Shown here piece after piece: positions 1 through 64,000 of a DNA stretch of 64,000 bases. The notes below the pieces were generated by a model that did not search any database, was not told the DNA's origin, and worked only from the letters and a program-made list of their open reading frames with translations. The stretch lies in contig NZ_CP033068.1 of assembly GCF_003668995.1 (NCBI RefSeq), positions 124,001-188,000 on the forward strand, in the 5' to 3' direction. The translations under genes were made by a program, and so were the position numbers. This DNA is from Flavobacterium sp. 140616W15. Lineage in GTDB: Bacteria > Bacteroidota > Bacteroidia > Flavobacteriales > Flavobacteriaceae. The first letter of the stretch is position 1. Each line of letters starts with the position of its first letter.

Positions 1-389
1 GAGCGTACTTTGGTCAGTTTACTTAAAGTTTCGCCACTACGCTGGTCTTCGAATTCAGCAAAAGGTAAATCGAGTGATTTTTTAATACCATCAGTATACA
101 TTTGAGCACCAGTTCGCTGAATAACAACATTGGTGAAATAATCCTGAAAGTTTTTGGTAATTCTTGAAATCATTGCTGCGCCAAGTGAAAGACCAAGCCA
201 AAATGCTACAGATTTAATAAAACCAATCTCATTTCCCTTGTATTTAGCTAATCCAACACCGCAATCTTGCATCAATTTCCCCGTAATTACAGAATCGGAT
301 AAGCTGAAGCAGATGTTTATAGTTGCCATAACCAAGGCTAGAAACAACAGCATTTTATGTTTGATTATATAGGAATATAGTAATTTCAT
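1..389 (-). CDS. ABC exporter permease, N-terminal part (truncated by window edge)
   Basis: Reading the minus strand from the ATG at 389 gives about 129 codons without a stop, running off the window start. The N-terminus is basic (MKLLYSYIIKHK) followed by a hydrophobic segment, and a second membrane segment lies around residues 60-75. The stretch LPFAEFEDQRSGETLSKL matches the intracellular coupling region of type I ABC exporters, where an xxFFDxxxxGELLSRL pattern is typical. It is therefore the start of an exporter with fused membrane and ATPase domains; the ATPase part is outside the window. Substrate unknown. Confidence 0.75.
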   Translation of the reverse strand, partial: MKLLYSYIIKHKMLLFLALVMATINICFSLSDSVITGKLMQDCGVGLAKYKGNEIGFIKSVAFWLGLSLGAAMISRITKNFQDYFTNVVIQRTGAQMYTDGIKKSLDLPFAEFEDQRSGETLSKLTKVR

Positions 390-546
390 ATATGAATATT
401 AATTTAAAAGAGATGCAAAAGTAATGAATTGATTGGCTTTGTACTGTTGGTTTAAGGTATTAAAATTGTGATTTTTAGTTTAATTGCTGATTTGGCATAT
501 GTTAAAACATCTCTTAATTCATGATAGAAAAAAGACCTTTAATAGT

Positions 547-577
547 TTGTGTTAGGTTTTTTAAAAAGATACTTTTG
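547..577 (+). promoter_or_regulatory. Candidate flavobacterial promoter
   Basis: TTG at 547-549, a 20-base spacer, and TACTTTTG at 570-577 match the Bacteroidota consensus TTG-N17-23-TANNTTTG. It lies 28 bases before the first lipoprotein gene, so it would give a short leader. Seen directly; activity is inferred. Confidence 0.55.
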
Positions 578-605
578 AGCAAATTATAAACCTACAAATT
601 TATTT

Positions 606-1439
606 ATGAAAAATTTTTTATGCCTATTTAGTGCTTTGACTTTAGTTTTAGCGTCTTGTTCAAATGATAAAGATGATAATTCTGTTAATGATTCTGTTGG
701 AGATGTTAGTGTAATTCTTCCTAAAATATTGAAATATAAGGATATGGAAGATTCATCTGAAAATGCTACATATATATCTACATATAATGGGAATAAAATT
801 TTGAGTGTCAAAGATGAGGCAGGAAGAACAGATTATACGTATGATGGTAATTTTATTGTAAAAGAAATTAATTATGATACTGAGAGCATACCTGGTAAAG
901 ATGTAATAAGCGATGTAACAGTTTATTCTTATGTAAATGGTAAACTAGTAGAATCATCATATACGGAGGCTTACTCGACAGATTTCCCTAATGGACAATA
1001 CAAAAGGAGAACAGTACTTAGTCACAATATTGATGGTACAGTAAAAAGAGAGGTTTATAAGACAGATTATGCTACTGGAATAGAAGAAAAAAGTAATTAT
1101 GTTGAAGTCCTTACTTATACAAATGGAAATTTAGTTAAAAGCGTAGAAACAAATAGTGAAACAAACAGTGTTTTTACAGCTACATATGAATACGATAATA
1201 AAAATAATCCTTTAAAAAACATTTTAGGATTTAGTTTATTAATAGATCATAGTGAAGGAGAAGGATCTATGAGTTCTGTTAATAATACTGTAAAATATAC
1301 GGCTTCGTATAGTACTGATGTTGAGGCTAGGGTTTATAAAAGAGAGTTGGTTTATGATGAGAAGGGATACCCAACAAAAATTACATCTTATAAAAAAGAT
1401 GGTACAACTGAGAATAGAATAGATGAATACACATATTAA
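606..1439 (+). CDS. Lipoprotein of unknown function, tandem copy A
   Basis: The 277-residue product starts with a lipoprotein signal peptide (MKNFLCLFSALTLVLASCSN), with the lipobox Cys near residue 18, then an Asp/Asn-rich linker typical of surface-exposed Bacteroidota lipoproteins. The body has repeated short Tyr-rich beta segments such as TYTYDGN and EYDNKNNP, reminiscent of RHS/YD-like or other beta-repeat folds. It shares layout and the motif NPLKNILGFSLL with the next gene (1648-2460), so the two are tandem paralogues. A promoter-like element precedes it and a terminator follows. No function can be assigned. Confidence 0.85.
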   Translation: MKNFLCLFSALTLVLASCSNDKDDNSVNDSVGDVSVILPKILKYKDMEDSSENATYISTYNGNKILSVKDEAGRTDYTYDGNFIVKEINYDTESIPGKDVISDVTVYSYVNGKLVESSYTEAYSTDFPNGQYKRRTVLSHNIDGTVKREVYKTDYATGIEEKSNYVEVLTYTNGNLVKSVETNSETNSVFTATYEYDNKNNPLKNILGFSLLIDHSEGEGSMSSVNNTVKYTASYSTDVEARVYKRELVYDEKGYPTKITSYKKDGTTENRIDEYTY

Positions 1440-1460
1440 TTATATTTTTTTAAATTATTT

Positions 1461-1493
1461 AAAAAGCCAAATACTTCTGTGTTTGGCTTTTTT
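1461..1493 (+). terminator. Rho-independent terminator, copy A
   Basis: An AAAAAGCCAAA stem, a ten-base loop and TTTGGCTTTTTT form a strong hairpin with a T tract just after lipoprotein A. The same hairpin, with identical loop, occurs at 2486-2518, showing that it was copied together with the gene. Confidence 0.85.
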
Positions 1494-1647
1494 GTTTGTA
1501 TAAAATGGTTGAAAACTTCAAATTATATAATTCAGTACTCCTATGCTAATTAAATAAAACTCAAGGTTTTTATTGTTAAAAATGAGTCTGTATTACTAGG
1601 TAATTAGCTTTGGTTTCGTTTAATTTGCCGAAAAAAGAAATTTATAC

Positions 1648-2460
1648 ATGAAAAAAATACTCTATTTATTCACTGCTTCATTATTTGCTTTAAGTTCGTG
1701 TTCATCAGATAATGATGATTTGTCACCTATACTTCCTATAGAAGAAATCTTAATTCTACCTAAAACAATTTCGTATATCTATCCATCTGATTTTTTCGGT
1801 ACTAATAGTAAAAGCACTATTACTTATAGTGGAAACAAAATTCTGAGCATTGTTGATGAGAATTCAAAAACAACCTATACTTATGATGGTGATCTTATCA
1901 CAAAACAAGAACAATTTAGTATAAATACACAAGGAAAAGAAGTTAAAGCTAAAGAGGTTGTGTATTTATATGAAAATGGAAAGTTAAAAATCAGAATTTA
2001 TAAAACTAGGATTTCTGAGGATCGACCTAATGGATATATTACTAAAACTATTTATACGCACAATCAAGACGGAACTATTTCTTATATAGTGTATGATGTT
2101 GACTCGATTACACAAGTAGAAAAAAAACAAGGTACAGGAAAATTAATTTACAAAGATGGAAACCTTATTAAGAGTGAGACGAACAATATTAGTATTAGTT
2201 TTGGTAATGGAATAAGAGTTTATGAGTATGATACTAAAAAAAATCCTTTAAAAAATATTTTAGGATTTAGTTTATTGCTTGATGAAGTTGATGATTGTGG
2301 AAAGAATAATGTTATCAAAATAACAAGAACAAGTGATGAGTTTTCAAGTCCTTCAGTTTATATAACTACTTATATTTATGATGATAATGGATATCCGAAG
2401 AGACATACATCATTTACGGGTGGAGGTGTAATCGAATATGAGATTGAATACACATATTAA
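1648..2460 (+). CDS. Lipoprotein of unknown function, tandem copy B
   Basis: The 270-residue product has a signal peptide ending in a lipobox (LFALSSCSS) and an acidic linker. It shares with copy A the central Tyr-rich repeats (TYTYDGD), the motif NPLKNILGFSLLLDE and the C-terminal YDDNGYPKRHTS / EIEYTY pattern. The loop regions have diverged clearly, so the duplication is not recent at protein level although the terminator is identical. It is probably an outer-membrane or surface lipoprotein. No known family was recognised. Confidence 0.85.
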   Translation: MKKILYLFTASLFALSSCSSDNDDLSPILPIEEILILPKTISYIYPSDFFGTNSKSTITYSGNKILSIVDENSKTTYTYDGDLITKQEQFSINTQGKEVKAKEVVYLYENGKLKIRIYKTRISEDRPNGYITKTIYTHNQDGTISYIVYDVDSITQVEKKQGTGKLIYKDGNLIKSETNNISISFGNGIRVYEYDTKKNPLKNILGFSLLLDEVDDCGKNNVIKITRTSDEFSSPSVYITTYIYDDNGYPKRHTSFTGGGVIEYEIEYTY

Positions 2461-2485
2461 TTAAGCCATTTTTTTTAAATTATTT

Positions 2486-2518
2486 AAAAAGCCAAATACT
2501 TCTGTGTTTGGCTTTTTT
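2486..2518 (+). terminator. Rho-independent terminator, copy B
   Basis: Same hairpin as 1461-1493 (GCCAAA stem, loop TACTTCTGTG, TTTGGC and T tract). It ends about 40 bases before the GSCFA start codon, so the GSCFA gene probably needs its own promoter or readthrough. Confidence 0.85.
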
Positions 2519-2559
2519 GTTTGTATAAAATGGTTGAAATTTGTTTAAAACTTCAAAAT

Positions 2560-3516
2560 ATGCAATTCAGAACTCAGATACCTATTTCACAAAGTAATAA
2601 TCCGATTGATTATAATTCTAAAGTATTGTCATTAGGTTCTTGTTTTGCTGTAAATATGGCAGAGAAACTAGATTATTTTAAGTTCAATAATAGTTGCAAT
2701 CCATTAGGAATTTTATTTCATCCTTTGGCAATTGAAAAATTAATAAATTTTGCGGTTTTGCAGAAGACATTTACAGAAAAGGATGTATTCTTTCATAATG
2801 AACGTTGGCACTCGTTTGATGTACATTCCGATTTAAGTAATGTGAATAAAGAAGATTTGATTTATCATCTCAATCAGATTACTAAAAAGACACATCAAGA
2901 ATTAACTGAAGCGACTCATGTTATTATAACTTATGGAACTTCGTGGGTGTATCGTGCAAAAGAGAGTAACGCAGTAGTTGCTAATTGTCATAAAGTACCA
3001 CAAAAACAATTTACTAAAGAACTGTTACCGGTTGAGATAATCAAAGAAAGCATTAAGAATACAATTGACTTAATCGCTTCGATAAATCCAGAAGTGAAAA
3101 TCATTTTTACTGTATCTCCAGTTCGTCATATAAAAGATGGTTTTGTTGAAAATCAATGGAGTAAATCAAATTTAATTTCTTCACTGTATCCTACTTTAAA
3201 TAGGGAAGAATATAAGATGCAAACAGAATACTTTGCTTCTTATGAAATCATGATGGACGAACTTCGTGATTATCGGTTTTATGCCGAAGATATGTTGCAT
3301 CCTAATCAGATTGCTATCGATTATATTTGGGAAAGATTTAGTGAGAACTACATTTCTAAAGAAGGAATTACTGTAATGAGAGAGATCTACGAAATACAAA
3401 AGGGACTTTCCCATCGAAGTTTTAATCCAGACTCAGAACAGCATCGTATTTTTTTATCAAAATTGCATAAGAGAATAAAAAGTATAGAAGAAAATTGGTC
3501 ATATATAAAATTTTAA
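2560..3516 (+). CDS. GSCFA domain protein
   Basis: The 318-residue product carries the family signature LSLGSCFAVN near residues 24-32, including the residues that name the GSCFA family, a group related in pattern to SGNH/GDSL hydrolases. Later conserved-looking blocks are HVIITYGTSWVYR, FTVSPVRHIKDG and DMLHPNQIAIDYIW; the last resembles the SGNH DxxH block. No signal peptide, so it is likely cytoplasmic. The ATG at 2560 was preferred to the upstream TTG at 2521, because 2521 lies at the edge of the terminator. Substrate unknown. Confidence 0.9.
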   Translation: MQFRTQIPISQSNNPIDYNSKVLSLGSCFAVNMAEKLDYFKFNNSCNPLGILFHPLAIEKLINFAVLQKTFTEKDVFFHNERWHSFDVHSDLSNVNKEDLIYHLNQITKKTHQELTEATHVIITYGTSWVYRAKESNAVVANCHKVPQKQFTKELLPVEIIKESIKNTIDLIASINPEVKIIFTVSPVRHIKDGFVENQWSKSNLISSLYPTLNREEYKMQTEYFASYEIMMDELRDYRFYAEDMLHPNQIAIDYIWERFSENYISKEGITVMREIYEIQKGLSHRSFNPDSEQHRIFLSKLHKRIKSIEENWSYIKF

Positions 3517-3704
3517 ACGCGTTCTTTGTTTAAATATTAAGCAAGAATATACTTATAATGGTGTTTAATTCTAGAATAAGTTTAAATAATTGTGTAAAGT
3601 ATTGAAGTATATTTTTTACAATTTTGTAAATTGTATATAGTTAGCTAAATTAGTGACTACGTATCTATAATATAAACCAGTTTTATTAGCCCTATTTTCT
3701 TTAT

Positions 3705-6700
3705 ATGAACAAGAAACGAATTTCTTTTCTAAAAAAAATACTTCGTGTGCTGCTTTGGTGTGTCATAACATTAGTGACATTATTGTTATTGATTATAATT
3801 TTAATTCAAGTTCCAGCAGTACAAAATTTTGCCAAAGATAAAGCAATCACCTTTTTGCAAAAAAAGATAAAAACTAAGGTTTCTCTAGATAGAATTTCTA
3901 TTGATTTCCCTAAAGATATTGTATTAGAAGGGTTTTATTTTGAAGATCAAAAGAAAGATACGCTACTTAGTGGGAAACGTTTAGAAGTTGATATTGATTT
4001 GTTTAAACTAATAGACAGTGAGGTAGAGATCAACTCTATTTCTCTTGAAAATACTACTGCTAATATTTCGAGAAACAAAGAAGGAGTTTTTAATTTTGAT
4101 TATATAATTGCTGCATTTGCTTCCAAAGAGCCAGAGCCAGTAGATCCTAATAGTAAGCCATTTAAAATATCGGTTGTAAAAATTAATTTGAATAAAATCA
4201 ATCTGAATTTTAAAGATGATTTCTCTAAAAATGATATTCGTGTTAAGCTGACTGATTTTCAAACAGAATTTAAGAAATTCGATTTGGATAAAATGGATTT
4301 CGATATTCCGAATATTGATTTAAACGGATTGAAATTAGTCTTAAATCAGGATTTGGTTGAAAAAATAGCTGAAGTTTCGGTAAATACAGTAGATACAATT
4401 TCTAAAAGATCAGATTTTAATTTGAAATTAAATAAAATCAAACTGTCTAAAATTGATATTTCTTATGATAATAAAGATTCTAAACTTGCTTCAGGAGTAA
4501 CACTAGATAAATTGCAATTGTTGGTCAATACATTAGATTTAAATAATCAAATGCTAGATTTTGATGCTTTTGAGTTAAAAAACCTAAAGGGGAATTTACA
4601 ATTAGGAGTAAAAGAAAAACAGATTAAAACTCCAGATTTAGATTCTACCGCAATTCCTCAAGCAGGATGGAAGTTAAAATTGAAATCTGCTGATATACAA
4701 GATGTTGCTTTTAAATATGATGATATGCAATCGAAACCTAATAAAAAAGGAATTGATTATGGACATATTGATTTGGATAATTTTAATTTAAAAGCCGAAA
4801 AACTATATTATGCAAATGATACGATTTCGGGAAGTATAAAATCATTTGCAGTAAACGAAAAAAGCGGACTTAAAATTCAGGAATTTAAAACTGATTTTTT
4901 CTACGGGCCTAAAAATGCATATTTAAATAATCTATATTTAAAAACGCCACAGACTTTATTACAAAAAGAGATGAAAGTAGGCTATCCATCAATTGCATCG
5001 ATTACTAAGAATATTGATAATCTTACATTGGATGCTAATTTAAATCAGGCGAAAATAGGATTTAAAGACATATTACTTTTTGTTCCAGATTTACAAAATA
5101 CCAATCCGTTTAAGAGTAATCCTAATGCGATTTTATCTGTAAACGCACGAGTGAATGGGAAAGTAAAAGATTTAGTAATTCCGCAGTTTGAAATGGCTGG
5201 AATTGGATCTACAAAAGTTTCTATTTCGGGAAAAATTACTGGAATGCCAGATGCACAGAAAGCCTATTATGATTTAGATATTAAAAATTTTGTGAGTTCA
5301 TCAAAAGATGTGATTTCGTTTGTGCCAGCAGGAACAATTCCTAAAAATATTCAGTTGCCGTCACAATTTAATTTAAAAGGAAAATTTAAAGGATCAGTTA
5401 ATAATTTCAAAACCAATTTGGCATTAAATAGCAGTTTCGGAAATGCCAAAGTGGATGCTTTATTTGATCAGCGAATTAAGAAGTCAGAGAGATATGACGC
5501 AACAATTTCATTTACAGAATTTGATTTAGGTAAATTAATAAAAAATGATTCATTAGGAAAGATTACGCTTAAAGCAAAAGTAAAAGGGAAGGGACTGGAT
5601 CCCCAAACGGCGCAGGCTCATTTAGATGGGATTGTACAAAAAGCAGTATTTAATAAATATACATACAAAGATTTAACTTTAAACGGAGAGATTGCTAAAG
5701 GAGCATTTGCAGTTAAGTCAGGAATAAAAGATCCGAATTTGAATTTTGGTTTAGTTGCCAATGGGAGATTTGATGATAAATATCCAGCAGTAAAATTAAA
5801 ATTAAACTTAGATATTGCAGATCTTGAAAAGCTAAATCTTCATGCAGGCCCGATGAAACTTCGAGGAAACATTGATGCAGATATAATCAATAGTAATCCT
5901 GATTTTTTAAACGGAAAGGTTTTCTTATCAAATATTCAGGTTTTAAAAGGGGCACAACCAATCGTATTGGATTCTATTAAAATTTTGGCTTATGCCGATA
6001 AAGAAAGAAACAATATTAAGATACAGTCGCAATTTCTTAAAGCCGAAGTTGATGGAAAGTATAAGTTAACGACATTATCGGTAGCATTAAAAAAATCACT
6101 GTCAAAATATATGGATCTCCAGGTTCCTAAAACAAAAGGGGATTCAGATGAACAACAAGTAGCGTTTAGTTTATCGGTAGATAGTGATCCATTGTTATTT
6201 CAGCTTATTCCAAAACTTAAAGGTTTAGAGCCTATCAAAATTACTGGAAAGTATAATAACGTGGTAGATTCTTTGGAAGTAAAAGGAACTATTCCGAAAA
6301 TTATTTATGATACAAATACAATTTCTGATGGTAAAATAAATATAGAAGCAAAGGACAGAGCATTAGAATATCAGGTTTCTGTAGCTCCTGTAGAGAGTGG
6401 AGATTTTAAAATACCATTTGTTGGCTTGTCAGGTAAAATTGAAAACAATATTTTAGAGTATGCATTGCAAATAAAAGATAAAGAAGACAAGGAACAATAT
6501 TTTATTAAAGGAGAATTACTTCACGAAAATGCAAAAAGTACTATAAAATTTGATTCAGATAATTTTGTTTTGAATTATGATAAATGGAATTTGAATTCAG
6601 AAAACTGTATTGAATTTGGAGATAAAAGACTTTATATAGATAAGTTCTTTTTAGATAATTCAGGAAATGAACTAAAAATTCAATCTCAAAATGAAGGGAA

Positions 6701-8792
6701 GAATGCGCCATTACAAATAGATTTTGTCAATTTTAAAATTGAGACCATTTTAAATATGGTTACCAAAGACAAATTGTTAGCTCAAGGATTGATAAATGGA
6801 TCGGCTTTGGTTGAAAATGTTATGACAAAACCAACTTTTACATCTGATTTAAAAATAGACGATTTTAGTTTTAAAGGAGAGCCAGTTGGGGATATAGGTA
6901 TAAAAGTAGATTACAAAACCAATAATTTATTAACAGCTAATATTACATTAAGTGAGCAAGGAAATGATGTAAATCTTACAGGAAATTATAAAATTGATGA
7001 TAGTACTTTTGATTTTGATGTAGCTATAAATCATTTAAATATTAAGAGTATTCAGGGCTTTAGTATGGGTAATCTTAAAGATGGTTCAGGCTACTTATCA
7101 GGTAATTTTAAAATTACAGGTAATGCTGATGCTCCAAAAGTCAATGGGGAACTAGATTTTAATGATACAGCTTTTAAAGTGACAAAATTTGATTCTAATT
7201 TTAAAATAACTAATGAAAAAATAAAATTAGAGGATGGTGCAATAATTTTCGATAACTTCTCTGTTTATGATGAAAATAAGAATGAGTTATTTGTTAATGG
7301 AAAAATCAATTCTAATGATTTTAAAAATTATGATTTTGGATTAACAATAAAAGCAGACAATTTTAGAGCTATTAATTCTACCGAAGCAGATAACGATTTG
7401 TTTTATGGAGATTTATTTCTAGATGCTAATTTGAATATAAAAGGAACGCTTGATAATCCAGTTGTAGGTGGAAACATAAAAATTAATGAGGATACAAAAT
7501 TTACAATTGTTATGCCTCAATCAGATCCATCTATTGCCGATAGAGAAGGAATAGTAGAGTTTGTGAACGAAGATAATTTACTGTTGAAACAAACTGTTGC
7601 AATGGAAAATAAACTTAATCAATCTCAATTAATTGGTATGGATGTGAGTGTTGCTATTTCTATAGACAAAAAGGCAGAGCTTACTTTGGTTATAGATAAA
7701 GGAAATGGAGATTATCTGAGATTATTGGGTGAAGCAGATCTTATTGGAGGAATTGATCCTTCGGGAAAAACTACCCTTACGGGAAAATATGAGTTTAGTG
7801 AAGGGGCATATGAGATGAGTTTTAATATGATAAAACGAAAATTTGATATTCAAAAAGGAAGTTATATTATATGGAATGGAGAGCCTACAATGGCAAATCT
7901 AAATTTAACTGCAATATATAAAGTAAATACTGCTCCGATAGATTTATTAGGCAATCAGTTAGGAAGTAAGTCGCAAGCAGTTAAAAATACATACAAACAA
8001 AAAATTCCGTTTCAAGCTTTATTAAAGATGAATGGGGAGCTTATGAAGCCTGAGATTTCTTTTGATATTGTTCTTCCTGATGGTAACTATGATGTTTCAT
8101 CAGATATTATAACTACTTCTCAAGCAAAATTACAGCAATTACGACAGGATCCAGCTGAATTAAATAAGCAGGTTTTTGCACTTTTACTTTTAAACCGATT
8201 TGTTGGTGAAAATCCTTTTGCAAGCGAAAGTGGTGGTACAAGTGCTGAATCTATGGCGAGACAAAGTGTGAGTAAAATACTTTCGGATCAATTAAATAAT
8301 CTTGCAGGCGAATTGATAAGTGGAGTCGAATTGGAATTTGATTTAGAATCTACAGATGATTATACTTCGGGATCTAAACAAAACAGAACAGATTTAAATG
8401 TTGGAGTTTCTAAAAAGCTATTAGACGATAGATTAAAAGTAACCATTGGAAGTAGTTTTGCATTAGAAGGACAGGAAAGAGAGAATGAGCAGGATGCAAA
8501 TATAGCAGGAGATGTTTCTATAGATTACCAACTTACAAAAGACGGACGATATATGCTTAGAGCATATAGAAAAAATCAATATCAAGTAGCAGTAGAAGGT
8601 CAGGTTATTGAAACTGGAGTTGCATTTATTATTACGATGAATTACAATAAGTTTAGAGAATTGTTTCATCGTAGCAAAGAAGAAAAAGAACTAATTAGAA
8701 AAGAAAAATTACGCAAAGAGAAAGAAAGTCAAAAAGAGAAGGAAGAGAAAAAGAAAGAAGAATTAGATAATGAACAAGAGCAAAAAACGTAG
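3705..8792 (+). CDS. tamB: Translocation and assembly module protein TamB (DUF490)
   Basis: The 1695-residue product has an N-terminal membrane anchor (about residues 13-35) followed by a very long beta-rich, AsmA-like region typical of TamB/YhdP bridge proteins. These span the periplasm and are linked to outer-membrane protein assembly and lipid transport. The conserved DUF490 part lies about residues 1250-1620 (for example GDYLRLLGEADLIGGIDPSGKTTLTGKYEFSEGAYE). The tail after residue 1650 is a Lys/Glu-rich probable coiled coil. The stop lies inside the start of the next gene (23-base overlap), so the two are co-translated as a TamB-TamA pair. Confidence 0.93.
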   Translation: MNKKRISFLKKILRVLLWCVITLVTLLLLIIILIQVPAVQNFAKDKAITFLQKKIKTKVSLDRISIDFPKDIVLEGFYFEDQKKDTLLSGKRLEVDIDLFKLIDSEVEINSISLENTTANISRNKEGVFNFDYIIAAFASKEPEPVDPNSKPFKISVVKINLNKINLNFKDDFSKNDIRVKLTDFQTEFKKFDLDKMDFDIPNIDLNGLKLVLNQDLVEKIAEVSVNTVDTISKRSDFNLKLNKIKLSKIDISYDNKDSKLASGVTLDKLQLLVNTLDLNNQMLDFDAFELKNLKGNLQLGVKEKQIKTPDLDSTAIPQAGWKLKLKSADIQDVAFKYDDMQSKPNKKGIDYGHIDLDNFNLKAEKLYYANDTISGSIKSFAVNEKSGLKIQEFKTDFFYGPKNAYLNNLYLKTPQTLLQKEMKVGYPSIASITKNIDNLTLDANLNQAKIGFKDILLFVPDLQNTNPFKSNPNAILSVNARVNGKVKDLVIPQFEMAGIGSTKVSISGKITGMPDAQKAYYDLDIKNFVSSSKDVISFVPAGTIPKNIQLPSQFNLKGKFKGSVNNFKTNLALNSSFGNAKVDALFDQRIKKSERYDATISFTEFDLGKLIKNDSLGKITLKAKVKGKGLDPQTAQAHLDGIVQKAVFNKYTYKDLTLNGEIAKGAFAVKSGIKDPNLNFGLVANGRFDDKYPAVKLKLNLDIADLEKLNLHAGPMKLRGNIDADIINSNPDFLNGKVFLSNIQVLKGAQPIVLDSIKILAYADKERNNIKIQSQFLKAEVDGKYKLTTLSVALKKSLSKYMDLQVPKTKGDSDEQQVAFSLSVDSDPLLFQLIPKLKGLEPIKITGKYNNVVDSLEVKGTIPKIIYDTNTISDGKINIEAKDRALEYQVSVAPVESGDFKIPFVGLSGKIENNILEYALQIKDKEDKEQYFIKGELLHENAKSTIKFDSDNFVLNYDKWNLNSENCIEFGDKRLYIDKFFLDNSGNELKIQSQNEGKNAPLQIDFVNFKIETILNMVTKDKLLAQGLINGSALVENVMTKPTFTSDLKIDDFSFKGEPVGDIGIKVDYKTNNLLTANITLSEQGNDVNLTGNYKIDDSTFDFDVAINHLNIKSIQGFSMGNLKDGSGYLSGNFKITGNADAPKVNGELDFNDTAFKVTKFDSNFKITNEKIKLEDGAIIFDNFSVYDENKNELFVNGKINSNDFKNYDFGLTIKADNFRAINSTEADNDLFYGDLFLDANLNIKGTLDNPVVGGNIKINEDTKFTIVMPQSDPSIADREGIVEFVNEDNLLLKQTVAMENKLNQSQLIGMDVSVAISIDKKAELTLVIDKGNGDYLRLLGEADLIGGIDPSGKTTLTGKYEFSEGAYEMSFNMIKRKFDIQKGSYIIWNGEPTMANLNLTAIYKVNTAPIDLLGNQLGSKSQAVKNTYKQKIPFQALLKMNGELMKPEISFDIVLPDGNYDVSSDIITTSQAKLQQLRQDPAELNKQVFALLLLNRFVGENPFASESGGTSAESMARQSVSKILSDQLNNLAGELISGVELEFDLESTDDYTSGSKQNRTDLNVGVSKKLLDDRLKVTIGSSFALEGQERENEQDANIAGDVSIDYQLTKDGRYMLRAYRKNQYQVAVEGQVIETGVAFIITMNYNKFRELFHRSKEEKELIRKEKLRKEKESQKEKEEKKKEELDNEQEQKT

Positions 8793-11097
8793 CAATATGG
8801 GAACTAAATATTTAAAATATTTTATAATACTCTCTTTGTTTTTTGCATTTGGATGTAGTAATACCAAGTATTTGCCCAAAGGAGATTTATTGTACACAGG
8901 CGCTTCGGTAAAAGTAGAAGACTCTATTCTTAAAAAGAAAGAAAAAACAGCACTTCAAAATGAACTGCAAAGTTTGTTGCGCCCTTTGCCTAATAAACAA
9001 TTTTTAGGATTGCGTATTAAATTATGGATATACAATATAGCTGGCGAACCAAAGAAAAAGAAAGGAACAAGGTATTGGTTAAGGAATAAAGTTGGAGAAG
9101 CTCCAGTACTTTACAGTAAAGTCGATTTAGATTATAATTCGGCAGTGCTAAGAAATTATGCTGAAAACAAAGGTTTTTTTAAAGTAAGCGTCAGTGCAGA
9201 TTCTACTGCAAAAAATAAAAGAGCAACGGCAGAATATACTGTTATACCTAGAAAGCAATATAAAATAAAGAGTGTTAGCTTTCCGGATGATTCTTCGGCT
9301 GTAGCCAAAACAATAGCTAAAACAACTCGTAGATCATTGCTAAAAGTAGGTAAGCCTTATGACTTGGACGTTATAAAATCAGAGAGAGAGCGTATCGATT
9401 CGCGATTGAAAGAAAAGGGATTTTATTATTTCAATTCAGATTATATCTTGGCGCAAGTTGATAGTACAAAAGGAGATCACGAGGTAAGTATAAAATTAAA
9501 AATAAAAGACGAAACGCCAGCCAAAGCCAAAGTGCCTTACACAATAAATGATATAGTTGTATATCCTAATTTTTCTATTTTAAAGGATAGTACAGCTGTA
9601 GCATATAAAAAAGAGGATATCGTAAAGTATAAAGATTTCACGATTATAGATTCCACAAATACATTTAGACCCAGAGTATTTGATAGAGCTTTGTATTTTA
9701 AGAAAGGAGATTTTTATAATCGATCCGATCACAATCTTTCTCTGAATCGTTTTGTGAATTTAGGAACGTTTAATTTTGTAAAAAATGAGTTTAAAGAATC
9801 TGATAGTATAAAAAATGCTTTAGATGCCTATTACTACCTAACCTTATTGCCAAAGAAATTTATTAGAGTTGAGGTATTAGGAAAAACCAATTCGGCTAGT
9901 TATTCAGGTACAGAGATTAATGCAAACTGGAACAACAGAAACTTACTTAGAGGGGCTGAATTATTTACATTATCAGTATTTGGAGGAGCAGATTTTCAGA
10001 TTTCGGGACAAAATAAAGGGAATAATATATATAAAATAGGAGGGGAAGCAAGTTTAACCTGGCCAAGATTAATTACGCCGTTTAATTTTCAAGGTTCTAG
10101 TGAGTTTGTTCCAAGAACAAAAGCGAGTTTAAGTTATGAATATCAAAACCGAATTAATCTATATGCTTTAAATTCTTTTAGAGGATCCTTTGGTTATTCA
10201 TGGAAAGAAAATGTTCGAAAAGAACATCAATTGGATATCATAGAGGTTAATTATGTAAGTCCAAACCATGTAACACCTTATTATTTAGAACAGGTAGAGA
10301 AAGATCAATCATTATCTAAAGTACTGGAAAAACAATTGATTTTTGGGCCTACGTATTCGTATACTTACACCAATACGATGCAAAAGAGAAAAAAGAATAC
10401 GTTCTATTTTAATGGCGAGCTTGATTTAGCTGGTAATATAACAGGTTTGGCAACAAAAGCGAATATCAAGAAGGATAATACCATAAAAATATTTGATGTT
10501 CCTTTTAGTCAATATGTAAAACTAAAAACTGATTTTAGACATTATTTTAAGCTAGGAAAAGAAAGCCAATTAGCAAGCCGACTTATTCTTGGAGTAGGCT
10601 TGCCGTATGGTAATTCTTCTTCTTTGCCTTCGATAAAGCAATTTGTTGTAGGAGGAACTAATAGTATTCGTGCTTTTAGAGCTCGATCAATTGGTCCGGG
10701 TAGTTTTAAGAGTCAAGATACAACAAGCAACTTTTTGCCAGATCAGTCAGGAGACTTAAAACTAGAATTTAATACAGAGTACAGAGCTAAACTATTTAGT
10801 ATAGTACGAGGAGCAATATTTCTAGATGCTGGAAATGTTTGGCTACTCAATAATGACATAAATAAAGCTGGAGCAAAAATCAGTAAAAACTTCATGAAAG
10901 AAATTGCTGTTGGTGCTGGAGCAGGATTACGTTTCGACTTATCATTTTTAATATTAAGAACCGATATTGCATTTCCGTTAAGAATACCATATTTACCTGA
11001 AGGACAACGATGGGTAATAGATGATATTAATTTTGGAAGCGGTTCTTGGAGAAAAGATAATCTGATACTTAATATCGCAATTGGATATCCTTTTTAG
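8770..11097 (+). CDS. tamL: TamA-type outer-membrane assembly factor with lipoprotein signal (TamL)
   Basis: The 775-residue product has a hydrophobic signal ending FFAFGCSNTKYLPKG, so it is probably lipidated. POTRA-like repeats cover about residues 40-330, and a C-terminal Omp85 beta-barrel includes the conserved VGGTNSIRAFRARSIGPGS block. In Bacteroidota the TamA partner is a lipoprotein called TamL, and the direct link to tamB fits that. An alternative ATG at 8797, four bases after the tamB stop, would also give a good signal peptide; 8770 overlaps tamB. It probably inserts outer-membrane proteins together with TamB. Confidence 0.9.
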   Translation: MNKSKKRSNMGTKYLKYFIILSLFFAFGCSNTKYLPKGDLLYTGASVKVEDSILKKKEKTALQNELQSLLRPLPNKQFLGLRIKLWIYNIAGEPKKKKGTRYWLRNKVGEAPVLYSKVDLDYNSAVLRNYAENKGFFKVSVSADSTAKNKRATAEYTVIPRKQYKIKSVSFPDDSSAVAKTIAKTTRRSLLKVGKPYDLDVIKSERERIDSRLKEKGFYYFNSDYILAQVDSTKGDHEVSIKLKIKDETPAKAKVPYTINDIVVYPNFSILKDSTAVAYKKEDIVKYKDFTIIDSTNTFRPRVFDRALYFKKGDFYNRSDHNLSLNRFVNLGTFNFVKNEFKESDSIKNALDAYYYLTLLPKKFIRVEVLGKTNSASYSGTEINANWNNRNLLRGAELFTLSVFGGADFQISGQNKGNNIYKIGGEASLTWPRLITPFNFQGSSEFVPRTKASLSYEYQNRINLYALNSFRGSFGYSWKENVRKEHQLDIIEVNYVSPNHVTPYYLEQVEKDQSLSKVLEKQLIFGPTYSYTYTNTMQKRKKNTFYFNGELDLAGNITGLATKANIKKDNTIKIFDVPFSQYVKLKTDFRHYFKLGKESQLASRLILGVGLPYGNSSSLPSIKQFVVGGTNSIRAFRARSIGPGSFKSQDTTSNFLPDQSGDLKLEFNTEYRAKLFSIVRGAIFLDAGNVWLLNNDINKAGAKISKNFMKEIAVGAGAGLRFDLSFLILRTDIAFPLRIPYLPEGQRWVIDDINFGSGSWRKDNLILNIAIGYPF

Positions 11098-11151
11098 GAG
11101 AAGCCAATACAAAACTTGTGTATGTAGAGATGTGCTTTTGCTGTACTAAGG

Positions 11152-11322
11152 CTAAAATAGCATCGTACTATTAACATCTATACCTTTAAGTAATTGGACG
11201 TTTGTTTTTAATAAATTAGATAAAAGCAACTTTTTAGACTTATCCTTATTGCCGCTTATATCTCTGAGGATTCTGTAAATATATCGCTTAGTGATATATT
11301 TAATTTTTCTACGAGTTTTCAT
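11152..11322 (-). CDS. Possible 56-residue basic small protein
   Basis: In the 418-base gap after tamL, the minus strand has an ATG at 11322 and an open frame of 56 codons ending at 11152. The product is strongly basic (starts MKTRRKIKYITKRYIYRILR) and has no signal peptide or known motif. Nothing else in the gap suggests a gene. It could be a small nucleic-acid-binding protein or chance coding; an AT-rich reading frame of this size can occur by chance. Confidence 0.3.
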   Translation of the reverse strand: MKTRRKIKYITKRYIYRILRDISGNKDKSKKLLLSNLLKTNVQLLKGIDVNSTMLF

Positions 11323-11545
11323 AAACAAGGGATTTATAATTTGTTATTTAAAGTTACAAAAAATAACTTATGGATTCATTAAGTTGGCCTAATAAATTTA
11401 GTATCATCAAACTATTATGTAATCATTCAAAATAAAAATTCACATATTTATCGATGTTAGATTTATTTAACGCTGTTAAAAATTTATAATTCAATTAACA
11501 ATTGAGAATTTATTAATGGTTAATTTTGTAAAAAGATTAATCCAG

Positions 11546-12553
11546 ATGAACAATAATATACCAATTTCTTTATTAGAATTAGCATTAATTACAGAGGGTA
11601 GTGATGCAAAAGAAACATTTCAGAAAACAAAAGAGCTTGCTCAACTAGCTGATACTTTAGGATACAACCGATTTTGGTTGGCCGAACATCACAATATGGA
11701 GCATGTGGCTAGTACAGCAACAGTAGTTTTAATAGGTTACATAGCAAGTCAAACGCAAAATATTCGCGTTGGTTCAGGAGGAATAATGCTTCCCAATCAT
11801 TCACCGCTTGTTATTGCAGAACAATTCGGAACATTAGAAACACTATATCCTAACCGAATAGATTTAGGTTTAGGTAGAGCGCCAGGAACTGATTCTTTAA
11901 CTGCTCAGGCTATTCGTGAAGATTTTTACGCACAGTCGCAACAATTCCCGAAAAACGTTCAGGCTATTCATAATTACTTTTCACCTGATAATGCTTCCGC
12001 AAAAGTACGTGCTTTTCCTGCCGAAGGAACTAATGTGCCAGTTTGGATATTAGGCTCTAGTATGGATAGTGCTTCGTTAGCTGCAGCAAAAGGATTGCCA
12101 TATGCATTTGCAGGGCATTTTGCACCAAGAATGATGTTGCAAGCATTTGAGTTTTATCGCGAAAACTTTATTCCTTCAAAATATTTAAGTAGCCCTAAAA
12201 CAATGGCGTGTGTAAATGCTATTGGAGCAGATACAAATGAAGAAGCGGAAGTTTTATCAACTACTTTATATCAAATGTTTTTAGGGTTAATACGTAATAA
12301 CAGGAAGCCAGTTCAACCACCACTTGCATCATTAGATGGATTAATGAGTGAGGAAGAAAAATTCCATGTAGATCAAATGGTCGCTTGTACTTTTGCAGGG
12401 AATAAAGAAAAGTTAGAAAAAGACTTAAAACAATTTATAGCGCGTTCAGGTATAGATGAATTGATGATTACCAGTCCAATTTTTGATCATAAGGATAAAC
12501 TAAAAAGTTTGAAAATTCTAAAAGAAGTTATCGACAACATAAATAAAGCGTAG
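11546..12553 (+). CDS. Luciferase-like flavin-dependent oxidoreductase
   Basis: The 335-residue product starts MNNNIPISLLELALI and contains typical bacterial luciferase-like monooxygenase blocks: YNRFWLAEHHNMEHVAST, IRVGSGGIMLPNHSPLVIAEQFGTLE and RIDLGLGRAPGTD. It matches the FMN-dependent LLM group often annotated as alkanal monooxygenase-like; the real substrate is unknown. An in-frame ATG at 11516 would add ten residues, but the start at 11546 fits the family N-terminus better. It stands alone on the plus strand. Confidence 0.88.
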   Translation: MNNNIPISLLELALITEGSDAKETFQKTKELAQLADTLGYNRFWLAEHHNMEHVASTATVVLIGYIASQTQNIRVGSGGIMLPNHSPLVIAEQFGTLETLYPNRIDLGLGRAPGTDSLTAQAIREDFYAQSQQFPKNVQAIHNYFSPDNASAKVRAFPAEGTNVPVWILGSSMDSASLAAAKGLPYAFAGHFAPRMMLQAFEFYRENFIPSKYLSSPKTMACVNAIGADTNEEAEVLSTTLYQMFLGLIRNNRKPVQPPLASLDGLMSEEEKFHVDQMVACTFAGNKEKLEKDLKQFIARSGIDELMITSPIFDHKDKLKSLKILKEVIDNINKA

Positions 12554-12613
12554 TGGTGTTTTCTAAAAAAATCACTAAATTGGCTATATAATAGTCATCA
12601 TTAAAACATAATT

Positions 12614-13234
12614 ATGTTGAGAAGAATTTTAATAGGAATTGTAATTATAGTCGGAATCGTTCTTGCATTTAAGTATTGTGAATTCAAGAAAGATGATTCA
12701 ACGAGTTTGGATTATAACACCAATTTAATACAGCAACAAATTGTAAACGTTGGGAAGCTGATAGTTACCGAAGGACATTTCTCTGAAGTAGTAACCTATA
12801 AAAACTCAAATAAGTACTTGCTGGATATGATTTCTTTTGAAAAGAAAGCGTTGATTGTAGTAAATGCGAATGTTACAGTAGCCTACGATTTACATAAAAT
12901 GAAGTATGAAATTGATGAAAAAAATAAGGTTATAAAAATCGTATCAATTCCAAAAGAGGAAATTACTATCAACCCAGATATTCAATATTATAATGTTGAG
13001 CAAAGTCAATTAAACGCATTTACGGGAGATGATTATAATAAAATAAACAAATCAGTTAAGGCGAATTTGGCAAAGAAAATAGAAAAATCATCGCTTAAAA
13101 CAAATGCGCAAAATCGACTGATTAGCGAGTTATCTAAGATTTTAATCCTGACAAATTCAATGGGATGGAAACTGCAATACGATGGTAAAACAATTCAAAA
13201 CGAAACAGAGCTTAGTAACGATTTGAAGTTATAG
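12614..13234 (+). CDS. DUF4230 domain protein, membrane anchored
   Basis: The 206-residue product has one N-terminal hydrophobic segment (ILIGIVIIVGIVLAF) and then a soluble domain with the pattern VGKLIVTEGHFSEVVTYKN and KALIVVNANVTVAYDL, which I recognise as DUF4230. These are single-pass proteins of unknown function. Sixty bases separate it from the monooxygenase, so co-transcription is possible. Confidence 0.8.
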   Translation: MLRRILIGIVIIVGIVLAFKYCEFKKDDSTSLDYNTNLIQQQIVNVGKLIVTEGHFSEVVTYKNSNKYLLDMISFEKKALIVVNANVTVAYDLHKMKYEIDEKNKVIKIVSIPKEEITINPDIQYYNVEQSQLNAFTGDDYNKINKSVKANLAKKIEKSSLKTNAQNRLISELSKILILTNSMGWKLQYDGKTIQNETELSNDLKL

Positions 13235-13244
13235 AAATCTAAGT

Positions 13245-13435
13245 GAAAGATTCAAAGTGACAAAGGCACAAAGTTTTTCTTTTAGTCTTGTCATGATGAG
13301 CGGAGTCGAAGCATTACATTGTTAACGCCCTTCGACTACGAAGAAAAAGATAAGATTGTGGTCAATATCACACAGATTTTGCAATCAGAATATTTATGTA
13401 ATCTTTGTCAAAGTTTTGAACTTTGACAAAGATCT
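13245..13435. repeat. Intergenic mosaic of palindromic elements
   Basis: The 220-base gap holds several dispersed-repeat-like pieces. GGAGTCGAAG (near 13301) is partly answered by CTTCGACT (near 13330). A perfect inverted repeat, CTTTGTCAAAG and CTTTGACAAAG around a seven-base loop, lies at 13403-13431. The segments CACAAAG and CACAGATTTTGCAATCAG look like fragments of common flavobacterial intergenic repeats. The hairpin has no T tract on either side, so it is not an obvious terminator, though it sits where both converging genes end. Confidence 0.5.
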
Positions 13436-13454
13436 CCTTTATAAAAGTTTCTTT

Positions 13455-15212
13455 CTAACACTTTTCCTTATCAAAAATCAAGTCCAGACCGCCTGAAATT
13501 AAATGGGCCACTTCTGGTCTTTTTGTTTTTAAATTTTCAAGATGTGCGAGTACTTCCTGTAGCAATTGAGGTTGATTGCTGTTCTTTAAAAGTTCTGTAA
13601 TCTCTACAGATAACAACCAGTCATTAGGATGATTTGTCTTTACTTTTTTAAAGATAGAAGTCAATAATGTTTCATGAGAATTGGTTTCTCTTATAGATCT
13701 AACTTGTTGGTATAATTCTTCTAGCTCATCACGTTCCTTAGAATGTTTGGCTTTGATTGTTTTTGTTTTTGGAACTGAATTGATGAGGTCAAAACTATTA
13801 ACATCGGCTGGTCCGGAAAAAGCAGAAACTACTTTTTTGCCAATTGCCATATCATAATTACCCCACTCTGGTTTAAACAAAATAGTGTCTCGGTGAGTTA
13901 CAGTGCAATTTTTAAAGCTGATTAAAATAATCTCACCATGTAAGTTTCTAGAACCAGTAATGATTTCTCCTTTTACAATAATTCCGCCTTCAAATTCTAA
14001 TTTTACAGTTTCATTTTCAACTATTTTGTAGGCATTTAAATCCATCGGGCTCATATCTTCGATAGCCAAATTAAAGCCTTTTAATTTTCCGATAGGGCTA
14101 CCAAAACCTTCAGGATGCGTTAGTGTTCCGTGCCCAACTAATTCTTTTTCACGGTAAGATAAAGCTGTTTTTCCTGTTGTTTGTATGTAAATAGGCTTTC
14201 CATCAGCTTCTATAACATTGGTAAAAACGCCAGAAACTTGTAAACCAGTGCTTAGTTCAATCGTTCCTAAAGCATTCGAATTAATTAATTTTTGAATACC
14301 AGAAATCCCACCTGTACGCAATGCCATTTTATTAGCAAATTCTTCAAGAATAAGACTTAAATAGGCAAAAGTAGGTGTAACGTATAGTTGAGGTTGTAAT
14401 TTTGTAATATCAAAACTCTGATTTGCTGCCGAGATATCATATGGAATTTTGGTAACATTATCAGTCATGCACCAAGCGCTTTCGCCAATTGATGATAATA
14501 AACCAGCACCATAAATCTTAGGATCTTCGATAGTTCCAATTAAGCCATATTCAACAGTCCACCAATGTAAGTTTCTAATTTGTGCCATTTCTGACAATTC
14601 TCCCATATTATTTTGTAAATCTTCAACCGCTTTTTCTGCTTGATCAATATCCGCTTGTGGAGTTCCTTCAGCTTCTTTTAAGATCGAAAGCAATCGAATA
14701 GCTTCATACATTTGGTAATCTTTGTGTGAAGAGATAGCTTTACAACCAATTTCACCAAAGCGGCGTAAGTATTCAGCATATTCAGGATTAGCAATAATAG
14801 GAGCATGCCCAGCACCTTCGTGAATAATATCGGGTGCAGGTGTATATTCGATATGCTCGAGCTGACGAATATCAGAAGCGATTACCAAAACATTATAAGC
14901 CTGAAATTCCATAAAGGCATTTGGTGGAATAAAACCATCAACTGCTACAGCAGCCCAACCAATTTCAGTTAGAATTCTGTTCATCCCGTACATGCTCGGA
15001 ATGTTATTAATTTCGATTCCAGTTTTTTTCAATCCATCTAGATAGGAATGATGCGCTACTTTAGATAAATAATCTACATTTTTGCGCATCACATACCTCC
15101 AAACCGCTTGATTAATGGGAGTATAATCACTATAATCTTGAGGTTTAATAAATTGCTTTAAATGATTAGGCAATCGATCTAATAAAGGATTTGTTTCAAT
15201 AGTTGGGTTCAT
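13455..15212 (-). CDS. Aromatic amino acid hydroxylase (phenylalanine 4-monooxygenase family)
   Basis: The 585-residue product contains the catalytic core of pterin-dependent aromatic amino acid hydroxylases. The iron ligands are H131 and H136 in DIIHEGAGHAP and E221 in WWTVEYGLIG. The core (about residues 30-330) should hydroxylate Phe, giving Tyr, with tetrahydropterin and oxygen. The product is about twice as long as the short bacterial PhhA, with a C-terminal extension of roughly 250 residues without a recognised domain; this longer form is common in Bacteroidota. The exact substrate (Phe, Tyr or Trp) cannot be fixed from sequence. Confidence 0.88.
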   Translation of the reverse strand: MNPTIETNPLLDRLPNHLKQFIKPQDYSDYTPINQAVWRYVMRKNVDYLSKVAHHSYLDGLKKTGIEINNIPSMYGMNRILTEIGWAAVAVDGFIPPNAFMEFQAYNVLVIASDIRQLEHIEYTPAPDIIHEGAGHAPIIANPEYAEYLRRFGEIGCKAISSHKDYQMYEAIRLLSILKEAEGTPQADIDQAEKAVEDLQNNMGELSEMAQIRNLHWWTVEYGLIGTIEDPKIYGAGLLSSIGESAWCMTDNVTKIPYDISAANQSFDITKLQPQLYVTPTFAYLSLILEEFANKMALRTGGISGIQKLINSNALGTIELSTGLQVSGVFTNVIEADGKPIYIQTTGKTALSYREKELVGHGTLTHPEGFGSPIGKLKGFNLAIEDMSPMDLNAYKIVENETVKLEFEGGIIVKGEIITGSRNLHGEIILISFKNCTVTHRDTILFKPEWGNYDMAIGKKVVSAFSGPADVNSFDLINSVPKTKTIKAKHSKERDELEELYQQVRSIRETNSHETLLTSIFKKVKTNHPNDWLLSVEITELLKNSNQPQLLQEVLAHLENLKTKRPEVAHLISGGLDLIFDKEKC

Positions 15213-15271
15213 TTCGAAATCGTTGTAGTTCTTTTGCGAAATTACAAATTTAAAGAACTATTTTTAGTTTT

Positions 15272-15661
15272 TTATTTAGATGTTTTTTTTAAATCTCTAA
15301 AATATTCAATTTTATAGAGGAACATAGAGGCCATATTTACACCACGCATCTTGGCCTCTTCGGCAAGAATACCTATAAAAAGACTGTCTACTGTTTTTGT
15401 GAAAATTTCAATCCATCTGTTAAAATGGGATTGGTCTACAGGCAAATGTTTGTGTGGTGGAAATGGACTTCCAGAATAGCTATGTTGTTCTAACAAGATA
15501 GTTTGCCAAAATTTATACATTGTTTCTAAATGTTCTGGCCATCTTCCTTGGATCCTTTCATTGAATATTGGTCCAATAAGGTCGTCTTTTTGAACTTTGG
15601 CATAAAAAGTATTGACTAATAATTTTATGTCTTCGATTGTTGTTATGTCTAAAATTACCAT
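15272..15661 (-). CDS. Group III truncated haemoglobin
   Basis: The 129-residue product (start MVILDITTIEDI) shows the truncated globin pattern LVNTFYAKVQKDDLIGPIFN, the W in MYKFWQTILL, and HKHLPVDQSHFNRWIEIF with the likely proximal His. It should bind haem and oxygen or NO. A start ten codons upstream (15688) is possible, but the chosen ATG matches family N-termini. It lies 59 bases downstream of the hydroxylase on the same strand; the link may be oxygen supply, but this is only a guess. Confidence 0.85.
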   Translation of the reverse strand: MVILDITTIEDIKLLVNTFYAKVQKDDLIGPIFNERIQGRWPEHLETMYKFWQTILLEQHSYSGSPFPPHKHLPVDQSHFNRWIEIFTKTVDSLFIGILAEEAKMRGVNMASMFLYKIEYFRDLKKTSK

Positions 15662-15856
15662 ATTTTTATGTAAAAAGATTATATGCAAAAATACAACTTA
15701 ATGCAGGGTTTTTCTCTTTAGTTTAGTTAAATGAATCTAAAAAAATGTATGAATAAAGTTATAATTTGTCATTTTTGATGCATTGATTAGTTAACGGGTT
15801 ACAAAATCGAATATTTTTTTTATACCAACATATTTCAGAACGATACAAATGGTATT

Positions 15857-17101
15857 TTATCCAATAAGTTGTGTGTATAAATCCTGATTTTCATTGAGGT
15901 ATTGAAACTCAAATCCCTTGGTTATCATATTACTTTTAATATTTTTGATATCTTTTTTGTTTTTTAGTTCTAATCCAACTACTACTGAACCTACTTCTCT
16001 GCTATTTTTCTTTGCAAATTGAAAATAAGTAATATCATCATTAGGTCCTAAAATATCATTTACAAATTCTTTAAGTGCACCTGGACGTTGCGGAAACTGA
16101 ATCATGAAATAATGCATCAATCCTTCGTAAAGGAGGGAGCGTTCTTTTATTTCGGCAGTTCGCTCAATATCGTTATTACTTCCGCTTACTACGCAAACAA
16201 TTGTTTTGCCTTTTATTTTTTCTTTATAGAAATCCAATGCAGCTATTGTAAGCGCTCCTGCTGGTTCTACAACCATAGCTTCTTCATTATACAATCTCAA
16301 AATAGTAGTACAGACTTTACCTTCTGGTACAAGAATTATATCGTCTAAATTCTTGCGACATATATCAAAGGTCATGTTCCCGACTTGTTTTACTGCAGCG
16401 CCATCTACAAATTTATCAATCGTTTTTAAAGCGGTGTTTTTTCCATCGATGATAGATGTTTTCATTGATGGGGCTCCTTTTGGTTCTACACCAATAATTT
16501 TAGTATCTGGGCTTAGATGTTTAAAAACTTCTGAAAGTCCCGATGCTAATCCGCCACCGCCTATAGGAACAAAAACATAATCTATAGGTTCTTTATACGA
16601 TTCCAAAATTTCAAGCCCTACGGTGCCTTGCCCTGCAATAACTTTTAAATCATCAAAAGGATGAATGAATATTCTATTACTCATTGTAGCATCTTCTGTT
16701 GCAGAAGCGTATGCATCATCAAAAGTATCTCCAGTAAGAACAATTTCTACAAAAGACTTTCCAAATAATTGTACTTGTTTTACTTTTTGCTTTGGGGTAG
16801 TTTTAGGCATGTAAATCTTGCCTTTAATTTGTAGTAAATTACAAGAGTAAGCAACACCTTGTGCATGATTTCCAGCGCTTGCGCATACAATACCTTTTGT
16901 TTTTTCTGTATCATTAAGAGAAGAAATTTTATTGTAAGCACCTCTAATTTTATAAGAACGTACAATTTGCAGGTCTTCTCTTTTTAATAAGACAGTTGCC
17001 TTAAATTCGTCTGAAAGATTGAGGTTTTGTGTGAGTGGAGTAGCGGCAACTACTTTGCTTAGTTGTTCTTTGGCTGTAATTACTTCGTTAAATAGCATCA
17101 T
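15857..17101 (-). CDS. ilvA: Threonine ammonia-lyase (threonine dehydratase)
   Basis: The 414-residue product is a PLP enzyme of the threonine/serine dehydratase fold. The PLP lysine lies in RSYKIRGAYNK, the phosphate-binding loop is GGGGLASG, and SAGNHAQG is present. A C-terminal ACT-like regulatory domain starts about residue 327 (MIQFPQRPGALKEFVNDIL), so feedback control by isoleucine is likely. It converts threonine to 2-oxobutanoate, the first step of isoleucine synthesis. It stands alone here, preceded on its strand by an Ile-rich leader peptide and a terminator hairpin. Confidence 0.93.
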   Translation of the reverse strand: MMLFNEVITAKEQLSKVVAATPLTQNLNLSDEFKATVLLKREDLQIVRSYKIRGAYNKISSLNDTEKTKGIVCASAGNHAQGVAYSCNLLQIKGKIYMPKTTPKQKVKQVQLFGKSFVEIVLTGDTFDDAYASATEDATMSNRIFIHPFDDLKVIAGQGTVGLEILESYKEPIDYVFVPIGGGGLASGLSEVFKHLSPDTKIIGVEPKGAPSMKTSIIDGKNTALKTIDKFVDGAAVKQVGNMTFDICRKNLDDIILVPEGKVCTTILRLYNEEAMVVEPAGALTIAALDFYKEKIKGKTIVCVVSGSNNDIERTAEIKERSLLYEGLMHYFMIQFPQRPGALKEFVNDILGPNDDITYFQFAKKNSREVGSVVVGLELKNKKDIKNIKSNMITKGFEFQYLNENQDLYTQLIG

Positions 17102-17119
17102 GTGTTTTGGTTGTTTTTT

Positions 17120-17150
17120 AAAATAAAAAAACCTCCCGATTTGGGAGGTT
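17120..17150 (-). terminator. Attenuator hairpin in ilvA leader
   Basis: Minus strand: AACCTCCC, a five-base loop, GGGAGGTT and then TTTTTATTTT, about 20 bases before the ilvA ATG. A competing pairing is visible: GAGGT at 17187-17191 can pair with ACCTC of the hairpin at 17145-17149, and TAAAT (17176-17180) with ATTTA (17155-17159) inside it. That is the arrangement expected for a terminator/antiterminator switch. Confidence 0.8.
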
Positions 17151-17195
17151 CTAATAAATTGTATTTTGTTTACTTATTTATATAACACCTCGCCA

Positions 17196-17252
17196 CTATT
17201 GTTGAATTACAATAATGTTAATAGCGATAATAATGTTATTTAAATTTGTCAT
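17196..17252 (-). CDS. ilvA leader peptide, Ile-rich (18 residues)
   Basis: The open frame encodes MTNLNNIIIAINIIVIQQ, with seven Ile among 18 residues plus one Val and one Leu. It ends 95 bases before ilvA and just upstream of the competing hairpins, as in classical transcription attenuation: stalling at Ile codons when Ile-tRNA is scarce would favour antitermination and ilvA expression. Seen directly in sequence; the mechanism is inferred from known ilv leaders of other bacteria. Confidence 0.75.
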   Translation of the reverse strand: MTNLNNIIIAINIIVIQQ

Positions 17253-17272
17253 TGTTTATTATTTGAAAAAAA

Positions 17273-17280
17273 CAAATGTA
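17273..17280 (-). promoter_or_regulatory. Candidate -7 element for ilvA leader transcript
   Basis: Minus strand TACATTTG matches TANNTTTG exactly, about 20 bases before the leader peptide start. No clear TTG is seen at the -33 distance, so this is a partial match. Confidence 0.45.
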
Positions 17281-17310
17281 TTAATTATTTGATAAGAACA
17301 CGAAAAAAGA

Positions 17311-17856
17311 TTATTTTTTTGCAAGATTTGGAGGATACTGCGCTAGTATTTTGCCCACAAACTCAGCAACTACTTTGTCTTTTTTGTCAGGTCCTTGGTT
17401 GGTTAAATAACCAACTCCTTCACCTTGCCAAATCATTTCTTTTTTCTTAGCATCGATAAAATCGATGTATAAAGTTCCTTGGGTAGATGTTGATACAGAA
17501 GTTTGATTTCCCATCATTAGGTAAGGATTCCATCCATAACCCCATCCGTAACCCCATCCAGCGTTAAACTGGTTTACATTTACTTCCTCTCTTGCTTTAG
17601 TAAAAATGTTTATTAATAAATCTGGGTTATCACTTTTAGTAAAACCTTTTGCTGCCATTTGTTCATCGATAGCACGTAAAATTCTTCTTTTATCTAAATC
17701 AGAAATTTCAACTTTATCGATACCAGGTTTGAAATAAGCATATGTTTTATACTTTGTAAAATCAACAGATTTATCATAATCGGAGTATACACTAATACTA
17801 CTACAAGAAGTTAGAACTAGAAGTAATAGAATTGGTAAAATAAATAATTTTTTCAT
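17311..17856 (-). CDS. DUF4136 domain lipoprotein
   Basis: The 181-residue product has a signal peptide with lipobox (VLTSCSSISVYSDYD) and the DUF4136 pattern DFTKYKTYAYF, ILRAIDEQMAAKGF, NPDLLINIF and MIWQGEGVGYL. A Gly/Tyr/Trp-rich insert (WGYGWGYGWNPY) lies in the middle. It is a periplasmic or outer-membrane lipoprotein of unknown function. It ends 59 bases upstream of the ilvA leader peptide start on the same strand. Confidence 0.88.
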   Translation of the reverse strand: MKKLFILPILLLLVLTSCSSISVYSDYDKSVDFTKYKTYAYFKPGIDKVEISDLDKRRILRAIDEQMAAKGFTKSDNPDLLINIFTKAREEVNVNQFNAGWGYGWGYGWNPYLMMGNQTSVSTSTQGTLYIDFIDAKKKEMIWQGEGVGYLTNQGPDKKDKVVAEFVGKILAQYPPNLAKK

Positions 17857-17890
17857 GTTTAGATAGTTTTTAAGTTATACCGACTTTGAT

Positions 17891-19867
17891 TTAAAATAAT
17901 GTTTCGTCAACTATATTAGGGATGGTCACTTTCAATAAAGGTTGCGTGTGCATCGCTCTTTTTATTGCAAAAATTGCTTCATCATTACGCGCCCAACTTC
18001 TTCTTGAAATACCATTGTTAACATCCCAAAAAAGCATTGACGCTAAGCGTCTAGATGCCTCTTTAGTTCCATCAAGAATCATACCAAAACCACCATTTAT
18101 AACCTCTCCCCAGCCTACGCCACCACCATTATGGATAGAGACCCATGTTGCGCCTCTAAAGCTGTCACCAATGACATTTTGTATCGCCATATCAGCAGTA
18201 TATCTTGATCCGTCATAAATGTTTGATGTTTCTCTGTATGGAGAATCAGTTCCTGAAACATCATGATGATCACGACCTAAAACTACGGCTCCAATTTCTC
18301 CTTTTGCAATTGCTTGGTTAAAAGCTTCAGCTATTTTGATTCGACCTTCGGCATCAGCATATAAAATACGTGCTTGTGATCCTACAACTAATTTATTTTC
18401 TTGAGCTCCTTTTATCCATTTGATGTTATCCTGCATTTGTTGTTGAATTTCATCAGGTGCAGTTTTTGCCATTTCTTCTAAAACTTGTGATGCAATGGTA
18501 TCTGTTTTTTGTAAATCTTCTGGTTTTCCAGACGTACAAACCCATCTAAAAGGGCCAAACCCATAATCAAAACACATTGGTCCCATGATGTCCTGAACAT
18601 AACTCGGGTATTTAAAATCGATATTGTTTTCAGCCATTACTTGCGCACCAGCACGAGAAGCTTCTAGTAAAAAAGCATTTCCGTAATCAAAGAAATAAGT
18701 TCCTTTGGCAGTATGTTTGTTTATGGCATCTGCATGTCGACGTAATGTTTCCTGTACTTTTTCTTTAAATAGATCAGGATTGTTTGCCATCATTTCATTT
18801 GCTGCTTCAAAGGTTATTCCGACAGGATAATACCCTCCAGCCCAAGGATTGTGTAATGAAGTTTGGTCTGAACCTAAATCAATTTTGATGTTTTCCTGGT
18901 CGAATTTTTCCCAAACATCAACCACGTTTCCTAGGTATGCAATAGAAACTACTTCTTTATTGGCTTTTGCCAAAGCAACTCTTTTTACTAATTGGTCAAG
19001 ATCTTCTACAATCTCATTGATCCAACCTTGTTCGTGGCGGATTTTAGTAATTTTGGGATTCACTTCAGCACAAACGGTGATGCAGCCTGCAATATTTCCT
19101 GCTTTAGGTTGTGCACCGCTCATTCCTCCTAATCCTGAAGTAACAAATAAGTTTCCTTCTGGATTTAATTTTATTTTTCTGAAACCATTTAAAACTGTAA
19201 TTGTTGTTCCATGTACGATTCCTTGTGGTCCAATGTACATATAACTACCTGCTGTCATTTGCCCATATTGAGAAACTCCAAGCGCATTCATTTTTTCCCA
19301 ATCGTCAGGTTTTGAGTAATTCGGGATTACCATTCCGTTAGTCACAACTACGCGTGGTGCTTCAGCATGTGAAGGAAAAAGCCCCATCGGATGACCAGAA
19401 TACATAGTAAGCGTTTGCTCATTTGTCATTTCAGATAAATACTGCATAGTAAGTAAATACTGTGCCCAGTTTTGAAAAACAGCACCATTACCGCCATAAG
19501 TAATTAATTCATGTGGATGTTGTGCAACAGCATAATCCAGATTGTTCTGAATCATTAGCATAATTCCTTTTGCTTGTTCTGATTTTCCAGGATATTCGCT
19601 AATTGGTCTGGCGTATATTCTGTAATCTGGGCGAAAACGGTACATGTAGATACGGCCGTATTGTTCTAATTCTTCTGAAAACTCAGTAATTAATTCAGCA
19701 TGATGTTGCGGTTCAAAATAGCGTAATGCATTTTTTAATGCCAATTTTTTTTCTTCAGCCGAAAGAATTGCTTTTCGTTTTGGAGCGTGATTTATAGCTA
19801 AATCGTATATTTTTTTTGGAGGTAATATTGATGGGATTCCTTGTTGAATTTGTTCTTGGAAAGTCAT
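17891..19867 (-). CDS. hutU: Urocanate hydratase
   Basis: The 658-residue product carries urocanase blocks: YGGNGAVFQNWAQY, GQMTAGSYMYIGPQGIVHGT, the NAD-binding Gly-rich TSGLGGMSGAQPKAGNIAGC, and FDYGFGPFRWVCTSGKPEDL. It hydrates urocanate to imidazolone propionate in histidine breakdown. It is about 100 residues longer than the proteobacterial enzyme, in line with the long form in Bacteroidota. No other hut gene lies in the window. It is 34 bases upstream of the DUF4136 gene on the same strand. Confidence 0.95.
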   Translation of the reverse strand: MTFQEQIQQGIPSILPPKKIYDLAINHAPKRKAILSAEEKKLALKNALRYFEPQHHAELITEFSEELEQYGRIYMYRFRPDYRIYARPISEYPGKSEQAKGIMLMIQNNLDYAVAQHPHELITYGGNGAVFQNWAQYLLTMQYLSEMTNEQTLTMYSGHPMGLFPSHAEAPRVVVTNGMVIPNYSKPDDWEKMNALGVSQYGQMTAGSYMYIGPQGIVHGTTITVLNGFRKIKLNPEGNLFVTSGLGGMSGAQPKAGNIAGCITVCAEVNPKITKIRHEQGWINEIVEDLDQLVKRVALAKANKEVVSIAYLGNVVDVWEKFDQENIKIDLGSDQTSLHNPWAGGYYPVGITFEAANEMMANNPDLFKEKVQETLRRHADAINKHTAKGTYFFDYGNAFLLEASRAGAQVMAENNIDFKYPSYVQDIMGPMCFDYGFGPFRWVCTSGKPEDLQKTDTIASQVLEEMAKTAPDEIQQQMQDNIKWIKGAQENKLVVGSQARILYADAEGRIKIAEAFNQAIAKGEIGAVVLGRDHHDVSGTDSPYRETSNIYDGSRYTADMAIQNVIGDSFRGATWVSIHNGGGVGWGEVINGGFGMILDGTKEASRRLASMLFWDVNNGISRRSWARNDEAIFAIKRAMHTQPLLKVTIPNIVDETLF

Positions 19868-20490
19868 TTTTTAAAGGTGCTAAGTTGTTAAGATTCTATG
19901 TTGCTAAGGTATTTTAGCTAGATTAACAACGGATTAATTTTTTTGTTCTTCAGATTATTGTCGATCTGTTGGGGCTCAAATACTAATCGATAAATTTTAT
20001 TTCTATAAAATATTGTAATCCTAACGAATTTATTTTTTCAGCCTTGTTAAAGGCGTAATATTAATAGAAAACAACACGATCAGTTGGTAAAAGCCCATAG
20101 GAGCGAAATACTATCAATGCAAATTCAATCTGAAATAATTATCTCATTTTCAAATTGACTCATTGGCACATTTTCTAATTAAAAGCTAAGGATACCGGAT
20201 ATCCGACCTATGATAGGATTTGTGGATAGTAATCCTATATTTTTGTGAACAGATATCCATATTTTTATATTTAAAGGTTCAAGAATTTAAATGTTGGAAA
20301 AGTCAATTAAAAAGAATTATCTTATTTTTTTATTGAGATATTTCCTAATTATCCTATTTTAAAGATTCGGAAATTTAAAGATTTAAAAACTTGTTTCAAA
20401 ATAATTTTAGATTTCTTATGATTTTGACTTTTAGGATAATCTAAAAATAGCATTATCTAATTTTGAAATCGGTACATTTTTAAAATAATC
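19868..20490. other. Long non-coding region with degenerate repeats
   Basis: No convincing gene is seen. Near 19876-19910 there is a GCTAAGTTGTTAAGATTC-like piece, related to TTAGCAACTCAGATTCTAAG before 36180 (opposite strand). ATTATCTCATTTTCAAATTG (near 20140) and ATTATCTAATTTTGAAATCG (near 20453) are diverged direct repeats, each followed by a copy of ACATTTT. This is probably decayed repeat material plus the hutU upstream region. Confidence 0.4.
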
Positions 20491-20667
20491 TTATTTTTTT
20501 ATCTCTCCAGTTTTCTTATCATATCCATAGGGACAATGGCGACAGCCACTTTTGCAACAATAACCTCTTTTTAAATGGTGTTTTTCTGTAAAACATTTAT
20601 ATCCTTCGGGGGTATAATAAAAATCTTCGCCCTCAATTAATTTATTTTCCTTATTTTGTTCATTCAT
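20491..20667 (-). CDS. DUF5522 small Cys-rich protein
   Basis: The minus strand encodes 58 residues from ATG 20667. The core DFYYTPEGYKCFTEKHHLKR followed by GYCCKSGCRHCPYGY matches DUF5522, a small conserved Bacteroidota protein. The CC, CRHC cluster suggests metal binding, which is inference. The function is unknown. It stands alone, divergent from the gene at 20784. Confidence 0.85.
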   Translation of the reverse strand: MNEQNKENKLIEGEDFYYTPEGYKCFTEKHHLKRGYCCKSGCRHCPYGYDKKTGEIKK

Positions 20668-20783
20668 AATCCTGAATTTGGCAAAAAGCTATTTTTATCT
20701 TTAATTTTAAGTAAATTCGGTTGATTATGTTTTTCTTTGTGTAGAAGTAATTTACTAGTACAAATTTATAATTTTTACAGCGA

Positions 20784-21119
20784 ATGTTTTTGATTATTGC
20801 TAAATATTTAATTCCGAAAGGATATCGCGGAATGGCTGTATTTCCTTTTGTGGTTATGAAATATCCTTCGGATAAAAAAAATGAAGTTTTTATTAATCAT
20901 GAAAAAATACATTTACGCCAACAGATAGAATTATTGATATTACCTTTTTTTCTTTGGTATTTAATTGAATATGTAGTGCGGTTATTTCAATATAAAAATG
21001 CTGATTTGGCTTATCATAATATTAGTTTTGAAAGAGAAGCATATCAAAATGAAGCTAATATGAATTATTTAAAAAACAGGCCTTTTTTTCGGTTTGTACA
21101 GTATTTAAATTACAAATAA
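20784..21119 (+). CDS. Small HExxH-motif membrane-associated protein
   Basis: The 111-residue product contains NHEKIHLRQQIELL, an HExxH zinc-protease-like motif, followed by a hydrophobic stretch (LLILPFFLWYLIEYVV) and a later Glu-rich SFEREAYQNEA that could supply a third ligand. It is too short for a classical M48/M56 peptidase, so it is a mini-metalloprotease or a relic of one. It starts a run of four tightly spaced plus-strand genes ending with hemL. Confidence 0.75.
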   Translation: MFLIIAKYLIPKGYRGMAVFPFVVMKYPSDKKNEVFINHEKIHLRQQIELLILPFFLWYLIEYVVRLFQYKNADLAYHNISFEREAYQNEANMNYLKNRPFFRFVQYLNYK

Positions 21120-21128
21120 AATAAAATT

Positions 21129-22025
21129 TTGAATCAAAAAATCTATACTATTTTTCCAAACAATATTTCACTTACAATCAAAAGAGAAGACTTGATTCAT
21201 CCTTTTATTTCAGGGAATAAGTATCGGAAATTAAAATATAATTTACTTCAGGCGAAAGCCGAAAATCAAGAAACGCTACTCACTTTTGGTGGTGCTTTTT
21301 CTAATCATATTGCAGCTGTGGCTTATGCAGGAAAAGAAAGCGGATTTAAGACCATTGGGATTATTCGCGGAGACGAACTTATTGATAAAATAGAAGGAAA
21401 TCCCACTTTAAAATTTGTTCAGGAAAATGGAATGCAATTAGAATTTGTTACTAGAGAGGATTACCGACTTAAAAACGAAATAGATTTTCTTGATAAGCTG
21501 AAACAACAATTTGGAGCGTTTTATCTAGTGCCCGAAGGAGGAACAAATGCACTAGCAGTTAGAGGTTGTGAGGAGATTTTAACCCCTGAAGATGCCGAGT
21601 TTAATTATGTATGTTGTGCAGTAGGAACTGGCGGAACTATTTCAGGAATTAGCAATAGTGCGTTACCAAATCAAAAAGTTTTAGGGTTTCCAGCGTTAAA
21701 AGGGGATTTTTTACAAGATGAAATTCGTATTTTTGCAAAGAAACATAATTGGGAACTGATTACTGACTACCATTTTGGTGGTTATGGCAAAGTCAATTTT
21801 GAGCTAATTGCCTTTATTAATCAGTTTTTTGATGAAAATCATATCCCTTTGGATCCAATTTATACAGGAAAGATGGTTTTTGGCGTTATAGATTTAATTA
21901 AGAAAAACTATTTTCCTGCAAATTCTAAAATTTTATTGATTCATACAGGAGGATTACAAGGAATAAAAGGAATGAATATAAAGCTGATGAATAAAAACGT
22001 ACCAATAATAAAAAGCAATGTTTAA
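21129..22025 (+). CDS. ACC deaminase / D-cysteine desulfhydrase family PLP enzyme
   Basis: The 298-residue product is a fold-type II PLP enzyme. The PLP lysine lies in ISGNKYRKLKYNL, the substrate loop is TFGGAFSNHIAAVA, and the phosphate loop is GTGGTISG. Similar Bacteroidota proteins are annotated as 1-aminocyclopropane-1-carboxylate deaminase or D-cysteine desulfhydrase; the true substrate is uncertain. No in-frame ATG precedes the conserved region, so a TTG start at 21129, nine bases after the previous stop, is used. Confidence 0.85.
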   Translation: MNQKIYTIFPNNISLTIKREDLIHPFISGNKYRKLKYNLLQAKAENQETLLTFGGAFSNHIAAVAYAGKESGFKTIGIIRGDELIDKIEGNPTLKFVQENGMQLEFVTREDYRLKNEIDFLDKLKQQFGAFYLVPEGGTNALAVRGCEEILTPEDAEFNYVCCAVGTGGTISGISNSALPNQKVLGFPALKGDFLQDEIRIFAKKHNWELITDYHFGGYGKVNFELIAFINQFFDENHIPLDPIYTGKMVFGVIDLIKKNYFPANSKILLIHTGGLQGIKGMNIKLMNKNVPIIKSNV

Positions 22026-22893
22026 AAAAACACTCTTACTCTTACTAACGATAACGCTAATAGGTTGTAATGCAAGCAAACCTGCTATTGTAACAACCCA
22101 AAAGAAAGCTACTAATCAGAAACACAAGGTAGCAATAAACACAAAGAAAAAGCCTACTTATACCAAGCCATCACCAAATAGTAAAACAGAGGTTATTGAG
22201 TCAACCTCAAAAACAGTTGTTACTAATAACCTAATTGGGGATTATATTTCTCAGTATAAGGAGATTGCAATGGGGAATATGAAAAACTACGGAATTCCTG
22301 CAAGTATTATTTTGGCACAAGGAATTTTAGAATCAGGTGCAGGAAGAGGAGATTTGGCACTTTCATCAAATAATCATTTCGGAATAAAATGTCATAAGGA
22401 TTGGGTAGGCGAGAGTGTTCGTCATGATGATGATTCATTGCAGGAATGTTTTAGAAAATACAAAGACCCATCAGAATCGTTTCGTGATCATGCTTTGTTT
22501 TTGACTGGAAAGAAACGATATGCTGCATTGTTTACTTATGAAAAAGGAGATTATAAAGCTTGGGCAAAAGGATTAAGAGCTGCAGGATATGCAACTGATC
22601 CTAGATATCCTGAAAAATTAATCAGCTATATTGAGCGTTATGAATTGCATCAATATGATAATCAGGCTATGGGTAAAGACTACGTTGTAGTTGAAAAAAC
22701 AACTACAGTTGTTGTTCCAAGAACTCCTAATGCAGCAAATAATATAAATAACCTTGCTTCGTACGAAGTTCAGAAAGGAGATACATTGTATTCTATTTCA
22801 AAAAAATTCAACGTACTTGTTGATGATTTAAAGCAAAAAAACAATCTTGTCGATAATACCCTTTCTATCGGACAACGGTTAATTGTAAAGTAA
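22018..22893 (+). CDS. Lipoprotein glucosaminidase with LysM domain
   Basis: The 291-residue product has a signal peptide with lipobox (TITLIGCNASKP), a Lys/Thr-rich linker, a glucosaminidase domain (about residues 75-205) with the likely catalytic Glu in SIILAQGILESGAGRGDLA and the block NNHFGIKCH, and a C-terminal LysM domain (about 247-291, YEVQKGDTLYSISKKFNV). It should cleave peptidoglycan glycan strands. It overlaps the previous gene by eight bases, so it is co-translated. Confidence 0.93.
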   Translation: MFKKTLLLLLTITLIGCNASKPAIVTTQKKATNQKHKVAINTKKKPTYTKPSPNSKTEVIESTSKTVVTNNLIGDYISQYKEIAMGNMKNYGIPASIILAQGILESGAGRGDLALSSNNHFGIKCHKDWVGESVRHDDDSLQECFRKYKDPSESFRDHALFLTGKKRYAALFTYEKGDYKAWAKGLRAAGYATDPRYPEKLISYIERYELHQYDNQAMGKDYVVVEKTTTVVVPRTPNAANNINNLASYEVQKGDTLYSISKKFNVLVDDLKQKNNLVDNTLSIGQRLIVK

Positions 22894-22931
22894 AATTCCA
22901 ATAAAGATAAAAGTCAAAAGATAAAATTAAA

Positions 22932-24218
22932 ATGATATATCAAAGAAGTAGTCAGCTTTTTGCTGAAGCAGAAAAAGTAATTCCGGGTGGTGTAAATTCA
23001 CCTGTAAGAGCATTTAAAGCAGTAGGAGGAACTCCAATTTTTGTAAAAAGTGCACAAGGAGCCTATTTATTTGACGAAGACGGAAATAAATTGATAGATT
23101 ACATCAATTCGTGGGGGCCAATGGTTTTAGGTCATGCCTATGCTCCAGTTGTTGATGCTGTAATTGAAAAAGCAAAATTAGGCACATCTTTTGGAATGCC
23201 TACAGAATTGGAAACACAAATTGCAGCTTTAGCAGTTTCGATGGTTCCAAATATTGATAAAATCCGTTTTGTAAATTCAGGTACAGAGGCTTGTATGAGC
23301 GCAATACGTTTGGCAAGAGGGTTTACAAAGAGAGATAAAATTGTAAAATTTGCAGGTTGTTACCACGGACATTCTGATTCGTTCTTGATTCAAGCGGGAA
23401 GTGGAGCTGTGACTTTTGGTAGCCCAAATAGCCCTGGAGTTACTGAGGGAACAGCAAAAGATACTTTACTGGCAAAATATAATGATTTAGAAAATGTAGC
23501 GACATTAATTGCAGCGAATAAAGAAGAAATTGCTGCAATTATTATTGAGCCTGTTGCAGGAAATATGGGTTGTATTCCGCCAAATAAAGGATTCTTAGAA
23601 GGCTTGCGTCAATTGTGTACAGAAAACGGAATTTTATTAATCTTTGATGAGGTTATGACCGGTTTTAGACTAGCGCGTGGTGGAGTTCAAGAATTATTTA
23701 ATATTAAAGCTGATATTGTAACTTTTGGAAAAGTAATAGGTGGTGGTTTGCCAGTAGGAGCATTTGCTGCTCGTGCAGAAATCATGAATTATCTAGCTCC
23801 AATAGGACCAGTTTATCAAGCAGGAACATTATCAGGTAATCCGTTGGCAATGGCAGCAGGATTAGCAATGTTACAAGCTTTGGATAATGACCGTGCGATC
23901 TTTACTCGTTTAGAGGAGAAAACGGCTTACCTAGAGGCTGGAATTGATAGAGTTCTTAAAGCTAATAATGTAGTTTTTACGATTAATAGAGTGGGTTCTA
24001 TGATTTCGGTACATTTTGATGGTGCTCCAGTAACTGATTTTAAAAGTGCTGCTAATGGAGATAACGAAACGTTCAAGAAATTCTTCCACGGATTATTGAA
24101 TGAAGGTGTTTACATTGCTCCTTCGGCATATGAAACATGGTTTATTACAGATGCATTGACATACGAAGATTTAGATTTTACAATTCAAGCAATTGATAAA
24201 GTTTCTAAAACTTTTTAG
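22932..24218 (+). CDS. hemL: Glutamate-1-semialdehyde 2,1-aminomutase
   Basis: The 428-residue product has full HemL length with the PLP lysine K267 in [17 protein letters not shown], plus [17 protein letters not shown] and [17 protein letters not shown]. It converts glutamate-1-semialdehyde to 5-aminolevulinate in haem synthesis. It is the last gene of the run from 20784 and is followed by a terminator. Confidence 0.96.
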
Positions 24219-24248
24219 TTTTAAGATCTCACAATAAATAAAATATTT

Positions 24249-24289
24249 AAGGTTTAACTTTTTAATTAAAGTTGAGCCTTTTTTATTTT
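24249..24289 (+). terminator. hemL terminator
   Basis: AAGGTTTAACTTT and AAAGTTGAGCCTT pair around a short loop, followed by TTTTATTTT, 30 bases after the hemL stop. Confidence 0.8.
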
Positions 24290-24310
24290 ATGGATAAAAT
24301 GATTCAGGTG

Positions 24311-24343
24311 AAAATAAAAAAGTCGGAAGAAAACTCTTCCGAC
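24311..24343 (-). terminator. Terminator of the Spy-like gene
   Basis: Minus strand GTCGGAAGA, short loop, TCTTCCGAC followed by TTTTTTATTTT. It lies just after the stop of the minus-strand gene at 24367. Confidence 0.8.
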
Positions 24344-24366
24344 CATGACTAGTACAAAGTCTCTTT

Positions 24367-24798
24367 TTATTTATTTCTTCTTTCCTTCATTTTGTCTTTC
24401 ATTTTCTCCTTGTTTTCTTCTCTCATTGCAGTCCATTTTTTGTATTGATCTGCATTTAAAATTGATTTCATCTGCGCTTCAGTTGCAGTTTTTTCATCCA
24501 TTATTTCTTTTTTAAGAGCCGCTTTCTCTTCGGCAGTTGGTTTTACGTTACTGTCTTTTCTGGCTTTACGCATTTCCATGTGTTTTTGTGCTTTGGCACT
24601 TTTGTCAGCTAGTAACTTTCCAATCTGAGCTTGTTGGTTGGCATCTAAATTTAATTCGGTAGTTAGTTTTTTTAAATGTTTTTCATTTCGTTGTTCAGGA
24701 GTCAACCTTTCTCTTTGTTGTTTAGTAGGTTGAGTCGCGTCTTGAGCAAAGCTTACCATTCCAACGAACAATAGAGCAGCGATAAATAATTTTTTCAT
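24367..24798 (-). CDS. Periplasmic Spy/CpxP-like Lys/Glu-rich protein
   Basis: The 143-residue product has a clear Sec signal peptide (LFIAALLFVGMVSFAQ) followed by an all-helical, highly charged region. LTPEQRNEKHLKKLTTELNL followed by NADQYKKWTAMREENKEKM resembles the LTxxQ repeats of Spy/CpxP-type periplasmic proteins (and DUF4890-like proteins in Bacteroidota). It could act as a chaperone or stress sensor; this is inference. It is divergent from the copper cluster that starts at 24924. Confidence 0.75.
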   Translation of the reverse strand: MKKLFIAALLFVGMVSFAQDATQPTKQQRERLTPEQRNEKHLKKLTTELNLDANQQAQIGKLLADKSAKAQKHMEMRKARKDSNVKPTAEEKAALKKEIMDEKTATEAQMKSILNADQYKKWTAMREENKEKMKDKMKERRNK

Positions 24799-24923
24799 GA
24801 TTTGTTTGTTTTAAAAGGTTATTGGTATTAGACAATTATAAAATAAATAGGTTTAATGCACTTTTTTTAATTATAATTTATTTAACAGGTGATAAAATAA
24901 ATTTTGTTTCTTAAATTCGCATC

Positions 24924-25298
24924 GTGAAAAAAATGGTCTTCATATTGATTCTAGCTATTTTTCTAAAACCTGTATTTCCGGTTATAGAGTATATTGTCAA
25001 TTATGATTATATTTCGACTGTACTTTGCGAGAATAAAGCGCAACCTGTTATGCAATGTAATGGAAAGTGTCATTTAATGAAAGAATTGGCCAAAGCTGCC
25101 GATGCCGAAAAACCTTCTTCATCTGATAAAAAACACACTCTTCTGGATAAAGTCGATTTAATGTTTGAATCTACAAATGCATTTGCATTACAATTTTATC
25201 CAAACAATACTAAATCACAAATTAATGCGACTTACGCTAATTTGTATTCGCATCTTAATGCTGATTTGTTTTTTCATCCGCCTGCACGTATTTCTTAA
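24924..25298 (+). CDS. Small secreted or membrane protein with CxGKC motif
   Basis: The 124-residue product starts at GTG 24924 with a hydrophobic N-terminus (FILILAIFLKPVFPVIEYI) and contains VLCENKAQPVMQCNGKCHLM: three closely spaced Cys and a His, a possible copper site. No named family was recognised. It lies just upstream of mbnP on the same strand, so a role in the same metal pathway is plausible. Confidence 0.75.
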   Translation: MKKMVFILILAIFLKPVFPVIEYIVNYDYISTVLCENKAQPVMQCNGKCHLMKELAKAADAEKPSSSDKKHTLLDKVDLMFESTNAFALQFYPNNTKSQINATYANLYSHLNADLFFHPPARIS

Positions 25299-25409
25299 AT
25301 TTTAATTAAAAACACTTTTGTGTCTTGCTATTTCATTTGATTGTTGTCATTTGAGGTAAGCCTATGCACATACTATTTTAAATATCTATTAAGAATATAC
25401 AACTCAAAA

Positions 25410-26210
25410 ATGAAAAAAATATTATATAAAGCAGTAGCTATTTTAGCTATAACTGTTGCTGTATCAGCATGTTCAAGTGATAATAACGAAGAAGTTTCTG
25501 GAACGGGTAAAATCGGATTAAAATTTGACAACTCATTTGGGTCCAATGATTTAATTTTGGAAACACAAGGGAATAAAACTTCTAATAATGAGGTATTAAA
25601 AATCACCAACGTTAAATACATCGTAAGTAATGTTGTTTTAACTAAAAGTGACGGAACGTTGTTTACATACCCAAAGGCAAAAAGTTACTTTATTGCTGAC
25701 GAAGCTAGTGATGCTGGTTACAAATTTATATTAACAGATATTCCTGCTGGAGATTACGTAAAAGTAAAATTTGGAATAGGAGTAGATAAAGAACAATGGC
25801 AATTAGGTGCTTCTGGGCAAGGCGATTTTCTTGCGCAAGCTCAGGCGGCAGGAATGTTATGGAACTGGACTGCCGGATATAAATTTCTTGCTTTCGAGGG
25901 TAATTTTACTTCAGAAACAGTGACAGCTCCGCTTCCTTTTATGATTCATACAGGACAAACAGGAACCGATTATAATTATACAGAAGTAACATTAGATTTC
26001 CCAACTAAAGCTTTGGTGAGAACCAATATTCAGCCAGATGTACATATTATAACCGATTTATCTAAAATTCTTGACGGACCAAATAAAATCAAACTTTCAG
26101 ATTACAATAAGGGCGGAATGGGCGCTATGATTATGGGTGGAGCAGCTTTGCCTTTAATTACTGTCAATGTAGCAACAATGTTTAGAGTAGATCACGTACA
26201 CAACGATTAA
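25410..26210 (+). CDS. MbnP family copper-binding lipoprotein
   Basis: The 266-residue product (start MKKILYKAVAIL) has a lipobox (AVSACSSDNN) and the MbnP family pattern: GTGKIGLKFDNSFG, YIVSNVVLTKSDG, DIPAGDYVKVKFGIG, MLWNWTAGYKFLAFEG and a His-rich end DHVHND. MbnP proteins of methanotrophs bind copper at a site using an oxidised Trp made by the diheme enzyme MbnH, and here the mbnH-like gene follows. An upstream in-frame start (25341) was rejected because the signal peptide begins at 25410. Confidence 0.88.
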   Translation: MKKILYKAVAILAITVAVSACSSDNNEEVSGTGKIGLKFDNSFGSNDLILETQGNKTSNNEVLKITNVKYIVSNVVLTKSDGTLFTYPKAKSYFIADEASDAGYKFILTDIPAGDYVKVKFGIGVDKEQWQLGASGQGDFLAQAQAAGMLWNWTAGYKFLAFEGNFTSETVTAPLPFMIHTGQTGTDYNYTEVTLDFPTKALVRTNIQPDVHIITDLSKILDGPNKIKLSDYNKGGMGAMIMGGAALPLITVNVATMFRVDHVHND

Positions 26211-26223
26211 TTTCATTTTTAGG

Positions 26224-26343
26224 AGCACAAAAGTTGTTTTTCATTAGGAACTCTTGTCCCGCTTTTTGCTATATCTTTTTTATTTTGAAAAAAAATTAAA
26301 AAGGATGTCGCGGCAATCGGGGCTAGAAATGAGCTTTTGTGCT
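26224..26343. repeat. Palindromic intergenic element between mbnP and mbnH
   Basis: The ends AGCACAAAAG (26224-26233) and CTTTTGTGCT (26334-26343) are perfect inverted repeats. Inside are CCCGCTTTTTGCT and CAATCGGGGCTA, which on the minus strand read TAGCCCCGATTG ... AGCAAAAAGCGGG. The same two blocks, in the opposite orientation, bound the element at 27462-27605. It resembles a dispersed Flavobacterium intergenic repeat. Confidence 0.6.
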
Positions 26344-26363
26344 TCTTTTAAAATTTAGAAACC

Positions 26364-27401
26364 ATGAGAATAAAATATTTTCTTTGGGTCATGATTCCGT
26401 TGTTATATAGTTGTAGTGATCAGGATGATGAATATATAAATGTGCCTTTAGACTTTAAAGTGCCTTCTAATTTCCCAGCTTTAACTTATGATATAACTGC
26501 AAATCCACCAACTGTAAAAGGATTTGAACTTGGTAAAAAACTTTTTTATGATGGGCGATTGGCTTCTGATGGAATTGTTTCCTGTGGTTTTTGTCATATA
26601 CAGGAAAACGCATTTACACATCATGGGCACACAGTGAGTCACGGTGTAGGGGATGCCCTAGGAATTCGAAATGCACCACCGATACAAAATCTGGCTTATC
26701 AAGCAACGTTTATGTACGATGGTGTAACGAATCATTTAGACTTGCAGCCTATAATTCCATTAACGAGTGAAATCGAAATGAATGGTAATTTAAATGCTAT
26801 TCTAGAAATGATGCGAGGTGATAAAACCTATCGGACTTTGTTTGGACAAGCTTTTACTGATGGTGCAATTACTACTGAGAATATGTTAAAAGCACTTTCG
26901 CAATTTATGGTAATGGTAACCTCTTCTAATTCGCGCTTTGATAAATTCCGTCGTAATGAAACAGGAGGAACGCTTACAGCCGATGAATTGGCAGGATATG
27001 CATTGTTTAATTCTAAATGTGCTTCATGTCATGCAACTGATTTAATGACCGATGATTCGTTTCGAAACAATGGTTTGGCAGTAAACCCTAAAGTAAACGA
27101 TGTGGGACGTTATAAGGTTACTGAACAGGCTAGTGATTATTATAAGTTTAAAGTACAGAGTTTAAGAAATGTAGAAGTTTCTGCTCCTTATATGCATGAT
27201 GGGCGATTTGGAACACTAGAAGCCGTTTTGGATCATTATGCTAGCGGAATTGAGGCTTCGCCAACTTTAGACCCGATCCTGAGGCAGAATGGAATGCTGG
27301 GTATCCAACTTTCGGAAATGGATAAAAAACAGCTAATCGCTTTCTTAAAAACATTAACCGATCGTCAATTTCTAACAGATAGACGATTCTCGGAGTTTTA
27401 A
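26364..27401 (+). CDS. Diheme cytochrome c peroxidase / MbnH-like protein
   Basis: The 345-residue product has a lipobox (PLLYSCSD, C17) and two haem c motifs: C74-G-F-C-H78 and C219-A-S-C-H223. The blocks GKKLFYDGRLASDG, IRNAPPIQNLAYQATFMYDG and SAPYMHDGRFGTLEAVLDHY are typical of the bacterial diheme peroxidase/MauG/MbnH superfamily. Because it directly follows an mbnP-like gene, an MbnH role (oxidising a Trp of MbnP) is more likely than peroxide detoxification. It is periplasmic and lipid-anchored. Confidence 0.9.
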   Translation: MRIKYFLWVMIPLLYSCSDQDDEYINVPLDFKVPSNFPALTYDITANPPTVKGFELGKKLFYDGRLASDGIVSCGFCHIQENAFTHHGHTVSHGVGDALGIRNAPPIQNLAYQATFMYDGVTNHLDLQPIIPLTSEIEMNGNLNAILEMMRGDKTYRTLFGQAFTDGAITTENMLKALSQFMVMVTSSNSRFDKFRRNETGGTLTADELAGYALFNSKCASCHATDLMTDDSFRNNGLAVNPKVNDVGRYKVTEQASDYYKFKVQSLRNVEVSAPYMHDGRFGTLEAVLDHYASGIEASPTLDPILRQNGMLGIQLSEMDKKQLIAFLKTLTDRQFLTDRRFSEF

Positions 27402-27461
27402 GATTTTCCTAATAGGGTTTTTGAAACCTGTTAGAATATAATATAACAAAAATTGGAGTTT

Positions 27462-27605
27462 TAGCCCCGATTGTAGTGTAAAGCCTTTTTGAGTAAAGCC
27501 CTTATTTTTTCTTGGGTTTACAAAGTGACCAGCGGAAACTTTGTAAACGTATAGAAAAATGGGATTTTAAGAAAAGCTTGTAACGAAAAGCGGGTTGGGA
27601 GCTCC
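27462..27605. repeat. Second copy of the TAGCCCCGATTG element
   Basis: Bounded by TAGCCCCGATTG (27462-27473) and AACGAAAAGCGGG (27582-27594), then TTGGGAGCTCC. Inside, TTTACAAAGT and ACTTTGTAAA form a further inverted repeat. It lies between mbnH and the next gene, opposite in orientation to the copy at 26224-26343. Confidence 0.6.
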
Positions 27606-27621
27606 TAAAAAAAATAATAAA

Positions 27622-28581
27622 ATGAAAAAAATAATAGTTTTAAGTTTGGTTTTAGTTTGCAATTTTACTTTTGCTACAACGGTAAAAGATAGTATTTCGA
27701 GCTTTACATTTCAGCGTTTGGCAATGATGGAAGACTTTGATTGCGATGCTTGTGGCTGTTCTGCAAGTGGTGGAAGCATGGGTTTTAGCTCGATGTTAAA
27801 TACTAATTTTGTTGGAATACGTTATTTCAACCAAAGTTATACGAGCCGCGATGGTATTTTTGCTAATTCTCCCTGGATAGATGAAAATTTTAATACGGTT
27901 CAGGCTTGGGCAAGAATTCCTGTTAGTAAGAGAGTTCAGATTTCGGCATTGGTTCCGTATCATTTTCATAGCCGTGAATTAACCACAGGAACTGAGAGTA
28001 TTTCGGGATTAGGAGATATTTCGGTAATGGCGCTTTATACTGTGTTTGAAACGCAAAAAGACAGTACTGTTTTTACACATAAAGTTGAATTTGGTGGTGG
28101 TGTAAAAATGCCAACAGGGAAATTTAATGAGGCGAATAATGCAGGGAGTGTAAACAAAAGTTTCCAGTTAGGAACAGGAAGTTGGGACTATTTGCTAGTT
28201 TCTGAATATGTAATTAAGAGAAAGAATCTGGGGCTGAATACTATGTTGAACTACGTTATAAAAACCGAAAATGAACAGAAATACCAATATGGGAACCAGT
28301 TTAATTATTCAGGAACATTCTTTTATTTATTTGATTTGCCATCTGTGCAATTAGTTCCTCAATTGGGTTTTGCCGGTGAAGTTTATGCTACAAACAGACA
28401 ACACGGATTAGACTTGCCAAATACAGCGGGAGATATTCTTTTTGGGAAATTTGGATTAGAGGTTGGGAAAGATAAATTTTCGGTTGGTGTAAATGGAATG
28501 CTTCCTATAAACCAAAACTTGTCTAGTGGCGCTATGGAGGCTAATTATCGTTGGAGTATAAATCTGAATTATACACTGTAG
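27622..28581 (+). CDS. Outer-membrane beta-barrel protein with Cys cluster (copper cluster)
   Basis: The 319-residue product has a signal peptide (VLSLVLVCNFTFA) and, early in the mature part, FDCDACGCSASGG, a possible metal site. The rest is alternating beta strands ending in a Tyr/Leu barrel terminus (RWSINLNYTL), the pattern of a transporter-type outer-membrane barrel. Its position after mbnH suggests uptake or export in the same pathway. The ATG at 27622 was chosen over a TTG at 27595, which sits in the repeat element. Confidence 0.8.
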   Translation: MKKIIVLSLVLVCNFTFATTVKDSISSFTFQRLAMMEDFDCDACGCSASGGSMGFSSMLNTNFVGIRYFNQSYTSRDGIFANSPWIDENFNTVQAWARIPVSKRVQISALVPYHFHSRELTTGTESISGLGDISVMALYTVFETQKDSTVFTHKVEFGGGVKMPTGKFNEANNAGSVNKSFQLGTGSWDYLLVSEYVIKRKNLGLNTMLNYVIKTENEQKYQYGNQFNYSGTFFYLFDLPSVQLVPQLGFAGEVYATNRQHGLDLPNTAGDILFGKFGLEVGKDKFSVGVNGMLPINQNLSSGAMEANYRWSINLNYTL

Positions 28582-28661
28582 CTGGATTCATAATCTTTGA
28601 GATTTATTAAGTTTGCTTTGTAAGATTTATATGTTAATTTCACGATGTTTTATTTGTAGAT

Positions 28662-29057
28662 ATGAAATTAAGAAAAATAACTATCGAGGATGAGGTTTAT
28701 CTATATGTGATGAAGGGAAATATCGATTTTTCTTCTCAAGAGAGCACATTGTCATTAAAAATATTTCTAAGCGATTATAAGCAAACCCCATTGTTCGTTA
28801 ATTTTGTAACCTGGGATGATCCAATAATTGGTCATCCTTTGAATTTTGGATTTCCTCTTTTTAAACTATTAACTGGCGAAAAAGAGGTTGTTAATCTGAA
28901 TAGACCTAAATATGTTAGAGAATGTATTTTATATGGTTTGGAAAAAGGATGGAATGGGAAAAATAAATTGGAACCACTTGATGGATTAGAAATATTAAGT
29001 AATCTGGGTTACGATGTTTCTATTTTAACCATTAAAAAAGAGGATAGCACTAAATAA
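28662..29057 (+). CDS. Unknown cytosolic protein
   Basis: The 131-residue product has no signal peptide or membrane segment. Visible features are an N-terminal MKLRKITIEDEVYLY beta region and a conserved-looking RPKYVRECILYGLEKGW plus LDGLEILSNLGYDVSIL near the end. I do not recognise the family. It begins a group of three small cytosolic genes (28662-30437). Confidence 0.7.
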   Translation: MKLRKITIEDEVYLYVMKGNIDFSSQESTLSLKIFLSDYKQTPLFVNFVTWDDPIIGHPLNFGFPLFKLLTGEKEVVNLNRPKYVRECILYGLEKGWNGKNKLEPLDGLEILSNLGYDVSILTIKKEDSTK

Positions 29058-29232
29058 GACTAAATAAGAGAAGACTTCTATATCAATACGTTTAAAAACT
29101 TGTGGATATGGGAGTTTTTTTATGCGTGATGGTTAAGGGAAATTATACGCTATTATGATGGTTTGTAAGAATAGGTTTTTAAATTTGTGATGCGATTGAG
29201 CAAATTAAAATAGATAGAAGTAAAGAGAAAGA

Positions 29233-30153
29233 ATGGAGTTAAATAAGAAAAGTAAAAATAGGGTTCTTAAAGCTGTTAATAGTGAAATGTCTTATAAGAA
29301 ATTAACTGCTTCCGAGTTACATCAGTTCGTTCAGCATTGGAATTATGATGATGGTATTGAGCCTTTTAATTGGATCGTAAAGCAAAAGATTTGTGATAAA
29401 GGCACCGCTCTTTGTTTGTATTGGTTTCTTCAGCCCGATTATTTTTGCAAGTTTAAAAATGAAGACGAAATAAAAGAGGATGTAAATTATGAAACGTATA
29501 AGTTAATAAAAGAAATTGAGCAGCGATACTGTAACAGTTTTTATGAGGATGAGAATTTCTCTTTCAATCCTAAAGATGAATTTTTGGATGAAAATTCTAA
29601 TACGAGATGTATTCCTAAAGAAATGCTTGAGAAATCAGCAGGAACTATTTTTGAACGACAGGATATTGAATTTGCTTTTTTAAGAAAGCCAAATGAAAAA
29701 GAATTAAAAGCGATTGATGCTAAAATAAAAGATGCTATAAAAACGATTCAAGGTTCAAATTCTGATTTTATTTATGGTGAAACCGATATTGCAATTCAAG
29801 CAATAATAGAAAGTATTGAGTACTGGAAAGGAAAAGAATTAGGAAAAATAAAAATTAATAACCTGTCTTATTTATGGATGGATTGTGTGCACAAACAGCA
29901 CAATTGGGATTGGATTATCTGGGATTGGGAAACAGGAAAGAATGTAGGTGTAACAAACGCTACAAAAGAACTGACTTGCCTAGCTGATACAATTATAAAT
30001 CATACAATAGATGGATTTATGCCAAGTTTAATAATTGCCGATTTATATAAAGATCTAGAAGAAGTAACTAATTTTTATGATTTAAAAAGAGATCCTTATA
30101 GCGGTATTGGATTGTTATTTAGTACCGATCATATGAGTTTTAGAGATTTATAA
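29233..30153 (+). CDS. DUF4274 domain protein
   Basis: The 306-residue product shows the DUF4274-like pattern ASELHQFVQHWNYDDGIEPF followed by WIVKQKICDKGTALCLYWFL near residues 20-70, then unclassified sequence including WMDCVHKQHNWDWIIWDWE. No signal peptide is present. DUF4274 proteins have no known function. The region 29058-29232 before it shows nothing notable. Confidence 0.7.
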   Translation: MELNKKSKNRVLKAVNSEMSYKKLTASELHQFVQHWNYDDGIEPFNWIVKQKICDKGTALCLYWFLQPDYFCKFKNEDEIKEDVNYETYKLIKEIEQRYCNSFYEDENFSFNPKDEFLDENSNTRCIPKEMLEKSAGTIFERQDIEFAFLRKPNEKELKAIDAKIKDAIKTIQGSNSDFIYGETDIAIQAIIESIEYWKGKELGKIKINNLSYLWMDCVHKQHNWDWIIWDWETGKNVGVTNATKELTCLADTIINHTIDGFMPSLIIADLYKDLEEVTNFYDLKRDPYSGIGLLFSTDHMSFRDL

Positions 30154-30191
30154 GTAGTGTTTTTATTTGTGGATTCAAAAGAAAGAAATAT

Positions 30192-30437
30192 ATGGAATCA
30201 ATTATTGCGAAGAGAATAAAGAAAGCTTTTTTAACTGAGTTTCCATCAGAATCACTAAGACAACTTGCAATCGATTTGAATAAAGATGGGATTAGTAAGG
30301 AAAGTATCTTAAAAGAATTTTATGAGTTTGATGCTTTTTTGATAGAGGAGCGTAGGGATAGTGAAGTTGATATTCTTGAGGATGTAATAGAGATGATGGC
30401 AGGTTATTATGTAGGTAGGAATTTAGATTTGAAATAA
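30192..30437 (+). CDS. Unknown 81-residue acidic protein
   Basis: A small protein, helical and acidic, starting MESIIAKRIKKAFLTEFP, with ESILKEFYEFDAFLIEERRD and DILEDVIEMMAGYYVGRNL. No family was recognised. It follows the DUF4274 gene by 38 bases and may be co-transcribed. Confidence 0.6.
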   Translation: MESIIAKRIKKAFLTEFPSESLRQLAIDLNKDGISKESILKEFYEFDAFLIEERRDSEVDILEDVIEMMAGYYVGRNLDLK

Positions 30438-30572
30438 TCAGATGCAAGTATTTTGCCTAGAGGGTAAATAATAAAGGAAAATACAGTTGAAGTTTATAGT
30501 AATTTCGCTTTTAATAGCGTCTTACATAGTTGGAATTGCTTAATTTTGCAGTCCAATTTTAATAAAAATAAT

Positions 30573-31505
30573 ATGTTTCAGAGTAAAAATTTGTGGTTTG
30601 TAGTTTTGGTTTCGTTCATTTTTAATTTTGGTTTTGCCCAAGAAAATGAATATTTATTAAAGTTTAAAACCGCTAAAGAACTGCAAAAGTTTTTAAAATA
30701 TTCTAAAAAAACTATTCCATTGGTAAGTGCACATAGAGGTGGTCCAACAGTTGGGTTTCCTGAAAATTGTACACAAACATTTGCTAATGCAATAAAGTAT
30801 AATCCAACAATTGTAGAGACAGATATTGCTTTTAGTAAGGATTCAGTTTTAGTAATGATGCATGATAATACGCTAGACAGAACAACAACTGGAACAGGTG
30901 TAATCGAAGGATATACTTATAAAGAATTACAACAGCTTTTCTTAAAAGATACAGAAGGAAAAGTAACTCCATATAAAATTGAAACTTTAGACGAAATTTT
31001 GCAATGGGGTAAAGACAAAGTAATCTATAATTTGGATATTAAAAAAGGAGTTCCAATGCAAATGATTGTTGATGCAGTAAGAAGAAATAAAGCAGAGGCT
31101 TATTCTGTAATTATTACTTATAACGCAACACAAGCTGCTGAGGCTGCTAAATTGGCACCAGATTTAATGATTTCGGTTTCGGCAAGAGGAAAAGAAGATA
31201 TAGAACGTATGGAAGCATTAGGCGTTAAAGCCAATAAAATGATTGCATTTGTAGGTACTAAAGAACCAAAACCAGAAGTATATGAGTATTTACACAGTCG
31301 TAAAATTTCTTGTATTCTTGGAACAATGGGGAATCTTGACAAAAGTGCTGCCGCTAAAGGTGATGAATTGTATTACAATCTGGTTGCTAATGGAGCCGAT
31401 GTGCTTTCGACAGATCGTAACGTAGAAGCGGGTAAGCAACTAATGAAATATGCAACAGATAAAAAATTAAAGTCAAAACATATTGTGGTTAAGAAAACTA
31501 AATAA
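30573..31505 (+). CDS. Glycerophosphodiester phosphodiesterase family protein
   Basis: The 310-residue product has a signal peptide (VVLVSFIFNFGFAQ) and the GDPD core: SAHRGGPTVGFPENCTQTFANAI with the catalytic His-Arg pair, VETDIAFSKDSVLVMMHDNTLDRTT and VIYNLDIKKG. It should hydrolyse glycerophosphodiesters to glycerol-3-phosphate and an alcohol, in the periplasm. TAATTTTG at 30541-30548 matches the -7 consensus. An upstream TTG start is possible, but the ATG at 30573 fits the signal peptide. Confidence 0.92.
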   Translation: MFQSKNLWFVVLVSFIFNFGFAQENEYLLKFKTAKELQKFLKYSKKTIPLVSAHRGGPTVGFPENCTQTFANAIKYNPTIVETDIAFSKDSVLVMMHDNTLDRTTTGTGVIEGYTYKELQQLFLKDTEGKVTPYKIETLDEILQWGKDKVIYNLDIKKGVPMQMIVDAVRRNKAEAYSVIITYNATQAAEAAKLAPDLMISVSARGKEDIERMEALGVKANKMIAFVGTKEPKPEVYEYLHSRKISCILGTMGNLDKSAAAKGDELYYNLVANGADVLSTDRNVEAGKQLMKYATDKKLKSKHIVVKKTK

Positions 31506-31510
31506 AAAAA

Positions 31511-31539
31511 AAGAGCTTCAATTTTGAAGCTTTTTTTTT
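31511..31539 (+). terminator. GDPD gene terminator
   Basis: AGCTTCAA, short loop, TTGAAGCT followed by nine T, directly after the stop. Confidence 0.9.
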
Positions 31540-31640
31540 GCTGCCTGTAAAATTACTTTGCGATTAATTACTTAATTTTAATGAATAAAGAATTCTAATT
31601 TTAAAGATAGCACCATATGGATTTAGATCGAGTAGCAGGC

Positions 31641-32642
31641 ATGAATAAAATAACATTTTTCTCGGCTCAGCCATATGATAAAACTTTTTTTAATAAGCAT
31701 AATTGTGAGTTCGGATTTGATCTGGAGTTTTTTGAAACACAGCTTAATAAGCATACCGTAAATTTAATTCAGAGTTCAAATATTATCTGTGTTTTTGTAA
31801 ATGATATAGTTGATGAAGCAGTAATTAAACAGCTAGCAGAAAAAGGGGTAAAGATAATTGCTTTGCGTTGTGCGGGTTTTAATAATGTTAATCTTGAAGT
31901 TGCAAAGAAATACGGAATTCATGTATGCAGAGTTCCTGCGTATTCTCCCGAAGCTGTTGCCGAGCATGCAATGGCAATGATCCTTACTCTTAATCGTAAA
32001 ACGCATAAAGCCTATAACAGAGTTCGTGAGCAGAATTTCTCTCTAAATGGATTGTTAGGATTTGATTTGAATGGTAAAACAATAGGCATAATTGGTACAG
32101 GTAATATAGGTAAAGCTTTCTCTAAAATTGTAAAAGGTTTTGGGTGTAAAATTCTTGCTTATGATATTGTCGCCAATCCCGAAATGGAAAAAGATGGTGT
32201 TGTGTTTACCGATTTGCAAACTGTTTTTAAAGAAAGTGATATTATCTCATTACATTGTCCGTTAAACGAAAAAACAAAACATATCATAAATAAAGATTCA
32301 TTGATACACATGAAAAATAATGTGATGATTATTAATACTAGTCGTGGTGCATTAATAGAAACGGGAAGTGTTATCGAAGCACTTAAAGAAGGTAAAGTAG
32401 GGTATTTGGGTATTGATGTGTATGAACAAGAGGAGAAGTTATTTTTTAGAGATCTTTCTGAAGATATTATAAAAGATGATGCCATTCAGCGATTAATGAG
32501 TTTTCCTAATGTGTTAGTTACGGCACATCAGGCTTTCTTTACCAGTGAAGCATTGACACAAATTGTACTAGTAACGTATAATAATATCAAAGAATTATTG
32601 ATAAAAAAAGATATTGAAAATAAATTGGCTTTGTTAGTATAA
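31641..32642 (+). CDS. D-lactate dehydrogenase-like 2-hydroxyacid dehydrogenase
   Basis: The 333-residue product (start MNKITFFSAQPYD) is a D-isomer-specific 2-hydroxyacid dehydrogenase: an NAD-binding GIIGTGNIGKAF, catalytic Arg in INTSRGALIETG, then Glu and the His in VTAHQAFFTSEAL. The N-terminal PYDKTFF pattern matches fermentative D-lactate dehydrogenases. An in-frame ATG at 31617 would add eight residues. It probably reduces pyruvate to D-lactate. Confidence 0.9.
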   Translation: MNKITFFSAQPYDKTFFNKHNCEFGFDLEFFETQLNKHTVNLIQSSNIICVFVNDIVDEAVIKQLAEKGVKIIALRCAGFNNVNLEVAKKYGIHVCRVPAYSPEAVAEHAMAMILTLNRKTHKAYNRVREQNFSLNGLLGFDLNGKTIGIIGTGNIGKAFSKIVKGFGCKILAYDIVANPEMEKDGVVFTDLQTVFKESDIISLHCPLNEKTKHIINKDSLIHMKNNVMIINTSRGALIETGSVIEALKEGKVGYLGIDVYEQEEKLFFRDLSEDIIKDDAIQRLMSFPNVLVTAHQAFFTSEALTQIVLVTYNNIKELLIKKDIENKLALLV

Positions 32643-32712
32643 AGCAGATTTACTTGTATGTAGCAATAATTTATTTTTGTAATTTTAAGACTTTTAAAAA
32701 AAATATGAAATC

Positions 32713-33318
32713 ATGAGAAAGACAATTCTTCTAGGCTTAGTATTAATTAGTTTGTATTCTTGCCGCGAAAAAGAAACTTCAATCGATGGGGTAAAAGATA
32801 TTGATTCAACTACAATGGAGGCCAATACTCAAAGCGACTCAATAATAGCAAATGATAATTTATCAGGGATAGATGAAAAAATAGTTGATTTAATTCGCAA
32901 ACAACTAACTACAGTATTGTTGAAAAACGATTTGGCAGCAATGACAAAAGAAGATCGCTTTTTTTACTACGATGCTTTTGATTTAAATAATGACGGAAAA
33001 GACGAGTATATTGTTGGTTTCTCTAGCCCTTATTTTTGTGGTACGGGAGGCTGTTCAGGCTTTATTTTAAAAAATGACGGAAGTTTATTGAATAATTTTA
33101 CAGTAACCGATTTTCCTTTTTTTGTTGGCCCTAATACTTCCGAGAAATTTCAGGATCTTATAGTAAGCAGTAAAGGAGTTTTATATAATGTAAAAATGAA
33201 AAATGGCAAATATCCTTCTAATCCATCAGTTCAGGAAAAATGGAAAGGGGAAGTTCCAGAAGAATCTCCTTCAATTCTGGATATAGATAATAAAAAATTT
33301 CAGAAGATTTCCTTTTAA
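32713..33318 (+). CDS. Lipoprotein with Asp-rich calcium-type loop
   Basis: The 201-residue product has a lipobox (SLYSCREK) and a Ser/Asp-rich linker, then FDLNNDGKDEYIVGFSSPYF, an EF-hand/FG-GAP-like loop with regular Asp/Asn. CGTGGCSGFIL has two Cys that could form a disulfide. The function is unknown; similar lipoproteins occur widely in Bacteroidota. A strong bidirectional hairpin follows. Confidence 0.8.
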   Translation: MRKTILLGLVLISLYSCREKETSIDGVKDIDSTTMEANTQSDSIIANDNLSGIDEKIVDLIRKQLTTVLLKNDLAAMTKEDRFFYYDAFDLNNDGKDEYIVGFSSPYFCGTGGCSGFILKNDGSLLNNFTVTDFPFFVGPNTSEKFQDLIVSSKGVLYNVKMKNGKYPSNPSVQEKWKGEVPEESPSILDIDNKKFQKISF

Positions 33319-33340
33319 GGATTTAGAAGATTAAAAAAAT

Positions 33341-33378
33341 AACCCCGACAGATTTTAAAATCTGTCGGGGTTATTTTT
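33341..33378. terminator. Bidirectional terminator hairpin
   Basis: A perfect palindrome, AACCCCGACAGA(TTTTAAAA)TCTGTCGGGGTT, has T tracts on both sides. It can end both the lipoprotein gene (+) and the small minus-strand ORF at 33415. A near-identical hairpin with compensatory changes (T/A for C/G) lies at 33541-33572. Confidence 0.85.
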
Positions 33379-33414
33379 TGTATTAAATAGAGAATAATTA
33401 AACGATTTGTTTAA

Positions 33415-33495
33415 TTATTTCGATAGCCATTCTAGATCTTCTTTGCTTTTATATAGAATATCTTGTTCATCTTCTGTTAATTTGTAGATACTCAT
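33415..33495 (-). CDS. Possible 26-residue microprotein
   Basis: Minus strand ATG 33495 opens 26 codons (MSIYKLTEDEQDILYKSK..., ending WLSK) placed exactly between two terminator hairpins, with nothing else in the gap. The sequence is acidic, helical and not low-complexity. It could be a real microprotein or a chance frame. Confidence 0.35.
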   Translation of the reverse strand: MSIYKLTEDEQDILYKSKEDLEWLSK

Positions 33496-33540
33496 ATTGC
33501 AATAGTTTTGATTAATAAAAGGGTGCAAAAAATCAATAAA

Positions 33541-33572
33541 AAACCCGATAGATTTTAAAATCTATCGGGTTT
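33541..33572 (-). terminator. lysS terminator
   Basis: The palindrome AAACCCGATAGA(TTTTAAAA)TCTATCGGGTTT is followed on the minus strand by TTTATTG and T-rich sequence. It lies 23 bases after the lysS stop. Confidence 0.85.
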
Positions 33573-33594
33573 GTATTTTATGATAAATAGTGAA

Positions 33595-35295
33595 TTACTC
33601 AACCAATTCGACAAATTTAAATTCGCCTTCAACTGCAACTTTAGTCAAACCGTGTTTTGACAAATTTTTCATTGCAGCATCCCATTTTTTACCGCTTAAA
33701 TTAGCTGTAACTTTTAGTTGTGCAAGATCCATTTTGTTTTCGTTTTCTTTAAGGAAGTGTATAATTGCTTTCTCCTCATCAGATAATTCAATAGATTGTT
33801 TTTTCTCTGGACGCATTTGTGGGAACAATAATACTTCTTGGATAGAGGCATTATTGGTTAAGTACATAATCAAACGATCCATTCCGATACCCATACCAGA
33901 TGTTGGAGGCATACCGTATTCTAGTGCTCTTAAGAAATCTTCGTCGATAATACCATTAGCTTCATCATCACCTTTTTCAGACAAACGCATTTGATCTTCA
34001 AAACGCTCACGTTGGTCAATTGGGTCATTCAATTCAGAATAGGCATTTGCTATTTCTTTACCACAAACCATTAATTCAAAACGTTCTGTAAGTTCTGGAT
34101 TATCACGGTGCTCTTTACATAAAGGAGACATTTCTTTAGGGTAATCTGTGATGAAAGTTGGCTGAATGTAGTTTCCTTCGCATTTTGCTCCGAAAATTTC
34201 ATCAATTAGTTTTCCTTTCCCCATTGTTTTGTCAACTTCAATTCCCATTCCTCTTGCAGCATCAAACAACTCTTCTTCTGTTTTACCAGAAATGTCAAAA
34301 CCTGTAAAATGTTTGATAGAATCTGTCATTGTAACACGAGCATAAGGTGCTTTAAAGTTAATTTGGTGTTCACCAAAAGTAACTTCGCTAGTACCGTTTA
34401 CTGCAATAGCACAATGCTCAAGTAAACCTTCAGCAAATTCCATCATCCAGTTGTAGTCTTTGTAGGCTACATATATTTCCATCGCGGTAAATTCAGGATT
34501 ATGCGTTCTGTCCATTCCTTCATTTCTAAAGTTTTTAGAGAACTCATAAACACCTTCAAAACCACCAACAATTAATCTTTTTAGATACAATTCGTTTGCA
34601 ATACGCATGTATAGCGGAATGTCAAGCGAATTATGATGCGTGATAAAAGGTCTTGCCGAAGCTCCACCTGCAATTGATTGCAAAATAGGAGTCTCCACTT
34701 CAAGGTAACCTGCATCATTAAAATAGTTACGCATAGCGCTAAACAATTTCGTACGCTTAATGAATGTTTCTTTAACGTGTTGATTAACCGTTAAATCCAC
34801 ATAACGCATTCTGTAACGTAATTCAGCATCATTAAATGCATCGTGTACATTTCCGTCTTCGTCTACTTTAGGTAAAGGAAGCGGACGCAATGTTTTACTT
34901 AAGAAAGTAAAACCGCTTACACGAATACATTTTGCTCCAACCTGAGTCGTAAACAATTCTCCTTCGATACCAATAAAATCACCTAAATCAGTTAATTTTT
35001 TAAATACCTGATTGTATAACGTTTTATCATCTCTTTCACACAAAACATCACGATTAACATATAATTGAATACGTCCTTCGCTATCTTGTAATTCAGCAAA
35101 ACAAGCTTTTCCCTGATCTCTAACACTCATCAAACGTCCAGCAACAATAACCTTCTTACCTTCTTCAAAAGACTCCTTAATTTGCTTCGAAGTATGATTT
35201 ACAGGAAAAAGATTAGCAGGATAAGGATTGATTCCTAAGTTGCGTAAGTTTTGAAGTTTTTCTCTTCGGATGATTTCTTGTTCAGATAAGGCCAT
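33595..35295 (-). CDS. lysS: Lysyl-tRNA synthetase (class II)
   Basis: The 566-residue product has the N-terminal anticodon-binding OB domain (about residues 60-150) and class II motifs 2 (FSKNFRNEGMDRTHNPEFT) and 3 (GMGIGMDRLIMYLTNNASIQ). It charges tRNA-Lys. It is about 60 residues longer than the E. coli enzyme; the extra C-terminal part (from about residue 505, SIELSDEEKAIIHFLKENEN) looks like a winged-helix extension common in Bacteroidota. A terminator hairpin follows. Confidence 0.97.
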   Translation of the reverse strand: MALSEQEIIRREKLQNLRNLGINPYPANLFPVNHTSKQIKESFEEGKKVIVAGRLMSVRDQGKACFAELQDSEGRIQLYVNRDVLCERDDKTLYNQVFKKLTDLGDFIGIEGELFTTQVGAKCIRVSGFTFLSKTLRPLPLPKVDEDGNVHDAFNDAELRYRMRYVDLTVNQHVKETFIKRTKLFSAMRNYFNDAGYLEVETPILQSIAGGASARPFITHHNSLDIPLYMRIANELYLKRLIVGGFEGVYEFSKNFRNEGMDRTHNPEFTAMEIYVAYKDYNWMMEFAEGLLEHCAIAVNGTSEVTFGEHQINFKAPYARVTMTDSIKHFTGFDISGKTEEELFDAARGMGIEVDKTMGKGKLIDEIFGAKCEGNYIQPTFITDYPKEMSPLCKEHRDNPELTERFELMVCGKEIANAYSELNDPIDQRERFEDQMRLSEKGDDEANGIIDEDFLRALEYGMPPTSGMGIGMDRLIMYLTNNASIQEVLLFPQMRPEKKQSIELSDEEKAIIHFLKENENKMDLAQLKVTANLSGKKWDAAMKNLSKHGLTKVAVEGEFKFVELVE

Positions 35296-35497
35296 TATAT
35301 ACTGTTTTTTAAGTGTGCAAAGATAGTCAAATTTGAAAAAGTGGCAATTTCAAAATTTGAAAATAATTTTAGTTTTTTTAGAAGCAGAAATATTTCGGTT
35401 TTAGATAGCGTTTTTGAGAGAGAAGGAGGGGATGTGAAAAGAGAAAAGAGAAAAGAGAAAAGTGAAATGTAAGATGTGAAAAGTGATTTGTTGTTAG

Positions 35498-36070
35498 TTT
35501 CAAGTTTCAAGTGAAAAATCTGCCAAATCTCCTAAATCTGGTGCTAAAAAAATCATTAATTAGCCACTAATCATTTTTAAACTTCAGGTTAAAAAACTGC
35601 GGCTTGGCGAGAGAATTATCAGACGATGTAGTTCTTGTTGTTTCAGGTTTCAGGTTTCAGGTTTCAGGTTTCAAGTTTCAAGTTTCAAGTTTCAAGTGAA
35701 AAATCTGCCAAATCTCCTAAATCTGCGCGCTAAAAAAATCATTAATTAGCCACTAATCATTTTTAAACTTCAGGTTAAAAAACTGTGGCTTGGCGAGAGA
35801 ATTACCAGACGATGTAGTTCTTGTTGTTTCAGGTTTCAAGTTTCAAGTTTCAAGTGAAAAATCTGCCAAATCTCCTAAATCTGCGTGCTAAAAAACTCAT
35901 TAATTAGCAACTAATTATTTTTAAACTTCAGGTTAAAAAACTACGGCTTGGCGAGAGAATTACCAAACAATGTGGTTCTTGTTGTTTCAGGTTTCAAGTT
36001 AAAAAACTTTGCGTTCCTTGCGTATCTAGATAGCTATTGGCATTGCGAACTTTGCGGTTAAGCTTCATGT
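35498..36070. repeat. Long tandem repeat array with TTTCAGG/TTTCAAG heptamers
   Basis: Three copies of a unit of about 158-185 bases start near 35511, 35696 and 35854 (first bases GTGAAAAATCTGCCAAATCT). Each holds TCATTAATTAGC, AAACTTCAGGTTAAAAAACT, CGGCTTGGCGAGAGAATTA and GATGTAGTTCTTGTTGTTTC, or close variants. They are joined by runs of TTTCAGG and TTTCAAG heptamers; heptamer number explains the length differences. The array ends (36000-36070) in TTTGCGTTCCTTGCGTATCT, which is the reverse complement of the unit at 41941-42285. No coding potential. Confidence 0.8.
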
Positions 36071-36179
36071 TTCAAGTTAAAATAGTGCTAGTGTTTTCTC
36101 TGAGAAACTTCGTAGGATAACTTTTTTAGAACAAAACTTCAGTACATTAGCAACTCAGATTCTAAGCCTTTAAATAAAT

Positions 36180-36907
36180 ATGAAAAATTATTCCTGTTTT
36201 CTTTTACTCACAATATTTTTTACAAGTTGTCAAGTTACCGAAACAATAAATCTGAGCGAAGATGGAAGTGGAACCATTGAAATAATTCAGCTTAGAGATG
36301 AACACAGTTATATGCTTTTGGCGGGAGAAAAGTACTCTAAAGAAGATAAGTTTCAAGATACAACCTATGTTTTTCGAGATTATATTGCAAAATATAACGA
36401 AACGTTTTTAAAATACACCCAGCTAGAGCAACAGCTATTTCAAAAATATACAAATGTAAAAGTGCATGTAAGGAAGAGCTCTTTTGACAAGGAATTTAAA
36501 ACTATTATTACATTTCCTTTTACCAAAATAGATGCTATTCCTAATTTATATAACACAGAAGATTATGCAAGTGATCTTGAGAATAATTATGCGCTTACAG
36601 CCGAAAAACATTTTTTTGATGTACAATATAGTTTTGATGGAACAGTTTTTAAAAGGACTTTGAATGTTATAAATGAAGCTGAAATTCAGAAAATAAAAGC
36701 CAAATAAAGGATTTTAAATCTAAAACGCATTCTTTAGATCTAACGCTAACTTACACACTTAAATATAATTTTCCTCGTAGGATAAAATCAGTTTCGAATG
36801 CTGTAGCAATACTTAGCTCAGATAAAAAATCATTAACACTTACGTTTCAACTTTTAGATTGTTTGCAAGATCCTGCGAGTACTAGTTTAGAAGTTGTTTT
36901 AGAATAA
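36180..36907 (+). pseudogene. Lipoprotein paralogue 1, frameshifted
   Basis: The frame from 36180 (lipoprotein signal TIFFTSCQVTETINLSEDGSG) stops at 36707. In the +2 frame the missing C-terminus continues to 36907: TYTLKYNFPRRIKSVSNAVA matches the same region of the next two genes (YILKYNFPKKVKKVSNSNAV in 37777-38526). One base appears lost around 36690-36705, near short A runs. Intact it would be about 242 residues, like its 257- and 249-residue neighbours. It could be a sequencing error; no function known. Confidence 0.75.
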
Positions 36908-36933
36908 ATAAAATTAAATATATAAAAAAGGGA

Positions 36934-37707
36934 ATGAAGAAAGTTTTAGTTTGTCTATTGATTGTTTTGGCTTTGTCGAGCTGTACTATGAAAGAAAAAA
37001 TGGTTATGCATGAAGATGGTTCGGGGAGTTTTTCATACGGATTTGATTTGTCTGGAATATTTAAATTGGGTTTTAAGAGTACCGATTCTACAAAGAATAG
37101 TAAAGTAATTGATAGTGTTTTTACTTTCAAAGAAGTTTTTGCAAAAGTAAAAGATAGTGTTGCCAAATTACCAGAGTCTGAAAGACGAAAAATTAAAATG
37201 CTTGAAAACTTTAAAGTCAATGTAAAAGCAAATGATGCTGAAAAACAATTGAAGCTTGACATGGAATATAATTTTCAGTCAATAGATAGTCTTAAAAATA
37301 TGCTTTCGCCTTTAGAGGTTCTTGAAGCAATGCCGAAAATTGGTCCGGGCAAACAGTTAGGTAATTTGAGTGTGCCTGAAAAAGAAAATAAAAAAACAAT
37401 GTTTTCATATAATTACGATGGAAAGGTTTTTGAGAAAGTGATTTTACTTCCCGAAGGTGCTAAAGCAAAAAAAGAGAAGAAGAAAAAAGAAAAAAATGCA
37501 GCTAATGATTTTTCAAAAAAGATGGATGAAATTTTAAAAGAATGTAAATATTCAATTGAATATCAATTTCCAAAAAAGATAAAAACGGTGTCATTAAAAA
37601 ATGCAATAATCTCAAAAGATAGAAAAAGCTTTATTCTTGAAATTCCGATGAAAGATTTTCCAGATGATGAAGAGAAACTTGGTTTTAAAGTAACATTTGA
37701 AAATTAA
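36934..37707 (+). CDS. Lipoprotein paralogue 2 of unknown function
   Basis: The 257-residue product has a lipobox (LALSSCTMKEK), the shared N-terminal MHEDGSGSFSYGFDLSG, a Lys-rich middle and the C-terminal pattern YSIEYQFPKKIKTVSLKNAI. It belongs to a three-gene tandem family (36180, 36934, 37777) upstream of lipB. It is likely surface or periplasmic. No domain family was recognised. Confidence 0.85.
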   Translation: MKKVLVCLLIVLALSSCTMKEKMVMHEDGSGSFSYGFDLSGIFKLGFKSTDSTKNSKVIDSVFTFKEVFAKVKDSVAKLPESERRKIKMLENFKVNVKANDAEKQLKLDMEYNFQSIDSLKNMLSPLEVLEAMPKIGPGKQLGNLSVPEKENKKTMFSYNYDGKVFEKVILLPEGAKAKKEKKKKEKNAANDFSKKMDEILKECKYSIEYQFPKKIKTVSLKNAIISKDRKSFILEIPMKDFPDDEEKLGFKVTFEN

Positions 37708-37776
37708 TAGCAACTCTTAAAGACAACAATTCTTTTAAATAGACTTTGTATCTTTGAAGAAAAATATAATCTACAT

Positions 37777-38526
37777 ATGAGACTATTAAAATTTCTTAGT
37801 TTTTCCTTTTTATTGACAACTTTAACGAGTTGTACTTTTACAGAAAACATCAATATTACAGATAACGGAACGGGTAAATTCTCACTCGAGATGGATGGAT
37901 CGGCATTGATGGCGATGGCAGGGGAACAATTAGGGAATGAAATGAATGATTCAAAACAAAAGATCGATACCACTTTTTCTTTTAAAGAAATGTTTAAAAA
38001 TAAGAAAGACAGTATTGCTAAACTTTCTTCAGAAGAGCAAAAAGAACTTAAAAAATTAGAAAATTTTGTGGTTAATATGAAGATGAATACAACAGAAAAC
38101 CAGTTTTTGTTGAATTTAAATTCTGATTTTAAAAATGTAAACGAATTGCAGGATATGGTGAAAAGCTTGAGTGCAATTCAAAATATTGAAAAAAATAATT
38201 CACAAGACAAACTACCTTTTGGCGGGAATTTTAATAATAATAGTACTGTAAGCTTTAATTACGATGGTAAAAAGTTTAACCGAAAAGTTATCTTAAATCC
38301 AAAAGAAACAAATAAGCCTGTAGAAGATTCATTAGGAATGAATAAAATGATTTTTGCTTCTTCAACTTATATTTTAAAATACAATTTTCCTAAAAAGGTA
38401 AAAAAAGTATCTAATAGTAATGCTGTATTTAGCGAAGACCGTAAAACGATAACTATTGAATACCCTTTTACCGATTATATGGAAAATCCAGCTAAAATGG
38501 CGTTAGAGGTAGAGTTTGAAAAATAA
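37777..38526 (+). CDS. Lipoprotein paralogue 3 of unknown function
   Basis: The 249-residue product has a lipobox (LTTLTSCTFTENI), the shared ITDNGTGKFSLEMDGSALM block, a helical Lys/Glu region, and the shared end TYILKYNFPKKVKKVSNSNA. It is the most intact match to paralogue 1. It ends four bases before the lipB ATG, so it is probably co-transcribed with lipB, although no functional link is known. Confidence 0.85.
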   Translation: MRLLKFLSFSFLLTTLTSCTFTENINITDNGTGKFSLEMDGSALMAMAGEQLGNEMNDSKQKIDTTFSFKEMFKNKKDSIAKLSSEEQKELKKLENFVVNMKMNTTENQFLLNLNSDFKNVNELQDMVKSLSAIQNIEKNNSQDKLPFGGNFNNNSTVSFNYDGKKFNRKVILNPKETNKPVEDSLGMNKMIFASSTYILKYNFPKKVKKVSNSNAVFSEDRKTITIEYPFTDYMENPAKMALEVEFEK

Positions 38527-38530
38527 TACA

Positions 38531-39229
38531 ATGAATAAAAAAATCCAACTTCAAGATTTAGGTCAAAAAGATTATAAATCTACTTGGGAATATCAAGAGG
38601 AATTATTTGCAGCTATTGTAGATTTAAAAATAAAAAATAGGAGGGAGGAACTTGATCTGCCAACTCCTAATTATTTTCTTTTTGTCGAACATCCACATGT
38701 ATATACTTTGGGGAAAAGTGGTGATTTGAGTAACCTACTGTTGTCTGAAAAGCAACTGGAAGCCAAAGGAGCAACTTTTTACAAGATAAACCGTGGTGGC
38801 GATATTACGTATCATGGTCCAGGACAAATAGTAGGATATCCTATTCTGGATTTAGAAAATTTCTTTACCGATATTCATAAATACTTGCGATTACTTGAGG
38901 AGTCTATTATTCTTACTCTTCAGGAATACGGATTAGAATGTGGCCGAAGCGAAGGCGAAACGGGAGTTTGGTTAGGTGTAGGAACTCCGTTTGCCCGCAA
39001 GATTTGTGCGTTGGGAGTACGTGCTTCACGCTGGGTAACGATGCATGGTTTTGCCTTAAATGTAAATGCCGATTTAGGTTATTTTGACAATATTATTCCG
39101 TGTGGAATACGTGGTAAAGCCGTCACTTCACTTCAGGTAGAGCTTGGTGTAGAAAAAGTAGATGAAGCTGAAGTAAAAGCTAAAATCCTAAAACATCTGA
39201 CAGAATTGTTCGAAGCCGAATTTGTTTAA
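38531..39229 (+). CDS. lipB: Octanoyltransferase
   Basis: The 232-residue product has the LipB signatures FLFVEHPHVYTLGKSGD, RGGDITYHGPGQIVGYPILDL, and the catalytic Cys and Lys region NIIPCGIRGKAVTSLQ. It transfers octanoyl groups from ACP to lipoyl domains. The ATG at 38531 is chosen; a TTG 15 bases upstream overlaps the previous gene. A terminator hairpin follows at 39261. Confidence 0.95.
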   Translation: MNKKIQLQDLGQKDYKSTWEYQEELFAAIVDLKIKNRREELDLPTPNYFLFVEHPHVYTLGKSGDLSNLLLSEKQLEAKGATFYKINRGGDITYHGPGQIVGYPILDLENFFTDIHKYLRLLEESIILTLQEYGLECGRSEGETGVWLGVGTPFARKICALGVRASRWVTMHGFALNVNADLGYFDNIIPCGIRGKAVTSLQVELGVEKVDEAEVKAKILKHLTELFEAEFV

Positions 39230-39260
39230 GTAAGCTTTCACAATGTAAAAATAGTATCAT

Positions 39261-39310
39261 AAATGCTGAATAAGATCAATTTTAGAATTGTTTTATTCAG
39301 CATTTTGCTT
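39261..39310 (+). terminator. lipB terminator
   Basis: AAATGCTGAATAA pairs with TTATTCAGCATTT around a 20-base loop, followed by TTTGCTTTT. Confidence 0.7.
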
Positions 39311-39344
39311 TTATGAATTAGAACACTCTTAAGTAAAATTATGT

Positions 39345-39926
39345 ATGGAGAATAGAGATAAAAAATCAATTTTAAATCGTTTAGCACTTCCTGAAAAAGA
39401 GCTAGAGGAGCTATTGGATATTTCTTTTTATAAAGTAATTCAGAAAGGAGATTGTTTTATTAATGCGGGAGAGATACCCCGAAAATTTGCTTTTATTACA
39501 AAAGGATTGTTTCGCTATGTTTATATTCATGAAAATGGGAATGAGTTTACAAAAAGTATTATAACAGAAAATAATTTTGTTAGTTCATATTCTGCGATGA
39601 TTTATAATAGTCCATCCTATTTTTTTATTGAGGCTTTAGAAGAAGTTGAAATTTTAGAAATTAATTATGAAAATTGGTTAGAGTTAAAAGAGAAGAATCC
39701 ATTTTGGAATATTTTTTTGCTGAAAATAATTGAAAAAGCCTTTTCTGTTAAAGAAAAAAGAGAACGAGAATTGTTGCTTTTGGATGCAGAAAAACGATAT
39801 GAAATATTTGTAACAGAATTTCCAGATTTAGAAAATCGCATTTCACAACAAATTATAGCTTCATATTTAGGCATTCAGCCAGAATCATTAAGTAGGATTA
39901 AGAGAAAATATAAGGGCTTAACATAG
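39345..39926 (+). CDS. Crp/Fnr family transcriptional regulator
   Basis: The 193-residue product has a cyclic-nucleotide-binding-type N-terminal domain (KGDCFINAGEIPRKFAFITK) and a C-terminal helix-turn-helix (QQIIASYLGIQPESLSRIKR). No Cys cluster for an Fe-S centre is seen. Such short Crp-like regulators often control a neighbouring gene; here the SDR gene starts 60 bases downstream. Confidence 0.85.
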   Translation: MENRDKKSILNRLALPEKELEELLDISFYKVIQKGDCFINAGEIPRKFAFITKGLFRYVYIHENGNEFTKSIITENNFVSSYSAMIYNSPSYFFIEALEEVEILEINYENWLELKEKNPFWNIFLLKIIEKAFSVKEKRERELLLLDAEKRYEIFVTEFPDLENRISQQIIASYLGIQPESLSRIKRKYKGLT

Positions 39927-39985
39927 ATCAATGGAATAGCATAATTGGCAGGCTATTTTTGAAACCTAATTTTAAAACTAAAGTT

Positions 39986-40726
39986 ATGGTAATCTCAAAT
40001 AGTACTATCGTTATTACTGGAGGCAGTTCTGGCATTGGATTAGAAATGTGTAAGCAGTTTATTAAAAATGGAAATAAGGTAATTACCTGTTCACGGTCTT
40101 TAGAAAAACTCAAACTAGCACAAGAAATAGTGCCAGATTTAATCATTTATCCCTGTAATATTGCAAACGAAAAAGAATGTGAGGAATTTATAAAATGGAT
40201 AAATGATAATCATCCAGAAGTCAATATTTTAATCAATAATGCAGCAATTGTAACCAGAACTACTTTTATTGAAGATGATTTGATTCTGGAAAAGATGGAT
40301 AATGAAATTGCTACTAATTTTATTGCTCCAATTCGTTTAATAAAACAGTTCTATCCTACATTAATTAAAAACTCTAATCCTAAGATTATAAATGTCACCA
40401 CAGGATTGGTTTATGTTCCCAGAGGTTTTTATATTTTTTACAATGCCACAAAATCAGCATTGCATTCCTTTACGCAGGTCTTACGATATCAGCTTAACAA
40501 TAAGCCCATACAAATTATTGAAGTGTTGTTTCCAGTTGTAAATACACCTTGGCATAACGGCAATCCTCCTAAAATTGCAATATCTCCAGAAAAAGCAGTA
40601 GCCGAAATGTTAAGAGAAATTGCTTTAAATAGAGATGAAATTAGAATAGGAAAGGTCAAGATTCTTTATTTACTTTCCAGAATTGCTCCCAATTTTGCGT
40701 TTAAGAAAATAAATAGTTTGAATTGA
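39986..40726 (+). CDS. Short-chain dehydrogenase/reductase
   Basis: The 246-residue product (start MVISNSTIVITGGSSGIG) has the NAD(P)-binding TGGSSGIG, NNAA and the catalytic Y-x3-K (YNATKSA). The usual catalytic Ser position reads Thr (INVTTGLVYVP). It resembles DltE-type oxidoreductases; substrate unknown. The in-frame TTG at 39959 would add nine residues without the family pattern. It follows the Crp-like gene closely. Confidence 0.88.
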   Translation: MVISNSTIVITGGSSGIGLEMCKQFIKNGNKVITCSRSLEKLKLAQEIVPDLIIYPCNIANEKECEEFIKWINDNHPEVNILINNAAIVTRTTFIEDDLILEKMDNEIATNFIAPIRLIKQFYPTLIKNSNPKIINVTTGLVYVPRGFYIFYNATKSALHSFTQVLRYQLNNKPIQIIEVLFPVVNTPWHNGNPPKIAISPEKAVAEMLREIALNRDEIRIGKVKILYLLSRIAPNFAFKKINSLN

Positions 40727-40853
40727 TTTTTTTAATTTTAAATGACTTTGAGAATTGTGTTTTATCTCGAATATATTTTGCTAAACTAGCATTGCAACGT
40801 CTGGATTTGGGTATCAATTTCAGTTTTAGTAATTCTAAAATAAGGAGGATATA

Positions 40854-40884
40854 AAACAAGAAACAAATCTTTTGTTTCTTGTTT
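40854..40884 (-). terminator. Likely terminator of the proline dehydrogenase-like gene
   Basis: AAACAAGAAACAAA and TTTGTTTCTTGTTT form a long perfect stem with a three-base loop. The T tract on the minus strand is short (TTTTAT), so the call is moderate. Confidence 0.5.
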
Positions 40885-40896
40885 CCATTTGTTGTT

Positions 40897-41838
40897 TTAG
40901 CTTACGATATCATCCAATGCCTGAAATAAATTCAAAGGATATTCGGCTATTCTGTTGCATAAATACAAATACCATTCTTTGCCATATACAAAGTATAGTT
41001 TAGTTGAATACCCTTGTTCTTTTAGGTTTCTCAATTGTTCTGTTTGGATTCCGTATAGGCTTTCGAATTCATAAATATCATTACTCGTTTTGTATTTTTT
41101 AAGTAACGACACAACTTCTTTCTGGATATAATCATGGTGGGTTGCAATTGCACATCGATGATTTTTTGATAGTAACTGATCAATATAATACAAATAGCGC
41201 TCATCTAATGCCGCACCTCTTGGAATTGAAAGGTTAGGAGGAGTGTCAAAAGCTCCTTTTACAATGCGTATTCTTCCGTTTTCTTGAATCAATTCTTTAA
41301 AATCGTCTTGAGATCTATGTAAGTAGGCCTGAAGCGTAATTGAAGTATTTTTGTAGGTCTGGGATGCTGTTTTGTAAATATCAATAATAGCGTCTGTTAT
41401 TTCAACGTTTTCAGCACTTATAGTAACTTCTATATTTTCTTTTTCAGCTTCTTGGCATATAGAGCTCAAATTATTTAAACATAAATCTGGAGATATAGAT
41501 AATCCAATATGAGATAAGTCTAAAGAAACAGTCGAATCAAGCTTTTGGTTTTTAATTTCTTGTGCTATTCTAATAAACTCTTTGGTAGCTTCATTAGCTT
41601 CAATTTCGGTTAGGGTATTTTCACCCATAAATTCCATAGAGCATTTAAAACCTTCCTTGTTTTGTGTTTTAACCTTAAGAATTGTTTCTTCTAATGTTTC
41701 TCCGCCTATATACCTGTCTGCTGCTTTTTTTAAAGTTCTGAATAATATTTCGTTAGAGAGTATATGCTCTTTCGCTTTGTTATTCATGGCAGCTCTTCTT
41801 AAAGCATTGGCTCCAAGTAGTATTAAATCTTTTTCCAT
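40897..41838 (-). CDS. Proline dehydrogenase family protein, stand-alone
   Basis: The 313-residue product shows proline dehydrogenase core patterns: LQAYLHRSQDDF, IRIVKGAFDTPP (compare RLVKGAYW), EFESLYGIQTEQL, and the FAD/substrate end YGKEWYLYLCNRIAEYP. It probably oxidises proline or a related imino acid with FAD. The N-terminal 100 residues are unlike PutA. No pyrroline-5-carboxylate dehydrogenase is nearby, so the role could differ from proline breakdown. Confidence 0.8.
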   Translation of the reverse strand: MEKDLILLGANALRRAAMNNKAKEHILSNEILFRTLKKAADRYIGGETLEETILKVKTQNKEGFKCSMEFMGENTLTEIEANEATKEFIRIAQEIKNQKLDSTVSLDLSHIGLSISPDLCLNNLSSICQEAEKENIEVTISAENVEITDAIIDIYKTASQTYKNTSITLQAYLHRSQDDFKELIQENGRIRIVKGAFDTPPNLSIPRGAALDERYLYYIDQLLSKNHRCAIATHHDYIQKEVVSLLKKYKTSNDIYEFESLYGIQTEQLRNLKEQGYSTKLYFVYGKEWYLYLCNRIAEYPLNLFQALDDIVS

Positions 41839-41940
41839 TATTATGTGTTGTTTTATTGTATGTAATATAGGAAAAACTTTATGATAAATAAAATTTAAGG
41901 TTAAATTTTAGGAAATTTACCTTATTTTTCGCCTTAAACT

Positions 41941-42285
41941 TAACCGCAAAGTTTGCAATGCCAATAGTTATCTAGATACGCAAGGAACGCAAAGTTTTTT
42001 TAACCTGAAACTTGAAACCTGAAACTTAACCGAAAAGTTCGCAATGTCAATAGCTATCTCGATACGCAAGGAACGCAAAGTTTTTTAACCTGAAACTTGA
42101 AACCTGAAACCTAACCGCAAAGTTCGCAATGCCAATAGCTATCTAGATACGCAAGGAACGCAAAGTTTTTTAACTTGAAACTTGAAACCTAACCGCAAAG
42201 TTCGCAATGCCAATAGCTATCTAGATACGCAAGGAACGCAAAGTTTTTTAACCTGAAACTTGAAACTTGAAACCTGAAACCAAAA
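41941..42285. repeat. Tandem array of 78-86-base units with TGAAAC heptamers
   Basis: Four copies start at 41941, 42027, 42112 and 42190 with TAACCG(C/A)AAAGTT; each contains CAATGCCAATAGCTATCTAG (or close variants), ATACGCAAGGAACGCAAAG and runs of heptamers ACCTGAA/ACTTGAA. Unit length differs by one heptamer. It is the reverse complement of sequence at 36000-36070. Not CRISPR: unit too long, no spacers, no cas genes. Confidence 0.85.
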
Positions 42286-42324
42286 ACACATTTACATTTT
42301 CTGCTTACTAAGTGATAATTAGGA

Positions 42325-43119
42325 TTATAAATTTCCTTTTATCAGACTTGTAGGATTGTATCCAAATTGTTTTTTAAAAGCAAATGAAAAATGCGAAATG
42401 TTCTCGAAGCCCAAATCGAGATAGATATCAGATGGTTTTTTTCTTTCTTTTTCAATTTGAAAATGGGCTTCTTGCAGTCTTTTATGCATTAACCAACGGT
42501 TAGGAGTGTCATTAAAAATCTTTTTAAAATCTCTTTTAAAAGAAGATAGACTTCTGCCAGTTAGGTAAGCTAGTCTTTCGAGGCTCACATTAAACTTATA
42601 ATTTCGGTATATAAATGCTTCTAAATCTAATTTTTCGGGGATACTTTGGTCAAATAAAACATCCGAAATTTCGGGATTGGTTTGTAGTAATATTAATAAA
42701 AGCTCTTCTCTTTTTACTTTCGAAAAGGTTTCATCTATAACACCTCCATCATTGTAATACGGCATTAACGAACGCACAAAATTTGGCACTAGAACATCTT
42801 TTTTAAGAATAATAAATGCATTCTTAGAGTTCGATTTTACGTTTGTAATGGCGTGATTTTTTTTAAATTCAGTCAAAAAAAACTCATCAAAAATGACTAC
42901 AACTTTTTCAAATTGCCCATTATCTTTCTGTTTGTTGTATTTAGCCAGATGATTTTTCCTTACAATACAGTAATCTCCCGATTTAATGGTGTGCATTTCA
43001 TTTCCGTCATAACCTTCAATTTCTCCAGCTGCCAGATACAAGAAGATATGTTCGGGAACAAATTGTTCTGGAGAGATTTCAGGGCCAATATGACAGGATT
43101 TTATTTCGGTAATTTTCAT
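42325..43119 (-). CDS. AraC family transcriptional regulator
   Basis: The 264-residue product has an N-terminal sensing domain (MKITEIKSCHIGPEISPEQF, then YLAAGEIEGYDGNEMHTIK) resembling ExsA-type regulators, and a C-terminal AraC DNA-binding domain (SLERLAYLTGRSLSSFKRDF; DLGFENISHFSFAFKKQFGY). It ends 22 bases before the MBL gene on the minus strand, so it is probably in an operon with it. Candidate operator repeats lie upstream of that gene at 44405-44450. Confidence 0.9.
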   Translation of the reverse strand: MKITEIKSCHIGPEISPEQFVPEHIFLYLAAGEIEGYDGNEMHTIKSGDYCIVRKNHLAKYNKQKDNGQFEKVVVIFDEFFLTEFKKNHAITNVKSNSKNAFIILKKDVLVPNFVRSLMPYYNDGGVIDETFSKVKREELLLILLQTNPEISDVLFDQSIPEKLDLEAFIYRNYKFNVSLERLAYLTGRSLSSFKRDFKKIFNDTPNRWLMHKRLQEAHFQIEKERKKPSDIYLDLGFENISHFSFAFKKQFGYNPTSLIKGNL

Positions 43120-43141
43120 CTTGATTTAGATTTAACTAATG

Positions 43142-44272
43142 CTAATTTACATCTTTCCACCATTCTTTAAAAACTTGGGTACTATCATTTAAATTGACAA
43201 CTTCTCCAATCATAGGAGTTACCAATGGTAAATGAGCCGCTTTGCTAAGTGTTGATAGTTTTTCTAAAGGCTCATCCCAAGAATGCATGGCTAGTTTAAA
43301 TTTTGAAGAATGTACAGGAAATACTCTTTTAGCATTTAAATCTTGTGCTGCTTTAAGCACTTGTTCAGGAAGCATATGAATGGCTTCCCAAGCCAGATTA
43401 TATTGTCCATTTTCTAGAATTGCAAAATCTATCGGTCCGAATTGCTCGCCAATTTTAGCAAAATGGGTATCGTAACCACTATCGCCACCAATGTATATCT
43501 TGATATTTGGCGTTTGTAAAACATAAGATAGCCATAGTGTATTGTTTTTAGAGAAACCTCTTCCTGAGAAATGTCTGGCGGGAGTGGTATGTACTTTAAA
43601 ACCATCTTCGAGAGTAAAGGTTTCGTTCCAGTCTTTTTCGATTATTTTAGCAGTAGGATATCCCCAACGCTCAAAATGTCCGCCAACTCCAAGACCACAA
43701 ATCACTTTTTTTACTTTCGATTTTAAAGCAATTATCGTTTCATAATCAAGATGATCGTAATGATCGTGGCTAATGAATAAATAATCGATTGTTGGTAAAT
43801 CATCTACAGTATAGTCATTTGCTCCTTTAAATGCGGTTACAGTTCCTGGTAAAGGCGAAGCATTTCCGCTAAATACAGGATCTACGAGAAAACGTTTTCC
43901 GTCTATTTGCATAAAATAAGAGGAATGTCCAAACCAAATTAATAGATCGGTATCTGGCGAAAGGTGATGCAAATCGGTTTTTACTGATGGAATGGATGTA
44001 ACAGGTTCTCGCCTAGGATGATTCCCAAATAGCTGGTCATAAAGAATACCACCAAAACTATATCCTTTTGTAAGACTTGGTGTGTCATGGGTATTTTGAA
44101 ATTTCCCATCACTATAATTTTTAGAATTTTTAATTAATTCTAAGCGATTACCTTCAGGTGCTTTACCAAATTTTGGGTGCATCATGTATAAAAAAGTAAC
44201 CAAGGTTAAAACGGCAAAAATGCTTATTACTGTTATCATAATTCTTTTTGTGATTTTTAAAAATCGTTTCAT
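43142..44272 (-). CDS. Metallo-beta-lactamase fold hydrolase, NAPE-PLD/UlaG-like
   Basis: The 376-residue product has an N-terminal membrane anchor (VISIFAVLTLVTFLYMM), then the MBL core: WFGHSSYFMQIDGKRFLVDP, the metal motif FISHDHYDHLDY, and IYIGGDSGYDTHF. It resembles NAPE-PLD-like and UlaG-type hydrolases, probably with two metal ions. It is most likely periplasmic or outward-facing. It precedes the AraC gene in the same operon. Confidence 0.9.
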   Translation of the reverse strand: MKRFLKITKRIMITVISIFAVLTLVTFLYMMHPKFGKAPEGNRLELIKNSKNYSDGKFQNTHDTPSLTKGYSFGGILYDQLFGNHPRREPVTSIPSVKTDLHHLSPDTDLLIWFGHSSYFMQIDGKRFLVDPVFSGNASPLPGTVTAFKGANDYTVDDLPTIDYLFISHDHYDHLDYETIIALKSKVKKVICGLGVGGHFERWGYPTAKIIEKDWNETFTLEDGFKVHTTPARHFSGRGFSKNNTLWLSYVLQTPNIKIYIGGDSGYDTHFAKIGEQFGPIDFAILENGQYNLAWEAIHMLPEQVLKAAQDLNAKRVFPVHSSKFKLAMHSWDEPLEKLSTLSKAAHLPLVTPMIGEVVNLNDSTQVFKEWWKDVN

Positions 44273-44404
44273 TCGATTTGTTTTAGTATTGATTTTATGG
44301 AATCAAATTCAAGTAAATTATTTATGGTTGCAACACACCTTAAATTAAAACTCCTGTGAACTTCTTAATTGATGGTACAAAATTGCATCAAAATAAGTAG
44401 CCTT

Positions 44405-44450
44405 ACTTTGTTTAAAAGTCCAATTTCACTTTGTTCAAAAGTTCATTTTA
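44405..44450 (-). promoter_or_regulatory. Candidate AraC operator: two 23-bp direct repeats
   Basis: Plus strand: ACTTTGTTTAAAAGTCCAAT (44405 on) and ACTTTGTTCAAAAGTTCATT (44428 on) form tandem 23-base repeats with only small differences. They lie 133-178 bases upstream of the MBL start, in a non-coding gap. AraC-family activators often bind tandem direct repeats upstream of their promoter; whether the nearby AraC binds here is inference. Confidence 0.5.
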
Positions 44451-44460
44451 AGCAGTTAGG

Positions 44461-44498
44461 AATAAAAAAAGCTAACCGTTTTTAAAGTTAGCTTTTAT
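44461..44498 (-). terminator. Terminator of the 44622 gene
   Basis: Minus strand AAAGCTAAC, loop TTTAAAAACG, GTTAGCTTT followed by TTTTATT. It closes the transcript of the membrane protein gene upstream. Confidence 0.8.
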
Positions 44499-44621
44499 TA
44501 AGAGATAAATGTGTTGATTTTTAGTGGTTTATCTGTTCGTATGGATGACTATGGATTCGTTTTTAATTGTATTAAATTTTGCCACATAATCATAGCCCAG
44601 TTTTCCTTTTAACATGCATAA

Positions 44622-45341
44622 TTAAATTTCCCCGCCTTCTGTTAGTTCATCATAAAGTACTTTTTTTATAGAAAAACGCTCTTTTGTATTGTTTTCTGTA
44701 ATTATATGAATAAAGTGCTCTTTGTTTCGAGATCCGCTAATTGCTTTTTCTAAAATTGTATACTGCTTACAAGATTCGGTGGGAGCTGCATAAAAGTGAT
44801 TTATAAAACTAGTTGTGGCAGCTGTAAGTAAAAATAGCCCGATAAATAGTCCAAAGTGAACTACATATCTTCTTTTGCTTTCAAAATATACTGATGGATT
44901 TCTAACTTTTAAAATGATTGTAATTAAGATAGCCAAAACAACTCCAGAAAAACCAGCTCTCCAAAAAAGCTGTGTTCCGTTTATAGTGTTGTCGATTTTT
45001 CTTATTTCAAAAATTAAAAAGACCAAGCTTACAAAAAACAAAGCAGATGAAAAATAATACATAAACTTATCAAATGGTTTGGTGACTTTCTCAAATGCTG
45101 TTTTAGGAGGAAAAAAATCATCAATTATTAGTTGCGAAAAGCTTATTATTAATAGTAGATTATACATTCCGATTAAAAAAAATGGAAGAGGAACTAATCT
45201 ATAAGTTCCCTTATCGTTTCCAAATAAAACAATAGGAATAATACAAAGCGCAATATAGAGAAGTCGTTTATAAAACTCTTTTCTTATTCCAAATAGTTCA
45301 TTTTTTTTCTTTTTTAAAAAGGGATATTTTCGTTTAATCAT
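44622..45341 (-). CDS. Unknown membrane protein, about five membrane segments
   Basis: The 239-residue product has a strongly basic N-terminus (MIKRKYPFLKKKKNEL), several hydrophobic segments (LLYIALCIIPIVLFG; FLIGMYNLLLIISF; FSSALFFVSLVFLIF; GVVLAILITIIL; GLFIGLFLLTAATTS) and a hydrophilic C-terminal domain with THE...FIHIITENNTKERFSI. No family was recognised. Confidence 0.75.
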   Translation of the reverse strand: MIKRKYPFLKKKKNELFGIRKEFYKRLLYIALCIIPIVLFGNDKGTYRLVPLPFFLIGMYNLLLIISFSQLIIDDFFPPKTAFEKVTKPFDKFMYYFSSALFFVSLVFLIFEIRKIDNTINGTQLFWRAGFSGVVLAILITIILKVRNPSVYFESKRRYVVHFGLFIGLFLLTAATTSFINHFYAAPTESCKQYTILEKAISGSRNKEHFIHIITENNTKERFSIKKVLYDELTEGGEI

Positions 45342-45446
45342 TTTGATTTTTGGGGAGGCTTGTTTTTGAGAAATGGGGTAGGCAGAAAAATAATGTTGCT
45401 AGCTGTTAAAAGTAGTTATACCCAATAAACTATAGATTATTAGGTA

Positions 45447-45740
45447 TTATTGGCTTTTTAGTTTTTTCATGAATTCTCCAAATGCAGGAAAAAAATCCTC
45501 AAAAAGCGGATGCTTTCTATTCTTAAGCATAACTTCGCTAAACAGTTTTAATCCAATAGCAAATTCTGTAGCTTGATTTTCATTCTCAAAAAGATTCTTC
45601 TCTTTTATTATATCTATAATTTTAAAAATTTCATCGTGATTTTCAAATTCTAATGATACAGGTTCAGATAAAGGAGTTTCTTCTTTCATTAGAGAAACCT
45701 GTTCTAAAGTAAGTTTATATTTATTAGCTCGTTTTGTCAT
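45447..45740 (-). CDS. DUF3861 domain protein
   Basis: The 97-residue product matches the DUF3861 pattern: MTKRANKYKLTLEQVS, FENHDEIFKIIDIIKEKNLF, FAIGLKLFSEVMLKNRKHPL and FGEFMKKLKSQ. It is a small cytosolic protein of unknown function, common in Bacteroidota and Proteobacteria. Confidence 0.88.
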   Translation of the reverse strand: MTKRANKYKLTLEQVSLMKEETPLSEPVSLEFENHDEIFKIIDIIKEKNLFENENQATEFAIGLKLFSEVMLKNRKHPLFEDFFPAFGEFMKKLKSQ

Positions 45741-45962
45741 AATTTTAATTTTTTAAGTATCTAAAAACCCTAGATCTACTTGTAAAAGTAGTGCTTAGCT
45801 AGATTTTATGGAAGAATAATTTAATCTCTATATTTAGATTGAGAGATTTTTGCAGAACGAAAATACAAATTATTTAGTTTTAAAACCTTGCATTTTCTGA
45901 GATTACAGCAATTAACTATTTCGATAAGAAGTGTTGCTAGATTCGTTTTACAGCAATTTTAT

Positions 45963-46016
45963 TTGATGAATAAATTTTTTTATTACATTTACATAACTAG
46001 TTATATAATTAATTAT
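45963..46016 (+). promoter_or_regulatory. Promoter with two abutting 12-bp palindromes (candidate MarR operator)
   Basis: TTG at 45963-45965, 18-base spacer and TACATTTA at 45984-45991 resemble the flavobacterial promoter. Directly after come two perfect palindromes without a gap: ATAACTAGTTAT (45993-46004) and ATAATTAATTAT (46005-46016), ending four bases before the MarR-GNAT start codon at 46020. A MarR dimer binding here would block transcription; autoregulation is inference. Confidence 0.55.
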
Positions 46017-46019
46017 AAT

Positions 46020-46973
46020 ATGAAGTTTTTTAATAAAGTAGGCAAGATGGCTTTAGGGAGCCGATTGCGTTTAATGAGTACAATGATAACTGATGATGCG
46101 GCTAAGATTTATGAGCTTCATGGCATAGATTTTATTCCGAAATGGTTTCCTGTATTTTATTTGCTCTCTGAAGAAAAGGAAATTACTATCACCGAAATAG
46201 CCAATGAGATAGGTCATTCACAGCCCTCTGTTAGTAAAATTGTTCAGGAAATGATTGCGGTGGGATTGATTCAGGAAAACGTAAAAACGACCGATAAACG
46301 TAAGAATGTTATTGTTTTAACAGAGCAGGGTTTGTTAGTTTTTAATAAACTTAAATTACAATGTGTTGATGTTGAAGCTGCAGTAGAAGATCTTATAGGG
46401 GATTCCAATCATAATTTATGGGCAGCTCTGGAAGAATGGGAGTTTTTGCTTGGGCAGAAATCGTTATTTAAGAGAGTCAACGAACAAAAGAAACTGCGTG
46501 AGAGTAGAGCAGTGCAGATTGTGGAGTATAATGACGAGTATCAGTCGGTATTTAGAGCACTTAATGAAGAATGGATTTCTTCTTATTTTAAAATGGAAGC
46601 AGCAGATTATAAGGCTTTGGATAACCCAAAAGAATATATTCTGGACAATGGAGGTAAGATATTTGTAGCACTTTATGAAAATGAACCAGTAGGTGTTTGT
46701 GCCTTGATAAAAATGGATGATCCGGATTATGATTTCGAATTGGCAAAAATGGCTGTTTCGAATAAGTGTCAGGGAAAAAATATTGGTTGGTTACTTGGTC
46801 AGGCAGTTACAAATGCGGCAAAAGAGCTAGGAGCATCCAAAATTTATTTGGAAAGTAATACTATTTTAAAACCTGCAATTAATCTCTACCACAAGTTAGG
46901 ATTTAGCAAAGTTGTAGGGCGCCCGACTCCTTATGAACGTTGTAATATCCAAATGGAACTTCAGTTAAAGTAA
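46020..46973 (+). CDS. MarR-type HTH fused to GNAT acetyltransferase
   Basis: The 317-residue product has a MarR winged-helix domain (about residues 1-150; ITEIANEIGHSQPSVSKIVQEM, then VKTTDKRKNVIVLTEQG) and a C-terminal GNAT domain (about 165-317) with the acetyl-CoA loop KCQGKNIGWLLG and IYLESNTILKPAINLYHKLGF. It could sense a small molecule and acetylate it. The ATG at 46020 was chosen over an in-frame TTG at 45888, which lies inside the promoter region. It is followed after 23 bases by a reductase gene. Confidence 0.88.
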   Translation: MKFFNKVGKMALGSRLRLMSTMITDDAAKIYELHGIDFIPKWFPVFYLLSEEKEITITEIANEIGHSQPSVSKIVQEMIAVGLIQENVKTTDKRKNVIVLTEQGLLVFNKLKLQCVDVEAAVEDLIGDSNHNLWAALEEWEFLLGQKSLFKRVNEQKKLRESRAVQIVEYNDEYQSVFRALNEEWISSYFKMEAADYKALDNPKEYILDNGGKIFVALYENEPVGVCALIKMDDPDYDFELAKMAVSNKCQGKNIGWLLGQAVTNAAKELGASKIYLESNTILKPAINLYHKLGFSKVVGRPTPYERCNIQMELQLK

Positions 46974-46996
46974 ATACTGCATAAAGGATTATAATT

Positions 46997-47944
46997 ATGG
47001 GACTAATAGCAGAAAATGAATCTGGTTTGCATCAGGTTTTATACATCATTGGCAATGGTGTTATCGCAAAAGCTTTGGCAGTTGCTTTGACTATCAATGG
47101 AAGAAAAGTAATAATTCTGAGAGGAAGTATTGACGATCAATCGGTTCACACGGAGAATATCGAAGTAGAAACAGATGGTAATATACTGAATGCCGAGATT
47201 ACAATTAGTTCAATAAGTAATTATGAATCGGTTAATGGAATTATTTTATTAACGAACAAATCATTCGGAAATGCTGCGCTTGCAGAAAAGCTTAAGGATA
47301 AAGTTAAGACTTCGCCAATTGTATTTCTTCAAAATGGACTGCATATCGAAAATAGTTTTGTAGAAAAAGGCTTTACTTCTCTTTACAGATGTGTGTTATT
47401 AGCAACAAGCCAATTAGAGTCCAAAAACAGAGTGAGGTTTAAACTTGTTGCTCCATCGCCAGTTGGTATTATCCAGGGATCAGATGAGGTGTTGCAAAGT
47501 ATAGTAAATATACTCAACACATCGCTTTTTACATTCCGCAGTGAGGATGATATTCAGACCGTAATTTGGAAAAAAGTAATTAGTAATTGTGTTTTTAATT
47601 CTATTTGCCCTTTACTAGAAGTCGATAATGGCATTTTCCATCGCAATGAAGTGGCTTTAAAAATTGCAAAAACAGTTATTCTTGAGTGTCTAACGGTTGC
47701 GAAGCAATATGGTATTGAACTAACTATGGATGAAGTATTGCAAAATATTATTGCTATAAGCAAAATGTCTGATGGGCAAAAAATATCAACATATCAGGAC
47801 ATACTCAATAAACGGGAAACGGAGATTGATACGCTAAATTTTGCTGTTGTCAAAGCTGCTTTAACAAGAGGTATTGAAGCAGTTCCTGTTACTGTTTTAT
47901 TAGGTGAAATGATAAAGGTGAAGTCTGATTTATCAAGGAATTAG
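46997..47944 (+). CDS. Ketopantoate reductase (PanE/ApbA) family protein
   Basis: The 315-residue product has an NAD(P)-binding GNGVIAKALA and the PanE-like C-terminal domain with WKKVISNCVFNSICPLLEVD. Whether it really acts in pantothenate synthesis is uncertain; paralogues have other substrates. It follows the MarR-GNAT gene by 23 bases and is probably co-transcribed and repressed with it. It converges on rnhB with only one base between stop codons. Confidence 0.8.
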   Translation: MGLIAENESGLHQVLYIIGNGVIAKALAVALTINGRKVIILRGSIDDQSVHTENIEVETDGNILNAEITISSISNYESVNGIILLTNKSFGNAALAEKLKDKVKTSPIVFLQNGLHIENSFVEKGFTSLYRCVLLATSQLESKNRVRFKLVAPSPVGIIQGSDEVLQSIVNILNTSLFTFRSEDDIQTVIWKKVISNCVFNSICPLLEVDNGIFHRNEVALKIAKTVILECLTVAKQYGIELTMDEVLQNIIAISKMSDGQKISTYQDILNKRETEIDTLNFAVVKAALTRGIEAVPVTVLLGEMIKVKSDLSRN

Positions 47945-47945
47945 T

Positions 47946-48605
47946 CTAAAATATCAACTCCAATTGGTCAGGCAATAATCTAAAAGACATTCGATGGTAC
48001 TTAGTGGGGCCATATTTTTTTATTGCTTCACGATGCTCCTTAGTTGGGTATCCTTTATTTTTTTTCCAATTGTACATCGGGAACTCTTCGTGAATCTTGT
48101 TCATATATTCGTCGCGATAGGTTTTGGCGAGAACAGATGCCGCTGCTATGCTCAAAAATTTTGCATCTCCTTTTATAATACTCTGGTTAGGTATAGATTT
48201 TAATAATTCAATTTCTTCTTGTGTGAATTGTTTCCCAGTAGTATTCTTTAATCCCAATTTTGCATTCAGCATTCTGTTACCATCCACAATAATAAATTCA
48301 GGAATTTGGGTTAATTTCAAGATACATTCCTGCATTCCTTTCATTGAAGCATTCAGGATGTTAATTTCATCAATTTCATTAGGATGCAAATGGGTAATGG
48401 CAAAGGAAATCGCTTGTTCTTCAATTACGGGTTTAAGATTTTCTCTCGCTTTTTCGGATAATTGCTTGCTATCGTTTAGTGTTTTATTCTCAAAATTTGA
48501 CGGCAAAATTACTGCTGCTGCCGTTACAGGTCCAGCAAGACAGCCACGACCAGCTTCGTCGGTTCCCGATTCTAAATTATATCCTGAAAAATTGAGTTGA
48601 AGCAT
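47946..48605 (-). CDS. rnhB: Ribonuclease HII
   Basis: The 219-residue product has the RNase HII active-site pattern [15 protein letters not shown] (Asp-Glu pair), IIVDGNRML and [16 protein letters not shown]. It removes RNA from RNA-DNA hybrids. It ends face to face with the ketopantoate reductase-like gene; no terminator hairpin is visible between them. Confidence 0.95.
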
Positions 48606-48941
48606 GCTTTATTTTTAATCGCAAAGATTATAATTTTTTCTTGAAATAGGCTACAAAAAAAGAAATTGAAACGTAATAAATGGCTAACAGATTATGAAAT
48701 AAAATGGTTTTATCGTAAAATATTAAACTTTAACATTTTGTTTCTTGTTAAAATAATTAATTATTATTTGTAAATTTTTTACTATAATTCATTAAAACGC
48801 CATATAAGCTTACTTTTTTTGTTGTATTTGCGTTTTTAAATAAAATAAAGTAAGAAAATTATTTTATATTTTTTGATAAAAATTGCTATTGTAGGAATAA
48901 TTTATCATTTTTGAGGAATTATTAACCAAAAACAATTTAAT
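48606..48941. other. Non-coding upstream region of susC
   Basis: Very AT-rich, with no open frame of note. It includes AACATTTTGTTTCTTGTTAA and TATTATTTGTAAATTTTTTAC near 48730-48785, which could carry a promoter, but the match to TTG-N-TANNTTTG is imperfect. Likely holds the regulatory region of the SusCD operon and the rnhB start. Confidence 0.35.
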
Positions 48942-51900
48942 ATGAAGGTAAAATTTACATGGATTTTAACATTATTTACAGCGTTAACCATGCAATTTTC
49001 TTTTGCACAAGAGAAAATTATTTCTGGAATTGTTTCAGATGCAATATCAGGTCCAATTCCAGGTGTAAACGTTATTGTTAAGGGAACAAAAACAGGTGTT
49101 CAAACGGATTTTGACGGTAAATATTCTGTTAAAGCAAAAACAGGAGATGTGCTTGTGTTTTCTTATATGGGAATGCAAGATATGACGGCAATAGTTGGTA
49201 GCTCTTCAGTGATTAATATGAAGATGCAAGAAGATGGGAAAGCGTTGGATGAAGTAGTAGTAATGGGGTATGTTACAAAAACTAAAAGCAATATGACGGG
49301 TAGTTCTAAACAGCTTTCTGGTAATGTTTTAAGTGGAATTCCAACAGTTTCTGTTGATCAGGCTTTACAAGGTAAAGTAGTTGGTTTGCAGGTATCAAGT
49401 TCTTCTGGGACTCCAGGTTCTGTTCAGGATATTCGTATTAGAGGAACAGGCTCGATTTCTGCAAATAATCAACCTTTATATGTTATTGATGGTGTGCCTG
49501 TAATAAGTGGAGATCTATCTGGAGGTAATGATAATAAAACAATTCAGACAACAACGAGTTCAGCTTCGTCAATGTCGGTTTTAGCGACTTTAAATAGTCA
49601 TGATATAGAAAGTGTAACGGTTTTGAAAGATGCGTCTGCAACTGCAGCTTATGGAGCAAGAGGATCTAATGGTGTAATCGTAATTACAACGAAAAGAGGA
49701 AAAGTTGGAAAACCGTCTTATAACTTTAGTAATTCTATTGGTTTTCAGAATAATGCAGTTACAGGCAGAAGACCTCTTACAGGAGATCAAAGAAAAGAAT
49801 TGTACTTAGATGCAGTTTATAATACTTATGGTGCTTCTAAAGGTTTTGATAGAATGACAGCCGAAAATTGGCTATTGAATACTCCCGAGGGATTAAGTAT
49901 TGATGCTAGTAAAGCAAGTTTGCAAGATTGGGATGGGGTAAGTCATAACTGGGGAGAGCTATTAAAGAATAAAGATGCCTTAGTTCAGAATACAGATTTT
50001 TCTGTATCTGCAGGAGATGAGAAAACGACCTTTAATGCTTCGCTTGGATATAATAAGACAGAAGCTACTGTTAGAGGAGCTGAATTTAGAAGATTTACTG
50101 CTACGATAGGAGTTACAAGAAAATTAAGTGAAACACTTAAGTTTAGTACTGCAAACTTTTTTTCTGAAGCTAAGCAAAATGGTATTCTAGAAGGGACAGG
50201 AACCTTTAGTAACCCTAATTTGACAAAATATTTTATGAATCCTTGGGTAAATCCTTATAATAGTGATGGTACGTATAATATTGGTACTGGAGCAAATGTT
50301 TCAGATATTGGATATTGGACTTCTTTACATAATACTTTTTATACTTTAGCAAATAACGTTAAAACTAATAATTTATTAGGGCTTAGGTCTAATAATACTT
50401 TAGACTGGAAAATCTCAAATCATTTCAAGTATAAATCAGTATTTGCAGTAGATTATAATATGAATACTTATCATAATTATAATAATAGACTTCATGGAGA
50501 TGGAAGGACTCGAAATGGTTCCATAGAACAGAGCATTAGAAGGAATACGAATCTAGTTTCGCAGAATTCGATTAATTACACTTTGAAATTAGATAAGCAT
50601 AATTTTGATGCAACTGCACTATTTGAGCACCAAAAAAATAAAAATGACCTTGTTGGAGGATACGGTGAGAATATTGCTTCGGATGACTTGATTTATTTGG
50701 ATGTTGTTTCTAAAAACAAAAGAACGATTGGGAATTTTTCAGATTGGTTAAATGTTTCTTATTTAGGCTTGTTTAATTATAATTATAATAATAAATATGT
50801 ACTTGATGCTACATATAGGAGAGAAGGATCATCCAAGTTTGCTCCAAAGCATCGTTTTGGTAATTTTTGGTCTGTAGGAGCTGCATGGAATATTAATAAT
50901 GAAGTGTTTATGCAAGGTTCTGTTTTTAATAATTTAAAACTTAGAACTTCTTATGGAACTTCTGGAAATAGTGGTATAAACGAGAATTCATATCAAAGAT
51001 TAATTGCATTTGATGCTAGTTATGATGCAGAACCTGTAGCTTATCCATCCACTATAGGTAATGAGTTGTTGACTTGGGAAAAAAATAAAACAATTGATGT
51101 AGGTTTAGAATTTGGACTGTTTAAAAATAGGCTTTCGGGAAGTGTATCTTATTACAATAGGGATACGTATGATCTACTACAGAATGTGCCAGTTTCATTA
51201 ACACAAGGAGTTCCTACAGGAACTAGTGTGATACAATTAATGAATGCAGGTGCAGTTTTAAATCAAGGAATAGAAGTTGAATTGAATGTAGATATTTTCA
51301 GAGGAAAAGACTTTAATTGGTCTATCTCAGGTAATTATTCACACAATGATAATGAAGTTAAAAAATTAGCAAAAGATCCAGCAGGAAAAGACATCGAGAT
51401 TACTACAGGAACTAAAGTTACTAAAGTTGGAGAGTCAATAGGGACATGGAATATGCGCAAATGGGCTGGTGTAGATCCTGCTAATGGATTACCATTGTGG
51501 TATGTTAATGGTGTAGACGGAGAAACAACTTCAGTTTACAACAATGCCAAAGTGGCAATGCAAGGAAAATCAGCTCCAGTTTATTCAGGTGGATTCGGTA
51601 CTCATTTTGATTATAAAGGAATTTATTTAGATGTTTCTTTCTATTTCGCAGGAGGACACAAAGTGTATGAAGATTGGACTAGTTATACTCAAAGTACAGG
51701 AGATAATACTTTTGTTTCATTTAACGGTACAGAAAATCTGATGGATAGATGGCAAAAACCAGGTGATATTGTTTCGACTCCTAAGATGGAGCTTGGGGCA
51801 GGGAGAAATGCAGCAACTACATCAACAAGATTTTTGTATGATGGAGATTATATAAGAATGAAAGATTTGGTTTTGGGATACAGATTCGGTCCAGAGACGG

Positions 51901-52073
51901 TTAAGTTTATGAGCCTTGCAGGATTAGATCTATCATTGAGAGGGACAAACTTATTGACTTTTGTGAAAGATGGCAAGATGAAATACGATCCAGAGGTAAG
52001 GGCAGATGGGTTTACGAGTCTAGTAAGTCCGCCAGTAAAATCGGTAGTATTTGCAATTAACATAAAATTATAA
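48942..52073 (+). CDS. SusC/RagA-type TonB-dependent outer-membrane receptor
   Basis: The 1043-residue product has a signal peptide (ALTMQFSFAQ), a CarboxypepD_reg-like domain (about 24-100, SGIVSDAISGPIPGVNVIVK), the plug with IRGTGSISANNQPLYVIDGV, then a large beta-barrel ending in FAINIKL. It should import oligomers, such as glycans or peptides, with the SusD-like protein. A TonB-box-like region is probably in EVVVMGYVTKTKSNMTGS. The SusD-like gene begins four bases after the stop. Confidence 0.95.
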   Translation: MKVKFTWILTLFTALTMQFSFAQEKIISGIVSDAISGPIPGVNVIVKGTKTGVQTDFDGKYSVKAKTGDVLVFSYMGMQDMTAIVGSSSVINMKMQEDGKALDEVVVMGYVTKTKSNMTGSSKQLSGNVLSGIPTVSVDQALQGKVVGLQVSSSSGTPGSVQDIRIRGTGSISANNQPLYVIDGVPVISGDLSGGNDNKTIQTTTSSASSMSVLATLNSHDIESVTVLKDASATAAYGARGSNGVIVITTKRGKVGKPSYNFSNSIGFQNNAVTGRRPLTGDQRKELYLDAVYNTYGASKGFDRMTAENWLLNTPEGLSIDASKASLQDWDGVSHNWGELLKNKDALVQNTDFSVSAGDEKTTFNASLGYNKTEATVRGAEFRRFTATIGVTRKLSETLKFSTANFFSEAKQNGILEGTGTFSNPNLTKYFMNPWVNPYNSDGTYNIGTGANVSDIGYWTSLHNTFYTLANNVKTNNLLGLRSNNTLDWKISNHFKYKSVFAVDYNMNTYHNYNNRLHGDGRTRNGSIEQSIRRNTNLVSQNSINYTLKLDKHNFDATALFEHQKNKNDLVGGYGENIASDDLIYLDVVSKNKRTIGNFSDWLNVSYLGLFNYNYNNKYVLDATYRREGSSKFAPKHRFGNFWSVGAAWNINNEVFMQGSVFNNLKLRTSYGTSGNSGINENSYQRLIAFDASYDAEPVAYPSTIGNELLTWEKNKTIDVGLEFGLFKNRLSGSVSYYNRDTYDLLQNVPVSLTQGVPTGTSVIQLMNAGAVLNQGIEVELNVDIFRGKDFNWSISGNYSHNDNEVKKLAKDPAGKDIEITTGTKVTKVGESIGTWNMRKWAGVDPANGLPLWYVNGVDGETTSVYNNAKVAMQGKSAPVYSGGFGTHFDYKGIYLDVSFYFAGGHKVYEDWTSYTQSTGDNTFVSFNGTENLMDRWQKPGDIVSTPKMELGAGRNAATTSTRFLYDGDYIRMKDLVLGYRFGPETVKFMSLAGLDLSLRGTNLLTFVKDGKMKYDPEVRADGFTSLVSPPVKSVVFAINIKL

Positions 52074-52077
52074 GAAA

Positions 52078-53478
52078 ATGAGAAAAATAATATACACATC
52101 TTTAGCTCTTTTAGGACTTATTTTAAGTTCATGTACAGATGGAGATTTGGATCCTAAACTAAGTATAAACAAACCCAACACAGAGATAAAAACAGTTGGA
52201 GATTTAAAAGTTGTACTTGGTGGTGCTTATGATATAATGACCACATATGCTTATTATGGGCGAAATGTAATGGTTTTTGGAGATGTCCGTTCTGATAATG
52301 CTTATGCAAATGGTAATTCAGGGCGTTTTAGAACTTCGGCAGCAATGGATATGACAAATGCTGATTCTGATGCAAATGATGCCTTTTTGCGTATGTATGC
52401 AGTAATTGCAAATTGTAACATTATTATAGATGCAAATATTGTTGCTGATCCAAATATTGTGGGAAATGAAGCAGAAATTAACTACGTAAAAGGACAGGCT
52501 TTAGCCCTACGTGCTTTGGTTCATTATGATTTAGTACGTATGTATGGGCAACAACATGTTGCAGGTGGAGATTTAAATTCTTTGGGTGTAGCTTATGTTA
52601 AGCATTTTTTAGATGTAGACGATATGAAGCCCAAAAGAAGTACTGCAGGAGAAGTGAAATCTTTTATTTATTCAGATTTGGATAAAGCTTTATCAATGAT
52701 GGATAAAGCGTTTGATAAAGGAAATAAAAAGGCAGTTAGAACAACTATGGTTTATGCAATTAAAGCTAGAGTTGCACTATATTTCGGAGATTGGGATATA
52801 GCTAAAGTATCCTCTCAGGAAGTTATTAATAATAGTGGAGCGAGAATACTTACAGCAGTAGAATATGCAGAATCTTTTAAAGCAAATCTTCAACCTAATT
52901 CTATTTTTGAGTTGGCATTTACTTCAGATGACAACCGTGGTAACGACAGTTTGTTTAGGATATATAATAATACAGCTTATGGTGATATTGTAGTTTTGGA
53001 AGACTTAAAAAATCAATTCTCTTCTTCAGATGTTAGAGGGAATATGATTACTATACAAGAAAGATTGCGTTTGAGAAATACAGGCAAGTTTGTAAAAGTT
53101 GATATAAATGTTGTTTTGTTTAGATTTGAAGAAATGTTATTGATAAATGCAGAATCTTCTTTTAGACTTAATGCAGCAGATCCACTTGCATTGACAAATT
53201 TAAATCTAGTAGCAACAAATCGTAATGCTACACCTTATATGTCGGTGTCAATTGATAATATTCTTTTAGAACGCAGAAAAGAATTATGTTTTGAAGGTTT
53301 TAGGTTTGATGATATTGCAAGGACTAAGATGAATATGCCAGTGGTAGATCCTGTTAAACAAACTTATGACGATTTAGGTTTAGAAGGAATCACTTATGGA
53401 AGCTCTAGATATGCATTTCCTATTCCATTGAAAGAAATGAATGCAAACGCTAATGCAATTCAAAATAAAGGCTATTGA
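52078..53478 (+). CDS. SusD/RagB-type substrate-binding outer-membrane lipoprotein
   Basis: The 466-residue product has a lipobox (LGLILSSCTDGDL), the TPR-like alpha-helical SusD fold with YVKGQALALRALVHYDLVRM and the family end LLERRKELCFEGFRFDDIAR. It caps the SusC barrel and binds the substrate. No glycan-active enzymes lie nearby; peptidase-like genes do, so a peptide substrate (as for RagAB) is possible. A terminator follows. Confidence 0.93.
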   Translation: MRKIIYTSLALLGLILSSCTDGDLDPKLSINKPNTEIKTVGDLKVVLGGAYDIMTTYAYYGRNVMVFGDVRSDNAYANGNSGRFRTSAAMDMTNADSDANDAFLRMYAVIANCNIIIDANIVADPNIVGNEAEINYVKGQALALRALVHYDLVRMYGQQHVAGGDLNSLGVAYVKHFLDVDDMKPKRSTAGEVKSFIYSDLDKALSMMDKAFDKGNKKAVRTTMVYAIKARVALYFGDWDIAKVSSQEVINNSGARILTAVEYAESFKANLQPNSIFELAFTSDDNRGNDSLFRIYNNTAYGDIVVLEDLKNQFSSSDVRGNMITIQERLRLRNTGKFVKVDINVVLFRFEEMLLINAESSFRLNAADPLALTNLNLVATNRNATPYMSVSIDNILLERRKELCFEGFRFDDIARTKMNMPVVDPVKQTYDDLGLEGITYGSSRYAFPIPLKEMNANANAIQNKGY

Positions 53479-53555
53479 TTTTAGTACTGCTAGGTAGTTT
53501 AAGTTATAATTAAATTTAAGATTATTACAAAGTTCTAGAGCCAATAAACTATAAG

Positions 53556-53584
53556 AACTGTCCAATATTTTGGACAGTTTTTTT
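53556..53584 (+). terminator. SusD gene terminator
   Basis: AACTGTCCAA, short loop, TTGGACAGTT followed by TTTTT. A very similar hairpin closes the S9 peptidase gene (58626-58661). Confidence 0.85.
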
Positions 53585-53805
53585 AGACACTATCCTAAAA
53601 GTGTATAAGCTTAAATTCATCACTGTTATCATTAACGGTTGCTATTGTACAATATGCTGACCGTAGATTTTTATGACCAATACCACAAATTAAATTGACA
53701 GAAAACCCTGGATTAGGGACAAACTGTTAGCTTTATTCACTAGTCCAGATATAATAGAATGTCTTAAGAGATAAAACAAAACGAACTTTAATCTTGATAA
53801 ATTAG

Positions 53806-53845
53806 AAAAAAGGAAGTCTCAATATCCTGAGATTTCCTCTTTTTT
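53806..53845 (+). terminator. Hairpin between susD and the T9SS gene
   Basis: GGAA-GTCTCA and TGAGAT-TTCC pair around ATATCC, flanked by AAAAAA and CTTTTTT. It has no clear gene upstream on the plus strand, so it may belong to a decayed gene; the region 53595-53722 holds weak remnants. Confidence 0.5.
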
Positions 53846-53943
53846 ATTATGAATTTAGAATTGGGTTGTGAGTTCTAAAGTAGCTTTTTTTGAAAATTAC
53901 TTGATAAATAATTATTTGAATTATAACCTTAATAGAATTAATC

Positions 53944-55540
53944 ATGAAAAAAATTATAACCACAAGTCTTTTTCTGTTTTTTATAAATTTCATTAATGGA
54001 CAAGTTGCAGCAATGTATGATGTAGTAGTTAATGGAAAATTAATTACTAATTGTAGTACAATAGTACTAGGTAATAATAGCTCGGTAGTAGTGAATTTTA
54101 CATTAAAAGTTACTAAGCCCGCTTATTTTGATGTTTCACCAACAGCAACCTTTAAAGTATATTTAAAAAAAAAGTGGTGTAAGTAATCCCATTCAACTTG
54201 ATGCTATCATTGTAAATAACTCAGCTTTTGGATCAAAAGGAACTACTTGGGAAGGAAAATTTAGTAAAACAATATCAAAATCAGATATTGGTAATTTTGA
54301 TAATTTTTTTTACGGAGAATATAGTTTAGGGTCAGTTGCACCTTTGAAGACATGCACGTATTTGATAACTAAAAATCCATCTCCAATTTTTGAAATTAGA
54401 CCTGTATCACAGGTGATTTATTGTGATCCTTTATATGGGGGGTACCGATTTTATGTCTCGAATAGTTATAATTCTCCTGGTAGTTTATCTTATACTTGGG
54501 ATGTTGGGTGGGGATGGAGTAGAAATGGAGTTCCAGTCAATGGGAGGTTTTCTACGACAGAAGCTTATATAGATTTACGTCCCACTGATTTCAAGTTCTT
54601 ACCCTCAGATGTTCAAGTTACTCCTGTTTTGAATAATGTAAATCAGGCTACAAAGGTTTGTTCTATATCGAGAAATAGTTTTGGTGGAGATTTCTTTAAA
54701 ATTAGTGGTAACAGTTCAGTTTGTATTCAATCAGTTTCAGAAGTATACGATGTTGTAAATCTTTTTAATGGATGCACAATTAGTTGGGATTCATCAAATA
54801 TCTCAGTGGCAAAAGTTACCACTTCGGGAACTCAAGCTATAGTTGTTCCAGTTTCAAAAGGGGGTTTTAATTTGGTTGGAGTAATAACAAATGAATGTGG
54901 TCAAAATACAACAATTACAAAATCTATTAGTGTTATTGATTCATCAGGTTTATATTTTGAAATAGAAAGATTGAATCATTGTGAGTTTAGATATATTGGA
55001 ATTAACAGGAATGGCGGTTCTTTTGTTTATAATTGGGAACTTGTTAAAAGTGAGGGTGTTTCGAGTTTTTATGGAGGCAATTCGGAGGCTTATTTTTCTG
55101 CTTGTCCACCATTCTCGATAACAATGAGGTTAAAAGGGACAAATACGTGTGGTACTTTCGAGCGATTAGTATCGGATTGGTTAAATAATGATGATGAAGA
55201 ATTACAAAGAATTGTGAACCCAAATAAATCAAATCTCATTTTAGATAACTATTCTGTTAGTGAGTTTGATTCTAATATTGTTAATAATGCGGAGTTTGAA
55301 ATATATCCTAATCCATCAAATGATATTGTAAATATAAAATTTAAGAGAGATAATTTTAAGTTAAAATTAAATTCTAAAATTATTGCTAAGCTTTATGATA
55401 TTAGTGGTAAGAAAAAAAGAGAAGTTGTAATTTCTGACAGTGTTACTCCAATTGATATACATAGCTTGCAAAAGGGGATTTATATTTTAAAGATAAGTAC
55501 AAATGAATATGAAGAAAGTCATAAGGTATTAGTTAATTGA
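53944..55540 (+). pseudogene. T9SS-exported protein, frameshifted at an A9 tract
   Basis: From ATG 53944 a signal peptide (LFLFFINFINGQ) and about 80 residues are read until a stop at 54184-54186. Removing one A from the run of nine A at 54165-54173 gives an open frame to 55540, about 531 residues. The long part has Ig-like beta segments (WDSSNISVAKVTTSGTQAIV; CGQNTTITKSISV) and ends with a type A type IX sorting domain (NNAEFEIYPNPSNDIVNIKF; GIYILKISTNEYEE). It may be phase-variable, decayed or a sequencing error. Confidence 0.8.
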
Positions 55541-55769
55541 TTTGTTTTCTAATTGTTTTGATAAGTACTGGTGCTTTTTACTGATTGATTGTTGAAAAAA
55601 TAATAATAAAACGCAAAAGCTACAGCAGTAATGTTGTGGCTTTTGTTTGTAATAATTTAAGGTTAGCGTATTTCTGTAGAGAGGTGTTTGTGGAATGTAC
55701 ATTATTTATGTAGTTTTACGAGCAATAGTTGAATTGTTGAACTAGAATTATCCCTAATAAAATAGAATT

Positions 55770-58540
55770 ATGAAGTTTAAAATGTATTTGCTTGTTTCTT
55801 TCTTTTTTGTTGCAATTGCATCATTTGCACAAAAAAAATCACTTACTGTAGATGATTTTGATAATTGGAAACAAATAGAAAAAGCACAATTATCAGAAAA
55901 TGGCGCTTATTTAGTATACGAATATAATCCCGGAAATGGTGATGGTAAGCTTGTTATTGTTAATGTTAAAACAAAAGTATCTGATACAATTTCTAGAGGA
56001 TATGATGCTCAAATTAATGGTAAAAGTACGTTTGTATCATTTAAGATAAAACCAGAAATAGCCGTTAGACGAAAAGCTGAAACAAAGAAATTAAAAAAAG
56101 AAAAACTGCCTATTGATTCTTTGGGAATCTATGTGTTTAAAACCAAAGAGATAAAAAAATATCCAAGTCTGAAAAATTTTAGTCAACCCACTGAAGGAGG
56201 GGATTGGCTTGCCTATAAAACTATTTTAAAAACAGTAAAAGCCAAAGATTCAGCTGGAGTTGATAAAAAAATAAAGGTAAAACCAAAGAGTGATACTCTA
56301 GTGGTAATTTATAATCCGATAAATAAAGATAGTATCGCATTTTTGAACATCAAAACATTTAGTTGGTCGAAGAAAGCTGACAAATTATTGCTTCATTCAG
56401 AGAAAAAGAAAGATTCTTTAACCGCATCTGCATTATTATATTTTGACGCAGGGAGTAAAAAGACGGATACTATTTTTAAATCAAAAGGAACAATATCAAA
56501 GATTGCTATAGAGGATAAGGGAGAAAAGTTAGGATTCCTATTTTCATCAGATACAACAAAAATAAAAAAATACCAGTTGTATAAAGGGACAAAATCATTG
56601 TTAGCAGAATTAAAAGCGAACAGAATTAAAAACCTCCCTGAGAACTGGAATTATTCAGATAAAGGAGATTTGTTTTTTTCGAAAAATGGGAAAAGATTAT
56701 TTTTTGGAAATGCTTTATTTGAAGGGGAAAAGCGTAAAGATACTTTATTAAACAAAGAACGTGCGACATTAGATATATGGGCATGGACAGATAAAGAATT
56801 ACAGCCAGAACAGATTGTAAATAGTAAAAAAGAACAAAACAGAACCTATCAAGCAGTATATGATTTTAACTCAGATAAAGCAGTACAGTTAGCAAACACT
56901 GTAGTTCCTGATATTAAAGTATTAAATAACGGAGACGGAAATTTTGTTTTAGGAGCTGATGATGAATCTTATAAAAGAGCTTCTTCATGGAATGCTTTAG
57001 CTATAAAAGATTTTTATAAAATTGATATTAATACAGGAGAACAAAGCCTATTGATTAAAGAACAAGAGCAGATATGGTTTGGAGGTTCTCAAAAATATGC
57101 TGTTTATTACAACAGAAAGGATAGTATTTATTATACTATTGATTTGAAAAACAATCAGCAGAAACCATTAACCAAAGGGACAAATGTGGTTTGGTATGAT
57201 GAGAGAAATGATCAGCCTAATGAGCCTTCTCCATACGGTATTGCTGGTTGGGATGAAGGAGATAAATTCGTTTATATCTATGATCGATATGACATTTGGA
57301 AGTTTGATCCAGAATCAAAAATACAACCTAAAAGAATCACTAAGAACGGAAGAGAAAACAAAAAGATATATCGATACCTTCAGATTGATAGCGAAGAGAA
57401 ATTTATAGATTCTAAAAACAAGTTCTATTGTCTGTTTTTGAAGAAAGTACTAAAAAAGCAGGATATGTCTATTCCGATTTTAACAAAGAAAAAACACCAA
57501 CAGTTATAATGGAAGGGGATTATTTCTTTACAGCTCCAAAGAAATCAAAAAATAGTAAAATGATTTTTTATACTAGACAAAATTATCAACAGTATCCTGA
57601 TGTTTGGATTACTACAACTGATTTTGAATCTCCTGAGCAAGTAACAAATGCAAATCCGCAACAAAAAAATTATAAATGGGGTTCAGTAAGTTTGGTAGAG
57701 TGGAAAAATAATGATGCAATTACTTTACAGGGATTATTGTACAAGCCAGAAAATTTTGATCCTAACAAAAAATACCCAATGGTAGTATATTTTTATGAAT
57801 TGAGTTCAGATACATACCACCGCCATTATGCTCCTCAGCCTAGCAGATCTACAATTAATAGAACATTATACGCTAGTAATGATTATTTTGTTTTTGTTCC
57901 TGATATCATTTATAAAAAGGGGCTTCCTGGAGAGAGTGCTTATAGCTGTATTGTGAGTGGCGTGGAGAATATGATAAAACAATATCCAGCAATCGATGCG
58001 AAACATATAGCGCTTCAGGGACAAAGTTGGGGAGGATATCAAACGGCATATCTTATAACGCAGACAAATATGTTTGCAGCTGCTATGGCAGGAGCTCCAG
58101 TTAGTAATATGACTAGTGCTTACGGAGGTATTCGATGGGAGACAGGTATAAGCAGAATGTTTCAGTATGAACATACGCAAAGTAGAATAGGCGAAACTAT
58201 TTGGGGTAATTTAGATGCTTATATAAAAAATTCCCCTTTGTTTTATGCCGATAAAGTGCAAACGCCTTTGTTAATGATGCATAATGATAATGATGGGGCA
58301 GTGCCATGGTATCAAGGAATTGAATTTTTTACTGCATTACGCCGTTTAGATAAGCCAGTATGGATGTTAAATTATAATGGAGAACCGCATAATCTTAAGG
58401 CTGATAGCTGGGGTAACAGAAAAGATTTGTCAACGAGAATGAAACAATTTTTTGATCATTATTTAAAAGGTGAAAAAACTCCAGAATGGATGCTCAAAGG
58501 AAGATTAAATCTTGAAAAAGAAAGCAATAAAGCATATTAA
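55770..58540 (+). pseudogene. S9 prolyl oligopeptidase family peptidase, frameshifted
   Basis: The frame from 55770 (signal peptide VAIASFAQ, beta-propeller part) stops at 57509; the catalytic part continues in the +2 frame to 58540. The join lies near 57414-57424 (CTAAAAACAAGTTC), where one lost base fits. The C-terminal part has the S9 triad: GQSWGGYQTA (Ser codon 58025-58027), NDNDGAVPWYQG (Asp) and NGEPHNLKADSW (His). Intact length would be about 923 residues. It may cut peptides for the upstream SusCD pair; possible error or real decay. Confidence 0.85.
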
Positions 58541-58625
58541 AATAAATAGGTATGTGAGATTAAATGGAGTTAATTTTTTTACATCGATGAGGTAACTATA
58601 CAGCTCTTAATTTTAAGAATTTGAT

Positions 58626-58661
58626 AAAACTGTCCAAAATATTTTGGGCAGTTTTTTTTTT
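58626..58661 (+). terminator. Terminator of the S9 peptidase gene
   Basis: AAACTGTCCAAAA, loop, TTTTGGGCAGTTT followed by a long T tract. Nearly the same as 53556-53584. Confidence 0.85.
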
Positions 58662-58838
58662 GAACAAGAATTTCTATGGAATTTAAAATAAAATGTCTTT
58701 TTAGCTATTGATGAATATATAGCGGATATTGTTGTTGAGTGGTTTGTTATTTTGTGAATAAGTAAAATATTAAGTGTAAAAAATGCTAAATAATTGTATT
58801 ATTAACTTTATATTAACTATTTTATTGTTGGTAAAATA

Positions 58839-58846
58839 TATATTTG
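58839..58846 (+). promoter_or_regulatory. Candidate -7 box, small secreted protein copy 1
   Basis: TATATTTG matches TANNTTTG; it lies in a block of about 65 bases that is nearly identical to the block before copy 2 (box at 59579-59586). No clear -33 TTG at the right distance. Confidence 0.4.
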
Positions 58847-58883
58847 ATATTCTATTAATAAAATATTAACCAAAATAAAAAAA

Positions 58884-59252
58884 ATGAAAAAATTACTTTA
58901 TTTACTAGTTTTCTGTCCTTTTTTAGGTTTTTCACAAAACGATCCTAATTATGCCGTAGATTGTGATGCAAATGACATTATAAAAGAAATATATTACCAA
59001 GATGGCTATACTGTAATGAAATGTACAGATGCTAATGGGAACTATGTTCTAAATGTAATAGGTGTCGCTCCTGGATCTGGTGGAAGTAACGGAGGAGGTA
59101 GTGGAGGAGGTAACGGTAGTGGCGGACCTGGAGTTGATACAGGAATGTCTGAAGATCCAGGACCAGAAGATTCAGGACCAGGTAGAACTTGTATTAACAC
59201 TTGGGTAAGGGATAATAATGCATGGCAACAAACTGTATACTGTGGAGGATAA
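58884..59252 (+). CDS. Small secreted Cys/Gly-rich protein, copy 1
   Basis: The 122-residue product has a signal peptide (MKKLLYLLVFCPFLGFSQ, likely cut after Q), a short N-terminal domain with YAVDCDANDIIKEIY and VMKCTDANGNYVLNVIG, a Gly/Ser-rich linker (GGSNGGGSGGGNGSGG) and a C-terminal GRTCINTWVRDNNAWQQTVY-C part. The four mature Cys could make two disulfides. No family was recognised. It is a tandem duplicate of 59625-59954, with its own promoter and terminator. Confidence 0.75.
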   Translation: MKKLLYLLVFCPFLGFSQNDPNYAVDCDANDIIKEIYYQDGYTVMKCTDANGNYVLNVIGVAPGSGGSNGGGSGGGNGSGGPGVDTGMSEDPGPEDSGPGRTCINTWVRDNNAWQQTVYCGG

Positions 59253-59355
59253 TGGTTTTAATCCTATCGTTCAAGTAATAGAAATGGTTAAGTTTGTATC
59301 TGAACTTGTATAATTAGGATTGGAATAGCAAAATAAAAGGCATTAAAAAGTCTTT

Positions 59356-59408
59356 CAAAAAGAAAAGGAGTGGGAATCCATTATGGATTTTAACTCCTTT
59401 TCTTTTTG
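59356..59408 (+). terminator. Terminator of small secreted protein copy 1
   Basis: CAAAAAGAAAAGGAGT pairs with ACTCCTTTTCTTTTTG around an inner AATCCATTATGGATT. A related hairpin, AAAAGGAG ... CTCCTTTT, follows copy 2. Confidence 0.85.
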
Positions 59409-59624
59409 AATTTATGTAAAATTTAAAATAAAATGCCTTTTTAGAATCGATGAATATAACAATGTATATTAATATTTAATAGCACGTTATTTTGTGAATA
59501 AATAAGGTATTAATCATTAAAATTGATAAATGGTTAAATGATTAACTTTATGTTAACTATTTTATTGTTAGTAAAATATATATTTGATATTCTATTAATA
59601 AAATATTAACCAAAATAAAACAAA

Positions 59625-59954
59625 ATGAAAAAATTACTTTATTTACTAGTTTTCTGTCCTTTTTTAGGTTTTTCACAAAATGACCCTAACTATGCTGTAG
59701 ATTGTGATGCCAATGATATCATGAAAGAAATATATCAAGAAGGGAATAATACCATTATAAAATGTACTGATAAAGATGGCAATTTTGTATTAAATGTAAT
59801 ACCGAATAATCAGGGCGGAGGTGGTAGTGGAGGTAATGGGTCTGATACAGGTTTGTCTCAGGATCCTGGTAAGGAAGAAGGTCCTGGAAGAACATGTATT
59901 AATACATGGGTAAGAGGAGAAAAGAATTGGGTGTTAGTTTCTTATTGTGGATAA
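59625..59954 (+). CDS. Small secreted Cys/Gly-rich protein, copy 2
   Basis: The 109-residue product has the same signal peptide and the same mature start (NDPNYAVDCDANDI) as copy 1. Then it diverges in the middle (KEIYQEGNNTIIKCTDKDGN), keeps a shorter Gly-rich linker (GGGGSGGNGSDTG) and the same GRTCINTWVRGEKNWVLVSY-C end. The first 54 bases of the two genes are identical, while the linker differs in length. The family is unknown; a bacteriocin-like, adhesin-like or envelope role cannot be told apart. Confidence 0.75.
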   Translation: MKKLLYLLVFCPFLGFSQNDPNYAVDCDANDIMKEIYQEGNNTIIKCTDKDGNFVLNVIPNNQGGGGSGGNGSDTGLSQDPGKEEGPGRTCINTWVRGEKNWVLVSYCG

Positions 59955-60068
59955 TCTTAAAATAGTATTGATAATTATAGGGTAGTTTTACAGACTTTGA
60001 TTCGCAAATGAATTTAAAAAGTCATTCCGTTATCTAGTATTAAAGAAAGAGCTAAAAGTCTTAAAATA

Positions 60069-60112
60069 AGAAAAGGAGTAGGGATCTATGTAGATTCTAG
60101 CTCCTTTTTTTA
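60069..60112 (+). terminator. Terminator of small secreted protein copy 2
   Basis: AAAAGGAG-TAGG ... CTAGCTCCTTTT with a T tract. It matches the terminator of copy 1 in stem sequence, so the terminator was duplicated too. Confidence 0.8.
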
Positions 60113-60327
60113 TTTCTAAGCATTTAAGAGAGGATATTAATTGAAGAAGTAGAAGTTTTTAATACCTCATTATTCAAAGAGATTTTTTTGTAGAGTATTG
60201 ACTTGTAATATACTTAAGCAATATTTACCAATATCCTATTTCTTTAGTTCTAGTCAAATTTTTTTCATTTACCTTTGCCACATTCAAATAGTTGATAATA
60301 ATATCTAAATATATATAACCCTTTCAA

Positions 60328-62295
60328 ATGAGAATTCTTTTTTTAATTTATCTTTTAGTACTACCCACACTATTGTTTTCTCAGGCAAAAGTAAATAATA
60401 AAAGTAATCTAGACATGAATGGTGTTCATCGTGGGCTTAACGATACCATAAAAGCGAAGAAGAAAGTTGCAAGGATAGATCAATATAGATATATAACACT
60501 TGAACGTGATACTACTTATGTAGATACGTCGCTTACAATCCAAAAAGAATACAGTCATAATTATTTGCGAAAAGATAATTTTGGATTATTACCTTTTTCG
60601 AATATTGGACAAACATACAATACGCTTCAATACAGTTTAACTGATTTTACTCCATATCCAGAAATGGGGTTTAAAGCCAAACACTTTAATTTTCTTGAAG
60701 CCAATCAGGTTCAATATTATTCTGTAGCAACTCCATTGACAGAATTGTTTTTTAAATCGACAATCAATAAGGGACAATTGCTAAATTCATTTATCACCCT
60801 GAATATGAGTGAGCGATTTAATATTTCAGCAGAATACAAAGGGTTACGATCTGAAGGGAATTATATAAATCAATTGTCGAGTACAGGAAATTTTAAATTA
60901 ACTGCAAGTTATAGTACTAAAAAAGGACAATATTATATTAACGGACATTATACTTATCAAGATATCTTGAATGAAGAAAACGGAGGGATAACTACGGCAG
61001 AAGATTTTGAAAGTGGCGATCCTGATTTTAAAAACAGACAAAGATTAGAGGTGTATCTTACTGATGCAAAATCATTCTTAAAGGGAAAGAGACTGTTTTT
61101 TGATCATGCATATAGAATAAATGAGACCCAAGGAAATAATAATCTATATGTCACTCATCAATTTAATTATGAAAATAAATTTTTCGAATACAATCAACCC
61201 ACAGTGTTATCAGCGGTTCTTGGTTCAAGGAATGTACTTCGATTTGGAGAGTCGTATGTAACAAGTAATATTAATGACCAGTCGCATTATAACAAAATGT
61301 ATAATAAGGCAGGAGTAGTATATGAAAATATATTGTTAGGGAAATTTCAATTTTTTGTAGATGATTTTAGAAGTAATTCATACTACGGAAGAGTTATAAT
61401 TTTAGATAAAGGAAAAATTATCCCTAGTTCATTAAATCAAGAGATTAATAGCTTTGGAGGTCAATATGAATATCAAAAAAATAAGTGGAATGGAAGATTT
61501 TTATATTCAAGATCAATTACAAACCAGTCGCTATCAAATTTAGAAGCAAAGCTTAAACATGATTTTAGTGATAAAATTAAATTTTCATTTGAATATCAAA
61601 ACATAAATAAGTTACCTAATAATAATTATTCTTTGTATCAAAGTAGCTTTGTAGAGTACAATTGGTCTGAAAGTTTTAAAAATGAGAAGATTAACTCTTT
61701 AAGCGCAAGTGCAACTACACCATGGGTTAATATGTCATTTCAGTATTCAGTATTGAATGATCATCTCTATTTTGAAGATAAATCGACAGCTTTACAAGCT
61801 AATCAAGGTACTCAAATTATAAAACCAGCCCAATATAGTGGTGCAATTAATTACTTAGAAGTAAAGGCAGGAAAAGAATTTAAATTTGGACGCTTTGCCT
61901 TAGATAATACAATTTTATATCAAAAAGTAGATCAGGCTGATGCTATATTAAATGTACCAGAAATTGTAACAAGAAATACGCTGTATTACACTAATTATCT
62001 ATTTAAAAAAGCACTTTTTTTTCAAACAGGAATTGTGTTTAATTATTTCACTAGTTATTATGGAAATGATTATAATCCTGTAATTGGTGAGTTTTTTGTT
62101 CAGAATAAGAAAGAAATAGGAAATTACCCGAACTTAGACTTTTTTATAAATGCAAGAATCAGACAAACAAGAATCTTTTTTAAAATAGAGCATTTTAATT
62201 CGTCGTTTTCAGGTAGTAATTACTATTCAGCACCTAATAATCCTTACCGTGATTTAGCTATCCGTTTTGGTTTAACTTGGAATTTCTTCCAATAA
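60328..62295 (+). CDS. Putative porin (beta-barrel, Porin_10-like)
   Basis: The 655-residue product has a signal peptide (LVLPTLLFSQ), an N-terminal part with YRYITLERDTTYVDTSLTI, then alternating amphipathic beta strands throughout, ending in LAIRFGLTWNFFQ, a typical outer-membrane C-terminal strand. It matches the putative porin group found in many Bacteroidota. Function as an outer-membrane channel is inferred. Confidence 0.85.
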   Translation: MRILFLIYLLVLPTLLFSQAKVNNKSNLDMNGVHRGLNDTIKAKKKVARIDQYRYITLERDTTYVDTSLTIQKEYSHNYLRKDNFGLLPFSNIGQTYNTLQYSLTDFTPYPEMGFKAKHFNFLEANQVQYYSVATPLTELFFKSTINKGQLLNSFITLNMSERFNISAEYKGLRSEGNYINQLSSTGNFKLTASYSTKKGQYYINGHYTYQDILNEENGGITTAEDFESGDPDFKNRQRLEVYLTDAKSFLKGKRLFFDHAYRINETQGNNNLYVTHQFNYENKFFEYNQPTVLSAVLGSRNVLRFGESYVTSNINDQSHYNKMYNKAGVVYENILLGKFQFFVDDFRSNSYYGRVIILDKGKIIPSSLNQEINSFGGQYEYQKNKWNGRFLYSRSITNQSLSNLEAKLKHDFSDKIKFSFEYQNINKLPNNNYSLYQSSFVEYNWSESFKNEKINSLSASATTPWVNMSFQYSVLNDHLYFEDKSTALQANQGTQIIKPAQYSGAINYLEVKAGKEFKFGRFALDNTILYQKVDQADAILNVPEIVTRNTLYYTNYLFKKALFFQTGIVFNYFTSYYGNDYNPVIGEFFVQNKKEIGNYPNLDFFINARIRQTRIFFKIEHFNSSFSGSNYYSAPNNPYRDLAIRFGLTWNFFQ

Positions 62296-62346
62296 AATAA
62301 TTAATAATAATGGGAATCAGATTGTATAATTTCCAAACTTAATAAA

Positions 62347-63708
62347 ATGAATTACTCAAAAAATATTTTAGAAACAATCGGTAACACGCCTTTAGTAAAA
62401 CTTAATAAAATCGTTACCGAAATAGATGCCTTGGTTTTAGCCAAAGTAGAAACTTTTAATCCAGGAAATTCGGTTAAGGATAGAATGGCAGTAAAAATGG
62501 TTGAAGATGCCGAAGCCGATGGACGTTTAAAACCAGGAGGAACCATTATCGAGGGAACTTCAGGTAATACAGGAATGGGATTGGCACTAGTTGCAATTAT
62601 AAAAGGATACAAGCTTATTTGTGTAATTTCGGATAAGCAATCAAAAGAAAAAATGGACATCTTGCGTGCTGTGGGTGCAAAAGTTGTGGTTTGCCCAACA
62701 GATGTAGAGCCTACAGATCCTCGTTCATACTATTCAGTATCGAAACGATTGGCAGAGGAAACTCCAAATTCGTGGTATGTAAATCAATATGATAATCCAT
62801 CAAATGCATTAGCGCATTATGAGCAAACTGGACCTGAAATCTGGGAACAAACAGAAGGTAAAATAACTCATTTTGTAGTTGGAGTAGGTACAGGAGGAAC
62901 AATATCGGGAGTTGCAAAATACTTAAAAGAGAAAAACCCTAATATTAAAATCTGGGGAATAGATACTTATGGATCAGTTTTCAAAAAGTACCACGAAACT
63001 GGTATTTTTGATGAGAACGAAATTTATTCATATATAACTGAAGGAATTGGAGAAGATATTTTACCAAAAAATGTTGATTTTTCGTTAATAGATGGATTTA
63101 CAAAAGTAACAGATAAAGATGCAGCTGTTTATACTAGAAAAATTGCACTTGAAGAAGGAATTTTTGTGGGTAACTCAGCAGGAGCTTGTATAAAAGGATT
63201 GTTGCAACTAAAAGAACATTTTACAAAAGATGATGTCGTAGTTGTTCTTTTTCATGATTCAGGAAGTCGTTACGTAGGTAAGATGTTTAATGATGATTGG
63301 ATGCGTGAGCGCGGTTTTCTAGAAGAGAATATTACTAAAGCCGAAGATGTTATAAAAGATCATATCGACAAGCAATTAATTGTTGTACGTACAGAAGAAT
63401 TGGTTTCACACGCTATTGAAAGAATGCGTAAATATAAAATATCTCAAATTCCAGTAGTTGATATTACAGGCTTTGTAGGTTCAGTTGATGAAACTGATTT
63501 ATTTAGAAGTTACGTAGCAGATAAAAATGTAGCCGAAAAACCAATTAAAGAAGTAATGGGAAAACCTTTTCCTATTGTGAAATTAGGAACACCGATTGAA
63601 GAAGTTTCTAAACTTTTTACAAAAGAAAATGATGCTGTCCTTGTAGAGTTAGGAAACGGAAGGCATCATATTATTACCAAATACGATATTATTGGTTCGA
63701 TAAAATAA
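62347..63708 (+). CDS. Cystathionine beta-synthase / cysteine synthase with CBS domains
   Basis: The 453-residue product is a fold-type II PLP enzyme: PLP lysine K44 in NPGNSVKDRMAVKM, substrate loop EGTSGNTGMGLAL, phosphate loop GVGTGGTISG. The C-terminal part (from about residue 335) has two CBS modules (RMRKYKISQIPVVDITGF; PIEEVSKLFTKENDAVLVEL). It forms cystathionine from serine or acetylserine and homocysteine, or cysteine. It is 51 bases after the porin gene and closed by a terminator. Confidence 0.93.
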   Translation: MNYSKNILETIGNTPLVKLNKIVTEIDALVLAKVETFNPGNSVKDRMAVKMVEDAEADGRLKPGGTIIEGTSGNTGMGLALVAIIKGYKLICVISDKQSKEKMDILRAVGAKVVVCPTDVEPTDPRSYYSVSKRLAEETPNSWYVNQYDNPSNALAHYEQTGPEIWEQTEGKITHFVVGVGTGGTISGVAKYLKEKNPNIKIWGIDTYGSVFKKYHETGIFDENEIYSYITEGIGEDILPKNVDFSLIDGFTKVTDKDAAVYTRKIALEEGIFVGNSAGACIKGLLQLKEHFTKDDVVVVLFHDSGSRYVGKMFNDDWMRERGFLEENITKAEDVIKDHIDKQLIVVRTEELVSHAIERMRKYKISQIPVVDITGFVGSVDETDLFRSYVADKNVAEKPIKEVMGKPFPIVKLGTPIEEVSKLFTKENDAVLVELGNGRHHIITKYDIIGSIK

Positions 63709-63733
63709 AGCAATAGTTCGTACAATTTAAATA

Positions 63734-63776
63734 GCCACAAATCTAACGGGAGTTCTCGTTGAATTTGTGGCATTTT
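63734..63776 (+). terminator. Terminator of the cbs-like gene
   Basis: GCCACAAAT pairs with ATTTGTGGC around a loop that itself has AACGGGA/TCTCGTT, followed by ATTTTTAG. Confidence 0.8.
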
Positions 63777-63798
63777 TAGCTTATAAAAAATATTAAAA

Positions 63799-64000
63799 AT
63801 GACTTTTACAGCTATAGATTTTGAAACAGCTACAGGACACCATCCCTGTTCAGTAGGTATTGTTACAGTAGAGAATGGGGTAATTGTAGATGAGTTTGTT
63901 ACTCTGATTAAACCGCCTAATAACGAGTACTCGCCATTTACAATTAGAGTGCATGGTATTTATCCACGAGACACAATAAATGCTAAAACATTTACTCAAG
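63799..64000 (+). CDS. DEDDh 3'-5' exonuclease, N-terminal part (truncated by window edge)
   Basis: From ATG 63799 the frame reads MTFTAIDFETATGHHPCSVG to the window end. AIDFETA holds the first Asp-Glu of a DEDDh exonuclease, as in DNA polymerase III epsilon-like proteins, and the IRVHGIYPRDT block is also typical. The rest lies outside the window. It probably removes nucleotides from DNA 3' ends. Confidence 0.85.
   Translation, partial: MTFTAIDFETATGHHPCSVGIVTVENGVIVDEFVTLIKPPNNEYSPFTIRVHGIYPRDTINAKTFTQ

Follow-up and report, generated by a model that had tools for sequence, protein, structure and literature searches.

What does a very short, isoleucine-rich open reading frame, followed by a hairpin resembling a terminator, do in front of ilvA in Flavobacterium sp. 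140616W15? The two could form a device that ties expression of ilvA to isoleucine supply, as the original prediction held, or they could have come to lie next to each other for unrelated reasons. By comparing this locus with its counterparts in relatives and by computing how its RNA folds, we conclude that it is very probably a ribosome-mediated transcription attenuator that senses the supply of isoleucine. Its history, in which most genes of an operon appear to have been lost around it, is traced in the last section.

Parts of the ilvA leader region

The window is the whole 64-kb stretch of DNA that was analyzed, and all coordinates refer to it. On its minus strand, the order is hutU - DUF4136 - leader - ilvA - globin - aromatic amino acid hydroxylase. 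The following features make up the leader region and its gene.

17273..17280, minus strand: sigma-A-type box TACATTTG, which matches the flavobacterial TAnnTTTG
17196..17252, minus strand: leader peptide ORF MTNLNNIIIAINIIVIQQ, ATG to TAG, 18 amino acids including 7 Ile
17176..17191, minus strand: antiterminator 5' strand, with GAGGT at 17191-17187 and ATAAAT at 17181-17176
17145..17159, minus strand: antiterminator 3' strand, ATTTAT plus ACCTC, overlapping the terminator 5' arm
17128..17152, minus strand: intrinsic terminator hairpin with loop AAATC and a computed dG of -14.8 kcal/mol
15857..17101, minus strand: ilvA, threonine ammonia-lyase with a C-terminal regulatory domain, 414 amino acids, ATG at 17101

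An 18-codon minus-strand frame with seven Ile codons, a terminator hairpin between this frame and ilvA, and two competing pairings had been predicted, and each was recovered exactly. The frame runs from 17252 to 17196, ATG to TAG, with Ile at codons 7, 8, 9, 11, 13, 14, and 16 of 18. The terminator core AACCTCCC-AAATC-GGGAGGTT occupies 17150-17130 and continues into a T tract that reaches about 17124; a terminator scan delimited the stem as 17152-17128. GAGGT (17191-17187) can pair with ACCTC (17149-17145), and TAAAT (17180-17176) with ATTTA (17159-17155). The 184-nt leader region as a whole folds at -39.5 kcal/mol (z = -6.6). The protein encoded downstream scores above cut-off for NCBIfam NF006390 and TIGR02079 and carries PF00291 (the PLP domain) and PF00585. 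The 4.9-Mb genome has no second full-length close match to this ilvA; four further IlvA matches are of partial length and 24-31% identity.

The box TACATTTG (17280-17273) ends 20 nt ahead of the leader ATG. Because the flavobacterial sigma-A consensus TAnnTTTG is located at -12 to -5 (PMC9723704), this position would place the transcript start near 17268, ~16 nt ahead of the ATG. Matches to sigma-70 type promoters at the element were set aside, since the phylum uses other boxes. Inspection by eye of the sequence ahead of the leader ATG found nothing resembling a Shine-Dalgarno sequence.

Conservation in relatives and competing explanations

The window contains 646 ATG ORFs of 10-30 amino acids, and three of these, the leader among them, are as Ile-rich as the leader. 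The other two (at 50495 and 2406, both minus strand) sit antisense within genes and look like chance occurrences. First-order random windows hold 0.18 such ORFs per 64 kb on average, with a maximum of 3 among 60 windows. Because random windows and two accidental-looking frames yield similar ORFs, Ile-richness alone is suggestive but not decisive. At the level of sequence comparison, the decisive evidence is that relatives conserve the peptide, the pairing, and the geometry.

The named ilvA loci examined were the best 80 of 452, of which 79 are assessable (at L081 a contig end cuts the locus), and the element is present in cis at 78 of the 79. Leader and terminator lie within 450 nt of ilvA in 76 of the 80; at L080 the element is ~0.55-0.7 kb upstream of ilvA, and at L102 it precedes ilvB-ilvN-ilvA. 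No element was found at the relocated ilvA of F. araucananum (L078). By eye, that gene is preceded by one that ends like serine dehydratase and by palindromic repeats. Among these best 80, the closest loci, those of F. frigoritolerans and F. hydatis, have 96% IlvA identity. IlvA matches at E below 1e-180 were obtained in 27 of the 61 genomes of a genus sample; two of these matches are partial. The arrangement is leader-ilvA in 17 of the 27, leader-ilvN remnant-ilvA in 3, and ilvA behind other ilv genes in 5; the remaining two are a moved ilvA and a locus cut by a contig end. The named-locus and genus samples overlap, and the 93 elements comprise 88 distinct sequences.

Both the Ile codons and the pairing are kept across Flavobacterium, which is what a functional Ile-rich frame had been expected to show. 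Codons 13, 14, and 16 specify Ile in all 30 distinct 18-residue leaders, and the same spacing recurs in 88 of 92 ilvA leaders: the last Ile codon starts 9 nt ahead of the stop codon, and the pairing core follows the stop at 4 nt. The variability of codon positions 1-3 in the 18-residue class (0.087, 0.178, and 0.188) is not decisive alone. A second frame after the leader stop (M-A-R-C-Y-I-N-K, with an overlapping TAATG) was rejected as coding; its conservation is better read as structure because the frame or its start is broken in L045, L087, and L019. Palindromic repeat-like DNA of ~95 nt (such as gccacagatt...aatctgtggcaa) lies between terminator and ilvA in L010, L048, L088, L080, and others. 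It goes with a longer terminator-ilvA spacing in relatives and is absent from the window.

These comparisons bear on whether the hairpin might do no more than terminate the DUF4136 gene upstream, with the Ile-rich frame arising by accident in AT-rich DNA. The hairpin does lie ~160 nt past the DUF4136 stop on the same strand, and the two accidental-looking frames elsewhere in the window speak for such a view. However, nearly every leader has a promoter box of its own: in 86 of 87 distinct ilvA elements, a TAnnTTTG sequence lies no more than 45 nt ahead of the leader start codon. Leader peptide, geometry, and antiterminator are likewise conserved, and similar elements precede ilvD and ilvE in other gene contexts. 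We consider this explanation highly improbable.

Alternatively, the RNA might be an isoleucine-responsive T-box or ligand-binding riboswitch, with the frame incidental. The terminator/antiterminator layout is common to riboswitches and T-boxes, and since Rfam holds described families only, the RNA might belong to an undescribed class. At the element, no Rfam family fits at gathering or E-value thresholds, the best sub-threshold match being Phe_leader with 28.8 vs 55 bits. The interval between promoter and terminator is chiefly ORF, and synonymous substitutions leave Ile in place: among 37 distinct 19-residue leaders, codon 12 is Ile in 34, written as ATC in 18 and as ATT in 16. A riboswitch or T-box is accordingly given hardly any credence here. 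Elsewhere, the window holds two Flavo-1 RNA motifs (RF01705), at 26251-26328 on the minus strand and 27459-27601 on the plus strand, with 66.8 and 50 bits.

Several leader positions other than Ile are conserved too, and a role in trans has been reported for the leader peptide peTrpL (PMC7298713). The leader peptide could thus be a small protein that works mainly in trans, attenuation being secondary. Part of the non-Ile conservation can, we infer, stem from RNA pairing and start context, and the leaders of similar elements diverge widely outside their I/V core. A main role in trans is very unlikely on this evidence.

The predicted folding switch and its probable amino acid specificity

If the element is a ribosome-mediated attenuator, as we favor, its transcription and translation in the cell would answer to isoleucine in the following way. 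RNA polymerase would start ~16 nt ahead of the leader ATG, and a ribosome would translate the leader. With plentiful Ile-tRNA, the ribosome would reach the stop and cover GAGGT, the terminator would form, and transcription would end ahead of ilvA. With scarce Ile-tRNA, the ribosome would stall at one of the seven Ile codons and leave GAGGT and AUAAAU free. These would pair with the emerging ACCUC and AUUUAU, the terminator would be blocked, and ilvA would be transcribed.

Folding was computed with a ribosome footprint that ends 13 nt past the first base of the A-site codon, a value taken from general background. In the window, placing the last Ile codon in the A site gives a probability of 0.86 that the terminator 5' arm pairs upstream, vs 0.02 with the stop there. 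In all 87 distinct ilvA elements, a ribosome at the last Ile codon makes the antiterminator more probable than one at the stop does (medians 0.86 vs 0.03); the value exceeds 0.5 at the last Ile codon in 86 of them and stays below 0.2 at the stop in 84. Together with the conserved leader and pairing, this predicted switch in 87 of 87 elements supports the proposal that ribosome stalling governs transcription into ilvA. Mean switch amplitude over the 87 elements is 0.80 vs 0.03 for shuffled spacers; the smallest amplitude is ~0.0001, or near zero, in one element. When the footprint was varied for the window, +16 gave 0.63 at the last Ile codon and +10 gave 0.22 at the stop.

When the window was folded codon by codon, each of the seven Ile codons gave ON (0.68 or 0.86) and the stop gave OFF. 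Values of 0.68-0.86 were likewise obtained for the non-Ile codons ahead of the final pair, two Gln codons that themselves yielded 0.63 and 0.22. Because stalls at other codons would also give ON, the specificity of the switch rests on codon content; the folding model locates where stalling would matter, not which amino acid causes the stall. Without a ribosome, pairing between the terminator arm and the antiterminator strand has a probability of 0.06 in the window, and the modeled leader would mostly terminate. The window is thus predicted to have a protective leader hairpin, whereas the corresponding median of 0.67 over the 87 elements indicates that such a hairpin is not general.

Covarying stems had been suggested as a further check, and they are apparent in only one part of the material. 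The stems of ilvA elements are nearly invariant, and covariation among 34 aligned sequences is weak and too low to use. Partners do change together between terminator classes of the ilvD attenuators in the family sample, which are the 44 of 89 scanned loci that pass leader and terminator rules. Of these, 26 are CTTCC-type and 16 GTATC-type, and a change in the arm is matched by one in the leader strand. Duplex energy with the own partner averages -8.35 kcal/mol vs -6.65 for permuted partners, with 0 of 20000 permutations as good (n = 44, kinship ignored), and within classes the covariation is marginal (908 of 20000 permutations, kinship ignored). Single-element duplex tests reach p ≤0.05 in 87 of 92 ilvA, 22 of 44 family ilvD, and 11 of 20 genus ilvD elements.

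IlvA serves the synthesis of isoleucine only, whereas IlvD, IlvB, and IlvC serve both isoleucine and valine. In the 92 ilvA leaders, a few of which come from identical genomes, 43.5% of residues are Ile, 0.9% Val, and 2.7% Leu. The corresponding values are 24.0%, 21.6%, and 4.2% for 20 ilvD leaders of the genus, and 30.1%, 15.2%, and 6.4% for the 44 family-sample ilvD leaders, of which 42 come from other genera. The genome under study also has a leuA-leuB-ilvD-ilvB-ilvN-ilvC cluster, in which ilvD is preceded by an Ile+Val leader, MRISIIIISVINVNVVITYT, and a terminator of its own. An Ile-only leader before ilvA and an Ile/Val leader before ilvD therefore fit the division of the pathway. A covariance model of the ilvA element finds the ilvD leader of the same genome (52.4 bits, E 1.9e-5) as well as leaders elsewhere, so the two kinds of element look homologous or strongly convergent. 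Six further matches to this model in the same genome, beyond ilvA and ilvD, were discarded as unlike Ile leaders before ilv genes.

Among 122 ilvD upstream regions scanned, 64 have one attenuator by the rule applied, 7 have two in series, and 51 have none that was found; these 51 need not all lack one, because many offer just 700 nt of upstream sequence or have an intervening ilvE. Paired attenuators stand before ilvE or ilvD at L120:25-264, L146, L185, L187, L190, L215, L309:11536-11789, and L315 (the last by eye). The two copies at L120 are near-identical and 131 nt apart, and several other tandems combine two terminator classes. The computed switch works for both copies in, for example, L120 and L187. 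Evaluated at the first Ile codon, some second copies switch only weakly; by this count, the value exceeds 0.3 in 11 of 16 tandem elements, a set that includes one spurious L315 frame, and in 57 of 63 single elements.

The presence of IlvA also relates to the control of ilvD. Of the genus genomes whose ilvD is of the leuAB-ilvD type, 20 of the 21 that have IlvA keep the attenuator before this gene, as do 2 of the 9 that lack IlvA (Fisher p 1.3e-4, kinship ignored). In this count, the L244 attenuator enters by a looser rule only and then scores 59.7 bits, one of the nine IlvA-less genomes is 83% complete, G003 is excluded at a contig edge, and five genomes with an operon-type ilvA fall outside the comparison. 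The seven of nine IlvA-less genomes in which the scan found no ilvD attenuator are those of L241, L245, L250, L251, L258, L263, and L266; among the 21 with ilvA, the scan found none before ilvD only at L267 (G025). Loss of ilvA thus goes with loss of the ilvD attenuator, as expected if that attenuator senses isoleucine. In the genus sample, ilvD occurs with no IlvA match at E below 1e-180 in 10 of 61 genomes (G002, G003, G007, G010, G019, G029, G036, G044, G047, and G050).

Locus history and comparison with known systems

The original prediction described control of a single ilvA gene, which is correct for the window; in relatives, the same locus can also hold ilvBN, an ilvN remnant, or an entire operon. 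In G179 (L309), hutU and DUF4136 are followed by two leaders, ilvE-ilvD-ilvB-ilvN-ilvC-ilvA, and the hydroxylase gene, with ilvE identified by TIGR01122 above cut-off. In G043 (L312), ilvD-ilvB-ilvN-ilvC-ilvA lies between hutU and the hydroxylase gene; the attenuator scan found none at this operon. L102 retains leader - ilvB - ilvN - ilvA, and G030, G056, and G046 retain leader - ilvN remnant - ilvA, the G056 remnant scoring below the NCBIfam small-subunit cut-offs. Since relatives have a full operon, ilvBN-ilvA, or ilvN remnant-ilvA at the same locus, the element reads as an operon leftover.

The proteins themselves point in the same direction. IlvB of L102 is 76-88% identical to its counterparts in G207, G014, G179, G043, G185, and G012, and 61-66% identical to the others compared; insertion of ilvBN is less likely than erosion because these proteins are of operon type. 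G188, whose ilvB is identical to the L102 copy, additionally has a leuAB-ilvDBNC cluster. In the IlvA tree, the leader-ilvA, ilvN-remnant, ilvBN, and moved rows form a group of 31 with the full operons outside, at a support of 94/86 that is just under the starred level of the tool. By eye, all 28 tree rows from other genera have ilvA ~5-11 kb past the start of ilvD on the same contig and strand. If the group of 31 began with ilvBN, at least two losses of ilvN and at least three of ilvB would be required.

Synteny and the IlvA tree suggest that the ilvA element is a control region that outlasted the erosion of its ilv operon. Its ancestor would have preceded an operon such as that of G179, and the genes between leader and ilvA would since have been lost. 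We find it probable that the leader was kept while ilvE, ilvD, ilvC, ilvB, and ilvN disappeared and a leuAB-ilvDBNC cluster with its Ile+Val leader took over, which left two attenuators of different specificity in one pathway, and that some relatives stack two Ile-rich attenuators before the operon. The idea that shrinkage of the operon made the ilvA leader Ile-only was dropped because, with full operons present, both leaders in G009 and one of the two in G212 already lack Val.

The series from operon through ilvBN-ilvA and ilvN remnant-ilvA to ilvA alone, with related leaders, offers a view of regulatory RNA and operon content evolving jointly. In addition, the presence of Ile-only and Ile+Val attenuators in one genome makes their specificity directly testable. 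Translation starts in the flavobacterial group differ from the Shine-Dalgarno rule (PMC9723704). The element provides a concrete and testable attenuator in such a group, for which little literature on leader-peptide control was found. In literature lying mostly beyond subscription journals, no ilvA attenuator in Flavobacterium appears among the matches listed.

Known ilv attenuators, such as the ribosome-mediated attenuator of ilvGMEDA in enterobacteria, consist of a leader ORF rich in codons for the product, a terminator, a competing antiterminator, and a biosynthetic gene downstream. Vitreschak and colleagues reportedly made comparative predictions of attenuators for amino acid operons in 2004, including Bacteroidetes/Chlorobi, and thus of the same mechanism in the same phylum. 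A ribosome-mediated attenuator also precedes ilvBNC of Corynebacterium (PMC11857589, PMC10272879). The Flavobacterium element shares all four parts with these systems. Unlike the attenuators of ilvGMEDA and ilvBNC, it would control a single ilvA, its regulatory codons are almost only Ile, its start shows no Shine-Dalgarno-like sequence, and a protective first hairpin is not general.

Within the same genus, the same mechanism has been suggested for amino acid operons of Flavobacterium psychrophilum, where structured 5' elements precede pheA and hisG, among others (PMC9723704); the main text of that report has no match to "ilv" or "isoleucine". In Salmonella, tandem attenuators control mgtCBR, the operon for an Mg2+ transporter and MgtC (PMC3641672). 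The leader regions before the ilv genes of some relatives resemble it in holding two leader ORFs. They differ from it in that each of the two Ile-rich leaders has its own terminator, and the window has one such leader. The mechanism is a textbook one that was already proposed in flavobacteria, and the ilvA element is a new and well-conserved example; what sets it apart is that it seems to have persisted once the operon had been taken apart.
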